Shown here: one piece after another, positions 1-64,000 of the stretch
Layout of the letters: each line of letters begins with the position of its first letter
How positions within the stretch are numbered: the first letter of the stretch is position 1
Source of the DNA: Alphaproteobacteria bacterium
GTDB lineage: Bacteria > Pseudomonadota > Alphaproteobacteria > Caulobacterales > Aquidulcibacteraceae
NCBI GenBank assembly: GCA_016124655.1
Contig: WGNI01000005.1
Location: 62,001-126,000, forward strand
Length of the DNA stretch: 64,000 nucleotides
Direction of reading: 5' to 3'
Position numbers and translations under genes: made by a program
Notes under the pieces: generated by a model
Told to the model about the DNA's origin: nothing
Databases searched by the model: none
The model's input: the letters and a program-made list of their open reading frames with translations, nothing else

Positions 1-2
1 GC

Positions 3-1106
3 GACGACGAAGATGAGGGGATTGGCGGCTATTGGTCGATCTCGCGCTACGAAGACATCATGGCGGTGGACACCAACCACCAGGCCTTTTCATCGGACGC
101 CTTCAAGGGCGGCATCACGCTCCGCAATTTCGACGAAGATTTCGTCCTGCCGATGTTCATCGCCATGGACCCGCCCAAGCACGACGTGCAGCGCAAGACC
201 GTCAGCCCCATCGTCGCGCCGGATTATTTGGCGGAACTGGAAAGCGTCATCCGCGAGCGCGCGTCCGGCCTCTTGGATGCCGTTCCCGTCAACGAGACGT
301 TCGACTGGGTCGATGCGATTTCCATCGAATTGACCACGCAGATGCTGGCGACCCTGTTCGATTTTCCTTGGGAAGAGCGGCGCAAGCTGACCCGCTGGTC
401 AGACGTGGCCACCGCCATCCCCGGCGCCGGCATCGTGGACACCGAAGAACAGCGCCGCGCCGAACTCATGGAATGCCTGGCGTATTTCCAGGGCCTCTGG
501 AACGAACGGGTGAACAAGCCGCCGCAGCGCGACCTGATCTCCATGCTCGCGCACGGCGAAAGCACGCGGAACATGGAGCCGATGGAGTACCTCGGCAACA
601 TCATCCTCTTGATCGTCGGCGGCAACGACACCACCCGCAATTCAATCTCCGGCGGGCTCTACGCGCTCAACAAATATCCCGCCGAGTACGAGAAACTGCG
701 CAAGAACCCCGCCATCATCCCGAACATGGTGTCGGAGATCATTCGCTGGCAGACCCCGCTCGCTTATATGCGCCGCACCTGCATTCAGGACACCGAAGTC
801 GGCGGCAAGACGATCAAGGAAGGCGACAAGGTCGCCATGTGGTACGTGTCGGGCAACCGCGATCCGGCGCTGTTCGATAATGCGCACGATCTCGTCATCG
901 ATCGCCCCAATGCGCGCCGGCACATGGCCTTCGGCTTCGGCATCCACCGCTGCGTCGGCAACCGCCTGGCGGAAATGCAGCTGCGCGTGGTGTGGGAGGA
1001 GATCCTGAAGCGCTGGTCGCACGTCGAGGTGATGGACGAGCCCGAGCGCGTCTATTCCAGCTTCGTGAAGGGCTACGCCAAGCTGCCGGTGCGCATCCGC
1101 GGCTGA
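3..1106 (+). CDS. Cytochrome P450, CYP153-like terminal alkane/fatty-acid hydroxylase (5' end outside window)
   Basis: Heme-thiolate monooxygenase. Visible are the I-helix motif GGNDTT, the ExxR motif (EIIR) and the Cys-ligand loop FGFGIHRCVG. The surrounding wording (LIVGGNDTTRNS, YVSGNRDPALF, HRCVGNRLAEMQ) is that of the CYP153 family, whose members hydroxylate the terminal carbon of medium-chain alkanes and fatty acids using ferredoxin and ferredoxin reductase. The reading frame is open to the window edge and already P450-like upstream of the first in-window ATG (position 60; GGYWSISRYEDI), so the true start lies outside and about 367 C-terminal residues are seen. No ferredoxin or reductase partner follows. 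Substrate is inferred from family only; a steroid or terpene P450 is a less likely alternative. Confidence 0.9.
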   Translation, partial: DDEDEGIGGYWSISRYEDIMAVDTNHQAFSSDAFKGGITLRNFDEDFVLPMFIAMDPPKHDVQRKTVSPIVAPDYLAELESVIRERASGLLDAVPVNETFDWVDAISIELTTQMLATLFDFPWEERRKLTRWSDVATAIPGAGIVDTEEQRRAELMECLAYFQGLWNERVNKPPQRDLISMLAHGESTRNMEPMEYLGNIILLIVGGNDTTRNSISGGLYALNKYPAEYEKLRKNPAIIPNMVSEIIRWQTPLAYMRRTCIQDTEVGGKTIKEGDKVAMWYVSGNRDPALFDNAHDLVIDRPNARRHMAFGFGIHRCVGNRLAEMQLRVVWEEILKRWSHVEVMDEPERVYSSFVKGYAKLPVRIRG

Positions 1107-1141
1107 GGCGTTCGCGCGCAATTTCTGTGGTGGGGAAAGCG

Positions 1142-2653
1142 ATGCGAAATTGTGTTGCGCTGCTGCTCGCAGCGCTGGCGCTGGCGTTTGCATGCCCAGC
1201 GCACGCAACCGACGGCGAGTGGCGGCGCGCCGAAACAGAGCACTTCGTGCTCTATTCAAACCAGTCGGAGCGGCGCCTGCGCGAAGCTGCACAGCAGCTG
1301 GAAGCGTTCGACTGGTTGCTGCGCACCGTCATGGGCGTCACCGATGCCGAAACGTATCCCAAGCTTGACGTCTATCTGCTGGGTTCGCGGGAATCCCTGC
1401 GCATTCTTTGGCCGGATGTCGATCGCAACGTTGCGGGATTTTACGCTGCTTCGCCGGAGGCCATTCAGGCCTTTGCCGTTGCCAGTGAACGCTATGGCTT
1501 GGATGGGCCGCAAATCCTGTTTCACGAGTACGCCCACCACTTCATGCACCAGCATTTCGCCAATGCGTATCCCGCGTGGTTCGTTGAGGGTTTCGCTGAA
1601 TATATGGCCACGGCCGATATCACGCTCGATCGCGTGCAATGGGGAGAATACTCCGTCGGCCGCGCGTTGACCTTGGTGGAAGGCCGATGGCTGCCGATCG
1701 ATCGCCTCCTGCGAAATCAGGGGATCGAGTCCACCGACGATCGCCAGAGATTCTACGCGCAGAGTTGGCTGCTGACGCATTTCTTCTATAGCTCGCCGGA
1801 AAACACGCAGCTTTTCCTGCGTTATTTGCAGCGCCTGCGCGACGGCGCGGACGCGGTGGCGGCGCTCTCAGAAGTCACGGGCCAGACGCCCGAAGCCTTC
1901 GAGCAGACGCTGCGCGCATACTCTCGCGCACGCATCGGCTACCAGCGGCTGCGCACGCCCGACAGGGCGGCGGCGTCGATTGTCGTGACGCGCCTCTCCT
2001 CGGCCGCAGACGACGTGCTGTTGCCCCATGCGCGCATGCGCTGGCGGGTCAAGGCCAATGATCGCGCCGCATTTCTGGAACAGATTCGCAGCCTCTCAGC
2101 GCCGCATATGAGCGACCCAATCGCGCGCCGGGCGATGGCGCGCGCGGAAATTCAATACGGCTCGCGGCCCGCGGGGCGGGAATTGCTAGCGCCGCTGATC
2201 GCCAGCGGCTCAACCGATGTGGAAGCCCTCTATCTGATGGGGCTCAGCTATGTGTTGGACGCAGAGGACGCCGAAAACGACACGGCCATCTATGCGCAGA
2301 GCCGGCCTTACTTCGCCAGGGCGTTCCGCGCCGACCCGCTCAACGCCCCGACGCTGTATCGCTACGGATTGTCGTTCGCCTGGGATCCCGGACCGATGCC
2401 GCCGGCGCGGCTGGACGTGCTGGTGCAGGCCTACAATTTCTTCCCCCAGGTTGATGAGATCGCTGCTGCGACGGCGTTCGAGCTTGGCGAGGCGGGCCGC
2501 GTCGACGATGCGGTCGCCGTGCTGACGCCTCTCTTGCAGGACCCACATCGTCCCGAGGCCGCTCGACAGGCCCGAGAGATGCTGGCGCAGATCAGACGCA
2601 TGCACGGCGGCGCAGACGAAGACGCGCCCCAAAAGGAGGCGGAGGGGAACTGA
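1142..2653 (+). CDS. Secreted gluzincin-like metalloprotease with helical repeats (DUF1570-like)
   Basis: 503 residues. The start at 1142 is chosen because it opens a clear signal peptide (MRNCVALLLAALALAFACPAHA), although the frame is open further upstream. The zinc site HEYAH lies at residues 128-132 and is followed by WFVEGFAEY (Glu149 as probable third ligand), the arrangement of gluzincin peptidases and DUF1570-type proteins. The C-terminal half is helical and looks like degenerate TPR repeats. Expected to act in the periplasm or outside the cell; the substrate is unknown. It lies 35 bp after the P450 on the same strand and 90 bp before gyrB, with no evident functional link to either. 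Confidence 0.75.
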   Translation: MRNCVALLLAALALAFACPAHATDGEWRRAETEHFVLYSNQSERRLREAAQQLEAFDWLLRTVMGVTDAETYPKLDVYLLGSRESLRILWPDVDRNVAGFYAASPEAIQAFAVASERYGLDGPQILFHEYAHHFMHQHFANAYPAWFVEGFAEYMATADITLDRVQWGEYSVGRALTLVEGRWLPIDRLLRNQGIESTDDRQRFYAQSWLLTHFFYSSPENTQLFLRYLQRLRDGADAVAALSEVTGQTPEAFEQTLRAYSRARIGYQRLRTPDRAAASIVVTRLSSAADDVLLPHARMRWRVKANDRAAFLEQIRSLSAPHMSDPIARRAMARAEIQYGSRPAGRELLAPLIASGSTDVEALYLMGLSYVLDAEDAENDTAIYAQSRPYFARAFRADPLNAPTLYRYGLSFAWDPGPMPPARLDVLVQAYNFFPQVDEIAAATAFELGEAGRVDDAVAVLTPLLQDPHRPEAARQAREMLAQIRRMHGGADEDAPQKEAEGN

Positions 2654-5140
<2,487 letters not shown>

Positions 5141-5142
5141 CC

Positions 5143-6681
5143 TTAGATCCGCGTTTCGCGGCCTTCCCAGAACGGCTCGCGCAGCTTGCGCTTGAAGATT
5201 TTCCCGGAATCCTCGCGCGGCAAATCCGTCGCGAAATCGACGGTTCTTGGCACCTTGTAGCCCGCGATGTGCTCGCGCAGATAGGCGCGCACGTCGCCGC
5301 TGGTCAGCGCAGCGCTCGGCTGCAGCTGCACCACCGCGTGCACCGCCTCGCCATACTCGTCGTCGGGCACGCCAAACACCGCGCAATCGGCGACGCCCGG
5401 CATCTTGTGCAGCTCCGCCTCGATCTCGGCGGGATAAATGTTCACGCCGCCGGAAATGATCATGTCCTTGGCGCGGTCGCACAGATACAAGAACCCGTCC
5501 TTGTCGAGGTAACCGACATCGCCCGGCGCGATCAGCCCGGCCTTCTCCGACGCCAGGCGTTTTGCGTGATCGCGGTGGTAGGTGAAGTCCGCCAGCTGCG
5601 GAAACCGCGCCACCACTTCGCCGATCTCGCCGGGCGGCAGGCTTTCCCCGCGCTCATTGATCACACGCACATCCGCGCCGGCGAACGCTCTGCCCACGGT
5701 GCCGGGATGCGCCAGCCAGTCTTCTGACGTGCAGAACACAACGCCGGCGGTTTCCGTGGAGCCGTAATATTCATTGATGACGGGCCCCCACCACTCGATC
5801 ATGGCGCGCTTTACGGGCGCAGGGCAGGGCGCGGCCGCATGCACCACAAAGCGCAGCGACGAGAGATCGTATTTCGCCCGCACGGCGTCCGGAAGTTTCA
5901 ACAAGCGTGAAAACATGATCGGCACCATGTGCAGATGCGTCACGCGTTCCCGCTCGATCAACCCCAGCAGCTCTTCCGCATCGAAGCGCGGCTGCAGCCG
6001 CAGCGTGCCCCCGATGCGCGCGCATGAAAGCCCATAGGCGTTCGGGGCGGAGTGGTACATCGGACCCGTCATCACGCTGACGATGCTGTCCGCCTCTTCA
6101 GCGCGCAGACCGAAAATATGCCCGAGGATGCTTGTGTAAAACTCTGTCTGCTCCGGCGTAGGAGGCGCGCGACGCACGCCCTTGGGCTTTCCCGTCGTGC
6201 CCGACGTGTAAATGATCGTGCCCGGCGCCGCCTCTGCCGGGCCGTCATACGGCGCAAAGGAACGCAGCCACGCGTCCCAGTCTGTCGCGTCGCGCGGCAG
6301 CGCGCACGCGTCGGCAGAAAGTCCGTACGCGCTTTGAATTTCTGGTGGCGTAGGAACGCAAAGCACGCTCGCGTGCGGCGGCGCGACGGATTTGACGAGC
6401 GGATAGAGGTCCGCGTGCGCCACGATGACCTTCGCGCCGGAATTCTCAAACAAATACGTCGCTTCGTCCGCCGTATAGTGCCAGTTCACCGGCGTGGAGT
6501 ACGCGCCCACCAGGCCTGCTGCGAAGCTTGCTTCGAAGAATGCGAAATCATTGCGCAGATAAAGCGCAACGAGGTCGCCCTTCTCCACCCCAAGGCTGCG
6601 CAACCCGGACGCCGCGCGCGCCGCGCGGTCCTGCAGCGAAGCCATGCCCAACACGCGCGCGCCGCTCCGGAGTTCGCCCAT
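5143..6681 (-). CDS. AMP-forming acyl-CoA synthetase / long-chain-fatty-acid-CoA ligase family
   Basis: Adenylate-forming enzyme of 512 aa that would activate a carboxylic acid with ATP and join it to CoA. Seen are the P-loop YTSGTTGKPKG, the YGSTE motif, the hinge region GDVGYLDKDGFLYLCDRAKDMI and the catalytic C-terminal lysine in DSGKIFKRKLRE. A GAGGAAAC ribosome site sits just upstream of the chosen ATG. The closest class is the FadD/medium-long-chain type, but the acid cannot be named. It is the only other lipid-activation gene near the P450 and the acyl-CoA dehydrogenase at 15.2 kb, so a fatty-acid role is likely. Confidence 0.88.
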   Translation of the reverse strand: MGELRSGARVLGMASLQDRAARAASGLRSLGVEKGDLVALYLRNDFAFFEASFAAGLVGAYSTPVNWHYTADEATYLFENSGAKVIVAHADLYPLVKSVAPPHASVLCVPTPPEIQSAYGLSADACALPRDATDWDAWLRSFAPYDGPAEAAPGTIIYTSGTTGKPKGVRRAPPTPEQTEFYTSILGHIFGLRAEEADSIVSVMTGPMYHSAPNAYGLSCARIGGTLRLQPRFDAEELLGLIERERVTHLHMVPIMFSRLLKLPDAVRAKYDLSSLRFVVHAAAPCPAPVKRAMIEWWGPVINEYYGSTETAGVVFCTSEDWLAHPGTVGRAFAGADVRVINERGESLPPGEIGEVVARFPQLADFTYHRDHAKRLASEKAGLIAPGDVGYLDKDGFLYLCDRAKDMIISGGVNIYPAEIEAELHKMPGVADCAVFGVPDDEYGEAVHAVVQLQPSAALTSGDVRAYLREHIAGYKVPRTVDFATDLPREDSGKIFKRKLREPFWEGRETRI

Positions 6682-7059
6682 GATGCCGTTTCCTCATTGC
6701 GTTCATGCGCAATCGACATGAGGGCGCGGCGTCTGTCCAGCGTCGCCAATGCGATGCGCGGCATTGACGTTTCGTTGATTGAGGTTCAACATCCACACAC
6801 GTCAAAAGCGCCTGCGCGCGCGGCATCCGACAGATGTCGCTCTGCAGCACTCAGCGCCAGGAAACGCCGTTGCGCAGACGGTTTTTGACGCCGGACGATC
6901 ACGTCCGCTCGGCCGGCAGCGGCCAATAAAAAAGCGGGTGTCTTTCAACGGCCGGCGCGCCGATCGCGCTTCAGCAACTGGAGCTGACTGCGGGACAAAT
7001 CATAAACAAATACGCCGCCGCTCTTGGCGGAATGGCCGCAGCGCCGCACAACACCGCCC
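6682..7059. other. Intergenic region between divergent genes
   Basis: 378 bp separate the divergently transcribed acyl-CoA synthetase and thpR. No convincing protein, RNA gene or strong palindrome was seen. It must contain the promoters of both genes; the stretch around 6925 (ATAAAAAAG) is locally AT-rich but no box can be assigned with confidence. Confidence 0.4.
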
Positions 7060-7608
7060 ATGTCGCTTCGCCTCTTCGCCGCGCTGGATCTGCCAGACGA
7101 GGTCGCCGATCGCCTCATGCCGCTGATGCGCGGCGTGCCCGGCGCGAAATGGCGGCCGCGTGAAAACCTGCATTTGACGTTGCGGTTCTTCGGCGAAGTG
7201 CACGAGCGCATTGCCGAAGATATCGACGCCGCCCTGGACGAGGCCGCGGCGCGATGCGCCCCGTTTGATGTGCAGCTGAAGGGCGCCGGCGCATTCGGCG
7301 GCGCCGATGCCCACACGCTCTGGATTGGCGCTGCAGAAAACGAAGCGCTCGCGCGGCTGGCCGCGCACTGTGAGCGTGCAGCCCGCGCCTGCGGTCTGAA
7401 GCCTGAGCCGCGCAAATTCACGCCGCACGTCACGATCGCCTATCTCGCCGGCGCGCCTGTCGACCGCGTGCAGGCCTTCATTGCGCGGTGCAACCTGTTT
7501 CAAAGCGCATCATGGCGCGTCGATCGCTTCGCGCTCTATTCCAGCGTTGTGCGCCGCAATGCGCCGAGCATATACGTCGCAGAATCGGACTACGCGCTGC
7601 GCGGCTGA
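7060..7608 (+). CDS. thpR: RNA 2',3'-cyclic phosphodiesterase (LigT/ThpR, 2H superfamily)
   Basis: 182-residue 2H phosphoesterase, the usual size for the family. The two catalytic HxTx motifs are HLTL (around residue 38, after WRPRENL) and HVTI (around residue 123, after PRKFTP). Family members open 2',3'-cyclic phosphates at RNA ends. The start MSLRLFAALDLP is the conserved family N-terminus; an in-frame ATG 36 bp upstream (7024) would add residues without family support. A bidirectional hairpin terminator follows 24 bp after the stop. Confidence 0.92.
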   Translation: MSLRLFAALDLPDEVADRLMPLMRGVPGAKWRPRENLHLTLRFFGEVHERIAEDIDAALDEAAARCAPFDVQLKGAGAFGGADAHTLWIGAAENEALARLAAHCERAARACGLKPEPRKFTPHVTIAYLAGAPVDRVQAFIARCNLFQSASWRVDRFALYSSVVRRNAPSIYVAESDYALRG

Positions 7609-7631
7609 TCGCAACACCTAGAACAATGAAA

Positions 7632-7656
7632 AAGGGGCCGGCGAAACCGGCCCCTT
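7632..7656. terminator. Bidirectional hairpin terminator between thpR and the convergent lipoprotein gene
   Basis: A perfect 10-bp stem (AAGGGGCCGG at 7632-7641 with its complement at 7647-7656) encloses a 5-nt CGAAA loop. A-rich sequence precedes it and T/C-rich sequence follows, so it can serve both converging genes. Confidence 0.85.
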
Positions 7657-7685
7657 CTCAGTCGTCTATGAAAACGACGAAAGCG

Positions 7686-8231
7686 TTACGACGTCGGCGT
7701 CGGTTGACGCGGCGCCGGCGCCGGCGCGGGCGCAGGCTCTGGCGCCGCGGCCGTGGTCGGCGGCGGCGTCGCGCCGACATAGCAGCAGCGTACCTGCATT
7801 TCGAGCACGCGCGTATTGAAGCGGCACTCGCTGTCATTGATTTGCCGCAGGATCGAAAGTCCGCCGGCGCTCGAATAATAGCGCGTCTGCACGCAGCTCG
7901 TCAGCGTGTAGCCGTCGCCGCACGAACCGGTGGAGCGGTTGCGAACGGTGCGGGTTTCGCAATTGATGTCGCGCGCCATCGCTTGGTCTGCCGTCGATTG
8001 CGCACGGTCGGCGCGCATGCGGGCGTCGGACGCGACGCCGAACACTTCAGCGATGCGTCCGCTCAACGTGGTGCGGACGTTTTCCGTGTCGCTGTGCTGT
8101 TTGCAGATGTCGTAATTTGCGCGGTCGGGATTGGCGCAATATTCCGCAATGGTTTGATCGCCGGTTCTGTTGGCGCAGGCCGCCGCCGTCGCAGCAAGGC
8201 CGGCAATTGCGACCAGCTTGAAAAAACGCAT
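7686..8231 (-). CDS. Putative lipoprotein of unknown function
   Basis: 181 aa. The signal sequence MRFFKLVAIAGLAATAAACA contains a lipobox-like LATAAAC, so membrane-anchored export is predicted. The middle carries eight or more cysteines (EYCANPD, YDICKQ, NCETRT, SCGDG, SCVQT, ECRFNT, RCCYVG), suggesting disulfides, and the last 30 residues are a Pro/Ala-rich tail. No family was recognised. It faces thpR across the shared terminator and is probably monocistronic. Confidence 0.7.
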   Translation of the reverse strand: MRFFKLVAIAGLAATAAACANRTGDQTIAEYCANPDRANYDICKQHSDTENVRTTLSGRIAEVFGVASDARMRADRAQSTADQAMARDINCETRTVRNRSTGSCGDGYTLTSCVQTRYYSSAGGLSILRQINDSECRFNTRVLEMQVRCCYVGATPPPTTAAAPEPAPAPAPAPRQPTPTS

Positions 8232-8554
8232 CCTGAAACCCTCTCTGAGTGCCCCCGGCGAACCGCTAAGCGCAAGTCGTGCTGTGGGTCAATCCGCGCG
8301 GCGTTAATGTGAAGAATGCGTCATTATTCGCGTAGTTCCGAAAATAACAGCACTATATCGATTTCTGACAAAAGTTTCACGCCCGCGCGCGGTTTTGCAG
8401 CGCCTGTGCGCACCGCCGGACAAGGCGCCATTTGTCAATTCAGTACCGCTTTCCGCAACGGCGAAATGGGCGCGCGCTTGCGCTCGATCGCGGCGCAAAG
8501 GGGTTGTCGAGTCCGGCCCGCGCGCCAACATTATCGACAGTGGAGGTCTTGACG
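8232..8554. other. Intergenic region between divergent envelope-protein genes
   Basis: 323 bp between two divergent small exported-protein genes. The part from about 8305 to 8375 is clearly more AT-rich than its surroundings (TTATTCGCG, AAAATAACAGCACTATATCG) and is the likely promoter zone for one or both. No operator or RNA structure was identified. Confidence 0.4.
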
Positions 8555-8893
8555 ATGCAACGGATTTTCCTCGCGGCGCTGGCTGGCGCGCTGCTTGTTT
8601 CGACCGCCTTCGCACAGGAGGACGCGCCCGCGCCGCCGCCGGTCAATGGCGATGGATCGAGCATCATCGTGCCTGGCGAACGGCCGGGCCCCACGCCGCC
8701 CGCCGATCCGCGCACGACACGCCAGCGCATGCGCGACATCCGCGCCTGGGACCGGTGCGTGATGCAGGTCCAGCGCGCCGCCGACGACGATCCGCTGCGT
8801 CCGCAATTCGAAACTCCGGAAGAACACTGCAGCCAGTCGCTCGGCATGGCCGATCGCTTGTCGGTGCCGATCAGCCGTCAGCTCGCCCGCTGA
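8555..8893 (+). CDS. Small secreted protein of unknown function
   Basis: 112 aa with a clear signal peptide (MQRIFLAALAGALLVSTAFAQ), then a Pro-rich linker and a charged domain with two cysteines (DRCVMQ, EHCSQS). The start is set by the ribosome site GGAGG 9 bp upstream (8542-8546) and by the signal peptide; longer in-frame versions lack both. The last 16 bp overlap the 3' end of the convergent zinc-protease gene. Function unknown. Confidence 0.75.
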   Translation: MQRIFLAALAGALLVSTAFAQEDAPAPPPVNGDGSSIIVPGERPGPTPPADPRTTRQRMRDIRAWDRCVMQVQRAADDDPLRPQFETPEEHCSQSLGMADRLSVPISRQLAR

Positions 8894-9288
8894 TCCGCAG
8901 CGTCGAGCAGCGCGTCCATCGCCTCGTCCGACAACCCGAAATGGTGGCCGATCTCGTGCACCAGCACATGCGCGACCAAGTGGCCGAGATCTTCATCGCC
9001 CCGGTCGATCCATTCCTCAAGGATCGCGCGGCGATACAAGAACACCATCGCCAACTCCGGCGCGGGGTCCGCGATGGAGCGGCGCGTGAGGTCGACGCCG
9101 ACATAAAGGCCCGTGAGATCGAAGGGATCGTCGATCTCAAGATCGCGCAGCGTCTCCTCGTCGGCCAGCTCTTCGATGCGGATCACCACATCGCCCGCGA
9201 GCGTGCGGAACGGCGCCGGAAGGGCCGACCACGCCGCGTGCGCCAAGCGCTCGAAATCGTCGAGGGAAGGGGGAAGATGCACGCCCAT
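8878..9288 (-). CDS. Minimal zincin-like metallopeptidase (DUF1025 type)
   Basis: 136 aa, single domain. The zinc motif HEIGH lies in VLVHEIGHHFGLSDEAMD near the C-terminus; the preceding YRRAILEEW and the wording LTGLYVGVDLTRRS are typical of the small bacterial metallopeptidase family annotated as DUF1025/MMP_TTHA0227-like. No signal peptide, so cytoplasmic. Substrate unknown. The MITE-like element begins only 34 bp upstream of its ATG, so its promoter may lie in or be altered by that element. Confidence 0.85.
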   Translation of the reverse strand: MGVHLPPSLDDFERLAHAAWSALPAPFRTLAGDVVIRIEELADEETLRDLEIDDPFDLTGLYVGVDLTRRSIADPAPELAMVFLYRRAILEEWIDRGDEDLGHLVAHVLVHEIGHHFGLSDEAMDALLDAADQRAS

Positions 9289-9321
9289 GGCGCAGAAGGT
9301 GGCGATGCCGGCCGATCCGGT

Positions 9322-9636
9322 CTAGCAGGCTGCTGAGAAAGTATCGCGGGCCGCGATGCGAGCCGGTTTGTGGTCTGGCCAGGAGGGACGGCGCAGGCGG
9401 GGCGAGCCCCGTCAAGCCGGCCCGACGCAGCCAGAGCGCGAACCGGCCGCACAGGCGGCAGTTCACAACGCTTTGCAATGCATGGCGTTTTCGATTGTAT
9501 CCGATGCGGGGCGCTTTTCCGCTTGGGGTTCGTCGCGCGGCTCGCCAATATCCAGATATTGGCGCCGCCGCGCTTCTGCCCCAATCGAAAAATCGCCGCC
9601 GTCGCGGCTCACGAGACTTTCTCAGCAGCCTGCTAG
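9322..9636. mobile_element. MITE-like non-autonomous element with perfect terminal inverted repeats
   Basis: A 21-bp sequence starting CTAGCAGGCTGCTGAG at 9322-9342 recurs as an exact reverse complement at 9616-9636. The match continues imperfectly inward for about 16 more bp. CTAG at both outer edges could be a 4-bp target duplication or part of the repeat. The interior (about 270 bp) encodes no transposase; it has an inner 9-bp palindrome (9544-9552 / 9555-9563). An open frame runs through it and ends ETFSAAC-stop inside the right end, as expected of an end sequence that merely happens to translate. Inferred to be mobilised in trans by an IS not in this window. Confidence 0.8.
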
Positions 9637-9691
9637 GCCGCCGCGCAATGACCGCATTTCCGCGCTTCACTCGCGCGTGCAGGAGAGCCGC

Positions 9692-10777
9692 ATGAAGGGC
9701 GAACGCTGGGCTTGGATCGGCGGCGGCATCGTCGCTGGCGCGCTGGCCGCGCTGGTGCTGCAGCCGCTCGTGCCCGCGCCGACCGAGGCGCAAGGGCCGG
9801 CGACGCTGCGCCAGGCCGCGGTGCGCGGCGCGTTCTCCGCCTCCGAGCAATCGACGATCCGGATTTTCGAAGCCGCCGCGCCGTCGGTGGTGCAGGTGGT
9901 GCAGGTCGCCCAGTCCCTGGCGGGCATCGAGGCGGTCGGTTCGGGCAGCGGCTTTGTCTGGGATTCAAGCGGCCACATCGTCACCAACGCGCACGTCGTC
10001 GGCGACGCCAACATCGTTCTGGTGCGTCTGGTCAGCGGGGAAACTCTGCGCGCGAATGTCGTCGGTCGCGCGCCCAATTACGATATCGCCGTCATTCGGC
10101 TTGACGGCGCCCGCACCTTGCCCCCGCCGGCCGCGATTGGCGCCTCGACCACGCTGCAGGTCGGCCAGGCGACGTTCGCGATTGGCAATCCGTTCGGCCT
10201 CGACCACACCCTGACGACCGGCGTTATCTCCGCGCTGGAGCGTCGCCTGCCGACCAGCTCGGGCCGCGAAATCGCCAACGTCATCCAGACCGACGCGGCC
10301 ATCAATCCCGGCAATTCCGGCGGCCCGCTCCTGGACAGCGCCGGCCGCGTGATCGGCGTGAACTCGGCGATTTTCTCGCCTTCCGGCGCCTATGCCGGCA
10401 TCGGCTTCGCGATCCCGATCGACACCGTCAATCGCGTCGCCACGGAGTTGATCCGCTCCGGGCGCGTGCCCACGCCCGGCATCGGCATCATCGCAGCGGA
10501 TGAGAGCGTGTCCGCGCGGCTGGGGTTGGAGGGGATCATCATCTACGGGGTGCAGCCGGGCTCGGCCGCCGCCCGCTCAGGCCTGCGCGGCACTGACGTC
10601 CGTCGCGGCGTGCTGGGCGATGTGATCACCCAGGTCAATGGCCAGCCCGTGCGTCGCCTGGCGGACTTCACCAACGCGCTGGAGACCGCGGGCATCGGCC
10701 AGACGGTCGCGCTCTCGGTTCTGCGCAACAACCGGCCCACCGAATTGCGCGTGCGCGTGGAGGATGTTGGAGATTAG
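9692..10777 (+). CDS. HtrA/DegP-type periplasmic serine protease with one PDZ domain
   Basis: 361 aa, S1C family. An N-terminal membrane anchor (WAWIGGGIVAGALAALVLQP, residues 6-25) exports the trypsin-like domain, whose triad is His101 (VTNAHVV), Asp131 (NYDIAVI) and Ser209 (NPGNSGGP). A single PDZ domain occupies about residues 265-360, so it resembles DegS rather than two-PDZ DegP. The start at 9692 has AGGAGA 6 bp upstream; the frame is also open through the MITE-like element, but that reading lacks a ribosome site. Expected roles are periplasmic protein quality control or regulated cleavage of an anti-sigma factor; neither can be told apart here. Confidence 0.9.
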   Translation: MKGERWAWIGGGIVAGALAALVLQPLVPAPTEAQGPATLRQAAVRGAFSASEQSTIRIFEAAAPSVVQVVQVAQSLAGIEAVGSGSGFVWDSSGHIVTNAHVVGDANIVLVRLVSGETLRANVVGRAPNYDIAVIRLDGARTLPPPAAIGASTTLQVGQATFAIGNPFGLDHTLTTGVISALERRLPTSSGREIANVIQTDAAINPGNSGGPLLDSAGRVIGVNSAIFSPSGAYAGIGFAIPIDTVNRVATELIRSGRVPTPGIGIIAADESVSARLGLEGIIIYGVQPGSAAARSGLRGTDVRRGVLGDVITQVNGQPVRRLADFTNALETAGIGQTVALSVLRNNRPTELRVRVEDVGD

Positions 10778-11178
10778 GCCCTTGCGGGCTTCATGCTGGG
10801 CGGCTGCCACAGCTCCAGCTTGTTGCCCTCCGGGTCCATCACCCACCCGAAGCGGCCAAACTCGGACTCCTCGATCTTGTCGTCCACCGCGCAGCCGCCC
10901 GCGCGCAGCGCCGCCAGCGATGCGTCGAGGTCCTCCACCACGTAATTGACCATCACCTTGGCTGTGCTGGGCGCGAAATAGTCGGACGTATCGGAGAACA
11001 GGCTCCAGATCGTCGCCCCGTCAAAGTCCGGCCGGTCCGGCGTCGACCAGGAAAAGCCCAGCCCGCCCCAATCCTGAATGTCGAAGCCCATGTTCTGGCG
11101 GTACCAGGCCTTCAGCGCCTCGGGGTCTTTTGCTTTCAGAAACACGCCGCCGATGCCGACCACTTTGTGTGCGCCCAT
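10774..11178 (-). CDS. VOC (glyoxalase/bleomycin-resistance fold) family protein
   Basis: 134 aa. The N-terminus VGIGGVFLKAKDPEALKAWYRQNMGF and C-terminus GWVMDPEGNKLELWQPP are the standard two halves of the VOC fold, with the terminal Glu (LELW) in the usual metal position. The start is set by AGGAG 9 bp upstream; the frame is open further upstream without support. Its 3' end overlaps the htrA stop by 4 bp. The reaction (lyase, isomerase, dioxygenase or resistance protein) cannot be told. Confidence 0.85.
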   Translation of the reverse strand: MGAHKVVGIGGVFLKAKDPEALKAWYRQNMGFDIQDWGGLGFSWSTPDRPDFDGATIWSLFSDTSDYFAPSTAKVMVNYVVEDLDASLAALRAGGCAVDDKIEESEFGRFGWVMDPEGNKLELWQPPSMKPARA

Positions 11179-11264
11179 GGCTGTTTCTCCTGGCTGTCGT
11201 TCGTGAAGGGACCGCGGGTTTTCGCACACGCTGACCGCCGCGGCCACAGTGCCGCCAAAATTGG

Positions 11265-11278
11265 TGACGCTAGCGTCA
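11265..11278. promoter_or_regulatory. Perfect 14-bp palindrome, candidate operator
   Basis: TGACGCTAGCGTCA is a perfect dyad in the 196-bp region between the divergent VOC gene and the diiron-oxygenase gene, 97 bp upstream of the latter's ATG. Such uninterrupted dyads are typical TetR-family operator sites. No regulator gene is adjacent, so a trans-acting regulator is inferred. Confidence 0.5.
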
Positions 11279-11374
11279 TTTTTCTTGATTTCGCCCTGCG
11301 AGCGTGCAAACCTCCAGAAGCAGGCAAAGGCGGCGAACGCCGTCCCGATGCGTCGAACACGAAGGGAGACAGAT

Positions 11375-12520
11375 ATGGCCGATGGCGGAGCGCTTCCGCG
11401 CCAGATCACCAAGGACGAAGTCTATGACGCCGTCGCGCCGACCGATTTCGGCGCCATGCTCGATGTCGAGCGGCACATGAACCGGTCTTCGGCTTTCGAT
11501 AAGATCATCTCCGCCACGCACGACCATTTCTGGGACCCGCTGGATTCCAAATATATCGATTTCGCCGAGCCTTTCGATCTGGAGAACCAACAGATCATGC
11601 CGGACTATCTCGTCCCGGCGCTCGAAACCGATTACGTCGCCGAATATTTCGCCGACAAGCCCAAGCAGAAGATCAGGTTCGTCAACGAAATGGCGCGCTG
11701 GCAATTGTCGGCGATCCTGCATGGCGAGCAGGGCGCGCTGAACCTCTCGGCGTCTTTGTGCCACGTGCTGCGCGATCCCGGCGCCCAGGAATACGCCGCA
11801 AATCAGACCCGCGAAGAGGGCCGCCACGTCACCGCGTTCGCCAAGTACATCAAGGCGCGCTGGGGCCGTCCGCTGCCGTGCGGCCAGGTGCTGGCCGACC
11901 TGCTGGTCGAGATCGTGCACGCGCCGGAAGTCTACAAAAAAATCATCGGCATGCAGATGCTGGTTGAAGGCCTCGCCATGGGCGCCTTCGCCACGATCTA
12001 CAATGAATGGAAAGACCCGCTCGCCCGCAAGCTCACCCAGCTCGTGATGACGGACGAAGCCTTCCACCACAAGTTTGGGAAAATCTGGGCCGACCGCACC
12101 ATTCCGAAGCTCACGCAGGAAGAGCATGAGATCGTCGAGAACTGGGCCGCGCACTGCTTCCAGACGCTGCTCTTCAACCTCGTCGCCCCGCACCAGATGC
12201 GCGAGATCTATGCCGAGTTCGGCCTCGATCCCGACAAGGTGATGGAGGAGTTCCAGAAGGTCGCGACCGATGAAGAACGCCGCGAGCGCATGAAGGAAGC
12301 CACCAACATCTTCCGCGTGCTCGTGAAGACGCTGTGGAACGCCGGCATCATCACCGAGCGCACCAAGCCCTTCTACGCCATGTATGTCGACTTCAAGGAG
12401 TTCGAATCCGAAGGCGACCACATGGTCGGCGACGACATCGCCGAAGACGGCATCCGCTATCTGCAGACGATCAATTTCGGCATCGACCAGAACGCGTTGG
12501 CGAAGGTCGCCGCCGAGTAG
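11375..12520 (+). CDS. Ferritin-like diiron oxygenase/desaturase family protein
   Basis: 381 aa, predicted cytoplasmic four-helix bundle. The carboxylate-bridged diiron ligands are visible in order: Glu118 (HGEQ), Glu148-x-x-His151 (EEGRH), Glu198 (LVEGL) and Glu228-x-x-His231 (DEAFH). This is the pattern of AurF-like N-oxygenases and related uncharacterised ferritin-like proteins. The start at 11375 has GAAGGGAG 6-13 bp upstream. No reductase gene is adjacent. The upstream palindrome at 11265-11278 suggests it is controlled. The substrate is unknown; hydroxylation or desaturation of a CoA- or carrier-bound compound is only one possibility. Confidence 0.8.
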   Translation: MADGGALPRQITKDEVYDAVAPTDFGAMLDVERHMNRSSAFDKIISATHDHFWDPLDSKYIDFAEPFDLENQQIMPDYLVPALETDYVAEYFADKPKQKIRFVNEMARWQLSAILHGEQGALNLSASLCHVLRDPGAQEYAANQTREEGRHVTAFAKYIKARWGRPLPCGQVLADLLVEIVHAPEVYKKIIGMQMLVEGLAMGAFATIYNEWKDPLARKLTQLVMTDEAFHHKFGKIWADRTIPKLTQEEHEIVENWAAHCFQTLLFNLVAPHQMREIYAEFGLDPDKVMEEFQKVATDEERRERMKEATNIFRVLVKTLWNAGIITERTKPFYAMYVDFKEFESEGDHMVGDDIAEDGIRYLQTINFGIDQNALAKVAAE

Positions 12521-12530
12521 AGGTCAAAAC

Positions 12531-12650
12531 GCCTGTCATCCCGGACGCTGAGCGCCAGCGAAGCGATCCGGGACCTCGTGCAGACCAGAGCGTGCGCCTG
12601 CACGAGGTCCCGGCTCTGCGCTGCGCGTTGGCCGGGATGAGAAGGCAGGC
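12531..12650. repeat. 120-bp long imperfect palindrome (intergenic hairpin repeat)
   Basis: Perfect 15-bp arms (12568-12582 and 12599-12613, CCGGGACCTCGTGCA and complement) enclose a 16-nt loop. Outer arms TCATCCCGG (12536-12544) and CCGGGATGA (12632-12640) plus GCCTG/CAGGC ends extend the structure. The TCATCCCGG...ATCCGGGA wording recurs at 25763-25794, so this is a repeat family. It lies between two co-directional genes and could attenuate transcription or stabilise the upstream mRNA. Confidence 0.8.
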
Positions 12651-12660
12651 GACGCCAACG

Positions 12661-13842
12661 ATGCGCACGCATGACGTCATCATCATTGGCGGCGGCGCAG
12701 CGGGGCTGATGTGCGCAATGACCGCCGGGCAGCGCGGCAAGCGCGTGGCTGTGCTGGAGCGCAACGCCGAGGTCGGCGCGAAAATCCTCATCTCCGGCGG
12801 CGGGCGCTGCAATTTCACCAATCGCGATGCGACGCCGGAGCGCTTCGTCTCCGGCAATCCGCATTTCGCGCGTTCGGCGCTGGCGCGCTACACGGCGCCC
12901 GATTTCATTGCGCTCGTCGAAAAGCACCGCATCGCCCATTACGAAAAGACGCTGGGCCAATTGTTCTGCGAAGGCGATCGCTCCGCCCGCAAGATCGTTC
13001 GCATGCTGCTGGACGAAGGCGCGGCCGCGCACGTCGATGTCCGCACGGGCATCAACGTTCAAGCCGTGCGCAAGGCCGATGATTTTGTTGTGGAGACCAA
13101 TGCCGGCGAATTCGCCGCGCCCAATCTGGTCTTGGCGACCGGCGGCGTCTCCATTCCCAAGATCGGCGCCACCGACTTCTCCCTGCGCATCGCCCGACGC
13201 TTCGGGCTGCGCGTGACTCCCATTCGCCCCGGCCTGACGCCGATGACTTTGAGACCGGAAACGCTGGCGCGCACCAAGGCGCTCGCGGGCGTCAGCGCCG
13301 AAGTGGTCCTGCGCGTCGGCGCGGTACGCTTTCGCGAAGCGGCGCTGTTCACCCATCGCGGCCTGTCCGGTCCCGCGATCCTGCAGATCTCCAACTATTG
13401 GAAAGCCGGCGAAGAAATCGCCGTGGATTGGGCGCCGGATCTTGGCGAAGACGCACTAGTCGCCGCCAAGCGCGAACGCCCGAAAGCCTTTGTGAAGTCG
13501 CATCTTGAGCGCGTCCTGCCCGCGCGGCTCGCGGCGTTCCTCGCCGAATCCGCCCCGCAGAGCCCGCTCGGCGACGTGCGCGACGATGCGCTGCGCGAAG
13601 CCATGCGCGCGCTGAAGGACTGGCGTGTCACGCCTTCGGGACTGGAAGGATTCGACAAGGCCGAAGTCATGGCCGGCGGCGTCGAGACCGACGAGCTTTC
13701 GCAACAGAGCATGCAGACCAAGCGCGTGCCTGGCCTTCATGTCATCGGCGAAGCGGTGGATGTCACGGGCTGGCTCGGCGGCTACAATTTCCAATGGGCC
13801 TGGTCGAGCGGATACTGCGCAGGACAAGCAATTGCCACGTGA
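12661..13842 (+). CDS. BaiN/HI0933-family FAD-dependent oxidoreductase
   Basis: 393 aa flavoprotein. The N-terminal dinucleotide motif is VIIIGGGAAGLMCA, followed by ISGGGRCNFTN, a hallmark of the family. The C-terminal block is AGGV.TDELSQQSMQTK...GLHVIGEAVDVTGWLGGYNFQWAWSSG. The family includes BaiN and proteins annotated as aminoacetone oxidases; the physiological reaction of most members is unknown. An in-frame ATG 24 bp upstream (12637) falls in the palindromic repeat, so 12661 is preferred. Not obviously linked to its neighbours. Confidence 0.92.
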   Translation: MRTHDVIIIGGGAAGLMCAMTAGQRGKRVAVLERNAEVGAKILISGGGRCNFTNRDATPERFVSGNPHFARSALARYTAPDFIALVEKHRIAHYEKTLGQLFCEGDRSARKIVRMLLDEGAAAHVDVRTGINVQAVRKADDFVVETNAGEFAAPNLVLATGGVSIPKIGATDFSLRIARRFGLRVTPIRPGLTPMTLRPETLARTKALAGVSAEVVLRVGAVRFREAALFTHRGLSGPAILQISNYWKAGEEIAVDWAPDLGEDALVAAKRERPKAFVKSHLERVLPARLAAFLAESAPQSPLGDVRDDALREAMRALKDWRVTPSGLEGFDKAEVMAGGVETDELSQQSMQTKRVPGLHVIGEAVDVTGWLGGYNFQWAWSSGYCAGQAIAT

Positions 13843-13899
13843 GAAAGTGCGGACGCATGATCCGCGCCGTGGGAGCGACGCGGATCACGCGACCGCGCG

Positions 13900-14700
13900 T
13901 CAAGGCGTTGCCGGCGGCGGCGCGTCGCCTGTGACGCTGTCCAATTGCTGCAGCGTGTCGCTGACTTGCTCCGCGACAGCCTGCGGATCGATCAGCCGAT
14001 AGCCTTGCGGCACGCCGAACAATGCCGCGTCCTGCGTGCCGCGCTGCAGCGCAGTCGCTTGCCACAGCACGCGATCATTCTCGCGAATGCTCAGAATGAT
14101 TCCGTCATCGGTGATGCACGCGATGCGCGGCGCAGCGGTTTGGTCCGCATTCTTCGCGCGCCAGGAATGCCCGTTTTCGCCTGCGCCCTGACACGCGCCG
14201 ACGCTCTCCGCGTTGTCTGCGCCCAGCGCGGCCCACGCTGATTCAAGCGGCTGCGGCGCATCGGCGTCGGGCACGCGCACCGCGATGCCGACCGCTTGCG
14301 CTGCAGGCGCGGCGGCGGGCGCAGGGGCCGCAACGCCCGGCGCTGGCGCAGCCGGCGTGGACGTTGGCGCAGGCGTCGCCGCGGTCGGCGTCACGCCAGC
14401 CGTCGGCGCGGCAGCCGGCGCATAAGGACCTGTAGTCGGATTGAGCACGTAGGCGCTGTTGGTCGCGTCATCGAACACGATCGTGGCTTGCCCGTATTGC
14501 GGAAGCATCGCTTCCACGCGCATTTTCGGTCCGTCGCGGTAAATGACCGTCGGCGTTGCAGCGCCGCCATCGGGCGGCAAGGTCATGCCTTCAACGCGAT
14601 ACGCGGTTTCGCCGAAACTGGGGTAGGTCGGTGCGCCGATCCCGCAAGACGCCGCAAGCACGGCGCCGCTGACGGCCGCCAACCATGAAAAGCGAGCCAT
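13900..14700 (-). CDS. Putative lipoprotein, general-stress regulated by promoter
   Basis: 266 aa. MARFSWLAAVSGAVLAASCGIG is a lipoprotein signal with the lipobox LAASC. Residues about 25-85 form a first domain, a Pro/Ala/Thr-rich linker (about 90-140) follows, and a second domain contains two conserved-looking cysteines. No family was recognised. A ribosome site (CAGGGAG) lies upstream of the chosen ATG. A consensus EcfG-type promoter lies 30 bp further upstream, so expression under general stress control is inferred. It is divergent from mmcB. Confidence 0.75.
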   Translation of the reverse strand: MARFSWLAAVSGAVLAASCGIGAPTYPSFGETAYRVEGMTLPPDGGAATPTVIYRDGPKMRVEAMLPQYGQATIVFDDATNSAYVLNPTTGPYAPAAAPTAGVTPTAATPAPTSTPAAPAPGVAAPAPAAAPAAQAVGIAVRVPDADAPQPLESAWAALGADNAESVGACQGAGENGHSWRAKNADQTAAPRIACITDDGIILSIRENDRVLWQATALQRGTQDAALFGVPQGYRLIDPQAVAEQVSDTLQQLDSVTGDAPPPATP

Positions 14701-14729
14701 GATGAAAAACTCCCTGAAAGCGGGCTCAC

Positions 14730-14755
14730 AACGTTCGCTTCGCGCTTGAGGTTCC
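14730..14755 (-). promoter_or_regulatory. EcfG (general stress sigma) consensus promoter
   Basis: Read on the minus strand the region gives GGAAC (14755-14751), a 17-bp spacer, then CGTT (14733-14730). This is exactly the alphaproteobacterial sigma-EcfG consensus GGAAC-N16/17-CGTT. The -10 lies 30 bp from the lipoprotein ATG at 14700, with a ribosome site in between. Confidence 0.75.
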
Positions 14756-14779
14756 CTAACAAGAGCGCAACGATAGGCC

Positions 14780-15217
14780 ATGGACTGCGCCGCCGCCTCC
14801 CGGCCTGACGTCACCGCAGCGCTTGCGCGCGGCGTGCAACGGCTCTTGCTCGATCACGGCTTTGCGCCGGTTCTGGAGCTGCCGCTCGGCAATGGACGGC
14901 GCGCCGATGTCGTAGGCCTTGGCCCGAAGGGCGAGATCTGGATCGTGGAGACGAAATCCTGCCTCGCGGATTTTTCCGCCGACGGCAAATGGCCGGACTA
15001 TCTGGACTATTGCGACGCGTTTTATTTCGCGGTGGATGAACAATTTCCACAGTCCGCCTTGCCTGCCGAGCCGGGCTTGATCGTCGCCGATCAGTTCGGC
15101 GGCGCGATTGTGCGCGCCGCACCCGTCGCGCCCCTGGCCGGCGCGCGGCGCAAAGCGATGATGCTGGCGTTTGCGCGGCTCGCGGCGACGCGCATGGCGC
15201 TGACGTCGATCGGATAG
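14780..15217 (+). CDS. mmcB: MmcB family DNA repair protein (DUF1052)
   Basis: 145 aa. The wording ALARGVQRLLLDHGF..., RADVVGLGPKGEIWIVETKSCLADFSADGKWPDY and FAVDEQFPQSALPAEPGLIVAD matches the MmcB family, a restriction-endonuclease-like fold with the E-x-K core (VETKS). In Caulobacter it belongs to the damage-response set. Catalytic activity is inferred from the fold. No clean LexA box is visible upstream; the GTTC repeats there are better read as the divergent EcfG promoter. It is followed after 12 bp by an acyl-CoA dehydrogenase gene. Confidence 0.88.
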   Translation: MDCAAASRPDVTAALARGVQRLLLDHGFAPVLELPLGNGRRADVVGLGPKGEIWIVETKSCLADFSADGKWPDYLDYCDAFYFAVDEQFPQSALPAEPGLIVADQFGGAIVRAAPVAPLAGARRKAMMLAFARLAATRMALTSIG

Positions 15218-15229
15218 GGGAGGAGCGCG

Positions 15230-16396
15230 ATGGAGTTCGAACTCAGCGAAGAGCATCGCATGATCAAGGATCTCGTGCGGCGCTTTGTTGACGATCATTT
15301 GATGCCGCTGGAGAGCGTGATCTTGGCCCGCGAAATCGCCGGCGAAACGCCCGCGCTCTCGCCGGATGAGCAAAAGCGCATCGATGCGCTCTCGCGCGAA
15401 TTGGGTCTTTGGGGCCTCGATGCGCCCGAAGATGTCGGCGGAACCGATTTGCCCTACGTCGCGCTCGTTGGCGTCAACGAGGAAATGGGCCGCACGATCA
15501 CGCCCTATACGCTGCCGCCGGATTCGCCGAACCTGCGCATGCTGATGGCGACCGTCACGCCGCGCCAGCGCGAAGCCTATCTTGCGCCCTATGTGCGCGG
15601 CGAAACCATTTCCGCGATCGGCATTTCCGAGCCGGGCGCGGGCTCCGATCCTTCGCGCATGACCACGCGCGCCGAACGCGACGGCGAAGATTGGATCATC
15701 AACGGGCGCAAGATCTGGATTTCCCGGGCCGTCGAGGCCGATTTCACCATCCTCATGGCGATCACCGACAAGGATAAAGGCGGCCGCAACGGCGTGTCGG
15801 CGTTTCTCGTCGATCGCGATGCGCCGGGCTTCAATGTGCTGCGCAAGATCCCGATGATCGGCGGGCAGACGACCTACGAGGTCGCGCTCGACGATTGCCG
15901 CGTCGAAGGCTGGAAATTGCTGGGCGAAGAGGGCAAGGGCTTTGCGCCGATGCAAGTGCGGCTCGGCACGCGCCGCATCGAGATGGCGTCCTGGTCGATC
16001 GGCATGGCGCAACGCGCCGTCGATATGGTGCTTGATTACGCGCCCCAGCGCATCACATTCGGCCAGGCCTTGTCGGAACGCCAGACCATCCAGAACTGGA
16101 TCGCCGACGCCGCAATCCACATCCACGCCGCACGCCTGATGACATACGATTGCGCCTGGAAGCTCGATCAGGGCCGCGACGTGCGCTCCGAGATTTCCAT
16201 GATCAAGGCGTTCGCGGTGGAGATGGCATGGGACGTGGTGGACAAGGCGATGCAGGCCTTCGGCGCCATGGGCATGACGCGCGAGCTGCCGTTGCATCTC
16301 ATGGCCTCGAAGCTGCGCACCATGCGCATTTATGACGGCCCAACGGAAATCCATCGCTGGGTCGTCGCGCGCAATCAATTCGGCGGGCGACGCTAA
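15230..16396 (+). CDS. Acyl-CoA dehydrogenase (ACAD10/11-like branch)
   Basis: 388 aa flavoenzyme for alpha,beta-dehydrogenation of acyl-CoA. Seen are the FAD-binding IGISEPGAGSDPSRMTT, the middle domain IINGRKIWIS and the C-terminal helical domain with QAFGAMGMTRELPL. At the position of the catalytic Glu of MCAD/SCAD (YEGT) it has Asp369 (IYDGPTEIHRWVVAR). Asp at this place is usual in the ACAD10/11-type branch, so this does not by itself mean loss of activity. A ribosome site GGGGAGGAG precedes the ATG. It is probably co-transcribed with mmcB (12 bp gap). Confidence 0.9.
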   Translation: MEFELSEEHRMIKDLVRRFVDDHLMPLESVILAREIAGETPALSPDEQKRIDALSRELGLWGLDAPEDVGGTDLPYVALVGVNEEMGRTITPYTLPPDSPNLRMLMATVTPRQREAYLAPYVRGETISAIGISEPGAGSDPSRMTTRAERDGEDWIINGRKIWISRAVEADFTILMAITDKDKGGRNGVSAFLVDRDAPGFNVLRKIPMIGGQTTYEVALDDCRVEGWKLLGEEGKGFAPMQVRLGTRRIEMASWSIGMAQRAVDMVLDYAPQRITFGQALSERQTIQNWIADAAIHIHAARLMTYDCAWKLDQGRDVRSEISMIKAFAVEMAWDVVDKAMQAFGAMGMTRELPLHLMASKLRTMRIYDGPTEIHRWVVARNQFGGRR

Positions 16397-16405
16397 AGCG
16401 CGTCA

Positions 16406-16454
16406 GCCAAAATGCCTGTCCTGGACGTGATCCAGGATGGGAACCGGTTTTGGC
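16406..16454. repeat. Nested inverted repeat between convergent genes (terminator/REP-like)
   Basis: Outer arms GCCAAAA (16406-16412) and TTTTGGC (16448-16454) enclose a second perfect dyad TCCTGGA (16419-16425) / TCCAGGA (16431-16437). It lies between the convergent acyl-CoA dehydrogenase and bolA genes and probably terminates or insulates both. Confidence 0.65.
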
Positions 16455-16474
16455 GAAGAGCCGCGCGAAAAAAA

Positions 16475-16795
16475 CTAACCTTCGCCCGGCGCCTTTAGGT
16501 CCATCGCCAACGCGTGCAGCCCGGTGGCGAATTCCGCGTGCAAAGCGTCATTCACCATGCGCTGGCGCGCGACGCGCGACGCGCCGGAAAACGCCTGCGC
16601 GGTTACGCGTACGGTGAAGTGCGTTTCCCCGCCCGGCTGCGCGCCGGCATGGCCTGCGTGACGGCTCGAATCGTCGATGATCTCAAGCGTCGTGGGCTGC
16701 AATGCGGCGCGCAACGCGGCTTCGATGCGTGCGGCGCGAGAGGCGCCTTTCGTGGCGTCTGTCAATTCCTTGTCCCCATGGTCGGCGGCGCCCAT
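16475..16795 (-). CDS. bolA: BolA family protein
   Basis: 106 aa with the BolA fold: SRAARIEAALRAAL..., the invariant SRHAGHAG loop with its glutaredoxin/Fe-S-linked histidines, GETHFTVRV and the helix RVARQRMVNDALHAEF. BolA proteins partner monothiol glutaredoxins in Fe-S handling or regulate transcription. The first about 17 residues are not conserved in type, so a later start is possible. Divergent from the J-domain gene (11 bp between start codons), a pairing often seen in alphaproteobacteria next to cobS. Confidence 0.9.
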   Translation of the reverse strand: MGAADHGDKELTDATKGASRAARIEAALRAALQPTTLEIIDDSSRHAGHAGAQPGGETHFTVRVTAQAFSGASRVARQRMVNDALHAEFATGLHALAMDLKAPGEG

Positions 16796-16806
16796 ACTCT
16801 GCCGCG

Positions 16807-17418
16807 ATGTCCGGCGCTTTCCACTACCGGCCGAAATTTGTCGATATCCGCGTCAACAAACCGGCGCCGGAGGATCGTCCGCGCGCGGCCGGCGAACATC
16901 CGTGCGATCATATGGGATGTCAGCGCGCCGGCCGCCACCGGGCGCCGAAAGCGCGCGATGCGGAAGACTTCTGGTGGTTCTGCACGCAGCACGCCAGTGA
17001 GTATAATCGCCGGTGGAACTATTTCGCGGACATGGACGACACCGAGTTCGAGACGTTCCAGAAGGCCGCCGAATACGGCCACCGCCCGACCTGGTCGTTC
17101 CGCGCCTCCAAGACCGACCGCCTGTCCGCCGCGATGCGCTCTTTTCAGGCTGGCCGGCGGGAAGACCCGTACGGCCTGTTCGGCGGCCGCCGCGCCGCCG
17201 AGGCGCCCCGCGCGCGCCGCTTGTCGCGCACCCAGGCCCTGGCGCTGGAGGCGCTGGACTTGGAGGAACACGCCGACGGCGCCGCCGTCCGCGCGCGCTA
17301 TGCCGAGCTGGTCAAGAAATACCACCCCGACTCCAATGCCGGCGACCGCTCCACCGAGGCGCTCCTGGAGAAGGTGATCCGCGCCTATCAGACCTTGAAG
17401 GCCGGCGGGCTGGCCTGA
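16807..17418 (+). CDS. J-domain (DnaJ-like) co-chaperone with N-terminal Cys/His segment
   Basis: 203 aa. The C-terminal J domain (about residues 140-203) keeps the HPD motif at 173-175 (KKYHPDSN), so it should stimulate an Hsp70. The N-terminal region has Cys33, Cys38, Cys59 and His62 (HPCDHMGC, FCTQH), a possible metal site, and a Trp-rich segment. Type III J-protein without G/F or zinc-finger repeats. Its place next to bolA and cobS is common in alphaproteobacteria, but the client protein is unknown. Confidence 0.88.
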   Translation: MSGAFHYRPKFVDIRVNKPAPEDRPRAAGEHPCDHMGCQRAGRHRAPKARDAEDFWWFCTQHASEYNRRWNYFADMDDTEFETFQKAAEYGHRPTWSFRASKTDRLSAAMRSFQAGRREDPYGLFGGRRAAEAPRARRLSRTQALALEALDLEEHADGAAVRARYAELVKKYHPDSNAGDRSTEALLEKVIRAYQTLKAGGLA

Positions 17419-17524
17419 TCTCAGCGTCCGTGTTGTTTTGCCCCAAGGTTAAGCGCGATACGGGATGGAAACCCGCGCCGCTCCTTGCCAAACTAAGGGG
17501 CCTTCCCCGCCCATTGGACGCACA

Positions 17525-18517
17525 ATGACGAAAGACGCAGCCGTCGACGACCTGCTGGCCCTGAAGCCGGACCGCGAGGTCCCCGCCAAGGAGTTCGGCG
17601 TCGACATCGACATGAAAATCCCGGGCTTCTCCAAAAAGACCGAATGGGTGCCGGAAATCGACGAAGCCTATCGCTTCGATCCCCAGACCACGCGCGCCAT
17701 CCTGGCGGGTTTCGCATTCAACCGCCGCGTCATGGTGCAGGGCTATCACGGCACCGGCAAATCCACCCACATCGAGCAGGTCGCCGCGCGGCTCAACTGG
17801 CCGATGGTGCGCATCAATCTCGACAGCCATGTCAGCCGCATCGATCTCGTCGGCAAGGACGCCATCGTCCTCAAGGACGGCAAGCAGATCACCGAGTTCC
17901 GCGAAGGCATTCTGCCTTGGGCGCTGCAGCGGCCCGTGGCGATCGTGTTCGACGAATATGACGCCGGCCGTCCCGACGTGATGTTCGTGATCCAGCGCGT
18001 TCTGGAATCGTCCGGCCGCTTGACGCTGCTCGATCAGAACCGCGTCATCTCGCCCAATAAATATTTCCGCCTGTTCGCAACCACCAACACGGTTGGCCTG
18101 GGCGACACCACAGGCCTGTATCACGGCGCCCAGCAGATCAATCAGGCGCAGATGGACCGCTGGTCGATTGTCGCCACGCTGAACTATCTCGACCACGACG
18201 TCGAAGGCGCGATCGTGCTGGCCAAGGCGCCGAGCTACAACAACGCCGAAGGCAAGCGCCAGATCGCCGCCATGGTGCGCGTCGCCGACATGACCCGCAA
18301 CGCCTTCATGAACGGCGACATCTCCACCGTCATGAGCCCGCGCACGGTCATCACCTGGGCTGAGAACGCCGAAATCTTCGGCGATGTCGGCCTCGCCTTC
18401 CGTATGACGTTCTTGAACAAATGCGATGAGCTGGAGCGCCCCACGGTCGCGGAATTCTATCAGCGCGCCTTCGGCCAGGATCTCCCCGAAGCCGCGACGC
18501 GCGTGAAGGTGGCTTGA
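17525..18517 (+). CDS. cobS: Aerobic cobaltochelatase subunit CobS (AAA+ ATPase)
   Basis: 330 aa AAA+ protein. Walker [10 protein letters not shown] (around residue 76), Walker [11 protein letters not shown] and the sensor region [21 protein letters not shown] are intact. CobS forms the ATPase ring that with CobT drives cobalt insertion into hydrogenobyrinate a,c-diamide by CobN in aerobic B12 synthesis. Neither CobN nor other cob genes are in the window, so a complete pathway cannot be claimed. Unusually, three unrelated genes separate it from cobT. Confidence 0.94.
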
Positions 18518-18544
18518 GGACCCAGAAAGCGATATAAGACGCGC

Positions 18545-19228
18545 ATGGCGGATACTGCAGCGCTTATCCCAAAACTGGATGCTCCGGCCGAGCGTCGCCG
18601 GTTCACGTCTGACGACGTCATGGCCATGATCCGGGCGGAAATCCTGGAAGTAGGCGGGCCGGAGGAATTGCTGGACGGCGACATCTGGGCCTATGGGGAA
18701 CCCCGTCGTTGGGACTTCGACGACGTTCTCGCACTCATCCGGGCAGGAATCCTCGACGAAGGCGGGCCGGAGGAATTACTGGATGGGGAAATCTGGGTCA
18801 TGGCGGGGGAAGGTGACCGGCACGTCGATCTCAAGGCGTGGGTTAACGGCAGGCTGAACAGAGGGTTGCCAGAATCGATTACTGTCGCCTGCGACTCTAC
18901 GATGAAGTTTTCGCCGAACCACGCCCCTGAGCCGGACTTCGCAATCTTTCCTGCGACGCTGAAGCCTTCGCAGGTGAAGGGGCCAGATGTTTTGCTCGTG
19001 ATCGAAATTGCGGACACGTCCAGGCGCAGAGACCTCGACATCAAAGGTCCCAAATACCGCGAATACGGCGTACGCGAATATTGGGTGGTCGATCTCGGCG
19101 CCCGCGTGACACACGTTCATCGTCTCGACGGGGATTGGCCGCAGGAGCCGCCGGTTCCGTTCGACGCGCCTCTGCAACCCGCGCTTCTGCCTGACCTTGC
19201 CTTGCGCCTCGCGGAGGCGGGGGTTTGA
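18545..19228 (+). CDS. Uma2-family restriction-endonuclease-like protein with duplicated N-terminus
   Basis: 227 aa. The Uma2 PD-(D/E)xK core is visible: EPDFAIF, VIEIADTSRRRDLDIKGPKYREYGVREYWVVDL. The N-terminal segment is duplicated in tandem: residues about 17-52 and 53-89 both read DDV.A.IRA.IL...GGPEELLDG.IW. Ordinary Uma2 proteins have one such segment leading into the core, so this is an internal duplication of about 105 bp. Uma2 proteins are abundant in cyanobacteria and scattered elsewhere, often mobile; their biological role is unclear. It lies 27 bp after cobS and overlaps the next gene by TTGA. Confidence 0.85.
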   Translation: MADTAALIPKLDAPAERRRFTSDDVMAMIRAEILEVGGPEELLDGDIWAYGEPRRWDFDDVLALIRAGILDEGGPEELLDGEIWVMAGEGDRHVDLKAWVNGRLNRGLPESITVACDSTMKFSPNHAPEPDFAIFPATLKPSQVKGPDVLLVIEIADTSRRRDLDIKGPKYREYGVREYWVVDLGARVTHVHRLDGDWPQEPPVPFDAPLQPALLPDLALRLAEAGV

Positions 19229-19878
19229 AAGGCGTCTCGGCGTTCTTGAAACGAGTCTCGGCGCTGTCGATTGCCGCAATGGTTTGGCTCTGCGCGCCAG
19301 TCTGGGCCTGCCCGCCCCCGGTAGTGCGCCCGATGACCTTCGCGAGCGATTCGAGTTGGCTCGGGCAGGCGTTTCCACAAGATCGCGGACGCGTGCAAAC
19401 TGAATTTGAACGCAGAGCGCCTGAGTTCATGCGCGATCTGCTCAGAAAAAGCGAAACCGTCGCGCTCGCTTACGCGACGCGTTTTGAACGCCAGCGCATC
19501 GATCCGCCTGCATGGGATCACGACACGATTGACGGCGAAACGCCAACGCAGCGTTGGGCAAGTTATTCCAGGGATCTTCTTGTTGGCGCGTTTCAGTTTG
19601 AATCTCTGTTGTCCCTGAAGGGCGCGGCTGCGCCGACTTTTGCCTTTCAAAGCGATATAGAGCGAGGCCTTTTGATCTCGATAAGCACTGAAGGTTGGGA
19701 CCGTATGACTTATGGCGCCCCTGGCCCTTGTATGTGGCGCGCGGCGTTTTCGTTTGAGAGGGTGTACGCAATCGGGTGGAACGGAGATGGCGAAATCGTC
19801 GGGGCGTTGAGCTTTGGCGATGCGTGGCCCACGCCCCGAATTATCGAGCTTGGCGCGCAAGCCGCGCGATTGCATTGA
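19225..19878 (+). CDS. Exported protein of unknown function
   Basis: 217 aa, predicted TTG start overlapping the Uma2 stop by 4 bp. A signal sequence (VSALSIAAMVWLCAPVWACPPP) is followed by a domain rich in aromatic residues; WAC could be a lipobox-like end or a cysteine of the mature protein. No family was recognised. Its coupling to the Uma2 gene and its more relaxed codon use (many TTT, GAA and AGA-like codons) compared with cobS/cobT suggest the pair arrived together. Confidence 0.6.
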   Translation: MKGVSAFLKRVSALSIAAMVWLCAPVWACPPPVVRPMTFASDSSWLGQAFPQDRGRVQTEFERRAPEFMRDLLRKSETVALAYATRFERQRIDPPAWDHDTIDGETPTQRWASYSRDLLVGAFQFESLLSLKGAAAPTFAFQSDIERGLLISISTEGWDRMTYGAPGPCMWRAAFSFERVYAIGWNGDGEIVGALSFGDAWPTPRIIELGAQAARLH

Positions 19879-19886
19879 TTCAATAC

Positions 19887-20309
19887 ATGTCAGCCGAACC
19901 CCAACACCTCCTCCCCCAAACGCTTGGCCAGCGCCGTGTTGCGCTGATGGAGGGCGGCCGCGCCATCATCGAATACGAGGCCGGCCTGCATATGTGCCAT
20001 TCCGGCGGGGTGGTGCAGGGCGGTTTCGTCACCGGCTGGATTGACGCCGCCATGGCGCACGCGCTGATCAGCCAGTTCGGGCGCGACATGGCGCCGATGA
20101 CGCTGGAGGTGAAGGTCAGCTTCTACGCCTCCGCGCGGCCCGGCCTGGTCATTGCCGAGGCCTGGATTGAGCGCGCCGGCAAATCGACGTGCTTTGCCGA
20201 AGGCCGCCTGACCGACCCTCAGGGCAATGTCGTCGCCAAGGCCAGCGCCACCTTTCGCCTGATGCCGCTGCAGAAGGTCGAGGCCGCCGCCCGCGAAGCC
20301 TTGCGCTAG
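19887..20309 (+). CDS. PaaI-family hotdog thioesterase
   Basis: 140 aa hotdog-fold protein. GVVQGGFVTGWIDAAMAHAL supplies the catalytic helix region and PMTLEVKVSFYASARPG the central strands; the C-terminal GRLTDPQGNVVAKASATFRLMP is typical of PaaI-like acyl-CoA thioesterases. Substrate unknown. It is inserted between the cobS and cobT genes with short gaps on both sides (8 and 42 bp), so it is probably part of the same transcript. Confidence 0.88.
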   Translation: MSAEPQHLLPQTLGQRRVALMEGGRAIIEYEAGLHMCHSGGVVQGGFVTGWIDAAMAHALISQFGRDMAPMTLEVKVSFYASARPGLVIAEAWIERAGKSTCFAEGRLTDPQGNVVAKASATFRLMPLQKVEAAAREALR

Positions 20310-20351
20310 GGCCTCTTCCGCCGCCCCTGCGGCGCCCGCTACACTGTCCTC

Positions 20352-22229
20352 ATGAGCCAGAAGGAAACACCGACCGAGATGTTCAAGCGCGCGTTGGCGC
20401 AGTCCACGCGCGCGCTCGCCGGGGCCGATGAGCTGGAAATTTCCTTCGGCGCCGAAGGCCCCAAACTGGGCGCGGAGAAGATCACGCTGCCCCATCCCCC
20501 GCGCGTCCTGAACGCGCAGGATGCGGAGCGGCTGCGCGGCCACGCCGATGCGCTCGCGCTGCGCTACGCCTACCATGACGACGCCGCGCACGCGAAGCTG
20601 CGCCCCGACGGCGCCGACGCCTGCGCGCTGTTCGACGCCGCCGAGGAAATGCGCATCCAGGCGCTCGGCGCCAACGCATTGAAGGGCGTGTCCAACAATC
20701 TCGCCGCCGCGCTCAGCGAAAACTATGAGCGCAAGGGCTTCAGAAAAGACATCGATCGCGCCAGCGCGCCGATGGCCGATGCGCTCGCCATGATCGTGCG
20801 TGAACGCCTGACCGGACTGAAGCCGCCCGTCGCCGCCGCCAGCGTCGTCAAGGCGTGGCGCGATGAAATCGAAGCCAAGGCCGGCGCCTCGCTCGATCGC
20901 CTCACGGGCGCAGCGGATGATCAGGAACAATTCGCCCGCATCGCGCGCGATCTCATCCGCGATCTCGACCTCGGAGATCAGATTCCCGCCGAGCCGGAAG
21001 ACAGCGACTCTCAAGAGCCGCCGCAGGATCAGGCCCCGCCGGAGGGCAACGACGACGACGGCGCGCAGGACGAGTCCGACGATCAGCAATCCATGCAGAT
21101 GGATTCGGCCGATCAGGATTTCGATCGCGACGACGATTCCATGATCGATTCCGATATCGACATGGACGCCGAAGACGCAGCCCCGCCGGATGAAGAAGGC
21201 CAGAAGCCGACGCGCCCGCCGCCGCGCGAAGAGCCCGACGATCCCAACGCGCACTACAAGGTCTTCACCCGCGCGCACGATGAAGTCGTCCAGGCCGAAG
21301 AGCTGTGCGACAGCGAGGAATTGGCGCGGCTGCGCTCTTATCTCGATCAGCAATTGAAGCCGCTGCAAAGCGTCGTCGGCCGCTTGGCCAATCGTCTGCA
21401 GCGCCGCCTTCTGGCCAAGCAGAACCGGGCATGGACCTTCGATCTGGAGGAGGGCATCCTCGATACTGCGCGCCTGACGCGCGTGATCATCGATCCGATG
21501 TCGGCGCTGTCGTTCAAGGAAGAAGACGAAGCGGATTTCAAGGACACCGTCGTCACGTTGCTGCTTGATAATTCCGGCTCGATGCGCGGCCGTCCCATCA
21601 TGATCGCCGCCTTGAGCGCTGACATTCTCGCGCGCACGCTGGAGCGCTGCGGCGTGAAAGTGGAGATTCTTGGCTTCACCACGCGCGCCTGGAAAGGCGG
21701 CATGGCGAAAGAAGAATGGCTGAAGGCCGGCCGTCCGCCGCAACCCGGTCGCATGAATGATTTGCGCCACATCGTTTACAAATCCGCGGACGCGCCATGG
21801 CGTCGCGCGCGCCGCAATCTTGGCCTCATGATGCGTGAAGGCCTGTTGAAGGAAAACATCGACGGCGAAGCGCTGTTATGGGCGCACGATCGATTGCTCG
21901 CGCGCACTGAGCAGCGCCGCATCCTGATGGTGATTTCCGACGGCGCGCCGGTGGACGATTCCACGCTGTCGGCCAATCCCGGCAATTATCTGGAGCGGCA
22001 TCTGCGCGCCGTCATTCACTGGGTCGAGACGCGCTCGCCCATTGAGCTCATCGCCATCGGCATTGGCCATGACGTCACGCGCTATTATCGCCGCGCCGTC
22101 ACCATTGTTGACGCCGAGCAATTGGGCGGCGCCATGGTCGACAAACTCGCCGAGCTGTTCGACGAACAGGATGCGCAGCCGCCCTCCGGCGCATCGGGCA
22201 TGCGATCCCTGCGCGCGCGGGCGGCGTGA
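20352..22229 (+). CDS. cobT: Aerobic cobaltochelatase subunit CobT
   Basis: 625 aa, partner of CobS. An N-terminal CobT domain is followed by a long acidic linker (about residues 215-300, Asp/Glu/Gln/Pro-rich) and a C-terminal VWA domain whose MIDAS motif is DNSGSMRG with [11 protein letters not shown] and an IGIGHDV strand. The length is as in other alphaproteobacteria. The stop codon overlaps the start of the following lipoprotein gene (TGATG), implying translational coupling. Confidence 0.94.
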
Positions 22230-23230
22230 TGGCGGTGCGATTGGGAGTGGGAGCGGCGCTCCTGGCGATCGCCGCGGCCTGCGCGCCGGTCAACGCCGGC
22301 GCCAGCGACGACGGCTGGCGCGACATTGAACTTACCGTGCGCGCGGTGCGCCTCGATGAAGAAGATTCTTCGGTGTCTCGCGTGGGCGCGCTGACGTTCC
22401 GCGGCGGCGTGGAGCTGTCTTCCGAGGATCGCGCCTTCGGCGGCCTGTCCGCGCTCGAAGTCGACGAAAACGGCGCGCTTCTCGCGGTGACGGATGAAGG
22501 CGGCTGGTTTGCCGCGCAGCTCGACCTGAACGACGCCGGGCGCCTCGTCGGCGTGTCCGCGCCGCGCATGGGCGCGCTGCGTGATGGGGAAGGGCGGCCC
22601 TTCCGCACGAAAGCGGAGAGCGATTCCGAGGGCTTGGCCCAGCTGCCGGATGGCCGCTACGCGGTGAGCTTCGAGCGCTCGCAATCCGTGCTCATCTACG
22701 ACCTCGCGCAATTCGGCGCCGCAGCGCCCGGACGCGCCGGTCCACAACTCTCAGGAACCGCCGCCCTCGATCCCAACGAGGGACCCGAAGCGCTGGGAAT
22801 CCTCCAGGACGGCCGGTTGCTCATCGGCGCTGAACGCGCCGGCGGCGCGACCACGCCGATATGGCTTGTCCCGCCGGACGCGACCGAGGCGGCGCCGCGA
22901 TTTCAGGCGTCGCTCGATTTCGGCTTTGGCCTTGTGGCGTTCGACCTGGCGCCAAATGGCGACATGATCGCGTTGCAACGCTTCTACGCGCCCGTCGTCG
23001 GCGTGCGCATTCGCGTTGTGCGCATCTTAGCCGCCGATCTCGCCCGCGACGCCGGCGCGCTGCCTTTGACGACGCTGGCCGAACTGGCGGCCCCGCTCAC
23101 GCTCGACAATTTCGAAGGCGTCGCCGCGGTCGCCAACGCAAACGGCGGCGTGCGGCTCTATCTGGTATCGGATAACAATTTCAGCCCGCGCCAGCGCACG
23201 CTGCTGATGGCGTTCGATTGGACGCCTTAA
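22229..23230 (+). CDS. Phytase-like-domain esterase family lipoprotein
   Basis: 333 aa. [20 protein letters not shown] ends in a lipobox (AAAC). The rest is the beta-propeller phytase-like domain: [92 protein letters not shown]. Members are annotated 'esterase-like activity of phytase family', but the reaction is not established. A GTG 3 bp upstream is an alternative start; ATG at 22229 overlaps the cobT stop. Its 3' end overlaps rpmB by 4 bp. The cobT-esterase-rpmB order is common in this class. Confidence 0.85.
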
Positions 23231-23523
23231 GCCGCCTTGGCTTCCGCCAGCTTCTTCTTCAGATCGCGGCGGATTTTCGCGGCCCGCGACGACATCACGT
23301 CTTCGCTGGTCTTCAGCAGGAACGCGTCGAACCCGCCCACATGATCGACCGTGCGCAGCGCGGCCGCCGTCACGCGCAGCTTGAAGCCCTGTCCCAGCGC
23401 ATCGCTGTGCAGCGTGACGTCCACCAGATTGGGCGCGAACTCGCGCTTGGTCTTGATGTTGGAGTGGCTGACCTTGTGGCCGATTTGCCGGCGCGTGCCG
23501 GTCAAGTCGCAGACGCGAGACAT
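23227..23523 (-). CDS. rpmB: 50S ribosomal protein L28
   Basis: 98 aa. The N-terminus [27 protein letters not shown] is diagnostic of L28, and the length is that of alphaproteobacterial L28 with its C-terminal extension ([15 protein letters not shown]). It has its own promoter region in the 92 bp upstream and overlaps the convergent phytase-like gene by 4 bp. Confidence 0.97.
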
Positions 23524-23615
23524 CAGAATTAGGCCTTGCAGCGCGGAATCCGCGGGCGAAAACGAAGCCGGGACGCTTAAGCGAACGGGCCTGCCGGGTC
23601 AAGCGCCCGCGCGCC

Positions 23616-24602
23616 TCAAGCCGCCTGCCCAGACTCCGCCGTGCGGCCCTTTAGGCGCTTATCGACCACTTTGACGAGCCCGGCCACCAGGGCCTCCCGC
23701 TCGGCATGGTCCTTCGCCCCCAGCTGGCTAAGCTGCTGCATGGAATCGATGTGGGTGCGGATCACTTCCGGATCGATATCGCCCGAGGCGCCGATGCCGG
23801 TGATGTAGCGCCCGAACGACCGCGCCGCCGACGCGAGCATTTCGTCGCGCATCTCGTCGGCCAGTTCCTCCGTCTCCTGCACCGCTGCGTAGATCTCGCG
23901 CAGCTTGCGCCGGTCGGTCGGCGACAGGCCCTTCGTCAGCTCGGAAATCTTGCGCACGCACTCGCGCACCAGGGCGCGGTTTTCTTCCGATTCCCAGATC
24001 GGCGTTTCCTCTTCCTCCTCCAGCGGATCGGAGAAGCGCCGCATCGGCCCGGCATACTCGTCCACCATCCGCCGGCGCCGGCACGGGCCGACATAGTGCT
24101 GGCTTTCGATGAACCGGCGCGGGCGGGCGAGCACCGCCTCGATCCGCGCGGTCAGCGCCGCCGGCGCAAACGGCCGCACCAGCACTTCATCCACGCCGCT
24201 GGTCTGCGCGGCCTCCAAAAACGCCGAGGTCGGCGTGTTCGTCATCACGATGATGGAGGTTTCGCGTTTGACGGTCTTGAACCCGGCGCGGATCAGGCGG
24301 GTATACTCCAGCCCCGAAATCCCCGGCACGCGCGACGACGTGAAAACGATGCGCGGGTGATAATCTAACGTCAGCTTGAGCAATTCGTCGCCGGTTTTGC
24401 ACATCTCGACCTTGTTGAAGCCGAGATGGCGCAACACTTCGGAAACCATGCGCCGCGTGTGCACATTGTCGTCACAGATCAGGACGGGAATGTTGTTCAT
24501 CAACGGCATGGGCCGGGTCTCGCGCAAATCGAACGCCCGCTTATGCCAAAGGGCCGTGAAAAACTGTTTAAGCACGACGGAATTGCGCCCCATTTCGTTC
24601 AT
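23616..24602 (-). CDS. Response-regulator-like protein with degenerate receiver domain
   Basis: 328 aa. A receiver domain begins at residue 38 (IPVLICDDN) with the acidic pair Asp44-Asp45. The phosphoacceptor position four residues before the conserved Pro (SSRVPG) is Ser89 instead of Asp, and the conserved Lys-Pro is Arg143-Pro144. The later VGPCRRRR motif (about 169-177) and helical C-terminus match a family of alphaproteobacterial receiver proteins that normally keep the Asp. So it is inferred to be a phosphorylation-independent pseudo-receiver. The start is uncertain: ATGs at 24602, 24593 and further in, without a strong ribosome site. Confidence 0.75.
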   Translation of the reverse strand: MNEMGRNSVVLKQFFTALWHKRAFDLRETRPMPLMNNIPVLICDDNVHTRRMVSEVLRHLGFNKVEMCKTGDELLKLTLDYHPRIVFTSSRVPGISGLEYTRLIRAGFKTVKRETSIIVMTNTPTSAFLEAAQTSGVDEVLVRPFAPAALTARIEAVLARPRRFIESQHYVGPCRRRRMVDEYAGPMRRFSDPLEEEEETPIWESEENRALVRECVRKISELTKGLSPTDRRKLREIYAAVQETEELADEMRDEMLASAARSFGRYITGIGASGDIDPEVIRTHIDSMQQLSQLGAKDHAEREALVAGLVKVVDKRLKGRTAESGQAA

Positions 24603-24654
24603 CGGGGTCTCACGGCCCCCGCGATAGAAGGGCAGGGCAACGGAGGAGTTCGGC

Positions 24655-25404
24655 ATGAAGCGTTGGGCGGCGGCCTTTGCGGCGGCGGCGTGTCTGATGG
24701 GATCCGCGGCGGCGCAGGACAGCCCCGGCCGGGCTTTCGATGCGGCCTATGGCGTGCGCATCGGCTCGGTCACGGCCGGCGAGTTCACCTTCAACGCCCG
24801 GGTCAACGGCGCGGCCTACACCGCCGCCGCCGAGCGCCGGGCCACGGGCCTTGTGCGCACCATGGCCGGCGACAGCCAGGACTACCGCTATTCCACCCGC
24901 GGCCGCATCACCGATCAGGGCCCGCGTCCCTCGGCCTACCAGCATTCCGGCGGCCGGCGCGACCGTGTGGTCAACGTCGCCTGGACCGGCGGCGCGCCGA
25001 CGACGACCTCCAATCCCCCGATGGGCATGGGCGATCCCCCCGCCACCGAAGCCCAGAAGGCCGGCACGATCGACCAGGTCTCCGCGCTCGTCGCCATGCT
25101 GACGTCCGAGCGCGATCCCTGCGCGCGCACGCTGCGGGTGTTCATGGACGGCCGCGCCCGGTTTGACTTTGTCATGCGCGCCGACGGCCGCGAGCGCTTC
25201 CGCTCCAGCGCCTGGAGCGGCCAGGCGGTGCGCTGCGCCGTGCAGTTCCGCCCGATCGCCGGATTCTCCGATCCCCAGGAGGCGGCCTCCATGGTGTTCC
25301 TCTTCGCGCCGCTCTCGAACGGCTGGTTCGCCCCGCTGCGCATCCAGATGCCGTCCGACAACGGCCTGGTGACGCTCGACATCCGCCGCTTTTCAGTGAG
25401 CTGA
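24655..25404 (+). CDS. Exported DUF3108 domain protein
   Basis: 249 aa with a signal peptide (MKRWAAAFAAAACLMGSAAAQ). The wording AAYGVRIGSVTAGEFTFNARVNGAAYTAAAERRATGLV and the end NGWFAPLRIQMPSDNGLVTLDIRRFSVS fit DUF3108, an envelope beta-rich domain of unknown role. GGAGGAG lies 8 bp upstream of the ATG. It is followed by a 640-bp non-coding repeat cluster. Confidence 0.82.
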   Translation: MKRWAAAFAAAACLMGSAAAQDSPGRAFDAAYGVRIGSVTAGEFTFNARVNGAAYTAAAERRATGLVRTMAGDSQDYRYSTRGRITDQGPRPSAYQHSGGRRDRVVNVAWTGGAPTTTSNPPMGMGDPPATEAQKAGTIDQVSALVAMLTSERDPCARTLRVFMDGRARFDFVMRADGRERFRSSAWSGQAVRCAVQFRPIAGFSDPQEAASMVFLFAPLSNGWFAPLRIQMPSDNGLVTLDIRRFSVS

Positions 25405-25493
25405 GGCCCAGCCGCCGCGCGCCCATCTCCCCCCTGCAAGGGGGGAGTGTCGCGGAGCGACGAGGGGGTTCTGCATTGCCCCACCGGCGAAGA

Positions 25494-25555
25494 GCCGGAG
25501 CGCGGACGCCCCCGTCCGCGCGGCGCAAACGCTGGGGCGAGGGCGCCCCTGCCCC
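25494..25555. repeat. 62-bp direct repeat, copy A
   Basis: Shares about 55 of 62 positions with copy B at 25613. It contains two small dyads: GCGGACG...CGTCCGC and GGGGCG...CGCCCC. Confidence 0.8.
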
Positions 25556-25612
25556 GACACCCGCCCAATTCGGGGCTCGACCCTGGCGCATGCCAGGGCC
25601 CATGACGGTCGC

Positions 25613-25674
25613 GCCGGACCGCGGACGCCCTCGTCCGCGCCGCACAAACGCAGGGGCGAAGGCGCCCCTGCTCC
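25613..25674. repeat. 62-bp direct repeat, copy B
   Basis: Starts 119 bp after copy A in the same orientation, with the same two internal dyads. Confidence 0.8.
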
Positions 25675-25794
25675 ATCCCATCGTCCCGGGCGACCGCAGG
25701 GAGACCCGGGACCCAGGGCCCGTCGTCTCGCACCGGCCGCAGCGACGGAGCCGGCGACCGGTCATCCCGGACGCGCCGCAGGCGCGATCCGGGA

Positions 25795-26044
25795 CTTCGT
25801 CCAAAACAAACCGCCAGCCATTCAAGTATTGTGTGTTACTTATGCGTTAACCACAAAATGTAGCCGTGAACGCACAAGCAACGAATCAAGTTTAGCGATT
25901 CGTCGATGATTCGTTCTGCAGAAGTTCAGGGCGGTAAGAACCGGTACCGTCTCAGTCTGAATTAGGAAAAACTGCGTGGCGGTAAGAGATCACCAGCCCC
26001 ACCCCCGCCTTGAAATCTCCGCCTAAACCGCCCATCCATCCCCC
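25795..26044. promoter_or_regulatory. AT-richer leader of the helicase gene with clustered GANTC sites
   Basis: This 250-bp stretch is visibly less GC-rich than everything around it. ACGAATC (25881-25887) is followed by two direct GATTCGT copies (25897-25903, 25908-25914), giving three GANTC (CcrM methylation) sites in 30 bp. GGCGGTAAGA occurs twice (25930 and 25978). A TTAACCA half-site resembling CtrA boxes lies at about 25848. The promoter of the helicase operon is presumably here. Confidence 0.5.
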
Positions 26045-28546
26045 ATGGCCCCGCCGCGCGCCCCAGCCCTCGTCAAGGCGGTGCTGGGGCCTACCAACAC
26101 CGGCAAGACGCACCTGGCGATCGAGCGCATGCTCGCGCATCGCGACGGCATGATCGGCCTGCCGCTCAGGCTCCTGGCCCGTGAAGTCTATGACAAGGTG
26201 GTGAAAGCCAAGGGCGCGGCCGCCGCGGCGCTCATCACCGGCGAAGAAAAGATCGCCCCGGAATCTGCGCGCTATTTCGTCTGCACGGTCGAAGCCATGC
26301 CGCTCGACCGCCGGGCGGACTTCCTCGCCGTCGATGAAATCCAGCTCGCCCGCGATCCCGATCGCGGCCACGTCTTCAGCGATCGCATCCTGCATGCGCG
26401 CGGCCTGGGCGAGACGATGCTCTTGGGCTCCGACGCCATGCGCCCGATCCTGCGGCGGCTTCTGCCGAAGGCCGAGTTTTCCTATCGCGAGCGGCTCTCC
26501 ACGCTCGCCTATGCCGGCCACAAGAAACTCACCAAGCTGCCCAAGCGCACCGCCATCGTCGCGTTCTCGGCGGAAGATGTTTACGCGATTGCGGAACTGA
26601 TCCGCCGCCATCGCGGCGGCGCGGCGGTGGTGATGGGCGCGCTTTCCCCGCGCACCCGCAACGCGCAGGTCGCGCTTTATCAAAGCGGGGAAGTGGATTT
26701 CCTCGTCGCCACCGACGCCATCGGCATGGGCCTGAACATGGACGTCGATCACGTCGCGTTCGCGGCGGCGTCGAAATTCGACGGCCGGCGCAATCGCGTG
26801 CTGCGTCCCGATGAAACCGCCCAGATCGCCGGCCGCGCCGGACGCTTTCGCACCGATGGAACCTTTGGCGAAACCGGCGAATGCCCGCCGTTCGATGAAG
26901 AAACCATCGAGCGCGTCGAAGCCCACGAATTCGAACCCGTCGACGCGCTGGAATGGCGCAATCCGCATCTCGATTTCGATAGCGTTTCATCCTTGTTGAA
27001 AGCGCTGGAAGCGCCGCCGCAGCAACCCGGCCTGTTGCGCGCCCGCGGCGCCGACGATGAAGAGACCTTGAAGCGTCTCATGCTCGACGATGAATTGATG
27101 GATCGCGCGCGCGGCGAGCGCGCCGTGCGCCGCTTGTGGGAAGCCTGCCAGATCCCCGATTTCCGTAAGAGCGGGCTCGACGAGCACGCCAAGCTTGTCG
27201 CGCGCATCGCCCATCACCTGTTGTCGCCGCGCGCGCGCTTGCCCAGCGATTGGATCGCGCGCGAGATCGATGCGCTCGATCGCTCCGAAGGCGATCTCTC
27301 CGTGCTGCAAATGCGCCTCGCGCACGTGCGCACCTGGTCCTACGCGGCCAACCGCACCGATTGGCTTGACGACAACGCAGCCTTCCGCGATCGCGCGCGC
27401 GAAATCGAAGACAAGCTCTCCGATGCGCTGCACGCGCTGCTCACCCAGCGATTCATCGATCGCCGCACCAGCGCGCTGCTGCGCGGCTTGAAGCGCGAAG
27501 ACGCGCTGCTCGCCGGCGTATCCGCGGAAGGCGAAGTGACGGTGGAAGGCCACCATGTCGGCCGCCTCGATGGCCTGTCCTTCGTGCCCGATCCGCGCGC
27601 GCTGGGTCTGGAGGCGCGCGCCGTGCGCAACGCCGCCGCGCGCGCGCTCGCGCCGGAAGTTGCGCGCCGCCTGCAAGCGATCGCGCAAGACCCGGAAGAG
27701 GGCTTCGCGCTGCATCTCGATGGCCGCGTCCACTGGCGCGGCGCCGCGATCGCGCGCATCGCGCCGGGCAGTCCGCTGCTGGCGCCAAAGCTCACGCTTT
27801 CTGGCGCGGCCGACGCGCCCGAGCCCTTGCGCCGCGCCGCCCGCGAACGCCTCGAAGCCTGGCTGCACGCCCGCATCGCCCGCGATCTCGCGCCGTTGGT
27901 CGCACTGCAAGCCGCCTACGAATCCGACATCCTGCGCGGCGCTGGTCGCGGCTTGGCGTTCCGGCTTCTCGAAAGCGCCGGCGCGCTGGATCGCGCCGCC
28001 TGCGCCGATTTGGTCGACGCGCTCAGCCCCGACGACCGCGCCGCGCTGCGCGCCACTGGCGTGCGCATCGGCCGCCACACGGCGTTCGTCGCGGGCCTGT
28101 CGCGCCAGAAGCCCGGCCGGCTGTTGAGCGCGCTCTGGCACTGGACTCAGAAAGAGCCCCACGGCGCGCCGTTCCGCCCGCCGCGCCGCGCGCTCGCGCT
28201 GCCCCGCGACCCGGATCTCAGCTGGGAGACCTACGCCGCCGCCGGCCTGCGTCCGGTCGGCCCTTTCGCCATTCGGATCGATGCCGTCGAACGCCTGGCC
28301 GGCGCAGCCCGCGCCGCGCGCGGACAGGCCAAGGACTTCCCATTGACGGAAGCGCTGGCGCGCATCGCCGGGCTCTCGCTCAGCGACGCCGGCATCGCGC
28401 TCAAGGCCTTGGGATATCGGCGCGTCGCGGCGGGCGAAGGCGATGCGCCCGCGCGGTGGCGCCCGCCTTATCCACGGCGGCCTCCTCGTGCGGACCAAGC
28501 CGGCGCGCCGTTCGCGGCGCTGGCCCAGATGCGGACCCGCCCATGA
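26045..28546 (+). CDS. SUV3/Mgs1-like superfamily 2 RNA/DNA helicase
   Basis: 833 aa. The N-terminal helicase core has GPTNTGKTHLA (motif I), AVDEIQLARDPDRG (motif II, DEIQ) and LVATDAIGMGLNMDVDHVAFAA plus QIAGRAGR (motif VI). The DEIQ box, QIAGRAGR and the arrangement of domains match SUV3-type helicases, which in mitochondria act in RNA degradation. The C-terminal half is an alphaproteobacterial extension. It overlaps the S4-domain gene by ATGA, and the helicase-S4-ferredoxin order is conserved in this class. The substrate in bacteria is not established. Confidence 0.9.
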   Translation: MAPPRAPALVKAVLGPTNTGKTHLAIERMLAHRDGMIGLPLRLLAREVYDKVVKAKGAAAAALITGEEKIAPESARYFVCTVEAMPLDRRADFLAVDEIQLARDPDRGHVFSDRILHARGLGETMLLGSDAMRPILRRLLPKAEFSYRERLSTLAYAGHKKLTKLPKRTAIVAFSAEDVYAIAELIRRHRGGAAVVMGALSPRTRNAQVALYQSGEVDFLVATDAIGMGLNMDVDHVAFAAASKFDGRRNRVLRPDETAQIAGRAGRFRTDGTFGETGECPPFDEETIERVEAHEFEPVDALEWRNPHLDFDSVSSLLKALEAPPQQPGLLRARGADDEETLKRLMLDDELMDRARGERAVRRLWEACQIPDFRKSGLDEHAKLVARIAHHLLSPRARLPSDWIAREIDALDRSEGDLSVLQMRLAHVRTWSYAANRTDWLDDNAAFRDRAREIEDKLSDALHALLTQRFIDRRTSALLRGLKREDALLAGVSAEGEVTVEGHHVGRLDGLSFVPDPRALGLEARAVRNAAARALAPEVARRLQAIAQDPEEGFALHLDGRVHWRGAAIARIAPGSPLLAPKLTLSGAADAPEPLRRAARERLEAWLHARIARDLAPLVALQAAYESDILRGAGRGLAFRLLESAGALDRAACADLVDALSPDDRAALRATGVRIGRHTAFVAGLSRQKPGRLLSALWHWTQKEPHGAPFRPPRRALALPRDPDLSWETYAAAGLRPVGPFAIRIDAVERLAGAARAARGQAKDFPLTEALARIAGLSLSDAGIALKALGYRRVAAGEGDAPARWRPPYPRRPPRADQAGAPFAALAQMRTRP

Positions 28547-28869
28547 CGCCCGAGCGCGTGCGCGTCGACGTCTGGCTTTGGCGCGCGCGCCTGTTCAAGA
28601 CCCGCGCCGCCGCCGCCCGCGCGGTGGAGGAGGGCGCGGTCCGCTTGAGCCGGGGCGACGCCGTGCGCCGGGTGGAAAAGCCCGCCGCCCTGGTCGGGCC
28701 CGGCGATGTCCTCGTGGTCGGCGCGGCGCGCGGCCTGATGAGCCTGCGGATCGAGGCCCTCGGCGTGCGCCGCGGTCCGCCCGCGGAGGCCAAAGCCTTA
28801 TACGGCCTTCAGGACAGCTTTCTTGACGGACCCTCCGAGCCCGGCCACATGGGCGGCGCGGAAGACTGA
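28543..28869 (+). CDS. S4-domain RNA-binding protein (Hsp15/HslR-like)
   Basis: 108 aa. [53 protein letters not shown] is the S4 fold as found in heat-shock protein Hsp15, which binds stalled 50S-peptidyl-tRNA complexes. Translationally coupled to the helicase (ATGA overlap), suggesting a joint role on RNA. Confidence 0.9.
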
Positions 28870-28888
28870 TCCCAAAGAGATTTCATCG

Positions 28889-29230
28889 ATGACCTACATC
28901 GTCACGGACGCCTGCGTCCGCTGCAAATACACCGACTGCGTCGAGGTCTGCCCCGTCGATTGCTTCTACGAGGGCGAAAACTTCCTGGTGATCCACCCGG
29001 AAGAGTGCATCGATTGCGGCGTCTGTGAACCCGAATGCCCGGTCGACGCCATCAAGGCCGATACCGAAGATACGCCCGACGGCAAGTGGCTGAAGGTCAA
29101 CACCGACTTTTCCAAGATCTGGCCCAACATCACTCGGAAGAAGGACGCGCCCGCCGACGCCGACGACTTCAAGGATGAAAAGGACAAATTCGACAAATAT
29201 TTCTCTGACAAGCCTGGCGATGGGGACTAG
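28889..29230 (+). CDS. fdxA: Seven-iron ferredoxin
   Basis: 113 aa. The N-terminal cysteine set (Cys9, Cys12, Cys17, Cys21, Cys25 in [18 protein letters not shown]) and [12 protein letters not shown] give one [3Fe-4S] and one [4Fe-4S] cluster, as in FdxA. The acidic C-terminus ([19 protein letters not shown]) is usual. The start at 28889 is the family start MTYIVTD. It is 19 bp after the S4 gene and probably in the same operon. Electron partners are not defined here. Confidence 0.96.
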
Positions 29231-29244
29231 CAAGATTAACGCAA

Positions 29245-29266
29245 AATGAATTGCGCCGAATTCATT
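29245..29266. terminator. Hairpin downstream of fdxA
   Basis: AATGAATT (29245-29252), a 6-nt GCGCCG loop, AATTCATT (29259-29266); flanking GC bases extend the stem with a 2-nt bulge. No U-tract, so termination is weak or factor-dependent; it may equally be a protein site. Confidence 0.45.
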
Positions 29267-29337
29267 GCGTGGCGCCCGGCGGACCATGATACGGCGCTGC
29301 GGAACTTTTCACTTCAGGCAATTGTTTGGGGTTCTGC

Positions 29338-29979
29338 ATGAAACGGCCTGCTTTGATCGCACTCATCGGCGGCGGCGTGTTTGTCGCTGCTCTGCTGGCG
29401 GTGGTGTTCTTTGTCACCGGCGGCGGCGCCTCTGCGACGCGCGCGCCAAACCTCGCCTCCGCGCCCGCCGCCGAACCCGCGCAAGTGTCGGCGGATGAAG
29501 CCAACGCTTGGGCAGAGGCCCGCGCCGCGGATTCAGAATCCGCTTACAAGGTCTATCTCGCCGCCTATCCCGAAGGCGCGTTCGCCGCTGATGCGCGCGC
29601 CGCGATTGAAGGCGGGGAGCCTGTCGAAACAGCAGCCGCGCCTGCGGCCGCGCCAGCGCCTGTGCGCGTCGCAGCTCAAGCGCCGGCCCCTGCGCCGATC
29701 GCTGCGCCGCGCCGGCCGTCGCGTGAAGAGATCGCCGCCTCGTGCCGCGCTTATGTCGATCAGTCGCTCTCCCAGCCGAGCCGCGTCGCGCGCATCGGCG
29801 GCGGCGCCGTGGCCGGTTGCGCGGTGGGCGCATTGGCCGGAGGCGACGATGGTCGCAACTGCGCCATCGGCGCGGTCGCCGGCGGCGTCACGGGCGAGGT
29901 CACCGCGCGCAGTCGCGAACGCCGCCGCGCGCAAGAGCTCGACGCGTGCATCGCCAATGGCGGCCCGCCGGGCTACTAA
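29338..29979 (+). CDS. Single-pass membrane protein with glycine-zipper segment
   Basis: 213 aa. Residues 5-28 form a membrane helix (LIALIGGGVFVAALLAVVFFVTG). A repeat-like helical segment follows (ADEANAWAEARAADSESAYKVYLAAYPEGAFAADARAAIE), then a Pro/Ala linker, then a glycine-zipper segment (RIGGGAVAGCAVGALAGGDDGRNCAIGAVAGGVTGEVT) of the YMGG/Rick_17kDa type that inserts into or spans membranes. Function unknown. A near-consensus EcfG promoter (GGAAC-N17-TGTT) lies very close upstream but its spacing to the ATG is unusually short. It overlaps the GNAT gene by 4 bp at the 3' end. Confidence 0.7.
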   Translation: MKRPALIALIGGGVFVAALLAVVFFVTGGGASATRAPNLASAPAAEPAQVSADEANAWAEARAADSESAYKVYLAAYPEGAFAADARAAIEGGEPVETAAAPAAAPAPVRVAAQAPAPAPIAAPRRPSREEIAASCRAYVDQSLSQPSRVARIGGGAVAGCAVGALAGGDDGRNCAIGAVAGGVTGEVTARSRERRRAQELDACIANGGPPGY

Positions 29980-30668
29980 GATCCGCCGCTGACGCTGTCC
30001 GCCGCCCGTCTCCAAATGGCATGGATGACGGGCGCGCGGACGCGAAAGCCGAGCTTCTCATAGAGCGCGATGGCGCCGGCGTTTGCGGCGTAAGAGTGCA
30101 GGAACGGCGTGTCGCCGTCGTCGAGAATGCGCTGGCCCACGGCGCGCAGCAGCGCTTCGCCATAGCCGCGCCCGCGAACATCGGGATGCGTGCACAGCGC
30201 GCTGATTTCGACAAAGCCTTCAACGGCGAGTCGTTCGCCGCCCATCGCAATCAGCCGTCCGTTGTCGCGCACGCCGAGGAAACGCCCCAGCGTGTGCGTG
30301 CGTGCGCGAAACGGCCCCGGCCGCGTCATGAGCGCGAGCGCCAGCATCTCCGCGGCGTCGGCGTTGCCGAGCGGTTCAAGCATGACGCGCGGACCTCCAG
30401 CCGGAAATCGCTCGGCGATCATCTGCACGCAATCGGCGAACGTCTGCAAAACGCCGTCCGGCGCGGGGGGCGGGTCGCGTTCGAGCAGGGAAAACTCATC
30501 CCCGTGCGGGATCGCCGCCGCCAGCGCGGCGGACGCATCGTGCGTTTCGATCGCGGCGAAGGGGCTGACTTCGGACGGAAACCGCCGCACCATGCCGGCG
30601 CCGCGGTTCAGATGCGCCTGCCGCCCGCCGAGTGCGGACCAGATGGGTTTATCGAGCGGGTGAGGCAT
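29976..30668 (-). CDS. GNAT-family N-acetyltransferase (FR47-like)
   Basis: 230 aa. The acetyl-CoA site is VEISALCTHPDVRGRGYGEALLRAVG (R-x-x-G-x-G/A), followed by LHSYAANAGAIALYEKLGFRVR, the usual end of FR47-like acetyltransferases. The N-terminal 90 residues are not part of the core fold. The acceptor is unknown. It is 42 bp downstream of the siderophore-type receptor gene on the same strand, so it may be co-transcribed, but a siderophore link is only a guess. Confidence 0.88.
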   Translation of the reverse strand: MPHPLDKPIWSALGGRQAHLNRGAGMVRRFPSEVSPFAAIETHDASAALAAAIPHGDEFSLLERDPPPAPDGVLQTFADCVQMIAERFPAGGPRVMLEPLGNADAAEMLALALMTRPGPFRARTHTLGRFLGVRDNGRLIAMGGERLAVEGFVEISALCTHPDVRGRGYGEALLRAVGQRILDDGDTPFLHSYAANAGAIALYEKLGFRVRAPVIHAIWRRAADSVSGGS

Positions 30669-30710
30669 CGCGCGATGACTACACCCGTTTTCTCAGCAAT
30701 CCACTGCCAT

Positions 30711-32801
30711 CTAAAAGCGCGCGCGCAGCGTCAGCCGCGCCAGACGCGGCGCGCCGGGCGTGATGTTGTTGTCGTTGTGCGCGGTCGGCCAATAGGTTTC
30801 GTCGAACAGGTTCTCGACATTGATCTGCGCATCGAGCGAATCCGTGATCGCAAACGTGATCGCGGCATCCACGCGGGTGAACGCAGGCAGCGTGACGGCG
30901 TTGGAGATCGACGCGAAACTTTCGCCCTGATACGCAATGCCCAGGCCGAGACTGATGCGCTCGCTGGCCTGATAGCTGTTCCACACCGAAAAGATGTGCT
31001 CCGGCGTCAACGCGACCAGGCGCCCCGACGGCGCCGACGCGGTGTCGCGCGTAATCGACACATCCTGATAGCCGTAGCCCGCGATGATGTCCCAGCGCGG
31101 CGTGATGGCGCCGGTAAGGCTCAGCTCCAGGCCTTCGCTGCGCTGCGCGCCGGTGAGAACAGTAAGGTTGGTGATGGGATCGACAGCGCGCGTATTCGTG
31201 CGATCCAGCCGGTAGAGCGCGGCCGTGAACGCGAGCCCGGGCGTGATGTCCCATTTCACGCCGACCTCGATGTTTTCAAACTCTTCCGGCTCCAACGCCG
31301 CGGTCGTTGCGTTCAGCGACGCGAATTGGTCTCCCGACTGCGGCAGATAGGAAACGCTGTAGCTGGCATAGAGCGAGACCGGCTCGATGGGCTTGTACAC
31401 CAGCCCCAGGCGCGGCGAGACGAGGTCGTCGGTGCGGCTGAAATCGGCTGCTCCGGCGCGGCGGTCATCGACCTCCAGATCAAAGCGATCATAACGCAGG
31501 CCCGCAATCACGCGCACCGCATCGGAAAGCGCGATCTGATCCTGCACATAAATGGCCGCGATGTCTGCCCGCACTGCATTGTCGGTCTGCAGCGGGGAAA
31601 GAAACGCAACCGGCGCGAACGTCGTCGGATTGGCGACGGTGACGAACCCGACAGCGTTGTCGGTCGGCGTGCGCGTATTGCTGGTGTCCTGGCGTCCGAA
31701 CTCGGCGCCGATCAAGATCGTGTGGTCGATGGTCCCGGTCGACGCTTCCCAGATCAGATCGTTCTGGCTGAACAGATTTTCCCGCGCCGTGTCGCTGGCA
31801 TAGGCCTGCAGGCGGATGTTTCCGAGCGCATCGACCGCCGCGCCCGCATGCACGTTCTGATAATGCTTGCCGTACTCGGCATAGACCAGGCGGCTGTGCA
31901 GCCGCAGCGATGGCGTCAGCGCGTAGCGCAAGTCCGCAGCGAGCGCGTCCACGTCGGCCTCGCCGAAGCTGAGCGCGGGGTTGCCGACAAACGCCGACGC
32001 GCTCAGACGGGCAGGGCGCCCGTTCAGCGAGGGCACGCCGCGATCGACCGTGCGCTCATCCTCGAAATGCTCATAGCTCAGCTGAAGCGTCGCGTCCGGC
32101 GACAAGCGAAGCGTCGCGGCGGGATTGATCCCCGATCGCCGCAGCGAGACGAAATCGCGATAACTTTCAGAATCCTCCGCCATTGCATTGAGCCGGAGCG
32201 ATACGGCGTCGCTCAGCGCGCCGCCGAGATCGATTTCCGCGCGCGCCTCGCCGTCTGTGTCGGTCTGCAGCGTGAAGGCGCGGCGTAGCGCGCCGTCCGC
32301 GCTCTTGGTCACCCGGTTGATGACGCCGCCGCCGCCGCCGCGGCCGAAAATCATCGCATTCGGACCGGTGAGGATTTCGATGCGCTCGGAATTGTAGAGG
32401 TCGCGGTAATATTGAACGTCGTCGCGCCCGCCATCGACGAAGAAATCTGCCGTAGAGGAATTGCCGCGCAGTGTCGGCGCGTCGCGATGCCCTTCGCCTT
32501 GCCCCATCGTCACGCCGGGCGCGTAGCGCACCACGTCGGCCATCGAGCGCAGGCCGGCGTCTTCGATCAGCTCACGCGTGACGATCGTGACAGCCTGCGG
32601 CGTGTCGCGCAGCGGGGTCTCGATCTTCAGCGGCGAAGCCGATGCGTCGGCGCCGTAGCGCGGCCGCTCGCCGATCACGGTCACGGCCTGCGCGAGTTCG
32701 AACTGGGCTGCGCCGTCGTCTTCGGCGTGGGCGACGGACGCGCCCGCCGCCCAGGCCGCGGTCGCCGCCAGCCACGCCTTCGCCCTCGATTTCGCCCGCA
32801 T
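30711..32801 (-). CDS. TonB-dependent siderophore-type outer-membrane receptor
   Basis: 696 aa. A signal peptide (AWLAATAAWAAGASVAHA) is followed by a plug domain (TPLRDTPQAVTIVTRELIEDAGLRSMADVVRYAPGV, ERIEILTGPNAMIFGRGGGGGVINRVTK) and a 22-strand type barrel ending RLARLTLRARF, with the aromatic C-terminal residue needed for outer-membrane insertion. The plug is of the ferrichrome/ferric-siderophore class. The start at 32801 is chosen for the signal peptide; the longer frame would begin inside the Fur-like site. Iron regulation is inferred from that operator. Confidence 0.9.
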   Translation of the reverse strand: MRAKSRAKAWLAATAAWAAGASVAHAEDDGAAQFELAQAVTVIGERPRYGADASASPLKIETPLRDTPQAVTIVTRELIEDAGLRSMADVVRYAPGVTMGQGEGHRDAPTLRGNSSTADFFVDGGRDDVQYYRDLYNSERIEILTGPNAMIFGRGGGGGVINRVTKSADGALRRAFTLQTDTDGEARAEIDLGGALSDAVSLRLNAMAEDSESYRDFVSLRRSGINPAATLRLSPDATLQLSYEHFEDERTVDRGVPSLNGRPARLSASAFVGNPALSFGEADVDALAADLRYALTPSLRLHSRLVYAEYGKHYQNVHAGAAVDALGNIRLQAYASDTARENLFSQNDLIWEASTGTIDHTILIGAEFGRQDTSNTRTPTDNAVGFVTVANPTTFAPVAFLSPLQTDNAVRADIAAIYVQDQIALSDAVRVIAGLRYDRFDLEVDDRRAGAADFSRTDDLVSPRLGLVYKPIEPVSLYASYSVSYLPQSGDQFASLNATTAALEPEEFENIEVGVKWDITPGLAFTAALYRLDRTNTRAVDPITNLTVLTGAQRSEGLELSLTGAITPRWDIIAGYGYQDVSITRDTASAPSGRLVALTPEHIFSVWNSYQASERISLGLGIAYQGESFASISNAVTLPAFTRVDAAITFAITDSLDAQINVENLFDETYWPTAHNDNNITPGAPRLARLTLRARF

Positions 32802-32827
32802 CCGCGCCCCGCGCCGTTGTTTTGCTA

Positions 32828-32870
32828 TTAAGACTGAGACGCAGCTACCAGTCTTAAGAATCATTCGCAA
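32828..32870 (-). promoter_or_regulatory. Fur-like operator and overlapping dyad upstream of the siderophore receptor
   Basis: On the minus strand 32870-32853 reads TTGCGAATGATTCTTAAG, close to alphaproteobacterial Fur boxes (TGCAAATGATTCGCATT type). It overlaps a perfect 9-bp inverted repeat TTAAGACTG (32828-32836) / CAGTCTTAA (32849-32857) with a 12-nt spacer. It lies 27-69 bp upstream of the receptor ATG. Confidence 0.6.
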
Positions 32871-33178
32871 CAAAGAAATGCGGTTGAGGCAGGGGCGGGC
32901 GCCCTGCCGCATGCGGCGCGCACAGGGGCGGCCCTTCCGCAGATGAAGGTTCTGTGATATGCAGACAGCTTACGAATGAGGCGGTTAGGCCTCACTCGAG
33001 CGGCGCGCGGCTGCGTTGCTTGGCATCGCAAACGTCGCAGCGCTTCTGTCGGTAGCGCGAACCAAGAGGAGCGGGAAGCACCGGAAAGCGAGGCTTCGGG
33101 CGCTCGCGGGGAATATTTGCGTGATCGATCGCCCGGCCATGCACCGGGCTGCGTTGGGAATTGGAGCAAGGAACACTC
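32871..33178. other. Intergenic region upstream of carD
   Basis: About 300 bp without a supported gene. A small dyad TGAGGC-GGTTAG-GCCTCA lies at 32977-32994. The carD promoter must be here but no boxes could be assigned with confidence. Confidence 0.4.
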
Positions 33179-33709
33179 ATGGCCAGCAACAGCACGTCCT
33201 CGTCCGCCGGATTCAAGGTGGGCGACCACATCGTTTACCCTGCGCACGGCGTCGGCCGCGTCATCGGCATCGAAAAGCAGTCTGTCGCGGGGATCGATCT
33301 GGAAGTGTTCGTGATCGCATTTGAGCAAGACAAGATGACGTTGCGCGTCCCCACGGCGAAGGCGAAGTCCTGCGGCATGCGTCCGCTGGCGTCCTCGCAG
33401 GTGGTCAATGATGCGCTGAAGACCCTGCAGGGCCGCGCCCGCATCAAGCGCACGATGTGGAGCCGCCGCGCACAGGAGTACGAAGCCAAGATCAATTCCG
33501 GCAATCTGGTGCAGATCGCGGAGGTCGTGCGCGACCTCTATCGCAACGCCGATCAGCCGGAGCAGTCCTATTCCGAGCGGCAGCTCTATGAATCTGCGCT
33601 CGATCGCATGGCGCGCGAACTGGCCGCGGTCGAAAAGATCGACCGTGAAGCCGCCGTCGCCAAGCTGTCGGCCTCGCTGCAGGCCAAGAAGGCCGCCGCA
33701 GCCGCCTGA
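33179..33709 (+). CDS. carD: CarD family transcriptional regulator
   Basis: 176 aa. The N-terminal RNA-polymerase-interacting domain reads FKVGDHIVYPAHGVGRVIGIEKQSVAGIDLEVFVIAFEQDKMTLRVP, with the C-terminal helical DNA-binding part (RRAQEYEAKINSGNLVQIAEVVRDLYRN). CarD binds the RNAP beta subunit and stabilises open complexes at rRNA and other promoters. The start at 33179 is preferred to an ATG 18 bp upstream because AAGGA precedes it. The Ala/Lys-rich tail is usual in this class. A strong terminator follows. Confidence 0.95.
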   Translation: MASNSTSSSAGFKVGDHIVYPAHGVGRVIGIEKQSVAGIDLEVFVIAFEQDKMTLRVPTAKAKSCGMRPLASSQVVNDALKTLQGRARIKRTMWSRRAQEYEAKINSGNLVQIAEVVRDLYRNADQPEQSYSERQLYESALDRMARELAAVEKIDREAAVAKLSASLQAKKAAAAA

Positions 33710-33732
33710 GGTCGGTGCAGACCATGTTTGAG

Positions 33733-33764
33733 AAGGGCCGGGCGGAAACGTCCGGCCCTTTTCT
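33733..33764 (+). terminator. Rho-independent terminator of carD
   Basis: A 12-bp stem (33733-33744 with 33749-33760, one G-U pair) is closed by a GAAA tetraloop and followed by TTTTC. It lies 24 bp after the carD stop. Confidence 0.92.
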
Positions 33765-33778
33765 ATGCGTGCGATAGA

Positions 33779-33838
33779 GCTATCTGATAGCGATGGGCCT
33801 CTTCACGGGCTCGTGATCACTGAGCGGAAACTTTCCGC
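33779..33838. promoter_or_regulatory. Two perfect dyads upstream of the rpoH2-type gene
   Basis: GCTATC-T-GATAGC (33779-33791) and GCGGAAA-C-TTTCCGC (33824-33838) lie in the 142 bp between the carD terminator and the sigma-factor ATG. Both are compact, uninterrupted dyads typical of dimeric regulators; no known consensus was recognised. Confidence 0.45.
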
Positions 33839-33906
33839 CCCTCCGTGCAATCCATCTCCATCGGGCGCCGTACGCACTGATGGAAGCGCAAGCGCGAGGA
33901 ACGACG

Positions 33907-34791
33907 ATGGCGATCACCGAAACCCGGGAGATGCGAGTCGGCGGCGAGAAATTCGCCAAATCCGCAATGCGCGCGCCGATGCTGTCGGCCGAACACGAAC
34001 ATCATCTCGCCCGCCGCTGGCGCGAACACGGCGACGAGGCTGCTCTGCATGAATTGACCAGCGCGTACATCCGCCTCGTGGTGTCGATGGCCTCGAAATT
34101 TCGCCATTACGGCCTGCCGGCCAACGATCTGGTGCAGGAAGGCAATGTCGGGCTGATGCAAGCCGCCGCGCGCTTCGAGCCCGATCGCGGCGTGCGCTTC
34201 TCCACCTACGCCACCTGGTGGATCCGCGCCTCGATCCAGGATTTCGTGCTCCGCAACTGGTCGATCGTGCGCACCGGCACCACCGCGTCGCAGAAATCGC
34301 TGTTCTTCAATCTGCGCCGCCTGCGCGCGCAGATCGACGATGTCGGCGGCCGGCTTGCGCCGGAGGCGCGGACCACGATCGCCACCAAGCTTCGCGTCGC
34401 CGAAGCCGATGTCGATCAGATGGCCGCGCGGCTCTCCGCGCAGGATCGCTCGCTCAACGCGCCCACGGCGGAAGACGCCGACCTCACCTGGCAGGACGCG
34501 CTGCCCGACGATCGCGAAGGCCCCGACGACGCCGCCATGCACGCCCATGACGCGCGCGTGCGCACGCAGTGGATCGAATCCGCGCTGAAAGCGCTTTCGC
34601 CGCGCGAACTGATGATCATCAAGGAGCGCAAGTTCACCGAAGAGGACGGCGCGACGCTGGAATCCATCGGCCAGCGTCTGGGGATCTCAAAAGAGCGTGT
34701 GCGTCAGATCGAAAGCGTCGCGCTGCGCAAGCTGCGCCAGGCGATGATCCAACTTGCGCCCAATCCGGTCGAAGCGGGCCTCGTCGGCTGA
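33907..34791 (+). CDS. rpoH: RNA polymerase sigma-32 factor, RpoH2/RpoHII type
   Basis: 294 aa. Region 2 reads LVVSMASKFRHYGLPANDLVQEGNVGLMQAAARFEP...FSTYATWWIRASIQDFVLRNWSIVR, the RpoH box is QKSLFFNLRR, and region 4.2 ends GISKERVRQIESVALRKLRQ. The wording NDLVQEGNVGLMQAAARFEPDRGVRFSTYA and LRNWSIVRTGT is nearer to RpoH2/RpoHII (photo-oxidative and general stress in Rhodobacter and rhizobia) than to the classical Caulobacter RpoH (GEVISEGNVGLMQAVKKFDP). The start at 33907 has GAGGA 6 bp upstream; an ATG at 33880 lacks one. A second, classical rpoH is expected elsewhere. Confidence 0.9.
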   Translation: MAITETREMRVGGEKFAKSAMRAPMLSAEHEHHLARRWREHGDEAALHELTSAYIRLVVSMASKFRHYGLPANDLVQEGNVGLMQAAARFEPDRGVRFSTYATWWIRASIQDFVLRNWSIVRTGTTASQKSLFFNLRRLRAQIDDVGGRLAPEARTTIATKLRVAEADVDQMAARLSAQDRSLNAPTAEDADLTWQDALPDDREGPDDAAMHAHDARVRTQWIESALKALSPRELMIIKERKFTEEDGATLESIGQRLGISKERVRQIESVALRKLRQAMIQLAPNPVEAGLVG

Positions 34792-34800
34792 TCGGTCGGC

Positions 34801-35118
34801 TCAGCCGAACCAACCCTTCTTCTTTTTCTTTTCGGGCTCCGGCTCGGGAGGCGGCGGCGCCGCGGCGCGCGGCGGCGCGGGCCGAGGCGGCGCCGGCGGC
34901 GCAAGGACAGGCTCGACCCGGGGCGGCGGTGCGACCGGGCGTGGAGGCGGCGCTGCGGCTTGCGCGGGTTGGGGCTGCGGGGCCGCCGGTCGGGGCGCAG
35001 CCGTTTGCGTCGGCTGCGGGACTGCGGGACGCGGCGCTGGCGCAGCGGCGTTCTGCGCTGGAGACGAAGAAGACGGTTTTGCCTTGCTGGGCCCCAGCTG
35101 ATTCACGAACCAAGTCAT
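34801..35118 (-). CDS. Pro/Ala-rich small protein with basic C-terminal tail
   Basis: 105 aa of very low complexity: after MTWFVNQLGPSKAKP the chain is mostly Pro, Ala, Gln and Arg and ends PEPEKKKKKGWFG. The ribosome site GGAGGCGACG precedes the ATG and the composition is periodic on this strand, but low-complexity GC-rich DNA keeps several frames open, so the gene is only likely. No domain. It ends 10 bp from the convergent sigma-factor stop. Confidence 0.5.
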   Translation of the reverse strand: MTWFVNQLGPSKAKPSSSSPAQNAAAPAPRPAVPQPTQTAAPRPAAPQPQPAQAAAPPPRPVAPPPRVEPVLAPPAPPRPAPPRAAAPPPPEPEPEKKKKKGWFG

Positions 35119-35201
35119 CGTCGCCTCCGTCGCTTTCGTCGTCTTTTCCTCCTCAATGCGGTCAGAAAGAGACCGCGCTCAAGCGGACTCGCGCAAAAAG
35201 A

Positions 35202-35223
35202 AAGGCGGCCCGGAGGCCGCCTT
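35202..35223 (-). terminator. Rho-independent terminator of the large TonB-dependent receptor gene
   Basis: A perfect 9-bp stem AAGGCGGCC / GGCCGCCTT encloses CGGA. On the minus strand it is followed by TTTCTTTTTG. It lies 26 bp after the receptor stop. Confidence 0.88.
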
Positions 35224-35248
35224 AAGTCGAGAGGAAAGGGAGGAGGGC

Positions 35249-38083
35249 TCAGTTGGCGCCGCCGAAGCGGTGCGTGAGCCCGATGCGATAGGTCCGCCCG
35301 ATCGCGTTATGGGTGTACGGATCGTAGTTGAGGTCGAGCCGCGCAAACGGCGGATCTTCGTCGGTCACGTTGTTGACCGAGGCGGAGAACCGTGTGCCCC
35401 AGGGCATTTCCCACACATAGTGGATGTCATGCGTCCACTGGCTGTCGATGGTTTTCCCGGCGCCGGTAATGGTCGCGCGCTGGTCGGTGTAGTCAGTGAC
35501 GTACCGCGAAATCCAGCGAATGTTGTGGTCGCCGACATTGAAATTGGCGAACAGCTCGCCCTTCAGATCCGGCATCGAGCGATAGCCCGTGCCGCGGTTC
35601 AGCAGACCAGAGAGGTCCTGCTGCGCCGCCGTCTGCACGCCCTCGATCGACAGCGCGCCGACTTCGAACTTCTCCAGATAGGTCGCGCTCGCGCCGAGCG
35701 TGAAGTCGCCGCCGAAGAAGGCGTTGACCCACTCATATTCGCCGCTCACGTCGACGCCCGACGTTTCGATCGTCGGACCGTTGATGATGTTGGTGCGCAC
35801 GCGCTGCACGCTTGAGCCGACGCAATTCGTTGCGAACGTCACGCGTGACCGCAGCGCCAGTTCCGCCGCCGTCATCGTCGCGCCGCCGGCTTCACGCGCG
35901 CAATCGGCCAGCACCCGGCCGAGGATGGCGTCGAACGGCTCCACCGTCACCGGATCTTCGAACTCGAAGCTCCAATAATCGATCGAGCCGGTGAAGCCGC
36001 CGATGTCGAGCAACGCGCCGACATTATAGGTGAACGCGCTTTCCGGCTGCAGGTTCGGATTGCCGAACGTGTCGATCGCCTTGAAGGCGTTCGTCGGCGC
36101 CACAAACTGCAGCGTTGTGAACTGCCCGCTCAACTGGTTCAGCGTGGGCCCGCGGAAGGTGGTGCCAGTCGAGGCGCGGAACGCCAGGAATGGAGTCGCC
36201 TGCCAGCGCAGAGACAGTTTGGGGTCGGTGGTGGAGCCCACTTCACCGCCGTAATCCTCGTACCGAACCGCCAGCTGCGCTTCCAGGCTGTCGGTGATCG
36301 GCAGGCTCAATTCGCCGAACGCCGCCCACAGATCGCGGTCCAGGTTGGCTGGCGTAGTGCCGGCCAGGAACGCGAACGGACCGGTCCCGTTCACGCAGGA
36401 AGTGCTGCCCAGCACGGGACAGGGATTGACGGTCAGGTCGGCGAGGTCATTCGGATCGAGCTCATATTCGTCGATACGCCATTGCACGCCCAGCGCCCAA
36501 TCGACGCCGCCGCCAGGGAGCTCGAAGCCGGATGGACCGTTCAGCACGAAGTCGAGCACGGTCAGGCGCGTCGTCGCTTCGGTTTGGCTCGGATCGGTAA
36601 GCCAATTCGCGAGCTCCGCCGTGTTTTCAACCGTGGGATCAAACAGTGCGTTCGGTGCGCCGGTCACGCCGCTCGCTGGGATCGCGGTGGAGAACGGGTT
36701 GTAGTAGAGGCAGCCATTGGCGCCGGGCGTTGTGCCCGTGCAATTGGGGCCGCCTAGGCCGTTCAGCGCGGACGCCAGGCGCGTGATGTACGTGTCGTTT
36801 GTGAGCCGTTCGCCGACATCCTGCATGAACGTGTAGGACGCGTCCCAACCGACGCCATTGTCCCACTGCCCGCTGAGGCTCGCGGCGACCCGATACGCTT
36901 CGTAGGTTCGGTAGCCTTGTTGGGCATTGTAGCCCGTTCCGGGGAATCCGCCCCAGCCGAACGTGCGGCCGATGAACAGCGAACCGCTCGTCAAGGCCTG
37001 GAACGGGGAGGTCGCGCCGCCGGTCTGATTGATCAGGCTCAGCAGGCCTGGGTGATTGCCCGGCACGAACTGCGCGGTGAGCACCTGCGGCGGATAAGAC
37101 GGCGAAGTTTTCCACTCCGGCACGTCCGTGAAAGAATACATGCCTTCGATATGGAACTCGACATCGTCCCCGAAGTCATAATTGGCTTCGCCGTAGATTT
37201 GGTAGCGCTCTTCTTCTTCAACCAGATTGTCGTACTGCGTAAATTGGAATCGGCACTGGTTGGCGACGAGCGTGCCGCCAAGCGGGACGCAGCCCGGATC
37301 GGGAATGCTGGTGGTGAAGCCAGTCGACGCGGGCAGGAACCGGCCCGGATTGGAGATCGAAGAGAAACCGCCTTCTGGATTCTCCGCGAACGACCGGATC
37401 GCCCAGTCGCGTTCCAGCGTGCTGAGCTCGCTGCGGAACTGATAGCCGCCGGCGATCAGCACATCGAGCGGCCCATTGCGCCAACCCCATGTCGCATTCA
37501 CGCCGTAATCGCCGTCTGATCCGTCGACGAAAGTGTAGTCGCCGCCGATTTCGAAGCCTTCGAAGCCGCGGCGCGTGATGAAGTTGACGACGCCCGCGAT
37601 GGCGTCGGAGCCGTACGTCGCCGCCGCGCCGTCCTTCAGCACTTCGATGCGGCCGATGGCGTTGGCGGGGATCAAGTTAGTGTCAACGAACGATTGTGCG
37701 CTTTCGCCGATGCCGTACGGGGCGTTGACCATCCGCCGGCCGTTCATCAGCACGAGGGTCCGCGACGGGCCGAGACCGCGAAGGTTGACGTTGCCCAGCC
37801 CTTCCAGGCCGTTGGAGGTGAACTGGTTGGTTGCGCCGTCGATGCCGCTCGACACGCCCAACGTCCGGACCAGCTCGGTGATGGTCGGGCTGCCGGAGCG
37901 TTGCAGCTCAACGGCGGTGAACACATCGACCGGCAGGGCCGCATCTTCCGGCGTACCGCGGATCAGCGAGCCTGTGACGACGATTTCGTCTGACGTGGAT
38001 TGCGCGTGCGCGGCGCTGGCGAAACCCACCGCGCCCAATGCAGCTAAAATCGCCCAGCGCGAAGCGCCGTTTCCATATGCCAT
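35249..38083 (-). CDS. Large TonB-dependent receptor, unknown substrate
   Basis: 944 aa. Signal peptide WAILAALGAVGFASAAHAQ, plug domain (DEIVVTGSLIRGTPEDAALPVDVFTAVELQRSG, LVLMNGRRM, NAIGRIEVLKDGAAATYGSDAIAGVVNFITRRG) and a long barrel ending TYRIGLTHRFGGAN. The I-R-G and VLMNGRR wording is that of the large receptors abundant in Caulobacterales and Sphingomonadales, which import oligosaccharides, cofactors or other nutrients. GGGGAGG lies 7 bp upstream of the chosen ATG. No substrate genes are adjacent. Confidence 0.92.
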   Translation of the reverse strand: MAYGNGASRWAILAALGAVGFASAAHAQSTSDEIVVTGSLIRGTPEDAALPVDVFTAVELQRSGSPTITELVRTLGVSSGIDGATNQFTSNGLEGLGNVNLRGLGPSRTLVLMNGRRMVNAPYGIGESAQSFVDTNLIPANAIGRIEVLKDGAAATYGSDAIAGVVNFITRRGFEGFEIGGDYTFVDGSDGDYGVNATWGWRNGPLDVLIAGGYQFRSELSTLERDWAIRSFAENPEGGFSSISNPGRFLPASTGFTTSIPDPGCVPLGGTLVANQCRFQFTQYDNLVEEEERYQIYGEANYDFGDDVEFHIEGMYSFTDVPEWKTSPSYPPQVLTAQFVPGNHPGLLSLINQTGGATSPFQALTSGSLFIGRTFGWGGFPGTGYNAQQGYRTYEAYRVAASLSGQWDNGVGWDASYTFMQDVGERLTNDTYITRLASALNGLGGPNCTGTTPGANGCLYYNPFSTAIPASGVTGAPNALFDPTVENTAELANWLTDPSQTEATTRLTVLDFVLNGPSGFELPGGGVDWALGVQWRIDEYELDPNDLADLTVNPCPVLGSTSCVNGTGPFAFLAGTTPANLDRDLWAAFGELSLPITDSLEAQLAVRYEDYGGEVGSTTDPKLSLRWQATPFLAFRASTGTTFRGPTLNQLSGQFTTLQFVAPTNAFKAIDTFGNPNLQPESAFTYNVGALLDIGGFTGSIDYWSFEFEDPVTVEPFDAILGRVLADCAREAGGATMTAAELALRSRVTFATNCVGSSVQRVRTNIINGPTIETSGVDVSGEYEWVNAFFGGDFTLGASATYLEKFEVGALSIEGVQTAAQQDLSGLLNRGTGYRSMPDLKGELFANFNVGDHNIRWISRYVTDYTDQRATITGAGKTIDSQWTHDIHYVWEMPWGTRFSASVNNVTDEDPPFARLDLNYDPYTHNAIGRTYRIGLTHRFGGAN

Positions 38084-38221
38084 CAATTTCCTCCCCGCGC
38101 TTCTTGTAGACCGGCGGTTCTCGCCGACGTGCGCAGCCTTCTTCATGCCGCAATTTGGCGGCTTTGCAAACCCAGCCTGCGAATCTGCATATTCGAACCG
38201 CTCAGGTGCGGCCATTTTGCA

Positions 38222-39109
38222 TCAGCTGGCGGGCAGCACTTCCAATTGTGAGGGATGCTCAAGGCACAGAAGCGGACCGCCGCGCAGGCCCGCGCGACCG
38301 CGCGCGCGCACGTTTTGGCCCTCAAGCGCCAGGAAATCAGGGCCCGATGCGCGCCACGCAGCGGCGTCCTCGCCGTAAACCGCGATTGTGAAATCGGTGC
38401 GATAATCCTCGCCGAAGTTCAAATAGGCGCGGTTTTCGTTAGCCGACACGCTGCGTACCCGACCTTCGACAATCCGAAACGGCCCGCGCCCGCAGCGCTC
38501 CGGCAGCGTCTCGGCTTCGCGCTCCATCTGCGCCGGCGTGCGCACCGCATAGGCGCGCTCGCTCCAAAGCCCGCGCTCTGCCGCGCGCGCCCGCGCCTCA
38601 GCGGCCAAAAGCTCCGCCGTGCGCGCATGATTGTCCTTCCGCGGCCGCGCATAGGCGAAGCCCTGCTCGACCATCGCGCCCTGCAGCCAGATCCAGCGCC
38701 CGCCTTCGGACCGCACATACACCTGCGCCAGAGCGGTTTCGGCTGGCGCGGGCGCGGCCTGCGCGTCGCGCTCCGCTGGCGCGGTCTGCGCCTCGCCTTC
38801 CACTGGCGCAGCCTCAGCGCGCGGCCGCGACGCAAAGCGCCGCAAGCCGCCATAGGCCAGCCGCGCCGGCCGCGCGAGCGCAAGCTGCTCAAGGCCCGCG
38901 CGCGCCTGCGCCGCGAATGGCGCGTCGCCATACGGCGCCTCGATTTCGGTGAGGGTGACGCGCAGGCCGTCCTCCAGGATCAGCGTGTCGCCGTCGATCA
39001 CCTGCGCAACGCGGCCGTCTTCGCCCTTCTCAAGGTCGCCCAGGTTTGGTCCGCATCCGGTCAAACCATAAAGCGCCGCGGCCAGCGCCGCGCGTCGCAG
39101 ACCCCGCAT
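38222..39109 (-). CDS. Thermonuclease-like (SNase fold) lipoprotein
   Basis: 295 aa. MRGLRRAALAAALYGLTGCGP is a lipoprotein signal (LTGC). The SNase-like OB fold reads GRVAQVIDGDTLILEDGLRVTLTEIEAP, then after an inserted Ala/Glu/Pro-rich stretch (about residues 95-127) LAQVYVRSEGGRWIWLQGAMVEQGFAYARP. The SNase catalytic Arg-Glu-Arg set is not clearly present, so nuclease activity is doubtful. A C-terminal OB-like domain follows (GRVRSVSANENRAYLNFGEDYRTDFTIAV). Confidence 0.8.
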   Translation of the reverse strand: MRGLRRAALAAALYGLTGCGPNLGDLEKGEDGRVAQVIDGDTLILEDGLRVTLTEIEAPYGDAPFAAQARAGLEQLALARPARLAYGGLRRFASRPRAEAAPVEGEAQTAPAERDAQAAPAPAETALAQVYVRSEGGRWIWLQGAMVEQGFAYARPRKDNHARTAELLAAEARARAAERGLWSERAYAVRTPAQMEREAETLPERCGRGPFRIVEGRVRSVSANENRAYLNFGEDYRTDFTIAVYGEDAAAWRASGPDFLALEGQNVRARGRAGLRGGPLLCLEHPSQLEVLPAS

Positions 39110-39158
39110 CAGCCCCTCCCATCGACGCAGTGGCCCGCGTCCGCCATAACGGATGTAC

Positions 39159-39235
39159 GGCTCCGTAGCTCAGCTGGATAGAGCGGCTCCGTCCTAAGGA
39201 GATGGTCGCAGGTTCGAATCCTGCCGGGGTCGCCA
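39159..39235 (+). tRNA. tRNA-Arg (anticodon CCT)
   Basis: 77 nt including an encoded CCA. The acceptor stem pairs GGCTCCG with CGGGGTC (two G-U type pairs), the D arm is GCTC/GAGC, the anticodon loop GTCCTAA gives CCT at 39193-39195, and the T arm GCAGG-TTCGAAT-CCTGC is perfect. It reads AGG codons. The discriminator is G. Confidence 0.95.
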
Positions 39236-39261
39236 AGGGCAAGAGCCTCGGGGAAAGAGGG

Positions 39262-41169
39262 ATGCGGTCGCACGCCAATTTCTGGTCCCGCGCGTCGGGC
39301 GGGTTGATGGTCTGGAGCCACATGCGCGCCGCTGGCTTGAAGTGGGGCGTGCTGTTCTTGCTGGCGTTGGTCTGGCTGATCGCGGGCTATCTCGGCTTCG
39401 TGGAATTGCTGCGCACGGAGAACGCCGCCGAGCCGGCCGCGGAGGCGGTCTATCGCACGCTGGGCGGGATCGCCTCGTCGGACGTGTTCTTCAATCCGCC
39501 GAATGCCTTGCTCGAGATTTCCCGCTTTGCCGGCTTGGCCGTGCCGGTGATCGGCCTGGTCTTCACCTTCTCCGGCGAACTTGGACGCTCGCTCGCGCGC
39601 GTGTTTTTCGCAGGCGCATCCAATCACATTGTCATCGCCGGCGACGACCCGCCCGCGGTGTCGCTGGCGCAGGATTGCGCCGCCCATCGCGACAGTGTGG
39701 TGATCATCGGTCAGCACTTCACGGAAGAGACGGCCTGGGCCATGCGCCGCCACGGCGTGACCGTGGTCGAAGGCGACGCCGGCCAAAGCCACACGCTGCG
39801 CGCAGCGCGCGCGCATCGCGCCTCGCACGTCGTCGCCATGGAGCAGCTCGACACAACCAATCTGCAGGTGGAGGCAGCGCTCCTGCGCCTGGCCCAGGAT
39901 GAAAAGCCCCGCCGCCTGATCCATGCCCATATCGGCACGCGCGCGCCAATGTTGTTGAAGGAAGCGCGCGAAATGTGCGCCCACGTCATGCGCAAGCACG
40001 AAGCGAAGGTGAAGCGCGCGCAGGAGCGCAAGCGTCGCCCGCCGCGGCTTTATGTCGATCCGATGCCGTTTTCGCTGGACGAACTCGCCGCGCGCTGTCT
40101 CGCGCAAACCGAGTCCACGACGATCATGGATGTCGCCGAACAGCTCGGCCATCCGCGCCTGCACCTGATGGTGTTCGGCTATGATGAAGCCGGCGACGCC
40201 TTGGCCGCGCGCATGCTGATGAGCGCGTGGTCTGCGCGTTTCGGCGCCCCGCGCATCACCTTCGTCACCCCGGATCCCGCGCGCGATCAGGCGCGTTTTC
40301 AAACCCGCTATCCCGAAGCCTTCGCGCACCCGCATCTGTGGGCGGCCGACGTGGCGTTCCTGCCCTTCGATTGGCTGGGCGAAGCGATCAATCCAGCGCT
40401 GCTGCAGCGCCTGCAGGAGGCGAGGGGCCAGCCTTCCGCGATCATCGTCTCGACGGGGTCCGACAGCGACAATATCCAGCTTGCGCTGTCTTTGAAGCGC
40501 ATCTGCAATCAAGGCTATGCCTGGCCCGCGCCGATCTTCATGAAAGAAGCCAGCCGCTCGGAGTTTTCCCAGCAATACGCCAAGGGCGACGAAACCGAGG
40601 AATTGGACGCTTACCTGCAGGCCTTCGGCGCGCATCAGCAGATCGCAACGCGGGACTACATCATTCTCGGCATGCTCGATCGCGGCGCCGCCATCGCGCA
40701 CGAGCACTACAACAAGCAGATCGCCGACCACGACGCGATGAGCCTGAAGGATTTGCAGGCCGCGATGAAGCACTGGTCCGATGTGCTGGAGACGTATCGC
40801 GCAGCCAACCGCGCCGTCGCGGACGCAGCCCTGATCAAATTATGGGACGCCGGCTGGCGCCCTGCGCGCAAGGGCGAAGACGGCGAAACCGAAGTGCGTT
40901 TGCCCGATGAAGTGGTGCAGCGGCTTTCGGAAGTGGAGCATTGCCGCTGGATGGCGGAACGCTTGATGGCGGGCTGGCGACCCGGCGAACAGCGCAGCAA
41001 TGAGCTTATGGTGCACAACCAGCTCAAACCTTGGAGCGCGCTGTCGCAGGCGGAAAAGGACAAGGACGCAGCCCAGGTGCGCGCGTCGGTGGATATTGCG
41101 CGGCTCCTACATCCCGCCGGTTTCGTGCGCCGCGAAGTCAAAGGTCAGGTGCGGCCAGCCGCAGCGTGA
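39262..41169 (+). CDS. Two-TM protein with two TrkA-N/RCK-like Rossmann domains and a C-terminal RyR domain
   Basis: 635 aa. Helix TM1 is about residues 28-50 and TM2 about 86-108, joined by a 35-residue loop without a TVGYG-type filter. TM2 runs directly into a TrkA-N-like Rossmann domain (122-215: NHIVIAGDD, VVIIG, VVEGDAGQSHTLRAA, HVVAMEQLDTTN). A second Rossmann-like unit follows (299-435: LMVFGYDEAGDAL, SAIIVSTGSDSDN). The C-terminus (550-625) matches the ryanodine-receptor RyR repeat: VEHCRWMAERLMAGWRPGEQRSNE...LKPWSAL...EKDKD. The architecture suggests a nucleotide- or ligand-gated membrane protein. The ATG at 39262 is preferred; 39307 and 39322 are alternatives. It starts 26 bp after tRNA-Arg. 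Confidence 0.82.
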   Translation: MRSHANFWSRASGGLMVWSHMRAAGLKWGVLFLLALVWLIAGYLGFVELLRTENAAEPAAEAVYRTLGGIASSDVFFNPPNALLEISRFAGLAVPVIGLVFTFSGELGRSLARVFFAGASNHIVIAGDDPPAVSLAQDCAAHRDSVVIIGQHFTEETAWAMRRHGVTVVEGDAGQSHTLRAARAHRASHVVAMEQLDTTNLQVEAALLRLAQDEKPRRLIHAHIGTRAPMLLKEAREMCAHVMRKHEAKVKRAQERKRRPPRLYVDPMPFSLDELAARCLAQTESTTIMDVAEQLGHPRLHLMVFGYDEAGDALAARMLMSAWSARFGAPRITFVTPDPARDQARFQTRYPEAFAHPHLWAADVAFLPFDWLGEAINPALLQRLQEARGQPSAIIVSTGSDSDNIQLALSLKRICNQGYAWPAPIFMKEASRSEFSQQYAKGDETEELDAYLQAFGAHQQIATRDYIILGMLDRGAAIAHEHYNKQIADHDAMSLKDLQAAMKHWSDVLETYRAANRAVADAALIKLWDAGWRPARKGEDGETEVRLPDEVVQRLSEVEHCRWMAERLMAGWRPGEQRSNELMVHNQLKPWSALSQAEKDKDAAQVRASVDIARLLHPAGFVRREVKGQVRPAAA

Positions 41170-41203
41170 ACTCTTCGGCCGCACGCGCACGAAAGGAAAA
41201 CAC

Positions 41204-41605
41204 ATGGAGCGCTACGCCGGCGGATGTCAGTGCGGGTCGGTGCGATTTGTCGCCGCCGGCCATCCCGACCGCGTGGGCCTGTGTCATTGCCTGGATTGCC
41301 GCAAGCATCATGGCGCGCTGTTTCATGCCTCCGCGGTGTATCCGCGCGACGCCGTGACGATTGAGGGCGAAACGCGGGACTATGCCGGGCGGCATTTCTG
41401 CCCGCGATGCGGATCCTCGGTCTTTTCGCGGTCCGGCGATGAAGTCGAAATTCATCTCGGCGCCCTCGATGCGCCCAATCAATTCACGCCGAGCTACGAA
41501 CTCTGGACGATCCGCCGCGAATCCTGGCTGCCGGACTTTCCAAACCTCGCGCGGCATGCGCGCGATCGCGAACCGCAAGAGCCGTCCGTCAACGCTGACG
41601 TCTAA
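41204..41605 (+). CDS. GFA (Mss4-like zinc fold) family protein
   Basis: 133 aa. Zinc-binding cysteines GGCQCGSV, CHCLDCRK and FCPRCGS are those of the GFA family, named after a glutathione-dependent formaldehyde-activating enzyme whose catalytic role is disputed. AAAGGA precedes the ATG. Its 3' end overlaps selO by 4 bp convergently. The reaction is unknown. Confidence 0.9.
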   Translation: MERYAGGCQCGSVRFVAAGHPDRVGLCHCLDCRKHHGALFHASAVYPRDAVTIEGETRDYAGRHFCPRCGSSVFSRSGDEVEIHLGALDAPNQFTPSYELWTIRRESWLPDFPNLARHARDREPQEPSVNADV

Positions 41606-43029
41606 CGCCGCGCCGGCGCCAGCGCCGCGCGCATCAAGGCGATGTCGTTCAGCTTGTCCTGAAATTTCGACCAATCATTGCGCTCCGCGATCGGCTCCCA
41701 GATCGCTTCGACGTCCTCAATCGTCATCGTCACCGCGACCGGCCGCTGAAAATACGGATGCGACGCAGCGCCCTTGACGCCGGTCCGCGCTTCGATCGCG
41801 CGGCGCACGGCGGAGAACTCCAGCGCGTCATACACCTGGCCATGCGGTCCGTCGGCGGCGCGGATCGCGCTGTGACCGCCGCCGCGCCAATCATGGAAGA
41901 ATTGTTGCCAGCCCACCTGCGCATCCGTCATCCACGCGAACAGGTTTTGCAGGAACTGCAGGTCGTCCTCGATGTCGCGCGCCGCGATCGCCGGGCTCGC
42001 GAACACCGCGTCGCGCAGCGCTGTGCGATAATGCTCCACGAAACGCCTCAAATGCGGCTCGAGCTGTTCGGCGGGACACAGCGTGGAAAGCGCGCCGCCG
42101 AGTTGCGACAACGCCCACGACACCGCCTCCGGCTGCCGTCCGAACGCATAGAGTCCTTGCTCATCGAAATACGCAGCGACAAATCCGGGCGCGCTGGTCG
42201 GCAGAAACCGCCACGGTCCGTAATCGAAGCTTTCGCCCGTGATGTTGAGATTGTCGGTGTTCAATACGCCGTGCACGAAGCCGGCCGCCATCCATTGCGA
42301 CGCGAGCCGCGCCGAGGCTGCCACCACTTCGCCGTAAAACGCTTCAACCGCCGCGTCGCCGTCCAGCGGCTCCAGATGCGGATAATAGTGCGCGATGCAA
42401 TGGTTCAAGAGCGCGATCATGAGGTCCGGCCGTTCAAGATAGGACAGCCGCTGAAATGTGCCGAAGCGGATGTGGGAATGCGACAGCCGCGTGAGCACGG
42501 CCGAGCGCGTCGGCGAGGGCTCATCCGTCCGCTCCAGCGCCTCGCCGGTTTCATAAAGCGCAAATGCTTTGGACGTGTTGACGCCGGTGGCTTCAAGCAT
42601 CTGCGCGGCCAGCACTTCGCGCACGCCGCCTTTCAGCGTCAGCCGCCCATCGCCGAAGCGCGAATAGGGCGTCTGTCCGGAGCCCTTTGTCGCGAGATCA
42701 AGCAGCCGGCCCGCGCCGTCGCGCAGCTGCGCGTAGAGAAACCCGCGCCCGTCGCCGATATCGGGATTGTACACGCGGAACTGATGCCCGTGATAGCGCA
42801 TCGCCAGCGGGGTCGGCATGTTGTCCGGCAACGGCTTGAAGCGCGCGAAGTGGTTCTCCCATTCATGCGCGACCAGCCCGCCCAGGCCTACGCGCTCCGC
42901 CCAGTCCTGATTGAGGAACCGCGCCGTGCGTTCGGGAAACGTCGCGGCCTCCACCGGGTCGGCGAAGTCGGGCCCCAAGCTCTGAAATTGCGGGTCGGGC
43001 CGGTAGGCGGACGAAACGGGCATCGCCAC
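41602..43029 (-). CDS. selO: Protein adenylyltransferase SelO (UPF0061/YdiU)
   Basis: 475 aa pseudokinase-fold enzyme that transfers AMP to Ser/Thr/Tyr of target proteins in redox stress. Hallmarks: MRYHGHQFRVYNPDIGDGRGFLYAQL, KGSGQTPYSRFGDGRLTLKGGVREVL, SHSHIRFGTFQ and the metal-binding HGVLNTDNLNITGESFDYGPW. Bacterial forms have no selenocysteine. An ATG 6 bp downstream (43023) is an equally possible start. Length is as usual for the family. Confidence 0.96.
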   Translation of the reverse strand: MAMPVSSAYRPDPQFQSLGPDFADPVEAATFPERTARFLNQDWAERVGLGGLVAHEWENHFARFKPLPDNMPTPLAMRYHGHQFRVYNPDIGDGRGFLYAQLRDGAGRLLDLATKGSGQTPYSRFGDGRLTLKGGVREVLAAQMLEATGVNTSKAFALYETGEALERTDEPSPTRSAVLTRLSHSHIRFGTFQRLSYLERPDLMIALLNHCIAHYYPHLEPLDGDAAVEAFYGEVVAASARLASQWMAAGFVHGVLNTDNLNITGESFDYGPWRFLPTSAPGFVAAYFDEQGLYAFGRQPEAVSWALSQLGGALSTLCPAEQLEPHLRRFVEHYRTALRDAVFASPAIAARDIEDDLQFLQNLFAWMTDAQVGWQQFFHDWRGGGHSAIRAADGPHGQVYDALEFSAVRRAIEARTGVKGAASHPYFQRPVAVTMTIEDVEAIWEPIAERNDWSKFQDKLNDIALMRAALAPARR

Positions 43030-43126
43030 GTGACCTAAGCTGCGCCCCGCCTGCCGTCGAGCCGCGAACGCCCGTGACGCGAAAGCCTGGCTGTGGCATG
43101 TGCAGCCTGCTTAAGGAGGCGGCGTC

Positions 43127-44200
43127 ATGGCCCGATGGCGGTTGGTTTTGGTCGCGTTTTCGGCGCTGGGCGCGACCTCGGCGTGCGGGCGCGAGCCGCC
43201 GCCGCCGGCGGCTGCGCCGACCGGGGCTGAGGGCGTCGCCGCCGCGCTGAATGTCTGCGACGAGAGCGCGGCCTCGTATGAACGCGCGGTGTGCGCCACC
43301 CCGGCGATGGTCGATCTGAACGCGCAGATCAGCCGCGCGCTCGTCGCGGAGGCGGAATCCGTCTCCGACGAGGGCGCGCAATTGCTGATCCAGAACCAGC
43401 GCCGCTGGCTGGCCGCCCAACGCATCGCCTGCGGCGTCATCGATCCCGCAGCCGAGCTCACGGCCGAGCAGTCGCAATGCCTGGAAAGCAAGCTGCGCGA
43501 GCGCGCGCAGCAGGCGACCGCCGCTGTCAGCGAGGCGGGCGGCTACACCTTCCAAACCGTCGAAGTGACCGACGCGCAGACGTTGAGCGCTGAAACCGCC
43601 GCCGCCACCGGGCTTGGCGACGCCGCGCCGCCCGCGGTGGGGCGCGACATCCGCTATCCCCGCATCGACAACGCCAACACGCCGCAACTGCAGCGCTTCA
43701 ATCAATTGGTCGCGCAGCAGCCGCAATATCGCCTGGAGGACGCCACCGAAGAGCAGGTCAATTACCAGATCGCCTTCGCCGGCCCTGAACTGATTTCGGT
43801 GCGGTTCGATCTGTATGAAAACGCGTTGGGCGCGGCCCACCCCAACACCGACTTCAAGGCCGTCACCGTGGACATGCGCACCGGCCAGCCGCTCGCAGCG
43901 GCCTCCGTGTTCCGCGAAGGCTCCGGCTGGGAGCGCTATCTCACCACGCGCGCGATGGCGGCGCTGACCGCGCAATTCCGCGACCAGGGCTTCCGCCCGC
44001 CGCAAAGCGATGTGCGCGATACCGTCACCAAGCCGCAATTCTGGCTCATCACGCAGGACGCGCTGGTGCTGCTCTTCCCGCCATTGACCTTCGGCGGGGC
44101 CGGTGCGCTCGGCGGCGCCGAAGTCAGACTGCCTTGGTCGGACCTTGAGCGCTACATCAGCCCCGAAGCGCCGGCGCCCATCCGCCGCACCGAAGCGTGA
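43127..44200 (+). CDS. Lipoprotein with LprI-like and DUF3298 domains
   Basis: 357 aa. MARWRLVLVAFSALGATSACG carries a lipobox (TSAC). Residues about 38-130 resemble the LprI/DUF1311 segment (CDESAASYERAVCATPAMVDLNAQIS...QNQRRWLAAQRIACG). The C-terminal half (HPNTDFKAVTVDMRTGQPLAAASVF ... LFPPLTFGGAGALGGAEVRLPWSDL) fits DUF3298, found in RsiV-type lysozyme-binding proteins. A role in sensing or inhibiting a cell-wall enzyme is possible but not shown. Its stop overlaps the SDR start (GTGA). Confidence 0.8.
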   Translation: MARWRLVLVAFSALGATSACGREPPPPAAAPTGAEGVAAALNVCDESAASYERAVCATPAMVDLNAQISRALVAEAESVSDEGAQLLIQNQRRWLAAQRIACGVIDPAAELTAEQSQCLESKLRERAQQATAAVSEAGGYTFQTVEVTDAQTLSAETAAATGLGDAAPPAVGRDIRYPRIDNANTPQLQRFNQLVAQQPQYRLEDATEEQVNYQIAFAGPELISVRFDLYENALGAAHPNTDFKAVTVDMRTGQPLAAASVFREGSGWERYLTTRAMAALTAQFRDQGFRPPQSDVRDTVTKPQFWLITQDALVLLFPPLTFGGAGALGGAEVRLPWSDLERYISPEAPAPIRRTEA

Positions 44201-45021
44201 GCGCTGTGCAGAACCTGAAAGACAAAATCGTCGTCATCACCGGCGGCGCCCCTGGCATCGGCTTCGCGCTCGCCAAGGCGTTCGGCGCCGAAGGCGCGAA
44301 AATCATCATCGGCGAACCGCGCCAGAACCGCCTGGATGAAGCTGTCTCTGCCTTGCAGGCCGCGGGCGTCGATGCGCAGGCCGCGATGTGCGACGTGCGC
44401 AAGTTGGAAAGCGTCGAAGCCCTGGCCGACTTCGCCTGGGCCGCGCATGGCCGTGTTGATATCGTTTTGAACAATGCCGGCGTCAGCCTGCCGCCGGCGC
44501 CTGTCACGGATGTCGATATCGCCAAGGCCCGCGATCTGATGGACGTGAACTTCTGGGGCGTCTGGCATGGCTGCGCCGTGTTCGGCAAACGTCTCGCCGC
44601 GCAGGGGACGCCCTCCGCAATCTACAACACTGGGTCTGAGAACGCATTCTTTCCCGCCGTGCCGCACATCGCAGTCTATGTCGCGTCCAAGCACGCCGTG
44701 CTTGGCCTCACCGACGCGTTCCGCGAAGACATGCCCGATTTCGTCACCGTCGGCGTGATCTTCCCAGGCTTTGTGCGCTCGGAAATGATGGAGCCGCGCT
44801 TCGCCGCGCTCGGCATGGATACCGATCGCTTCGCGCAAATCGTTCTGCAGCAGATCAAGGCCGGAGAGATATACATCGTCTCCCACGCCTATAACGTGGA
44901 GCGCATCGCTCCGCGTCATCACGCGGTGATGCGCGCCTTCGAGACCTACGCGCCGCGCTATGCCGGCGACGATGAATTCGACGTGCGCGCCATCATCGAT
45001 CGCCTGCGCAACCGCCGCTGA
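44197..45021 (+). CDS. Short-chain dehydrogenase/reductase
   Basis: 274 aa classical SDR. Cofactor site TGGAPGIGFALAKAFG, NNAG motif, catalytic Ser in NTGSEN and Tyr-x-x-x-Lys in YVASK. The GTG start overlaps the preceding stop by GTGA, which implies coupling to the lipoprotein gene. The substrate is unknown; NAD(P) preference cannot be judged from the GEPRQ region. Confidence 0.92.
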   Translation: MSAVQNLKDKIVVITGGAPGIGFALAKAFGAEGAKIIIGEPRQNRLDEAVSALQAAGVDAQAAMCDVRKLESVEALADFAWAAHGRVDIVLNNAGVSLPPAPVTDVDIAKARDLMDVNFWGVWHGCAVFGKRLAAQGTPSAIYNTGSENAFFPAVPHIAVYVASKHAVLGLTDAFREDMPDFVTVGVIFPGFVRSEMMEPRFAALGMDTDRFAQIVLQQIKAGEIYIVSHAYNVERIAPRHHAVMRAFETYAPRYAGDDEFDVRAIIDRLRNRR

Positions 45022-45029
45022 GCAACACG

Positions 45030-46703
45030 TCAGGCGTGGATGTCGCGGTCTTTGGTTTCCGGCCAGAACAGCAGGCAAATCACAGCCGCGATGGCGGTCA
45101 CGATCACGGGGAACCAAAGGCCTGAATAGATATCGCCCGTGGTCGTCGAGATCGCGAACACGGTGGGCGGCAGCAAGCCCCCGAACCAGCCCGTGCCGAC
45201 ATTATACGGCAGCGACATCGCCGTGTAGCGGATGCGCGTCGGGAACAACTCAACCAGCGCCGCCGCCTGCGGCCCATAAAGCGCGGTCGCCGCGATCACG
45301 AACACAAACAGCACCCCAAGCGCCAGCCAGAAATTGAATGGTCCCGCTTCGCCCTGCGCGGGGTAGCCTGCCGTGCTGAGCGCGGCGCGCAAGCGCTGCG
45401 CCACGTCCGCACGCACCGCGCCGGTCTCCGCCAGGGTTGCGCCCTCGGCGCTGGCGCTGCCGACAAAGATCGTGTCCCCAATCCGGATGCGCGCCGGTGC
45501 GCCCGGCGCCGCGTCCTCGGTGGTGTAGTTCACCCCTGCGCCGGTGACCGCTGCGCGCGCGATATCGCAACCGGTTTGAAATTTCCCGGCGCCGCCCGTG
45601 AGGTCGAGTTGGAACGAGCAGTCGGCTGGATCGGCGAGGATCGTCACCGGCGCGCGCGCCATCGCCGTTTCAAGCGCCGGATTGGCCGCGCGCTGCAGCA
45701 GATGATAGCCCGGGAACGAGGCGATCACGAACAACACCATGCCGAACAGCATGATCGGCTTGCGCCCAACCTTGTCCGACAGCCACGCAAAGAACACGTA
45801 GAACGGGGCCGACAACAGCACGACCGTCATCATCAGCTCGTTCACGGTCCGCTGTTCGACCTTCAGCGTGCGCTCAAGAAACACCGGCGCGTAAAAATGC
45901 GTCGCATACCAGGACACGCCTTGCGCCATCATCAGGCCGAACAAGGCCAGCAGCACGATCTTCAGATTGTCCCAGTGCAGGAAGCTTTCCGCGTATGCCG
46001 ATTTCGATGTCTGGCCTTCTTCCTTCAGTTTCTTGAACGCCGGGCTCTCTTCGAGCTGCAGCCGGATCCAGATCGAGATCCCCAGAAGGCCGATGGAGAC
46101 AAGGAAGGGTATGCGCCAGCCCCAGTCCCGAAACGCCTCTTCGCCCATCAGCGTACGCGTGGTCAGGATTACGCCGAGCGCGCCCACGAGCCCGATCGAC
46201 GCTGCGACCTGGATCCACGCCGTCGCAGCCCCGCGCCGTCCGTGCGCAGCGTGCTCGGCGACATAAATCGCCGCGCCGCCATACTCGCCGCCCAGCGCAA
46301 AGCCCTGCAGCACCCGCAGCGCGATCAGCAGCACCGGCGCCAGCATGCCGATCTGCGCGGCTGTCGGCAGAAGCCCGATGGCGAACGTCGCCAGCCCCAT
46401 GATGGAGATCGTGATCAGGAACGCGCCTTTGCGCCCCTGGGAATCGCCGATCTTGCCGAACACCAGCGCGCCGACCGGCCGCGCAATGAGGCCGATCGAG
46501 AAGGTCAAAAGCGAAAAGATCAGCGCCAGGTCGTCGGACAGATTGGCGAAGAACTTCTCCGCCATGATCGAAACCAGCGAGCCATAGACGAAGAAGTCGT
46601 ACCACTCGAAGATCGTGCCGGCGGAAGAGGCGACCACGACCTGGCGCATCTTCTGAGGCGATACCGCCATGGCCGGTGCGGTCCCTGCGGCAGCTTCCAA
46701 CAT
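45030..46703 (-). CDS. MFS transporter, metabolite:H+ symporter (MHS) type, with periplasmic-size insert
   Basis: 557 aa with about 12 membrane helices. SSAGTIFEWYDFFVYGSL and LRVLQGFALGGEYGGAAIYVAEHA are typical of the MHS branch (ShiA, ProP, KgtP). Between helices 8 and 9 there is an extra hydrophilic segment of about 110 residues with two cysteines (ADPADCSF, FQTGCDIA). This makes it longer than the usual 430-450 aa; such long forms are known in the branch. The substrate is likely a dicarboxylate, betaine or similar. The start at 46703 follows a GGGGGAG ribosome site. It converges with the SDR gene. Confidence 0.88.
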   Translation of the reverse strand: MLEAAAGTAPAMAVSPQKMRQVVVASSAGTIFEWYDFFVYGSLVSIMAEKFFANLSDDLALIFSLLTFSIGLIARPVGALVFGKIGDSQGRKGAFLITISIMGLATFAIGLLPTAAQIGMLAPVLLIALRVLQGFALGGEYGGAAIYVAEHAAHGRRGAATAWIQVAASIGLVGALGVILTTRTLMGEEAFRDWGWRIPFLVSIGLLGISIWIRLQLEESPAFKKLKEEGQTSKSAYAESFLHWDNLKIVLLALFGLMMAQGVSWYATHFYAPVFLERTLKVEQRTVNELMMTVVLLSAPFYVFFAWLSDKVGRKPIMLFGMVLFVIASFPGYHLLQRAANPALETAMARAPVTILADPADCSFQLDLTGGAGKFQTGCDIARAAVTGAGVNYTTEDAAPGAPARIRIGDTIFVGSASAEGATLAETGAVRADVAQRLRAALSTAGYPAQGEAGPFNFWLALGVLFVFVIAATALYGPQAAALVELFPTRIRYTAMSLPYNVGTGWFGGLLPPTVFAISTTTGDIYSGLWFPVIVTAIAAVICLLFWPETKDRDIHA

Positions 46704-46945
46704 CTCCGAACTCCCCCAAAAATCGGCGCCGCGCGCGGGCGGTTTTGTCGCTGTTCGGGCGCGTCCCCGCGCGGTTGTCAAGCCGGAAGGGCGCATGCTA
46801 TCGGGCCGTCACTGCAGCTCAGGACGGGGCGGAGACGCCGCGCCCTTGGCGCATGGGCGTTTTCCATTCACAGCTGCCGAGCAGGGCCGCGCGCGGAGCG
46901 TCGCGCTGCGCCAGCGCCATCGGCGGCGTATCGTACGGGGCCTAA
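46704..46945. other. Promoter region of the atp operon and the divergent transporter
   Basis: 242 bp between divergent genes. No gene supported. It should hold the atp operon promoter; no boxes are obvious in this GC-rich sequence. Confidence 0.35.
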
Positions 46946-47506
46946 GTGGCTGAAGCGGTCGACGAGGCTGGCGCGGAAGCGGCGCAACGCTACGCCCAGG
47001 CCGCCTTTGAATTGGGGTTGGAGGGCAACGCGCTGGAGGCGCTGGAGGCGGATTTCGCCAAGCTCGACGCCGCCTTCGCCCAGAGCGCCGATCTGCGCGC
47101 CGCCGCAGGCTCGCCCTTGATCGATCCGGAAGAAAAGACCCGCGCCCTGGTCGCCGTCGCCGAAAGCCTCGGCTTGTCGCCGCTGGGGCGCAATCTCGTC
47201 GGCGCGGTTTCGCGCAACCGGCGCGCCAGCGCCTTGCCCGCGATCGCGCGCGCCTTCCGCGCCCGCTTGGCCCGCCATCGCGGCGCCCGCCAGGCCGAGA
47301 TCATCTCCGCCAAGCCGCTCACCGACGCCGAGCGCGCCTCGATCCTGAGCGCGCTGGAAAAGGCCGTCGGCGCCAAGGTCGAAGCCGAATCCCGCGTCGA
47401 TGACAGCCTGATCGGCGGGTTCATCGTCCGCCTCGGCTCGCGCCAGTTCGACGCCTCGATCAAATCCAAGCTTGCGGGCCTCAAGCTCGCTCTGAAAACC
47501 GCCTGA
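46946..47506 (+). CDS. atpH: ATP synthase F1 subunit delta
   Basis: 186 aa. AAQRYAQAAFELGLE and the C-terminal EAESRVDDSLIGGFIVRLGSRQFDASIKSKLAGLK are diagnostic of the delta/OSCP stalk subunit. A GTG start is used. First gene of atpHAGDC, the F1 half that in alphaproteobacteria is encoded apart from the F0 genes. Confidence 0.95.
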   Translation: MAEAVDEAGAEAAQRYAQAAFELGLEGNALEALEADFAKLDAAFAQSADLRAAAGSPLIDPEEKTRALVAVAESLGLSPLGRNLVGAVSRNRRASALPAIARAFRARLARHRGARQAEIISAKPLTDAERASILSALEKAVGAKVEAESRVDDSLIGGFIVRLGSRQFDASIKSKLAGLKLALKTA

Positions 47507-47528
47507 CGCATAAAGGAAAGCCACGCCG

Positions 47529-49067
<1,539 letters not shown>

Positions 49068-49072
49068 CCGCG

Positions 49073-49951
49073 ATGCCCAGCTTAAAAGAATTCCGCAATC
49101 GCATCGCCAGCGTGAAATCCACGCAGAAGATCACCAAGGCGATGCAGATGGTGGCCGCGGCCAAGCTGAAGCGCGCGCAAGGCGCGGCTGAAGCCGCGCG
49201 GCCCTATGCGGAGCGCATGGCCAGCGTCATCGCCAATCTGTCGTCATCCGTGCAGGGGGAGGGCGCGCCGAAATTGCTGCGCGGCACGGGAGAGGATGGC
49301 GTCCATCTCGTTGTCGTCGCCACCTCCGAGCGCGGCCTGTGCGGCGGCTTCAACACGCAGATCGTGCGCGCCGCGCGCGAAAAGATCGCAGCGCTGCTGG
49401 CCGAAGGCAAAACGGTGAAAATCCTCACCGCCGGCAAGAAGGGCCGCGATCAGCTGCGCCGTCTCTACGCGGCGCAAATGGTCGGCCACATCGATCTGTC
49501 CGGCTACCGCACGATCGACGCTTCCGCCGCGCAATTGATCGGCGACAAGGTCCGCGAAATGTTCGACGCCGACGAGTTCGACGTCGCCCATCTCGTGTTC
49601 TCGCAATTCCGTTCAGTGATCAGCCAAATCCCAACCGTGCGCCAACTGATTCCCGCCGTCGCGCCGCAAGGCGCCGAACCGCCGGACCTCAAAGGCGCGG
49701 CCTATATCTATGAGCCTGGCGAGGCGGAGATTCTCGACGCGCTTCTGCCGCGCTATGTCGACGGCCAAATCCTGCAGGCGCTCTTGGAAAATCAGGCCGG
49801 CTTCTATGGCGCGCAAATGTCGGCGATGGACAACGCCACGCGCAACGCCGGCGACCTGATCCAGAAGCTCACGCTGCGCTACAACCGCCAGCGTCAGGCC
49901 AACATCACCAAGGAGCTGATCGAAATCATCTCCGGCGCGGAAGCCCTTTAA
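49073..49951 (+). CDS. atpG: ATP synthase F1 subunit gamma
   Basis: 292 aa rotor subunit. N-terminus [47 protein letters not shown] and C-terminus [41 protein letters not shown] are classic. 5 bp after atpA. Confidence 0.98.
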
Positions 49952-49961
49952 GGAGCGCGAC

Positions 49962-50387
49962 ATGTCAGGACCGACAGACGTTCTCTATCGCACCGCGGCC
50001 ACCGCGACGGGCGGCCGCAACGGCAAGACGCACCTCGATGAAGGCGGCCTGTGGGTCGCCACATCGATCCCGAAAGACATGGGCGGCGACGGGCAGGGCT
50101 CCAACCCCGAGCAATTGTTCGCGATGGGCTACGCCTCGTGCTTCGGCTCCGCACTGTTGTTTGTGGCAGGGCAACAGAAGGTCGATGCGTCGAAATCGAA
50201 AGTGACCTGCGAAGTCGGCATCGGGCGCAGCGCCGCCGGCGGCTTTGCGCTGGAGGCCAAGCTCACCGTCTCGCTGCCCGGCATGGACGCCGCCGCCGCG
50301 CGCGCGCTGGTCGAAGCGGCGCACCAGGTCTGTCCCTATTCCAACGCCACGCGCGGCAACATGCCGGTCGAACTTGTCGTCGTCTGA
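49962..50387 (+). CDS. ohr: Ohr-type organic hydroperoxide resistance peroxidase inside the atp operon
   Basis: 141 aa OsmC/Ohr fold. Both catalytic cysteines are present (Cys60 in YASCF, Cys124 in HQVCPYSNATRGN) with the partner Arg19 and Glu50 (NPEQLF), the Ohr set that reduces lipid and organic hydroperoxides with dihydrolipoyl proteins. It lies 10 bp after atpG and 30 bp before atpD in the same direction, so it should be co-transcribed with the F1 genes. This is not the usual OhrR-controlled arrangement; no MarR-type regulator is present. Confidence 0.9.
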   Translation: MSGPTDVLYRTAATATGGRNGKTHLDEGGLWVATSIPKDMGGDGQGSNPEQLFAMGYASCFGSALLFVAGQQKVDASKSKVTCEVGIGRSAAGGFALEAKLTVSLPGMDAAAARALVEAAHQVCPYSNATRGNMPVELVVV

Positions 50388-51842
<1,455 letters not shown>

Positions 51843-51847
51843 CAAGC

Positions 51848-52147
51848 GTGATTGTGTTGGCGGGCAGCGTGCGGATTGCGCCGGGCATGCGCGACAAGGC
51901 GCTCGCGCCGATGCGCGCGATGATCGCCGCCAGCCGCGCCGAACCCGGCTGCCTGGCGTACAGCTTCGCGTTTGACGCCGAAGACGACCATCTCGTGCGC
52001 GTGTTCGAATGCTTTGCAGACACCGAAGCGGCGCAAGCCCATCGCGACAGCGAACACATGCGCGCCTGGCGCGCAGCCTGGGATGAAGCCGGCATCGGCG
52101 ATCGCGCGATGATGCGCTACGCCGTGACCGCGCGCGAAACGATCTGA
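51848..52147 (+). CDS. Antibiotic-biosynthesis-monooxygenase (ABM) fold protein inside the atp operon
   Basis: 99 aa with a GTG start 5 bp after the atpD stop. AGSVRIAPGMRDKALAPMRAMIAASRAEPGCLAYSFAFD and the His/Trp-rich SEHMRAWRAAW fit the ABM/YgiN dimeric ferredoxin-like fold. Such proteins can be quinol or heme monooxygenases, but many have no known activity. Its place between atpD and atpC is unusual. Confidence 0.85.
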   Translation: MIVLAGSVRIAPGMRDKALAPMRAMIAASRAEPGCLAYSFAFDAEDDHLVRVFECFADTEAAQAHRDSEHMRAWRAAWDEAGIGDRAMMRYAVTARETI

Positions 52148-52158
52148 GGACCAAACAC

Positions 52159-52560
52159 GTGGCCGAAAAACTCACCTTCGCGCTTGTTTCCCCGGAGCGG
52201 GAATTGTTCCACGGCGAAGTGGATCAGGTCGTCGTGCCGGGAACCGAAGGCGAGTTCGGCGTGCTGCCCGATCACGCGCCGCTGATGTCCACCATCAAGC
52301 CCGGCGCGCTGCGCATCATGAACGGCGCCGATGAGCGCCGCATCTTCGTCAATGGCGGCTTCGCCGACGTCACGCCGGATGGTCTGACAGTGCTCGCCGA
52401 AGACGCCGTGGATCTCGCCGAGGTCGATTCAGCGAAGCTTGAGCAGGACATCAAGGACTTCGAAGAAGACGTGCGCGACGCCAAGGATGACGCTCACAAG
52501 ACACAGGCCGAAAGGGCGCTCGCCCGCGCACAGGCCATGAAAGCAGCGTTGATGCGCTAA
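52159..52560 (+). CDS. atpC: ATP synthase F1 subunit epsilon
   Basis: 133 aa, GTG start. LTFALVSPERELFHGEVDQVVVPGTEGEFGVLPDHAPLMSTIKPGALRI is the conserved beta-sandwich; the C-terminal helical hairpin (LEQDIKDFEEDVRDAKDDAHKTQAERALARAQAMKAAL) is present. 11 bp after the ABM gene; last gene of the operon. Confidence 0.97.
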   Translation: MAEKLTFALVSPERELFHGEVDQVVVPGTEGEFGVLPDHAPLMSTIKPGALRIMNGADERRIFVNGGFADVTPDGLTVLAEDAVDLAEVDSAKLEQDIKDFEEDVRDAKDDAHKTQAERALARAQAMKAALMR

Positions 52561-52596
52561 GGATTAGCGCCGCGCCGCATGCTATAGCCGCGCGCG

Positions 52597-53559
52597 ATGC
52601 ATCCCTATCTCATGCCGGCCTTTATCGGTGCGCTCGTCAGCCTGCCGATCCTGATCTTCGGCGCGTGGCGTCTCGCCAAGCGCTGGCGTGACTTGCGTCC
52701 GCGCACGCGCTGGATCGCCTTCACCGTGCTGACCGCGTTGGAGCTGGTCTATTGGTGCAATGTTTACGCCTGGTTCGTGGAGCCGAACCGTCTTGTCGTG
52801 CGGCGGTACGACATTGAAAGCCCCAATTGGACCGGCGCGCCCCTCACCATCGCCGCCATCGGCGATATCCATGTCGTGTCTCCCCATGTCCCGCCCGAAC
52901 GCGTCGCCCGCATCGTCGCGCGCGCAAATGCGCTGGACGCAGACCTCGTCGTCCTCTTGGGGGATTATGTCGGCGGCCACACGCGCATGGTTCGGCGCGA
53001 ACCGGAAGAGCGGGCGCAGATCGCCGAAGGCTTATCCTATCTTGCAGCGCTGGACGCGCCGCTCGGCGTTGTTGCCGTCATCGGCAATCATGACGTCTGG
53101 TATGATCGCCAGGCCGTCACCAGCGCGTTGCAGGAGGCTGGCGTCGCCACGCTCTGGAATCAAAACGTCATGATCGATCGCGACGCCGGCGCGTTCGCGC
53201 TCGTCGGTCTTGAGGATGAAGTCACCGGCGCGCCGGACTACGCGCGCGCGCGCGAAGGCGCCGATGCGGGCGCGCCGGAAATCGTGCTGTCGCACTCGCC
53301 GGATGTGTTTCCTGGAATCCCCGCAACGCCGGCGCTGACTCTTGCCGCGCACACCCACTGCGGCCAGGTGACAATTCCGCTCATCGGCCGGCCTGTGGTG
53401 CCCTCGCATTTCGGCCAGCGCTACGCCTGCGGCCGCATCGAGGAAGAGGGAAAGCAGATGATCGTCACCGGCGGCATCGGCACGTCAATTCTGGCGCTGC
53501 GCTTTCTCAATCCGCCGGAAATCGCTTTGATCACGCTGCGCGCGGCGCCTGAGGACTAG
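52597..53559 (+). CDS. Membrane-anchored metallophosphoesterase
   Basis: 320 aa. Two N-terminal membrane helices (about 5-25 and 44-64) precede a calcineurin-like phosphoesterase domain with all motifs: GDIH, LLGDYVGGH, VIGNHDVWYD, LSHSPD and AAHTHCGQ. Similar proteins hydrolyse UDP-2,3-diacylglucosamine or other phosphodiesters; the substrate here is unknown. It follows atpC after 36 bp, without a clear terminator. Confidence 0.9.
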   Translation: MHPYLMPAFIGALVSLPILIFGAWRLAKRWRDLRPRTRWIAFTVLTALELVYWCNVYAWFVEPNRLVVRRYDIESPNWTGAPLTIAAIGDIHVVSPHVPPERVARIVARANALDADLVVLLGDYVGGHTRMVRREPEERAQIAEGLSYLAALDAPLGVVAVIGNHDVWYDRQAVTSALQEAGVATLWNQNVMIDRDAGAFALVGLEDEVTGAPDYARAREGADAGAPEIVLSHSPDVFPGIPATPALTLAAHTHCGQVTIPLIGRPVVPSHFGQRYACGRIEEEGKQMIVTGGIGTSILALRFLNPPEIALITLRAAPED

Positions 53560-53562
53560 TCC

Positions 53563-54402
53563 TCAACCCCGCACTTCTTCCCGCTCGCCCGCGCCAAACA
53601 ATTTCAACGCGCCGCGCTTTTTCTTGGTCTTGCGCGCCTGCAACCCGCGCTGATCGAGCCAAGCAAGCCCGGACTGAGCCACGTCGCGCCATTCCGGTTC
53701 GCCGATCAGCCAATGGCTCATCGCCGCGAACTCCATGAAATCTGCTTGCGCTTCGGGGAAACGATTGACGATGCGGCGAACCGTCGTCGAGGCATTCACG
53801 TGATCCTGCCCGCCGGCCATGGCCAGAAGCGGCGCGGTGATCTTGTACGGCGGCGCCGCCGCGGCCATGCTTTGATCCATCCACCAATGCACAGTTTCGA
53901 AAATCGCGCGCCCCGATTCCGGCGCGAATCGCGCAAACGAGCGCCGCGCGTCATTGCGTTCGAGCCGGTCGAGCGTCGAGCGCCGCGCGATGCGATAATC
54001 CGGCGGGATCGGCCGCGACCAATAATCGCCAAGCAGCGCCACGCCGAACGCATTGCCTGTCTCTTCAAGCGTGGTGTGCATCACGCCCCACGGCGCCGAC
54101 GGCGCAAGCAAGATCAGACCCGCGACATCCATGTGCGTGGCCGCGACCTGCGCGACCAGCCCGCCTAGCGAATGCCCGATCAGAATCGGCGGCGCTTTCA
54201 AGCCGCGCGCATAATGCACCACCGATTGCGCGTACTCGCGCACGCCGCATTCCGCGAGGCGATCGAGATCCGCGCCGCGTTCGTGAAACGGCAAGTTCGG
54301 CGCGTGGCACTCATAACCGGCTTGCTCGAAGGGCTGACGAAATCCGTCGAACGCCCAGCCGCCGCAAAACGCGCCGTGCACAAACACAATCGGTATCGTC
54401 AT
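53563..54402 (-). CDS. Alpha/beta hydrolase
   Basis: 279 aa. IPIVFVHGAFCGGWAF (oxyanion loop HGAF), nucleophile elbow GHSLGG and a final His in MSHWLIGEPEW. Cytoplasmic, no signal. A C-terminal basic tail (QARKTKKKRGALKLFGAGERE) is unusual. Converges with the metallophosphoesterase gene (3 bp gap). The substrate is unknown. Confidence 0.88.
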   Translation of the reverse strand: MTIPIVFVHGAFCGGWAFDGFRQPFEQAGYECHAPNLPFHERGADLDRLAECGVREYAQSVVHYARGLKAPPILIGHSLGGLVAQVAATHMDVAGLILLAPSAPWGVMHTTLEETGNAFGVALLGDYWSRPIPPDYRIARRSTLDRLERNDARRSFARFAPESGRAIFETVHWWMDQSMAAAAPPYKITAPLLAMAGGQDHVNASTTVRRIVNRFPEAQADFMEFAAMSHWLIGEPEWRDVAQSGLAWLDQRGLQARKTKKKRGALKLFGAGEREEVRG

Positions 54403-54607
54403 GCGCGGGAGCCCCCAAACACTGCGCTGCTGCGCACTCACATTCTCTCGCCGCCAACTTCGCCGAATGCGCGCCGCCCAGCGCAGCGCAGACGAAATCA
54501 ATCGATCGGTCGTTCCCCGCTTATTATTCGCCGCCGCATACTGGCGCCGTTCGTCGGTAACGCAGCTTACATCTTCGAGAGCAAATCCGGCGCCGTCAAA
54601 CGCCAAT

Positions 54608-55096
54608 TCATCGTGTCGGCGAATCCGATTCAGCATAACGCGCGAAGCGCCGCGCGACGTCTTCATAGACCGGCCGCTTGAAAGGGATGATCAGGCCCGG
54701 CGCTTCCGCCAGCCTGCCCCAGCGCCAGGTCTCGAATTCGGGCGTGTGCAGATCGAGCCGAACGTCGGCGTCGCGGCCCTTGAAGCGCAGCGCAAACCAT
54801 TTCTGCCGCTGCCCGCGCCACCGCCCCGATTGCTGGTCCGGCGGGAAATCGTACGCGAGCCAGTCCGACGTTTCCTCCAGCACATCGACCAGCCGCGCCG
54901 GCACGCCGATTTCCTCTTCCAGCTCGCGCAGCGCGGCGTCCGCCGGGGACTCGCCGGGATCGACCCCGCCTTGCGGCATCTGCCATTGGTAGGGTCCAGG
55001 CGTCGCAACCCGCTTGCCGTAGAACACGAGCCCCGAGGGATGGAACATCGCCAGGCCGACATTGGGGCGGTACGCCGCCGGGTCGCGGGCCGTCAT
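54608..55096 (-). CDS. rppH: RNA pyrophosphohydrolase RppH (Nudix)
   Basis: 162 aa. YRPNVGLAMFHPSGLVFYGKR and the Nudix box GGVDPGESPADAALRELEEEIG are intact, followed by WLAYDFP and RWRGQRQKWFALRFKG, the RppH signature. It removes pyrophosphate from 5'-triphosphate mRNA to start decay. Its ATG overlaps the stop of the upstream deacetylase gene by 4 bp, so the two are coupled. Confidence 0.95.
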   Translation of the reverse strand: MTARDPAAYRPNVGLAMFHPSGLVFYGKRVATPGPYQWQMPQGGVDPGESPADAALRELEEEIGVPARLVDVLEETSDWLAYDFPPDQQSGRWRGQRQKWFALRFKGRDADVRLDLHTPEFETWRWGRLAEAPGLIIPFKRPVYEDVARRFARYAESDSPTR

Positions 55097-56289
55097 CGCT
55101 GTGTGCGGGCGGCGATCACCGTTGAAGCCGGCGCGAGCACATAGCCCCGGTCGCCGGCCGCCGCCGCCCAATCCGATATCTGCTGCATCGTGACAGGATA
55201 GGCGAAGCCCGCGCCGATGGCGCTGCCGTTCTGCAGCGCGAGCGCCTCCAGGTTGAGCAATTGTTCGTCGATCGCCTCGGCCTCGCGCCGCGCATCGATG
55301 ATGCGGTCGGCCGAAGCCAGCGGCAGCCGCGCCCGTGCGGCCTCGACCGAAAGCGCCGTGCGCTGGCCCAGCCCTGCGCTCAAGAACGCCAGCCCGCGCC
55401 GTTGCAGCGCCTGCGCCACCGGCCCCGTGGCGGCCGGCGAAGCCGCGAACCGCGCGCCCTGATAATTGGTCACGCCGAAATAGCCCGCCCCGCGCGAGAG
55501 CAGGTTTTCCAGCCGCGCGATGTTCTGCGCCGGCTCCGCCGCCGCCAACAGGGTCTGCGGTCCGGTGTCGTCGGCCTCCGGATCGAACGGCTCCATCGGC
55601 AATTCCAGCATCACTTCGTGGCCCGCGGCGCGCGCACGATCGATCCAGCTCTGCAAATTGGCGGAATAGGGCACGAACGACAGCGTCACCTCCGGCGGCA
55701 ATTCGTCGATCGCCTGCGTGGTGTTGCGCGCATTGAAGCCAAGGCCGCCGACAATGATCGCCACTTTCGGCCGTTGCGCTGGCCCGCTGAACGGGCGGGC
55801 ATAGGCTTGCGCGGGCGTGCGGCCATTGCGGCCTACGATCGGGAGAACGCCCAGGGGCCCGGGCTCGGTCATACCCGCGAATGGCGCGCGCGGCAGCGGC
55901 CGGGCCGCGGCGCGCGGCCGGTCGGCGTTGACCACGGCGATGCGCAATTCGCCTTGAGCGGCTTCCGCGCTGGCGGCGTCGGGCGTCAGCACTTCTGCGG
56001 GCGGCATGTCTTGCAGCTGCAGTCCGTCTCCACTGATCAGCGCGTCCTCCAGCGTCAGCCGCGGCGCAGCCTCCGCAGACGCCGGCCCCGGGCTGAGCGA
56101 CACCACCTGCCGCGGCCCGCCGGCGGCCGGATCGCCCAGCGCCTGGACCGCCGCGAACGCCGCGCCGGCTAAGGCGAGGAGGGCGCCGACGGCGACAAAG
56201 ATCGGGTGGACGCGCGGGCGTCCGGATGCGGGACGGGAATTCAGCCGAAATCTCATGGCGATCCGCAGGCGGAGACGACGGCGCAACAT
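55093..56289 (-). CDS. Divergent polysaccharide deacetylase family protein
   Basis: 398 aa. A membrane anchor at about residues 27-50 is followed by a low-complexity linker and the divergent (YibQ-like) deacetylase domain: KVAIIVGGLGFNARNTTQAIDELPPEVTLSFVPYSANLQSWIDRARAAGHEVMLELPMEP. The usual DD is replaced by GG, as in many alphaproteobacterial members. Periplasmic; the function is tied by synteny to CtpA and EnvC cell-envelope genes. An ATG 33 bp downstream (56256) is a possible alternative start. Here the block is separated from ctpA by a TetR-cupin cassette. Confidence 0.9.
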   Translation of the reverse strand: MLRRRLRLRIAMRFRLNSRPASGRPRVHPIFVAVGALLALAGAAFAAVQALGDPAAGGPRQVVSLSPGPASAEAAPRLTLEDALISGDGLQLQDMPPAEVLTPDAASAEAAQGELRIAVVNADRPRAAARPLPRAPFAGMTEPGPLGVLPIVGRNGRTPAQAYARPFSGPAQRPKVAIIVGGLGFNARNTTQAIDELPPEVTLSFVPYSANLQSWIDRARAAGHEVMLELPMEPFDPEADDTGPQTLLAAAEPAQNIARLENLLSRGAGYFGVTNYQGARFAASPAATGPVAQALQRRGLAFLSAGLGQRTALSVEAARARLPLASADRIIDARREAEAIDEQLLNLEALALQNGSAIGAGFAYPVTMQQISDWAAAAGDRGYVLAPASTVIAARTQR

Positions 56290-56313
56290 CGCCTCTGATT
56301 CGTTTACAGAATC

Positions 56314-57009
56314 TCAGGATTCGCGTTCGCGGTCATCTGCGCCGCTGCGCACAGCCGCAGCGTCGCCGAGAGTCGCGGTGCAGATGTTCCCGATCGCCGC
56401 GATCAGCCGCGACCGGCCCGCCGCATTGCGCACGCCGAAACCCGCCCAGTCCTGGTCCGCGTGCCGGTTGCGGATGGCGATGTAATGCACCGCCGCGCCC
56501 AGCAGGCTGAGCAGGGCATTGGCGTCCGCAGCCCGCGCATCCTCGCCCATGAGCTCCGGCAGATAGCGCGGCACGATCGTCTCCGCCCACGCGATACGAG
56601 CGCGATCGAGCGCATCGGTCAGTTCCGAGCGCTGCGCAGCCTCCCAGGCCAGGATTTCGCAGGTCACCGGCCGCCGCGACAGCGCCTCCGCGAAGTTCGA
56701 CAGGATGCGCGCCAACCGCTCAGCAAGCGGCAGCGCTGCGACAGCCCCGTCTTCGGTCACTTCCGCGACGCTCGGCCAATGCGCCGCGCTTGCAGCATAG
56801 GCTTCAAACAGGCCCGGCAGGCCGCCGAAATAGCGGCCCACCAGCATCGGATCGACGTCCGCCTCCCGCGCCACCGCGCGCACGCCCAGCGCGCCGAACC
56901 CCTCCCGCGCCAACAGGCTGCCGACCGCGGCTTTCAGCTTCGCCTCCGTCGCCTCGCGGTCACGCGTCTGCGCCGCGCGTTTCGGGGTATCGCCCACCTC
57001 GGCCTCCAT
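56314..57009 (-). CDS. TetR-family transcriptional regulator
   Basis: 231 aa. The N-terminal HTH (about residues 23-70: LKAAVGSLLAREGFGALGVRAVAREADVDPMLVGRYFGGLPGLFEAY) is TetR-like, and the C-terminal ligand-binding part is helical. It is divergent from the cupin gene, and three TCTACA-type palindromes fill the 112-bp gap, so it most likely represses both itself and the cupin operon. The ligand is unknown. Confidence 0.9.
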   Translation of the reverse strand: MEAEVGDTPKRAAQTRDREATEAKLKAAVGSLLAREGFGALGVRAVAREADVDPMLVGRYFGGLPGLFEAYAASAAHWPSVAEVTEDGAVAALPLAERLARILSNFAEALSRRPVTCEILAWEAAQRSELTDALDRARIAWAETIVPRYLPELMGEDARAADANALLSLLGAAVHYIAIRNRHADQDWAGFGVRNAAGRSRLIAAIGNICTATLGDAAAVRSGADDRERES

Positions 57010-57022
57010 GCGGATGAATATT

Positions 57023-57091
57023 TCTACATCTGTAGATATTGGCTTGCAATCAAAAATCTACACCTGTAGATCATAAATCTACAAGCGTAGA
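57023..57091. promoter_or_regulatory. Three tandem TetR-type operators
   Basis: TCTACATCTGTAGA (57023-57036), TCTACACCTGTAGA (57057-57070) and TCTACAAGCGTAGA (57078-57091). The first two are perfect dyads around a 2-nt centre and the third has one mismatch (C for T). Sites 2 and 3 start 21 bp apart (two helical turns), sites 1 and 2 start 34 bp apart. The region is AT-rich and lies between the divergent regulator and cupin genes. Confidence 0.88.
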
Positions 57092-57121
57092 CGAACGCCG
57101 CGCGACGCAAGGAGCCCAGCC

Positions 57122-57697
57122 ATGCACGACCACATGCCCGCGACCGAGCCGGAGAGGCTGGACAATCCCGCCACCGGCGAACGTGCCGACATCGAAACTT
57201 CGGCGCTTCGCGGCGCCGCCTGCACATCCATCCGCTTCACGCTGCCCGGCGGAGCCGACGGCGCGCCGCCGCATCGCCACCAGAGCTATGAAGAGACCTT
57301 CGCGGTTCTCGATGGCGTGCTGGAGCTGCGGCAAGGCGCGGACTTGGCGCCCAGGCTGCTGCGCGCCGGCGAATGCGTCACGATCAAGCGCGGCCAGTGG
57401 CATGCCTTCCGCAATGCAGCGGCCGCCCCGGTGACGTTCCGCACGGTCGTCGCCGGCGGCGCGGGCTTCGAGAAATTCATTCGCGCCTGGTACGGCCTCG
57501 GCCGCGACGGCCCGTTCGCCCGCGGGGCGCCGAGCAACCCTCTGCACCTCGCCTTGGCGTTGGACGCCGGCGACATCACCCTCATGGGACCGCCGCCGGC
57601 GCTGCAGCGCATCGTGCGCCGCGCGCTGGCGCGGCTCGCTCGCGCCTCCGGCGCTGACGTGGCGGTGACGCAGCATTGGGGCGCGGCGCATGTCTGA
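57122..57697 (+). CDS. Cupin-domain protein
   Basis: 191 aa. PPHRHQSYEETFAVLDGVLEL and CVTIKRGQWHAFRN are the two cupin motifs with a His-His-Glu...His metal set. The C-terminal third is helical and not part of the cupin. The start is 31 bp after the last operator. The reaction is unknown. It overlaps the following membrane-protein gene by 8 bp. Confidence 0.85.
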   Translation: MHDHMPATEPERLDNPATGERADIETSALRGAACTSIRFTLPGGADGAPPHRHQSYEETFAVLDGVLELRQGADLAPRLLRAGECVTIKRGQWHAFRNAAAAPVTFRTVVAGGAGFEKFIRAWYGLGRDGPFARGAPSNPLHLALALDAGDITLMGPPPALQRIVRRALARLARASGADVAVTQHWGAAHV

Positions 57698-58403
57698 CAT
57701 TGCGAACCAACGCCGCCCTTTGCTCGGCGCCGGCGCGATCGCGCTGGCGATTGGGTTCAACGCGCCGTACGCGCTGCTCGCGGCGACCTACAATTATCCC
57801 GCCATCCTGCGCCAGCCCGCCAGCGAAGCGCTGCACGCGTTTCATGCCGGCGGCCCGGATCTGATCTGGACCTGGTACGCCTTTGGCGTTTCGGCGCTGG
57901 CGCTGATCCCGCTGGCGATCGCGCTGTCGCTGACGCCCGCGCGCATCGCCCAACGGCCGGGTCTGGCGGTTGGCGCAGCCATCGCCGGCGCGCTCGCGGG
58001 CGCAATGCAGGCCGTTGGCTTGTTCCGCTGGACGTTTGTCGTGCCCGACCTCGCGCGTGTCCATGCCGATCCGGCTGAAAGCGACGCTGCGCGCGCAGCC
58101 GCCGAACACACATTCGCGGTCCTCAACGCCTATGGCGGCGTCGCAATCGGCGAACACCTGGGCCAGCTGCTCACTGCGCTCTTCGTGGCGCAACTCGCCG
58201 CGCTGCAAGGCTTCGAGCGCAGATTTGTCGCCGCGGCGCTGGGGCTTCTCACGGCGACGGCCATCGCCGCCGGTACGGGGGAGGCGCTGGCCCTCGCGCT
58301 TGGCCGATCTGGCGATCTCTTCTCGCTCTTCACTATCGCGGGCTTTGCTGGCCTGGCGCTGTGGCTCATCGCGACCGGCGTCGGGTTGCTTCGCGGCCGC
58401 TGA
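57690..58403 (+). CDS. Polytopic membrane protein of unknown function
   Basis: 237 aa with about six membrane helices (near 14-34, 62-82, 92-112, 150-172, 180-200 and 210-232). The first loop has YNYPAILRQPASEALHAFHAGG, reminiscent of the DUF4386-like proteins, but the family is not certain. It is coupled to the cupin gene by an 8-bp overlap and is the second gene of the TetR-controlled operon. Confidence 0.75.
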   Translation: MSDIANQRRPLLGAGAIALAIGFNAPYALLAATYNYPAILRQPASEALHAFHAGGPDLIWTWYAFGVSALALIPLAIALSLTPARIAQRPGLAVGAAIAGALAGAMQAVGLFRWTFVVPDLARVHADPAESDAARAAAEHTFAVLNAYGGVAIGEHLGQLLTALFVAQLAALQGFERRFVAAALGLLTATAIAAGTGEALALALGRSGDLFSLFTIAGFAGLALWLIATGVGLLRGR

Positions 58404-58441
58404 AATAATTTTCTCATCTCAAAACTGAAGAGACTTCCATC

Positions 58442-58828
58442 ATGAAACGCTTGCTTCTGCTCGCCGCCATCTTCATCATTTCACTCGCCGGCTGCGCGAC
58501 ACGTCCATCCGGCATCCGCGATCCGCAAGCATTTCGCGCCCAGGCCGAACGCGAAGTCATCGCCAGCGCCCGCGCACACACGGATATCGCCGCCTGCTTT
58601 CGCGATACCGCAGCGCTTCTGCCGATGACGGATTTGATCGAGGTCAGCCCCGCGCAGACCACCTATCGTCTGCGCGGGTTCGGCTACACCTTTGAGGAGA
58701 TCGACTTCGCAGCCGCGCCGGGCGGAAGCGCGATCACCGTCCTGCTGGCGCCAGGCGTCAATGCGCGCTGGCGGCGCGATTTCGCAAACGATCGTCTGGC
58801 GCCATTGCGCGCCTGCGCCGCTTCGTAA
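58442..58828 (+). CDS. Small lipoprotein of unknown function
   Basis: 128 aa. MKRLLLLAAIFIISLAGCATR is a lipoprotein signal (LAGC). The mature part has two cysteines (AACFRD, RACAAS) and no recognised domain. It starts 38 bp after the membrane protein and may be the third gene of the same operon. Confidence 0.75.
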   Translation: MKRLLLLAAIFIISLAGCATRPSGIRDPQAFRAQAEREVIASARAHTDIAACFRDTAALLPMTDLIEVSPAQTTYRLRGFGYTFEEIDFAAAPGGSAITVLLAPGVNARWRRDFANDRLAPLRACAAS

Positions 58829-58855
58829 TGCAGATCGCTGCGCGCGCCGCTTCGA

Positions 58856-60166
58856 TCAGCCCGCACGCGCGCGCAACCGCTCCGCCACTTGTCCTTGCTG
58901 CAGCAGCTCTAGCGCGCGATGCATCTGGTAGTCGTCGTCTTCCCGCCAATTTTCCGGCGGCATGTCGTCGGGCACATGCGGCGCGCGGCGTTCCGCGCCG
59001 TCTTCATTGGCCAGCGCATGCGGCAGGTCCGCTTCGCTCATCATCGACAACCGGCGCAGACGCTCCGGATCCATCCGCCGCGCGGCGACTTCCACGTCCG
59101 GCTCGATGCCCGCGCCCTGAATGGAGCGGCCAGCCGGCGTGTAATAGCGCGCCGTGGTCAAGCGCAGCGCGCCGTCGCGCCCGCCCTGCAGCGGAATCAC
59201 AGTCTGCACGGAGCCTTTGCCGAACGAGGTCGTCCCAACGATCAGCGCGCGATTACGATCCTGCAGCGCGCCGGCGACGATTTCCGACGCCGAAGCCGAG
59301 CCCGCATTGATCAGCACCACGATCGGCACATTCGCCATGTCGTCGCCGCGCCGCGCATTGTAGCGCTGCACGTCTTCCGCGCGGCGTCCGCGCGTGGAGA
59401 CCACTTCGCCGCCGTCAAGAAACGCGTCTGATACGTCAATCGCCTGATCCAGCAGGCCGCCGGGATTGTTGCGCAGATCGATCACCACGCCGCGCAGACG
59501 CCCGCCCGCCTGACGTTTGATGTTGCGGATTTGCTCCTGCAGCATCGCGCTGGTGCGCTCATTGAATTGCGACACGCGCAGCACGCCGATATCGCCTTCC
59601 ATCCGCGACGTGACCGAGCGCACGGAAATGATTTCCCGCGTCAGCGAAACGTCGAACGGCTCGACGTCTTCGCGCACCACCGTGACCGCGATCGTCGTGC
59701 CCACCGGCCCGCGCATTTGCGACACGGCTTCATTCAAAGTCAGGCCGACGATGGAGCGCCCGTCGATGGCGGTCAGATAATCGCCGGCTTGGATGCCCGC
59801 GCGGCTCGCCGGCGTGTCGTCGATCGGCGACATCACCTTCACCACGCCGTCCTCGGACGTGACCTCGATGCCCACGCCGCCATATTCGCCGCGCGTCTGC
59901 ACCTGCATGTCGCGGAAATCGTCCGGCGAGAGATACGTCGAGTGTGGGTCTAGCGATTGCAGCATGCCCTGGATGGCCGCCTGCATGATCTCAGCGTCAT
60001 TGACGTCGGTGACGTAGTCGGTTTCGACCCTGGCGAGGACATCGGCGAACAGCTCAAGCTGGCTGTAGACGTCGCGGCGCGGGGTATCGTTCTGCGACGA
60101 CCACGCCAGCGCGCCGACGCCCGCCGCCAACGCCACAACCGGGGCCGCAATCCAAGCAAAACGCAT
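58856..60166 (-). CDS. ctpA: S41 family carboxy-terminal processing peptidase CtpA
   Basis: 436 aa. A signal anchor (FAWIAAPVVALAAGVGALAWSS) is followed by an N-terminal helical domain, a PDZ domain (GGVGIEVTSEDGVVKVMSPIDDTPASRAGIQAGDYLTAIDG) and the protease core with the Ser/Lys dyad: GSASASEIVAG and SFGKGSVQT. A periplasmic tail-specific protease that processes envelope proteins; it forms part of a conserved cell-envelope group with EnvC. The start follows GAGGAG. Confidence 0.94.
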   Translation of the reverse strand: MRFAWIAAPVVALAAGVGALAWSSQNDTPRRDVYSQLELFADVLARVETDYVTDVNDAEIMQAAIQGMLQSLDPHSTYLSPDDFRDMQVQTRGEYGGVGIEVTSEDGVVKVMSPIDDTPASRAGIQAGDYLTAIDGRSIVGLTLNEAVSQMRGPVGTTIAVTVVREDVEPFDVSLTREIISVRSVTSRMEGDIGVLRVSQFNERTSAMLQEQIRNIKRQAGGRLRGVVIDLRNNPGGLLDQAIDVSDAFLDGGEVVSTRGRRAEDVQRYNARRGDDMANVPIVVLINAGSASASEIVAGALQDRNRALIVGTTSFGKGSVQTVIPLQGGRDGALRLTTARYYTPAGRSIQGAGIEPDVEVAARRMDPERLRRLSMMSEADLPHALANEDGAERRAPHVPDDMPPENWREDDDYQMHRALELLQQGQVAERLRARAG

Positions 60167-60259
60167 CCGCGTCACTCCTCGTCGGCGACTCCAGGGAGCC
60201 GCCGCCCACACCAGTTCAACCCGTCTCAGCCTGCGAACGCAAGCTCTTCCGATTCGCCC

Positions 60260-60308
60260 GGAGCGGTTCCCGAAAAGTGGGGATCGGTTTTCGGACGAGA
60301 ACCGCTCC
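60260..60308. repeat. Palindromic intergenic repeat
   Basis: GGAGCGGTTC (60260-60269) and GAACCGCTCC (60299-60308) form the outer arms; CCGAAAA and TTTTCGG form inner arms around GTGGGGATCGG. It resembles a widespread alphaproteobacterial palindrome built on GAAAAGTGGG and CGGTTTTC. Confidence 0.75.
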
Positions 60309-60320
60309 ATTCCCAAGTTT

Positions 60321-60367
60321 AGACCCGTTCCCGATTTGATTGACCCAATCAAATCGGGAACGGGTCT
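60321..60367. terminator. Perfect 22-bp hairpin at the end of envC
   Basis: AGACCCGTTCCCGATTTGAT and onward (60321-60342) is an exact inverted repeat of 60346-60367 around a 3-nt loop. Its last bases overlap the envC stop codon. No T-tract follows on the minus strand, so it may block RNases or act as a factor-dependent terminator between envC and ctpA. It is part of a repeat pair with the adjacent 60260-60308 palindrome. Confidence 0.7.
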
Positions 60368-61460
60368 ACCCAGTCCGCCTGTTGGCGGTTTGCGTTGCAG
60401 CCAGCCAGCGGCCGGGATCGACCGGCTGACCGTCGCGCCGCACTTCAACATAGAGCTCGGGCGAAGTCACAGTAGATGACATTACGCCGACAGTTTGGCC
60501 GGCGCTGATCCGCGCCCCGGTTTGGGCGCGCACGCTGTCCATCCCGGTCAGCACAAGCGCGTGCCCGCCGGAGAGATTGAGGATCAAGACGTCGCCATAG
60601 CCGCGGAACGGCCCGGAATAGGCGACTTCGCCATCCGCGGGCGCGACGACGGCGGCCCCGGGCGCGGTGCGCAGGGTGACGCCCTGGGCCCGCAGGCCTG
60701 CCGCGGCGGTTTCGCCGTACTGGCGCACCACGTCCGCGCGGGCGGGAGACAGGATCGGGCGCAGCGAAGAGGCGGCGATCGCCGCCGCCGGCGCGCGCTG
60801 CGGGCGCTGCGCCGAGGCTTGCTGGGTGCGCGCCCGGCGCCGGGCCGCGGCCGCGTCCGCCACGCGCCGTTCGGCGGCGCGCAGGTCGGCGGCCAATTGC
60901 GTGCGCTGCGCCTGCTGGGCGCTGATATCGGTCTGCAAGGACGCCAGCTGCGCTTGCAGCGCCGTATTGCGGGCGACCAGCGCATCCTGCGCCGCCGCGA
61001 GCGCAGCGCGCTCTTGGGCCAACGCATCGGCCTCGCGCCGGCGCTGCGCCGCGCGCGACACCGCGTCTGCGGAAATCAGCTGTGCGGTCGCCCCGGCCCG
61101 GCGGGCGTCGCGGCCGCCGCGCTGGGCGAAAATCTGAGCGATCACCAGCGCCTCAACGGCGTCGCGATCCGTGATGCGCGCAGCGGTGGCTGCGTCCTGC
61201 TGACCCTCCAGCGCGGCCAGTCGGTCGTGCAGGGCGGTCGCTTCCGCGCGCAGGACATGAGCTTCAGCGGTAATGGCTTCCGCGCGGGTCTGCAGCGCCC
61301 GAAGATCCCGATCGGCGGCGGCGATTTCGCGGCGCAGCGTGCGCGGCGAAGCATCCGTTGCACGGTTTTGCGCGATGGCGGCGTCCTGAGACGCCAACGC
61401 CAGCGCCGCGCACAGAAGCGCAGCGGTCCCGGCGCGACCGCGGAGAATGCCCATGACCAT
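60366..61460 (-). CDS. envC: Murein hydrolase activator EnvC family protein
   Basis: 364 aa. Signal peptide, a long coiled coil (about residues 40-215), then a degenerate LytM (M23) domain: LRTAPGAAVVAPADGEVAYSGPFRGYGDVLILNLSGGHALVLTGM...PELYVEVRRDGQPVDPGRWL. Several M23 metal ligands are missing, as in EnvC and NlpD, which activate amidases at division instead of cutting peptidoglycan. It starts 18 bp after rlmH. Confidence 0.9.
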   Translation of the reverse strand: MVMGILRGRAGTAALLCAALALASQDAAIAQNRATDASPRTLRREIAAADRDLRALQTRAEAITAEAHVLRAEATALHDRLAALEGQQDAATAARITDRDAVEALVIAQIFAQRGGRDARRAGATAQLISADAVSRAAQRRREADALAQERAALAAAQDALVARNTALQAQLASLQTDISAQQAQRTQLAADLRAAERRVADAAAARRRARTQQASAQRPQRAPAAAIAASSLRPILSPARADVVRQYGETAAAGLRAQGVTLRTAPGAAVVAPADGEVAYSGPFRGYGDVLILNLSGGHALVLTGMDSVRAQTGARISAGQTVGVMSSTVTSPELYVEVRRDGQPVDPGRWLAATQTANRRTG

Positions 61461-61478
61461 AACCCTTGTCCGGAATCT

Positions 61479-61949
61479 TCAGTCCCGGTGGTACGGAGCA
61501 TGCCCTAAAATGGTCACTGCACGGTAAAGTTGCTCCGCCAAAAGCACCCGGACCAGCCGGTGCGGCCAGGTCTGGCGGCCAAACGCCAGCTTTTCGTCGG
61601 CCTGGTCTTTCAGCGTCTGCGCCGCCCCGTCGGCTCCGCCGATCCAGAAGCACAGCTCCGGGGTCCCCCCGTCGCGCCAGGCCGCCAGCTTTTCGGCGAG
61701 CTGGCGCGAACTCCATTCCGCGCCCCGCTCGTCGAGCAGCACCGTGCGCGCAGCCGGCGCGGTCGCGGCCAGGATAAGGCCGGCTTCCTTGCGGGAATCC
61801 GACGGCGGCTTGGCTTCGCGCTCAATGGCCTCGAAGCCGGTCAGCCCGAGGCTTCGGCCTCCGGCGCGGGCGCGTGTCAGGTAATCTTCCGTCAACGCCG
61901 CTTCGGGTCCGCCCTTGAGGCGGCCAATGGCGACGATGGCGATGCGCAT
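61479..61949 (-). CDS. rlmH: 23S rRNA (pseudouridine1915-N3)-methyltransferase RlmH
   Basis: 156 aa SPOUT methyltransferase. FWIGGADGAAQTL and the C-terminal LLAEQLYRAVTILGHAPYHRD are diagnostic. It methylates pseudouridine 1915 in helix 69 of the large subunit. 10 bp after rsfS. Confidence 0.96.
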   Translation of the reverse strand: MRIAIVAIGRLKGGPEAALTEDYLTRARAGGRSLGLTGFEAIEREAKPPSDSRKEAGLILAATAPAARTVLLDERGAEWSSRQLAEKLAAWRDGGTPELCFWIGGADGAAQTLKDQADEKLAFGRQTWPHRLVRVLLAEQLYRAVTILGHAPYHRD

Positions 61950-61959
61950 GGAGCGGCGG

Positions 61960-62400
61960 TCAGGACGCCATGCTGGCGGCGGGCGCCGACGCCCAGATCC
62001 GCTCGATATTGTAGAACGCGCGCACTTCAGGCCGGAACAGGTGAACGATCACGTCGCCGGCGTCGACCAGCACCCAATCGCAGTGCGGCAGGCCTTCGAC
62101 CCTGACCTGGCGCACGCCTGCATCCTTCAGCTTTCGCATGACATGATCGGCCAGCGCGCCGACATGGCGCTGCGATCGCCCGGAGGCGATGACGATTTTG
62201 TCGGCGACGGAGGATTTGCCCCGGATGTCGATGGCGACGATGTCCTCGGCCTTGTCTTCATCAAGGGAGGTGAGGATGACCTCGGCCGCCGCATCAGCGT
62301 CGGGGGCGGGCGAGGGGGGCGCAACGCGTCCAACGGAGGGGCCCGTCGGGGCGGCAGGGTGTTCGCTCAGCGCAGTCGTCCTTTCATGCTGGTTAAGCAC
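61960..62400 (-). CDS. rsfS: Ribosome silencing factor RsfS
   Basis: 146 aa. The core KAEDIVAIDIRGKSSVADKIVIASGRSQRHVGALADHVMRKLKDAG...CDWVLVDAGDVIVHLFRPEVRAFYNIERIW is RsfS, which binds L14 and blocks subunit joining in starvation. The predicted GTG start gives a non-conserved Pro/Ala-rich 40-residue N-terminus; a start nearer the core is possible. Confidence 0.94.
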   Translation of the reverse strand: MLNQHERTTALSEHPAAPTGPSVGRVAPPSPAPDADAAAEVILTSLDEDKAEDIVAIDIRGKSSVADKIVIASGRSQRHVGALADHVMRKLKDAGVRQVRVEGLPHCDWVLVDAGDVIVHLFRPEVRAFYNIERIWASAPAASMAS

Positions 62401-62451
62401 GCAATCTACCAGCCCCGCGGCGACTTGGCCACATTGCGCCCGCGAAGGCGC

Positions 62452-63075
62452 TTACGCCTTCACTTGCGCCATGATCGCGAGCGGCCGTCCCTCGGGATCC
62501 GCGAAGAACGCCATCCATTCTTCCGTCCCGTCCTCGTGGCGATGAATCATGTGCGGCGCGTCGATGAACGTGATGTCGCGTGCGCGCAGCGCGTCATACG
62601 CTGCGTCAATGTCGGGTACGCGAAAATACAGGATCGATTCCGCGCGATCCGTGATGTCGCCGGCGGATAGAAACAGGCGCACGCCGCCGCAATCAAAGAA
62701 GGCGAGATCGCCGAACGAATAAAGATGCGTCAGCCCCAATGCGTCGCGATACCACACGCGCGCGCCGTCGATGTCGCGCACGGTGCGCGCGATTTGTCCC
62801 ACAGGTCCGAGGGCGAGTTCGCCGGTCATGACGGTTTCCTTTCCATGCAGCGCCGAATCCTTCGCCGCGCCGCGCCAATGGCGCAATTGCGCGCGGCTCG
62901 TCAGACCGAGCTTCGCGAGCGCGTTCGCCGCGTGATACTTGACGGCGTCCACGCTGATGCCGCGGCGCGCCGCGATCTCGCGGCTGGTCATGCCGTGACG
63001 GATCGCGTTGACGATCCGCCACTCGCCTGGCGTCAGGATGTCGTCATGCGGAGGACGTCCGCGCGTGCTGGTCAT
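62452..63075 (-). CDS. LuxR-type HTH fused to a VOC (glyoxalase-fold) domain
   Basis: 207 aa. Residues about 14-68 form a GerE/LuxR HTH (LTPGEWRIVNAIRHGMTSREIAARRGISVDAVKYHAANALAKLGLTSR). Residues about 85-207 form a VOC domain (VGQIARTVRDIDGARVWYRDALGL ... YFRVPDIDAAYDALRARDITF ... FFADPEGRPLAIMAQ). The VOC part may act as a small-molecule sensor for the HTH or be an enzyme. Inserted between rsfS and nadD, genes that are usually close neighbours. Confidence 0.88.
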   Translation of the reverse strand: MTSTRGRPPHDDILTPGEWRIVNAIRHGMTSREIAARRGISVDAVKYHAANALAKLGLTSRAQLRHWRGAAKDSALHGKETVMTGELALGPVGQIARTVRDIDGARVWYRDALGLTHLYSFGDLAFFDCGGVRLFLSAGDITDRAESILYFRVPDIDAAYDALRARDITFIDAPHMIHRHEDGTEEWMAFFADPEGRPLAIMAQVKA

Positions 63076-63085
63076 GGGCGCGTCC

Positions 63086-63715
63086 TTATCCTGCGCCAGG
63101 CCGATTTACCCTCCCCCTGCGCAACGCGGTGGAGGAGGTGGGATCGAACCGCGCCGGCAGAAACGCCCACGCCGGCGCTTGGCGATCGGCCAGCGCGCGC
63201 GCGGCGGAATTGGAAAGGCGCGCTTGCGCAAACCGCACGAACGGCTTGGCGGTAAGCGCGCGCGGACCGCTCAACGGGCGAGAGACGATTGCAATCGGCG
63301 CCGCGGCCAAGATCTCGCCCCAGCGCCGCCATTTGCGGAAACTGGAAAGATTGTCAGCGCCCATCAGCCACACGAAACGCACGCCCGGATAAGCGCGCCG
63401 GAGCGCGCCGAGCGTATCAGCGGTGTAGCGCAGGCCCCAGCGGCTTTCGAGATCGGTGACGACCATGCGCCGCCCGCGCGCAGCCGTGCGCGCGCTCGCC
63501 AATCGGTCCTGCAGCGGCGAACTTTCTGGCTTCAGCGGATTTTGCGGCGAAACCAGCCACCACACCTGATGCAGGCCCAGCCGCTTCAGCGCTTCTTCCG
63601 CGACATGCGCATGCCCGCTATGGGCGGGATCGAACGACCCGCCAAGCAGCCCGACGCGCATGCCGGGATATGCGCGCGGCAGGCCTGTGCGATTTGAGCG
63701 CGCGGCAAGCGTCAA
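63086..63715 (-). CDS. nadD: Nicotinate-nucleotide adenylyltransferase
   Basis: 209 aa. [19 protein letters not shown] (HxGH-type T/HxGH motif), [19 protein letters not shown] and the C-terminal TSSTALR are diagnostic; the SSTALR end usually reads SSTxIR. It makes deamido-NAD. A predicted TTG start overlaps the proA stop by 4 bp; ATG at 63661 is the alternative, but the [12 protein letters not shown] context suggests the longer form, as in other alphaproteobacteria. Confidence 0.95.
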
Positions 63716-64000
63716 GGGCGCGTCTGCCCCGTTCCGCGCACGATGTATTTAAACGTCGTCAATTGCTCCGCGCCCACCGGGCCGCGCGCATGCATGCGCC
63801 CCGTGGCGATGCCGATCTCGCCGCCGAAGCCGAATTCCCCGCCGTCGGCGTATTGCGTCGAGGCGTTGTGCAGCACGATCGCGCTGTCGACGGTGTTGAG
63901 GAACATTTCCGCGGCCGCGGCGTCCTCGGTGACGATCGCATCGGTGTGGCCGGAGCCGTACTCCGCGATATGCGCCATGGCGTGCTCAACGCCTTCAACC
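63712..64000 (-). CDS. proA: Gamma-glutamyl phosphate reductase ProA (5' end outside window)
   Basis: The visible C-terminal 95 residues ([78 protein letters not shown]) are the conserved end of ProA, which reduces gamma-glutamyl phosphate to glutamate semialdehyde in proline synthesis. The frame is open to the window edge. Overlaps nadD by 4 bp. Confidence 0.97.

Follow-up and report, generated by a model that had tools for sequence, protein, structure and literature searches.

The closest described counterparts of the protein analyzed here are RyDEP, the two-transmembrane SLATT effectors (PMC9503650) and the Thoeris systems of types I and II (PMC12948488). RyDEP and other phage RyR-domain proteins bind or cleave 2'/3'cADPR through residues H75, W78, H100 and D117 (PMC13232231). 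SLATT proteins are two-helix (2TM) proteins linked to TIR genes and predicted to be ADPr-regulated membrane effectors (PMC9503650). In Thoeris a TIR gene is paired with an effector gene; effectors of types I and II use SIR2-SLOG or macro domains, and type II has a membrane effector reading an ADPR signal (PMC12948488). Among channels, GsuK (PDB 4gx0-4gx5) opens with ADP and NAD+ (PMC3510474), and the Ca2+ channel CASTOR has a tandem-RCK ring (PMC6697748). In ryanodine receptors a tandem RyR arrangement forms a nucleotide clamshell, and W881, R885 and R896 of the RyR3/RyR1 R12 unit contact AMP-PCP or ADP, followed by closure (PMC12627627).

The protein described below, henceforth referred to as P0001, is encoded in the window, the whole 64-kb stretch of DNA that was analyzed. 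It has the RyR domain and, at identical spacing, the H/W/H/D pocket of RyDEP and the phage RyR sponges (PMC13232231), but it is a host membrane protein, whereas RyDEP is soluble, comes from a phage and destroys or sequesters the signal. With animal R12 (PDB 6uhi, 9l90; PMC12627627) it shares predicted tandem RyR repeats and conserved adenine-nucleotide contacts, although a ryanodine receptor has about 5000 residues with SPRY, RIH and 6TM pore parts and P0001 is a protein of 635 residues without these parts. The plan of two TM helices and a dual RCK-type ring is that of GsuK, which unlike P0001 has a K+ filter and NAD/ADP sites in its RCKs, and has no RyR domain (PMC3510474). The tandem RCK gating ring recurs in CASTOR and DMI1, which differ in having another TM part, Ca2+ sites and no RyR domain (PMC6697748). 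SLATT proteins resemble the P0001 family in their two TM helices, TIR linkage and predicted role, but are without RCK or RyR domains (PMC9503650). Relatives of P0001 form TIR-effector gene pairs as Thoeris does, with an adjacent TIR gene at L196-L199, L041, L093 and L096, whereas the window copy has none.

What is new here is the RyR tandem, the RyDEP-type pocket at identical spacing in a protein that has lost its NAD signatures, and the TIR linkage of relatives. No description of TIR-linked RyR-RCK membrane proteins was found in the open literature searched; a 2025 preprint on TIR systems may cover such effectors.

Domain architecture of P0001

The open reading frame lies where the sequence-only reading had placed it, and the motifs quoted there (EHCRWMAE, GWRPGE, LKPWSAL and EKDKD) are all present in the protein. 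An in-frame ATG is found upstream at 39202; homologues start at, or a few codons ahead of, the position that corresponds to 39262. The features of the locus are as follows.

39159..39235, + strand: tRNA-Arg(CCT), a conserved neighbor, 26 bp upstream of the P0001 open reading frame
39262..41169, + strand: coding sequence of the 2TM-RCK-RCK-RyR(tandem) membrane protein P0001, 635 aa, ATG start
39331..39417, + strand: TM1, residues 24-52 (AlphaFold2 model, hydropathy)
39436..39474, + strand: short helix at the pore-helix position, residues 59-71, EAVYRTLGGIASS region, without a TVGYG filter (alignment, model)
39505..39612, + strand: TM2, residues 82-117, continuing into the cytosolic part (hydropathy, AlphaFold2 model)
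39622..39936, + strand: Rossmann/RCK-like unit 1, residues 121-225, with a degenerate NAD signature (PF02254, model, residue counts)
40150..40632, + strand: Rossmann/RCK-like unit 2, residues 297-457, with GYDEAG instead of GxGxxG (model, hhalign, residue counts)
40669..40857, + strand: cryptic RyR repeat A, residues about 470-532, with H480..Y483, W505 and N516 R517 (hhalign, L089 model, alignment)
40906..41130, + strand: RyR repeat B, PF02026, residues 549-623 (Pfam, AlphaFold2 model)
40939..41067, + strand: predicted ligand pocket H560, W563, R567, R578, H585 and D602 (RyDEP/RyR residue spacing, clade invariance)

The RyR and TrkA-N domains proposed from the letters alone were recovered by HMM search above the curated cut-offs: PF02026 (RyR) matches residues 549-610 (E 1.2e-9, 38.7 bits against a cut-off of 27.4) and PF02254 (TrkA_N) matches residues 124-213 (E 6.3e-9, 36.6 bits against a cut-off of 23.8). 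The only other Pfam match is a sub-threshold Slo-like_RCK. In a sample of 17 family members, RyR was matched in all 17 and TrkA_N in 16. The AlphaFold2 model, built on an alignment of 37 sequences, has a mean pLDDT of 91.4 and a pTM of 0.88, and it contains the two membrane helices, the passage of TM2 into a Rossmann domain and the second Rossmann-like unit that had been anticipated. A long helix at residues 229-255 lies between the two Rossmann units. Unit 2 has no Pfam match; its hhalign probability against unit 1 is 90-94%.

The RyR tandem and its predicted ligand pocket

The RyR block noted earlier is real, but the sequence-only reading missed a cryptic first repeat at about residues 470-532. 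Residues 466-536 and 546-626 align with each other at an hhalign probability of 81% (alignment A3) or 94% (alignment A5), while controls setting both segments against other parts of P0001 gave 2% or less. In the alignment, H480..Y483, W505 and N516-R517 of repeat A correspond to H560..W563, W591 and D602 of repeat B. The model of the distant homologue L089 aligns with RyR R12 structures over 157-161 residues (Z 15.1-15.6). By these profile and model comparisons, the C-terminal part of P0001 is predicted to be an R12-like tandem in which the cryptic repeat precedes the Pfam match.

Residues H75, W78, H100 and D117 of RyDEP correspond to H560, W563, H585 and D602 of P0001 with identical spacing, at a constant offset of 485. 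W881, R885 and R896 of R12 align with W563, R567 and R578 in the alignment to the R1 repeat. All six residues are invariant in the clade of the window copy (23/23) and mostly retained in the 14 distant homologues counted, the equivalents of H560, W563, H585 and D602 in 12-14 of them. The RyDEP-type ligand residues are conserved across PF02026 generally (PMC13232231); they thus argue for an adenine or ADPR-type ligand and fix neither which one nor cleavage. We consider with fair confidence that the RyR unit of P0001 binds an adenine or ADPR-class nucleotide.

Gene neighborhoods of the wider family

Among the 25 TM-RyR loci of the discovery set, a TIR gene was present in 5, compared with 0.55 expected from TIR density (P 1.3e-4). 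TIR genes lie beside or a few genes from the 2TM-RCK-RyR gene at L041, L039, L093, L096 and L098; at L091 a TIR gene lies beside a NUDIX-RyR gene. An independent set was assembled from RyR loci in profile scans of 398 Pseudomonadota and 296 Bacteroidota genomes. The survey of homologue neighborhoods that had been suggested earlier found TIR genes next to 2TM-RCK-RyR genes elsewhere, and 6 of the 11 TM-RCK-RyR loci of the independent set contain a TIR gene (expected 0.16, P 5.8e-10), the effective number of independent loci being smaller because L198 and L199 are close relatives and the TIR frame of L199 is interrupted. The TIR genes of both sets were confirmed by Pfam. At L196-L199, of which L196 and L197 come from Bacteroidota, TIR and RyR share a strand in tight operons, with a spacing of -52 to +21 bp from one open frame to the other, and in genome G678 the single TIR gene in 3.3 Mb is the one adjoining its RyR gene. 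Since relatives are repeatedly found beside TIR genes, P0001 is probably a membrane switch for ADP-ribose-class signals.

RyR domains also occur fused to other partners, namely RelA/SpoT with TPR and SLOG (L085, L092), guanylate cyclase (L087), NUDIX (L091) and patatin (L099). A cassette of NUDIX, 2TM-RCK-RCK-RyR and RelA/SpoT-RyR genes is present in two phyla (L084:2732-7679, L089:5289-10400), and the remark in the sequence-only reading that bacterial RyR domains belong to signaling or conflict proteins is well supported for the wider family by its TIR, RelA/SpoT, SLOG, NUDIX and patatin partners. PADLOC defense models gave no match to P0001 at E 1 or below.

These fusions and the cassette favor a reading of P0001 as a stress-responsive rather than TIR-responsive switch, with an RyR unit that responds to a different nucleotide, for example an alarmone of the RelA/SpoT type or a NUDIX substrate; in addition, the genome of L084 (G451) is without any TIR. 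However, the equivalents of H585 and/or D602 are often changed in such proteins (S and N in L089, S/T in RelA-RyR), whereas the clade of the window copy and the TIR-linked members keep H and D, and TIR linkage is the commoner association. An alarmone or NUDIX-substrate sensor is therefore considered unlikely.

Several of these neighborhoods are of interest in their own right. The NUDIX/2TM-RCK-RCK-RyR/RelA-SpoT-RyR cassette is a candidate nucleotide-signaling module. At L092 and L095, RelA/SpoT-RyR genes stand beside DUF4062-NACHT STAND NTPases, with a SLOG match in L092. L099:4441-6171 encodes a patatin-like phospholipase with a C-terminal RyR domain that resembles a CBASS-style effector with RyR as its sensor, and a TIR gene lies nearby at 8105-10129.

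Inheritance of the window copy

Full-length orthologues of P0001 were found in 16 of 60 sampled relatives, 15 at 47-57% identity and one at 36%. A profile search of genome contigs also recovered them in many Caulobacterales/Hyphomonadaceae MAGs; those matches came from an alignment of close relatives, while a single-protein query gave none and a broad alignment was without a usable stretch. Flags of one internal stop on most orthologues were merely terminal stops before a ragged C-terminus. The orthologues mostly adjoin SelO, a conserved hypothetical gene (the gene at 43127 in the window) and tRNA-Arg(CCT), and the gene tree places P0001 inside this Caulobacterales clade with support 100/98. 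Genomes G034 and G007 retain PhoX, SelO and tRNA-Arg, with exactly the RyR gene missing at the PhoX/tRNA-Arg junction, a pattern that reads as loss. No second copy of the tRNA end, of the kind expected for an att-like repeat, was present elsewhere in the 64-kb window, and tblastn of P0001 against plasmids and phages gave no match. The suggestion that a position 26 bp behind a tRNA gene reflects insertion is thus unsupported: conserved synteny, the missing tRNA-end repeat and the two clean losses all speak against insertion at tRNA-Arg. Judged from synteny and the gene tree, the window copy is vertically inherited in Caulobacterales.

In most relatives a PhoX alkaline phosphatase gene lies between the RyR gene and SelO (for example L027:10282-12336); the window has a GFA-family gene (41170-41604) where most relatives have PhoX.

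The genome of P0001 (G000, 2.9 Mb) contains 21 TIR_2 matches (for example L144-L151). Many of its TIR proteins consist of an N-terminal TIR, one TM helix and a further domain, and a similar expansion is seen in sister genera. The number of TIRs per genome is 12-25 where the orthologue is present (median 18, n=17) and 0-13 where it is absent (median 1, n=44). In the carrying clade TPR repeats, taken as a control family, are likewise about threefold more numerous than in the rest of the family (median 13.5 vs 4); because of this parallel rise and of phylogeny, the correlation of TIR number with the orthologue is confounded and lends weak support at most. No TIR gene was found in the 64-kb window or within tens of kilobases of the window copy, nor adjacent to any of its syntenic relatives. 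Given this and the vertical inheritance, the role of the window copy itself is one that we infer.

Housekeeping synteny and the lack of a defense-island context would suit a physiological membrane protein that Caulobacterales inherit vertically and that serves some unrelated role, its conserved pocket holding ATP or ADP constitutively as an energy sensor, and RyR R12 does bind ATP analogues. This explanation is improbable in our judgment: retention is patchy, the two genomes with clean losses (G007 and G034) have the fewest TIRs in their genus samples, and the wider family is strongly linked to TIR genes.

Membrane part and Rossmann units

The closest PDB match to the P0001 model is the dual-RCK K+ channel GsuK (Z 19.1, residues 24-512 aligned), followed by the gating rings of MtDMI1 (Z 18.6) and LjCASTOR (Z 17.1), the latter two with an rmsd of 3.2-3.8 over 301-322 residues, and then by TrkA and KtrA. 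The L089 model (pLDDT 83.7) returned the same list of PDB matches. The earlier description of a nucleotide-linked membrane protein with an RCK or gating-ring architecture agrees with these matches.

The TM1-TM2 stretch of the family contains a conserved '(D/E)AxY' helix and then an Arg, which line up in register with the K+ channel pore helix and the Arg behind the filter, and the model places the short helix 59-71 at the pore-helix position. Compared by profile with K+ channel pores, the TM region gives a weak match (hhalign probability about 2%, P about 0.03). Neither TVGYG nor another known K+ selectivity filter is present in P0001 or the family alignment, and Ion_trans_2 (PF07885) gave no match in 17 family members, in line with the absence of such a filter proposed earlier. 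With a weak profile match and no TVGYG, it is plausible only that P0001 forms a pore. In Bacteroidales, the RyR proteins at L096, L098 and L103 have another TM part, whose LDPG/SSPG-like loops are reminiscent of CASTOR-type channels; L096 and L098 are located in TIR clusters.

The acidic residue after beta-2 of Rossmann unit 1 is found in 0/23 members of the clade of the window copy vs 6/14 distant homologues, and that of unit 2 in 0/23 vs 11/14. In the Gly motif of unit 2, the central position holds Asp in 23/23 clade members, where 12/14 distant homologues have Gly. From these counts, the ancestral NAD-type sites appear to have decayed in this clade while the RyR pocket stayed. This argues against gating of P0001 by NAD(H) through its RCK units, and the earlier claim of NAD(H) gating via the Rossmann units is unsupported.

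The same evidence bears on the alternative that P0001 is a conventional K+ channel of the RCK type, or a Trk-like subunit, with NAD(H) or ADP gating it at the Rossmann sites and the RyR domain as an accessory. The nearest solved folds, GsuK and TrkA, bind NAD, ADP or ATP, and distant homologues such as L077 and L089 retain a canonical GxGxxG and acid. Such a channel is nevertheless quite improbable, since a known filter and any Ion_trans_2 match are missing, the 23 clade members all lack the NAD signatures yet share an invariant RyR pocket, and a separate true K+ channel is encoded in the genome.

Discussion

The reading that we tentatively prefer, at slightly less than an even chance in its full form, is that P0001 is a ligand-switched membrane effector whose RyR unit senses an ADP-ribose-class nucleotide, probably made by a TIR protein. 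By analogy with GsuK and CASTOR, it would be built like a two-helix channel, as a tetramer whose RCK-type ring lies beneath a pore-like part with two TM helices per subunit. The tandem RyR unit at the C-terminus would be the receptor and would act as R12 does in ryanodine receptors: its clamshell would close on an adenine-containing nucleotide of the ADP-ribose class lodged between W563/R567/R578 and H560/H585/D602. Through the RCK ring this closure may reach the TM helices and open a pore that is not K+-selective, or perturb the membrane in another way, presumably with defense as the outcome. In the wider family the signal would likely come from the neighboring TIR protein. The window copy is an orphan in a TIR-rich member of the Caulobacterales, and for it one of the roughly 20 TIR proteins of the genome may act in trans.

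That the RyR unit is instead a membrane hydrolase of cADPR-type signals, ending signaling as RyDEP does rather than executing it, is very improbable: the catalytic H75 and D117 of RyDEP have exact counterparts in H560 and D602, but other phage homologues that were tested did not cleave despite high conservation, 6/8 binding the signals (PMC13232231), and a hydrolase has no need of a TM pore helix or a dual RCK ring.

The switched-effector reading can be extended, although the extension is doubtful. In it, 2TM-RCK-RCK-RyR proteins would be host receptors and pore-forming effectors for TIR-made cADPR signals, phages would have taken the RyR module as sponges or degraders (RyDEP), and in the clade of the window copy the NAD sites would have decayed to leave the RyR tandem as sole sensor. 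If true, these proteins would be a prokaryotic counterpart of the proposed cADPR-gated ryanodine receptor and a host-side partner for a phage anti-immunity domain described only in May 2026. A channel-like effector class would be added to TIR signaling, and the long debate on a direct action of cADPR on the RyR module would gain a small bacterial system, for which concrete operons are available (L196, L197 and L198).

In viral contigs, RyR matches were found only in small soluble proteins. Three IMG/VR contigs (L104, L105 and L106) encode a 210-aa soluble phage RyR-domain protein, which is likely a RyDEP-type sponge or hydrolase.
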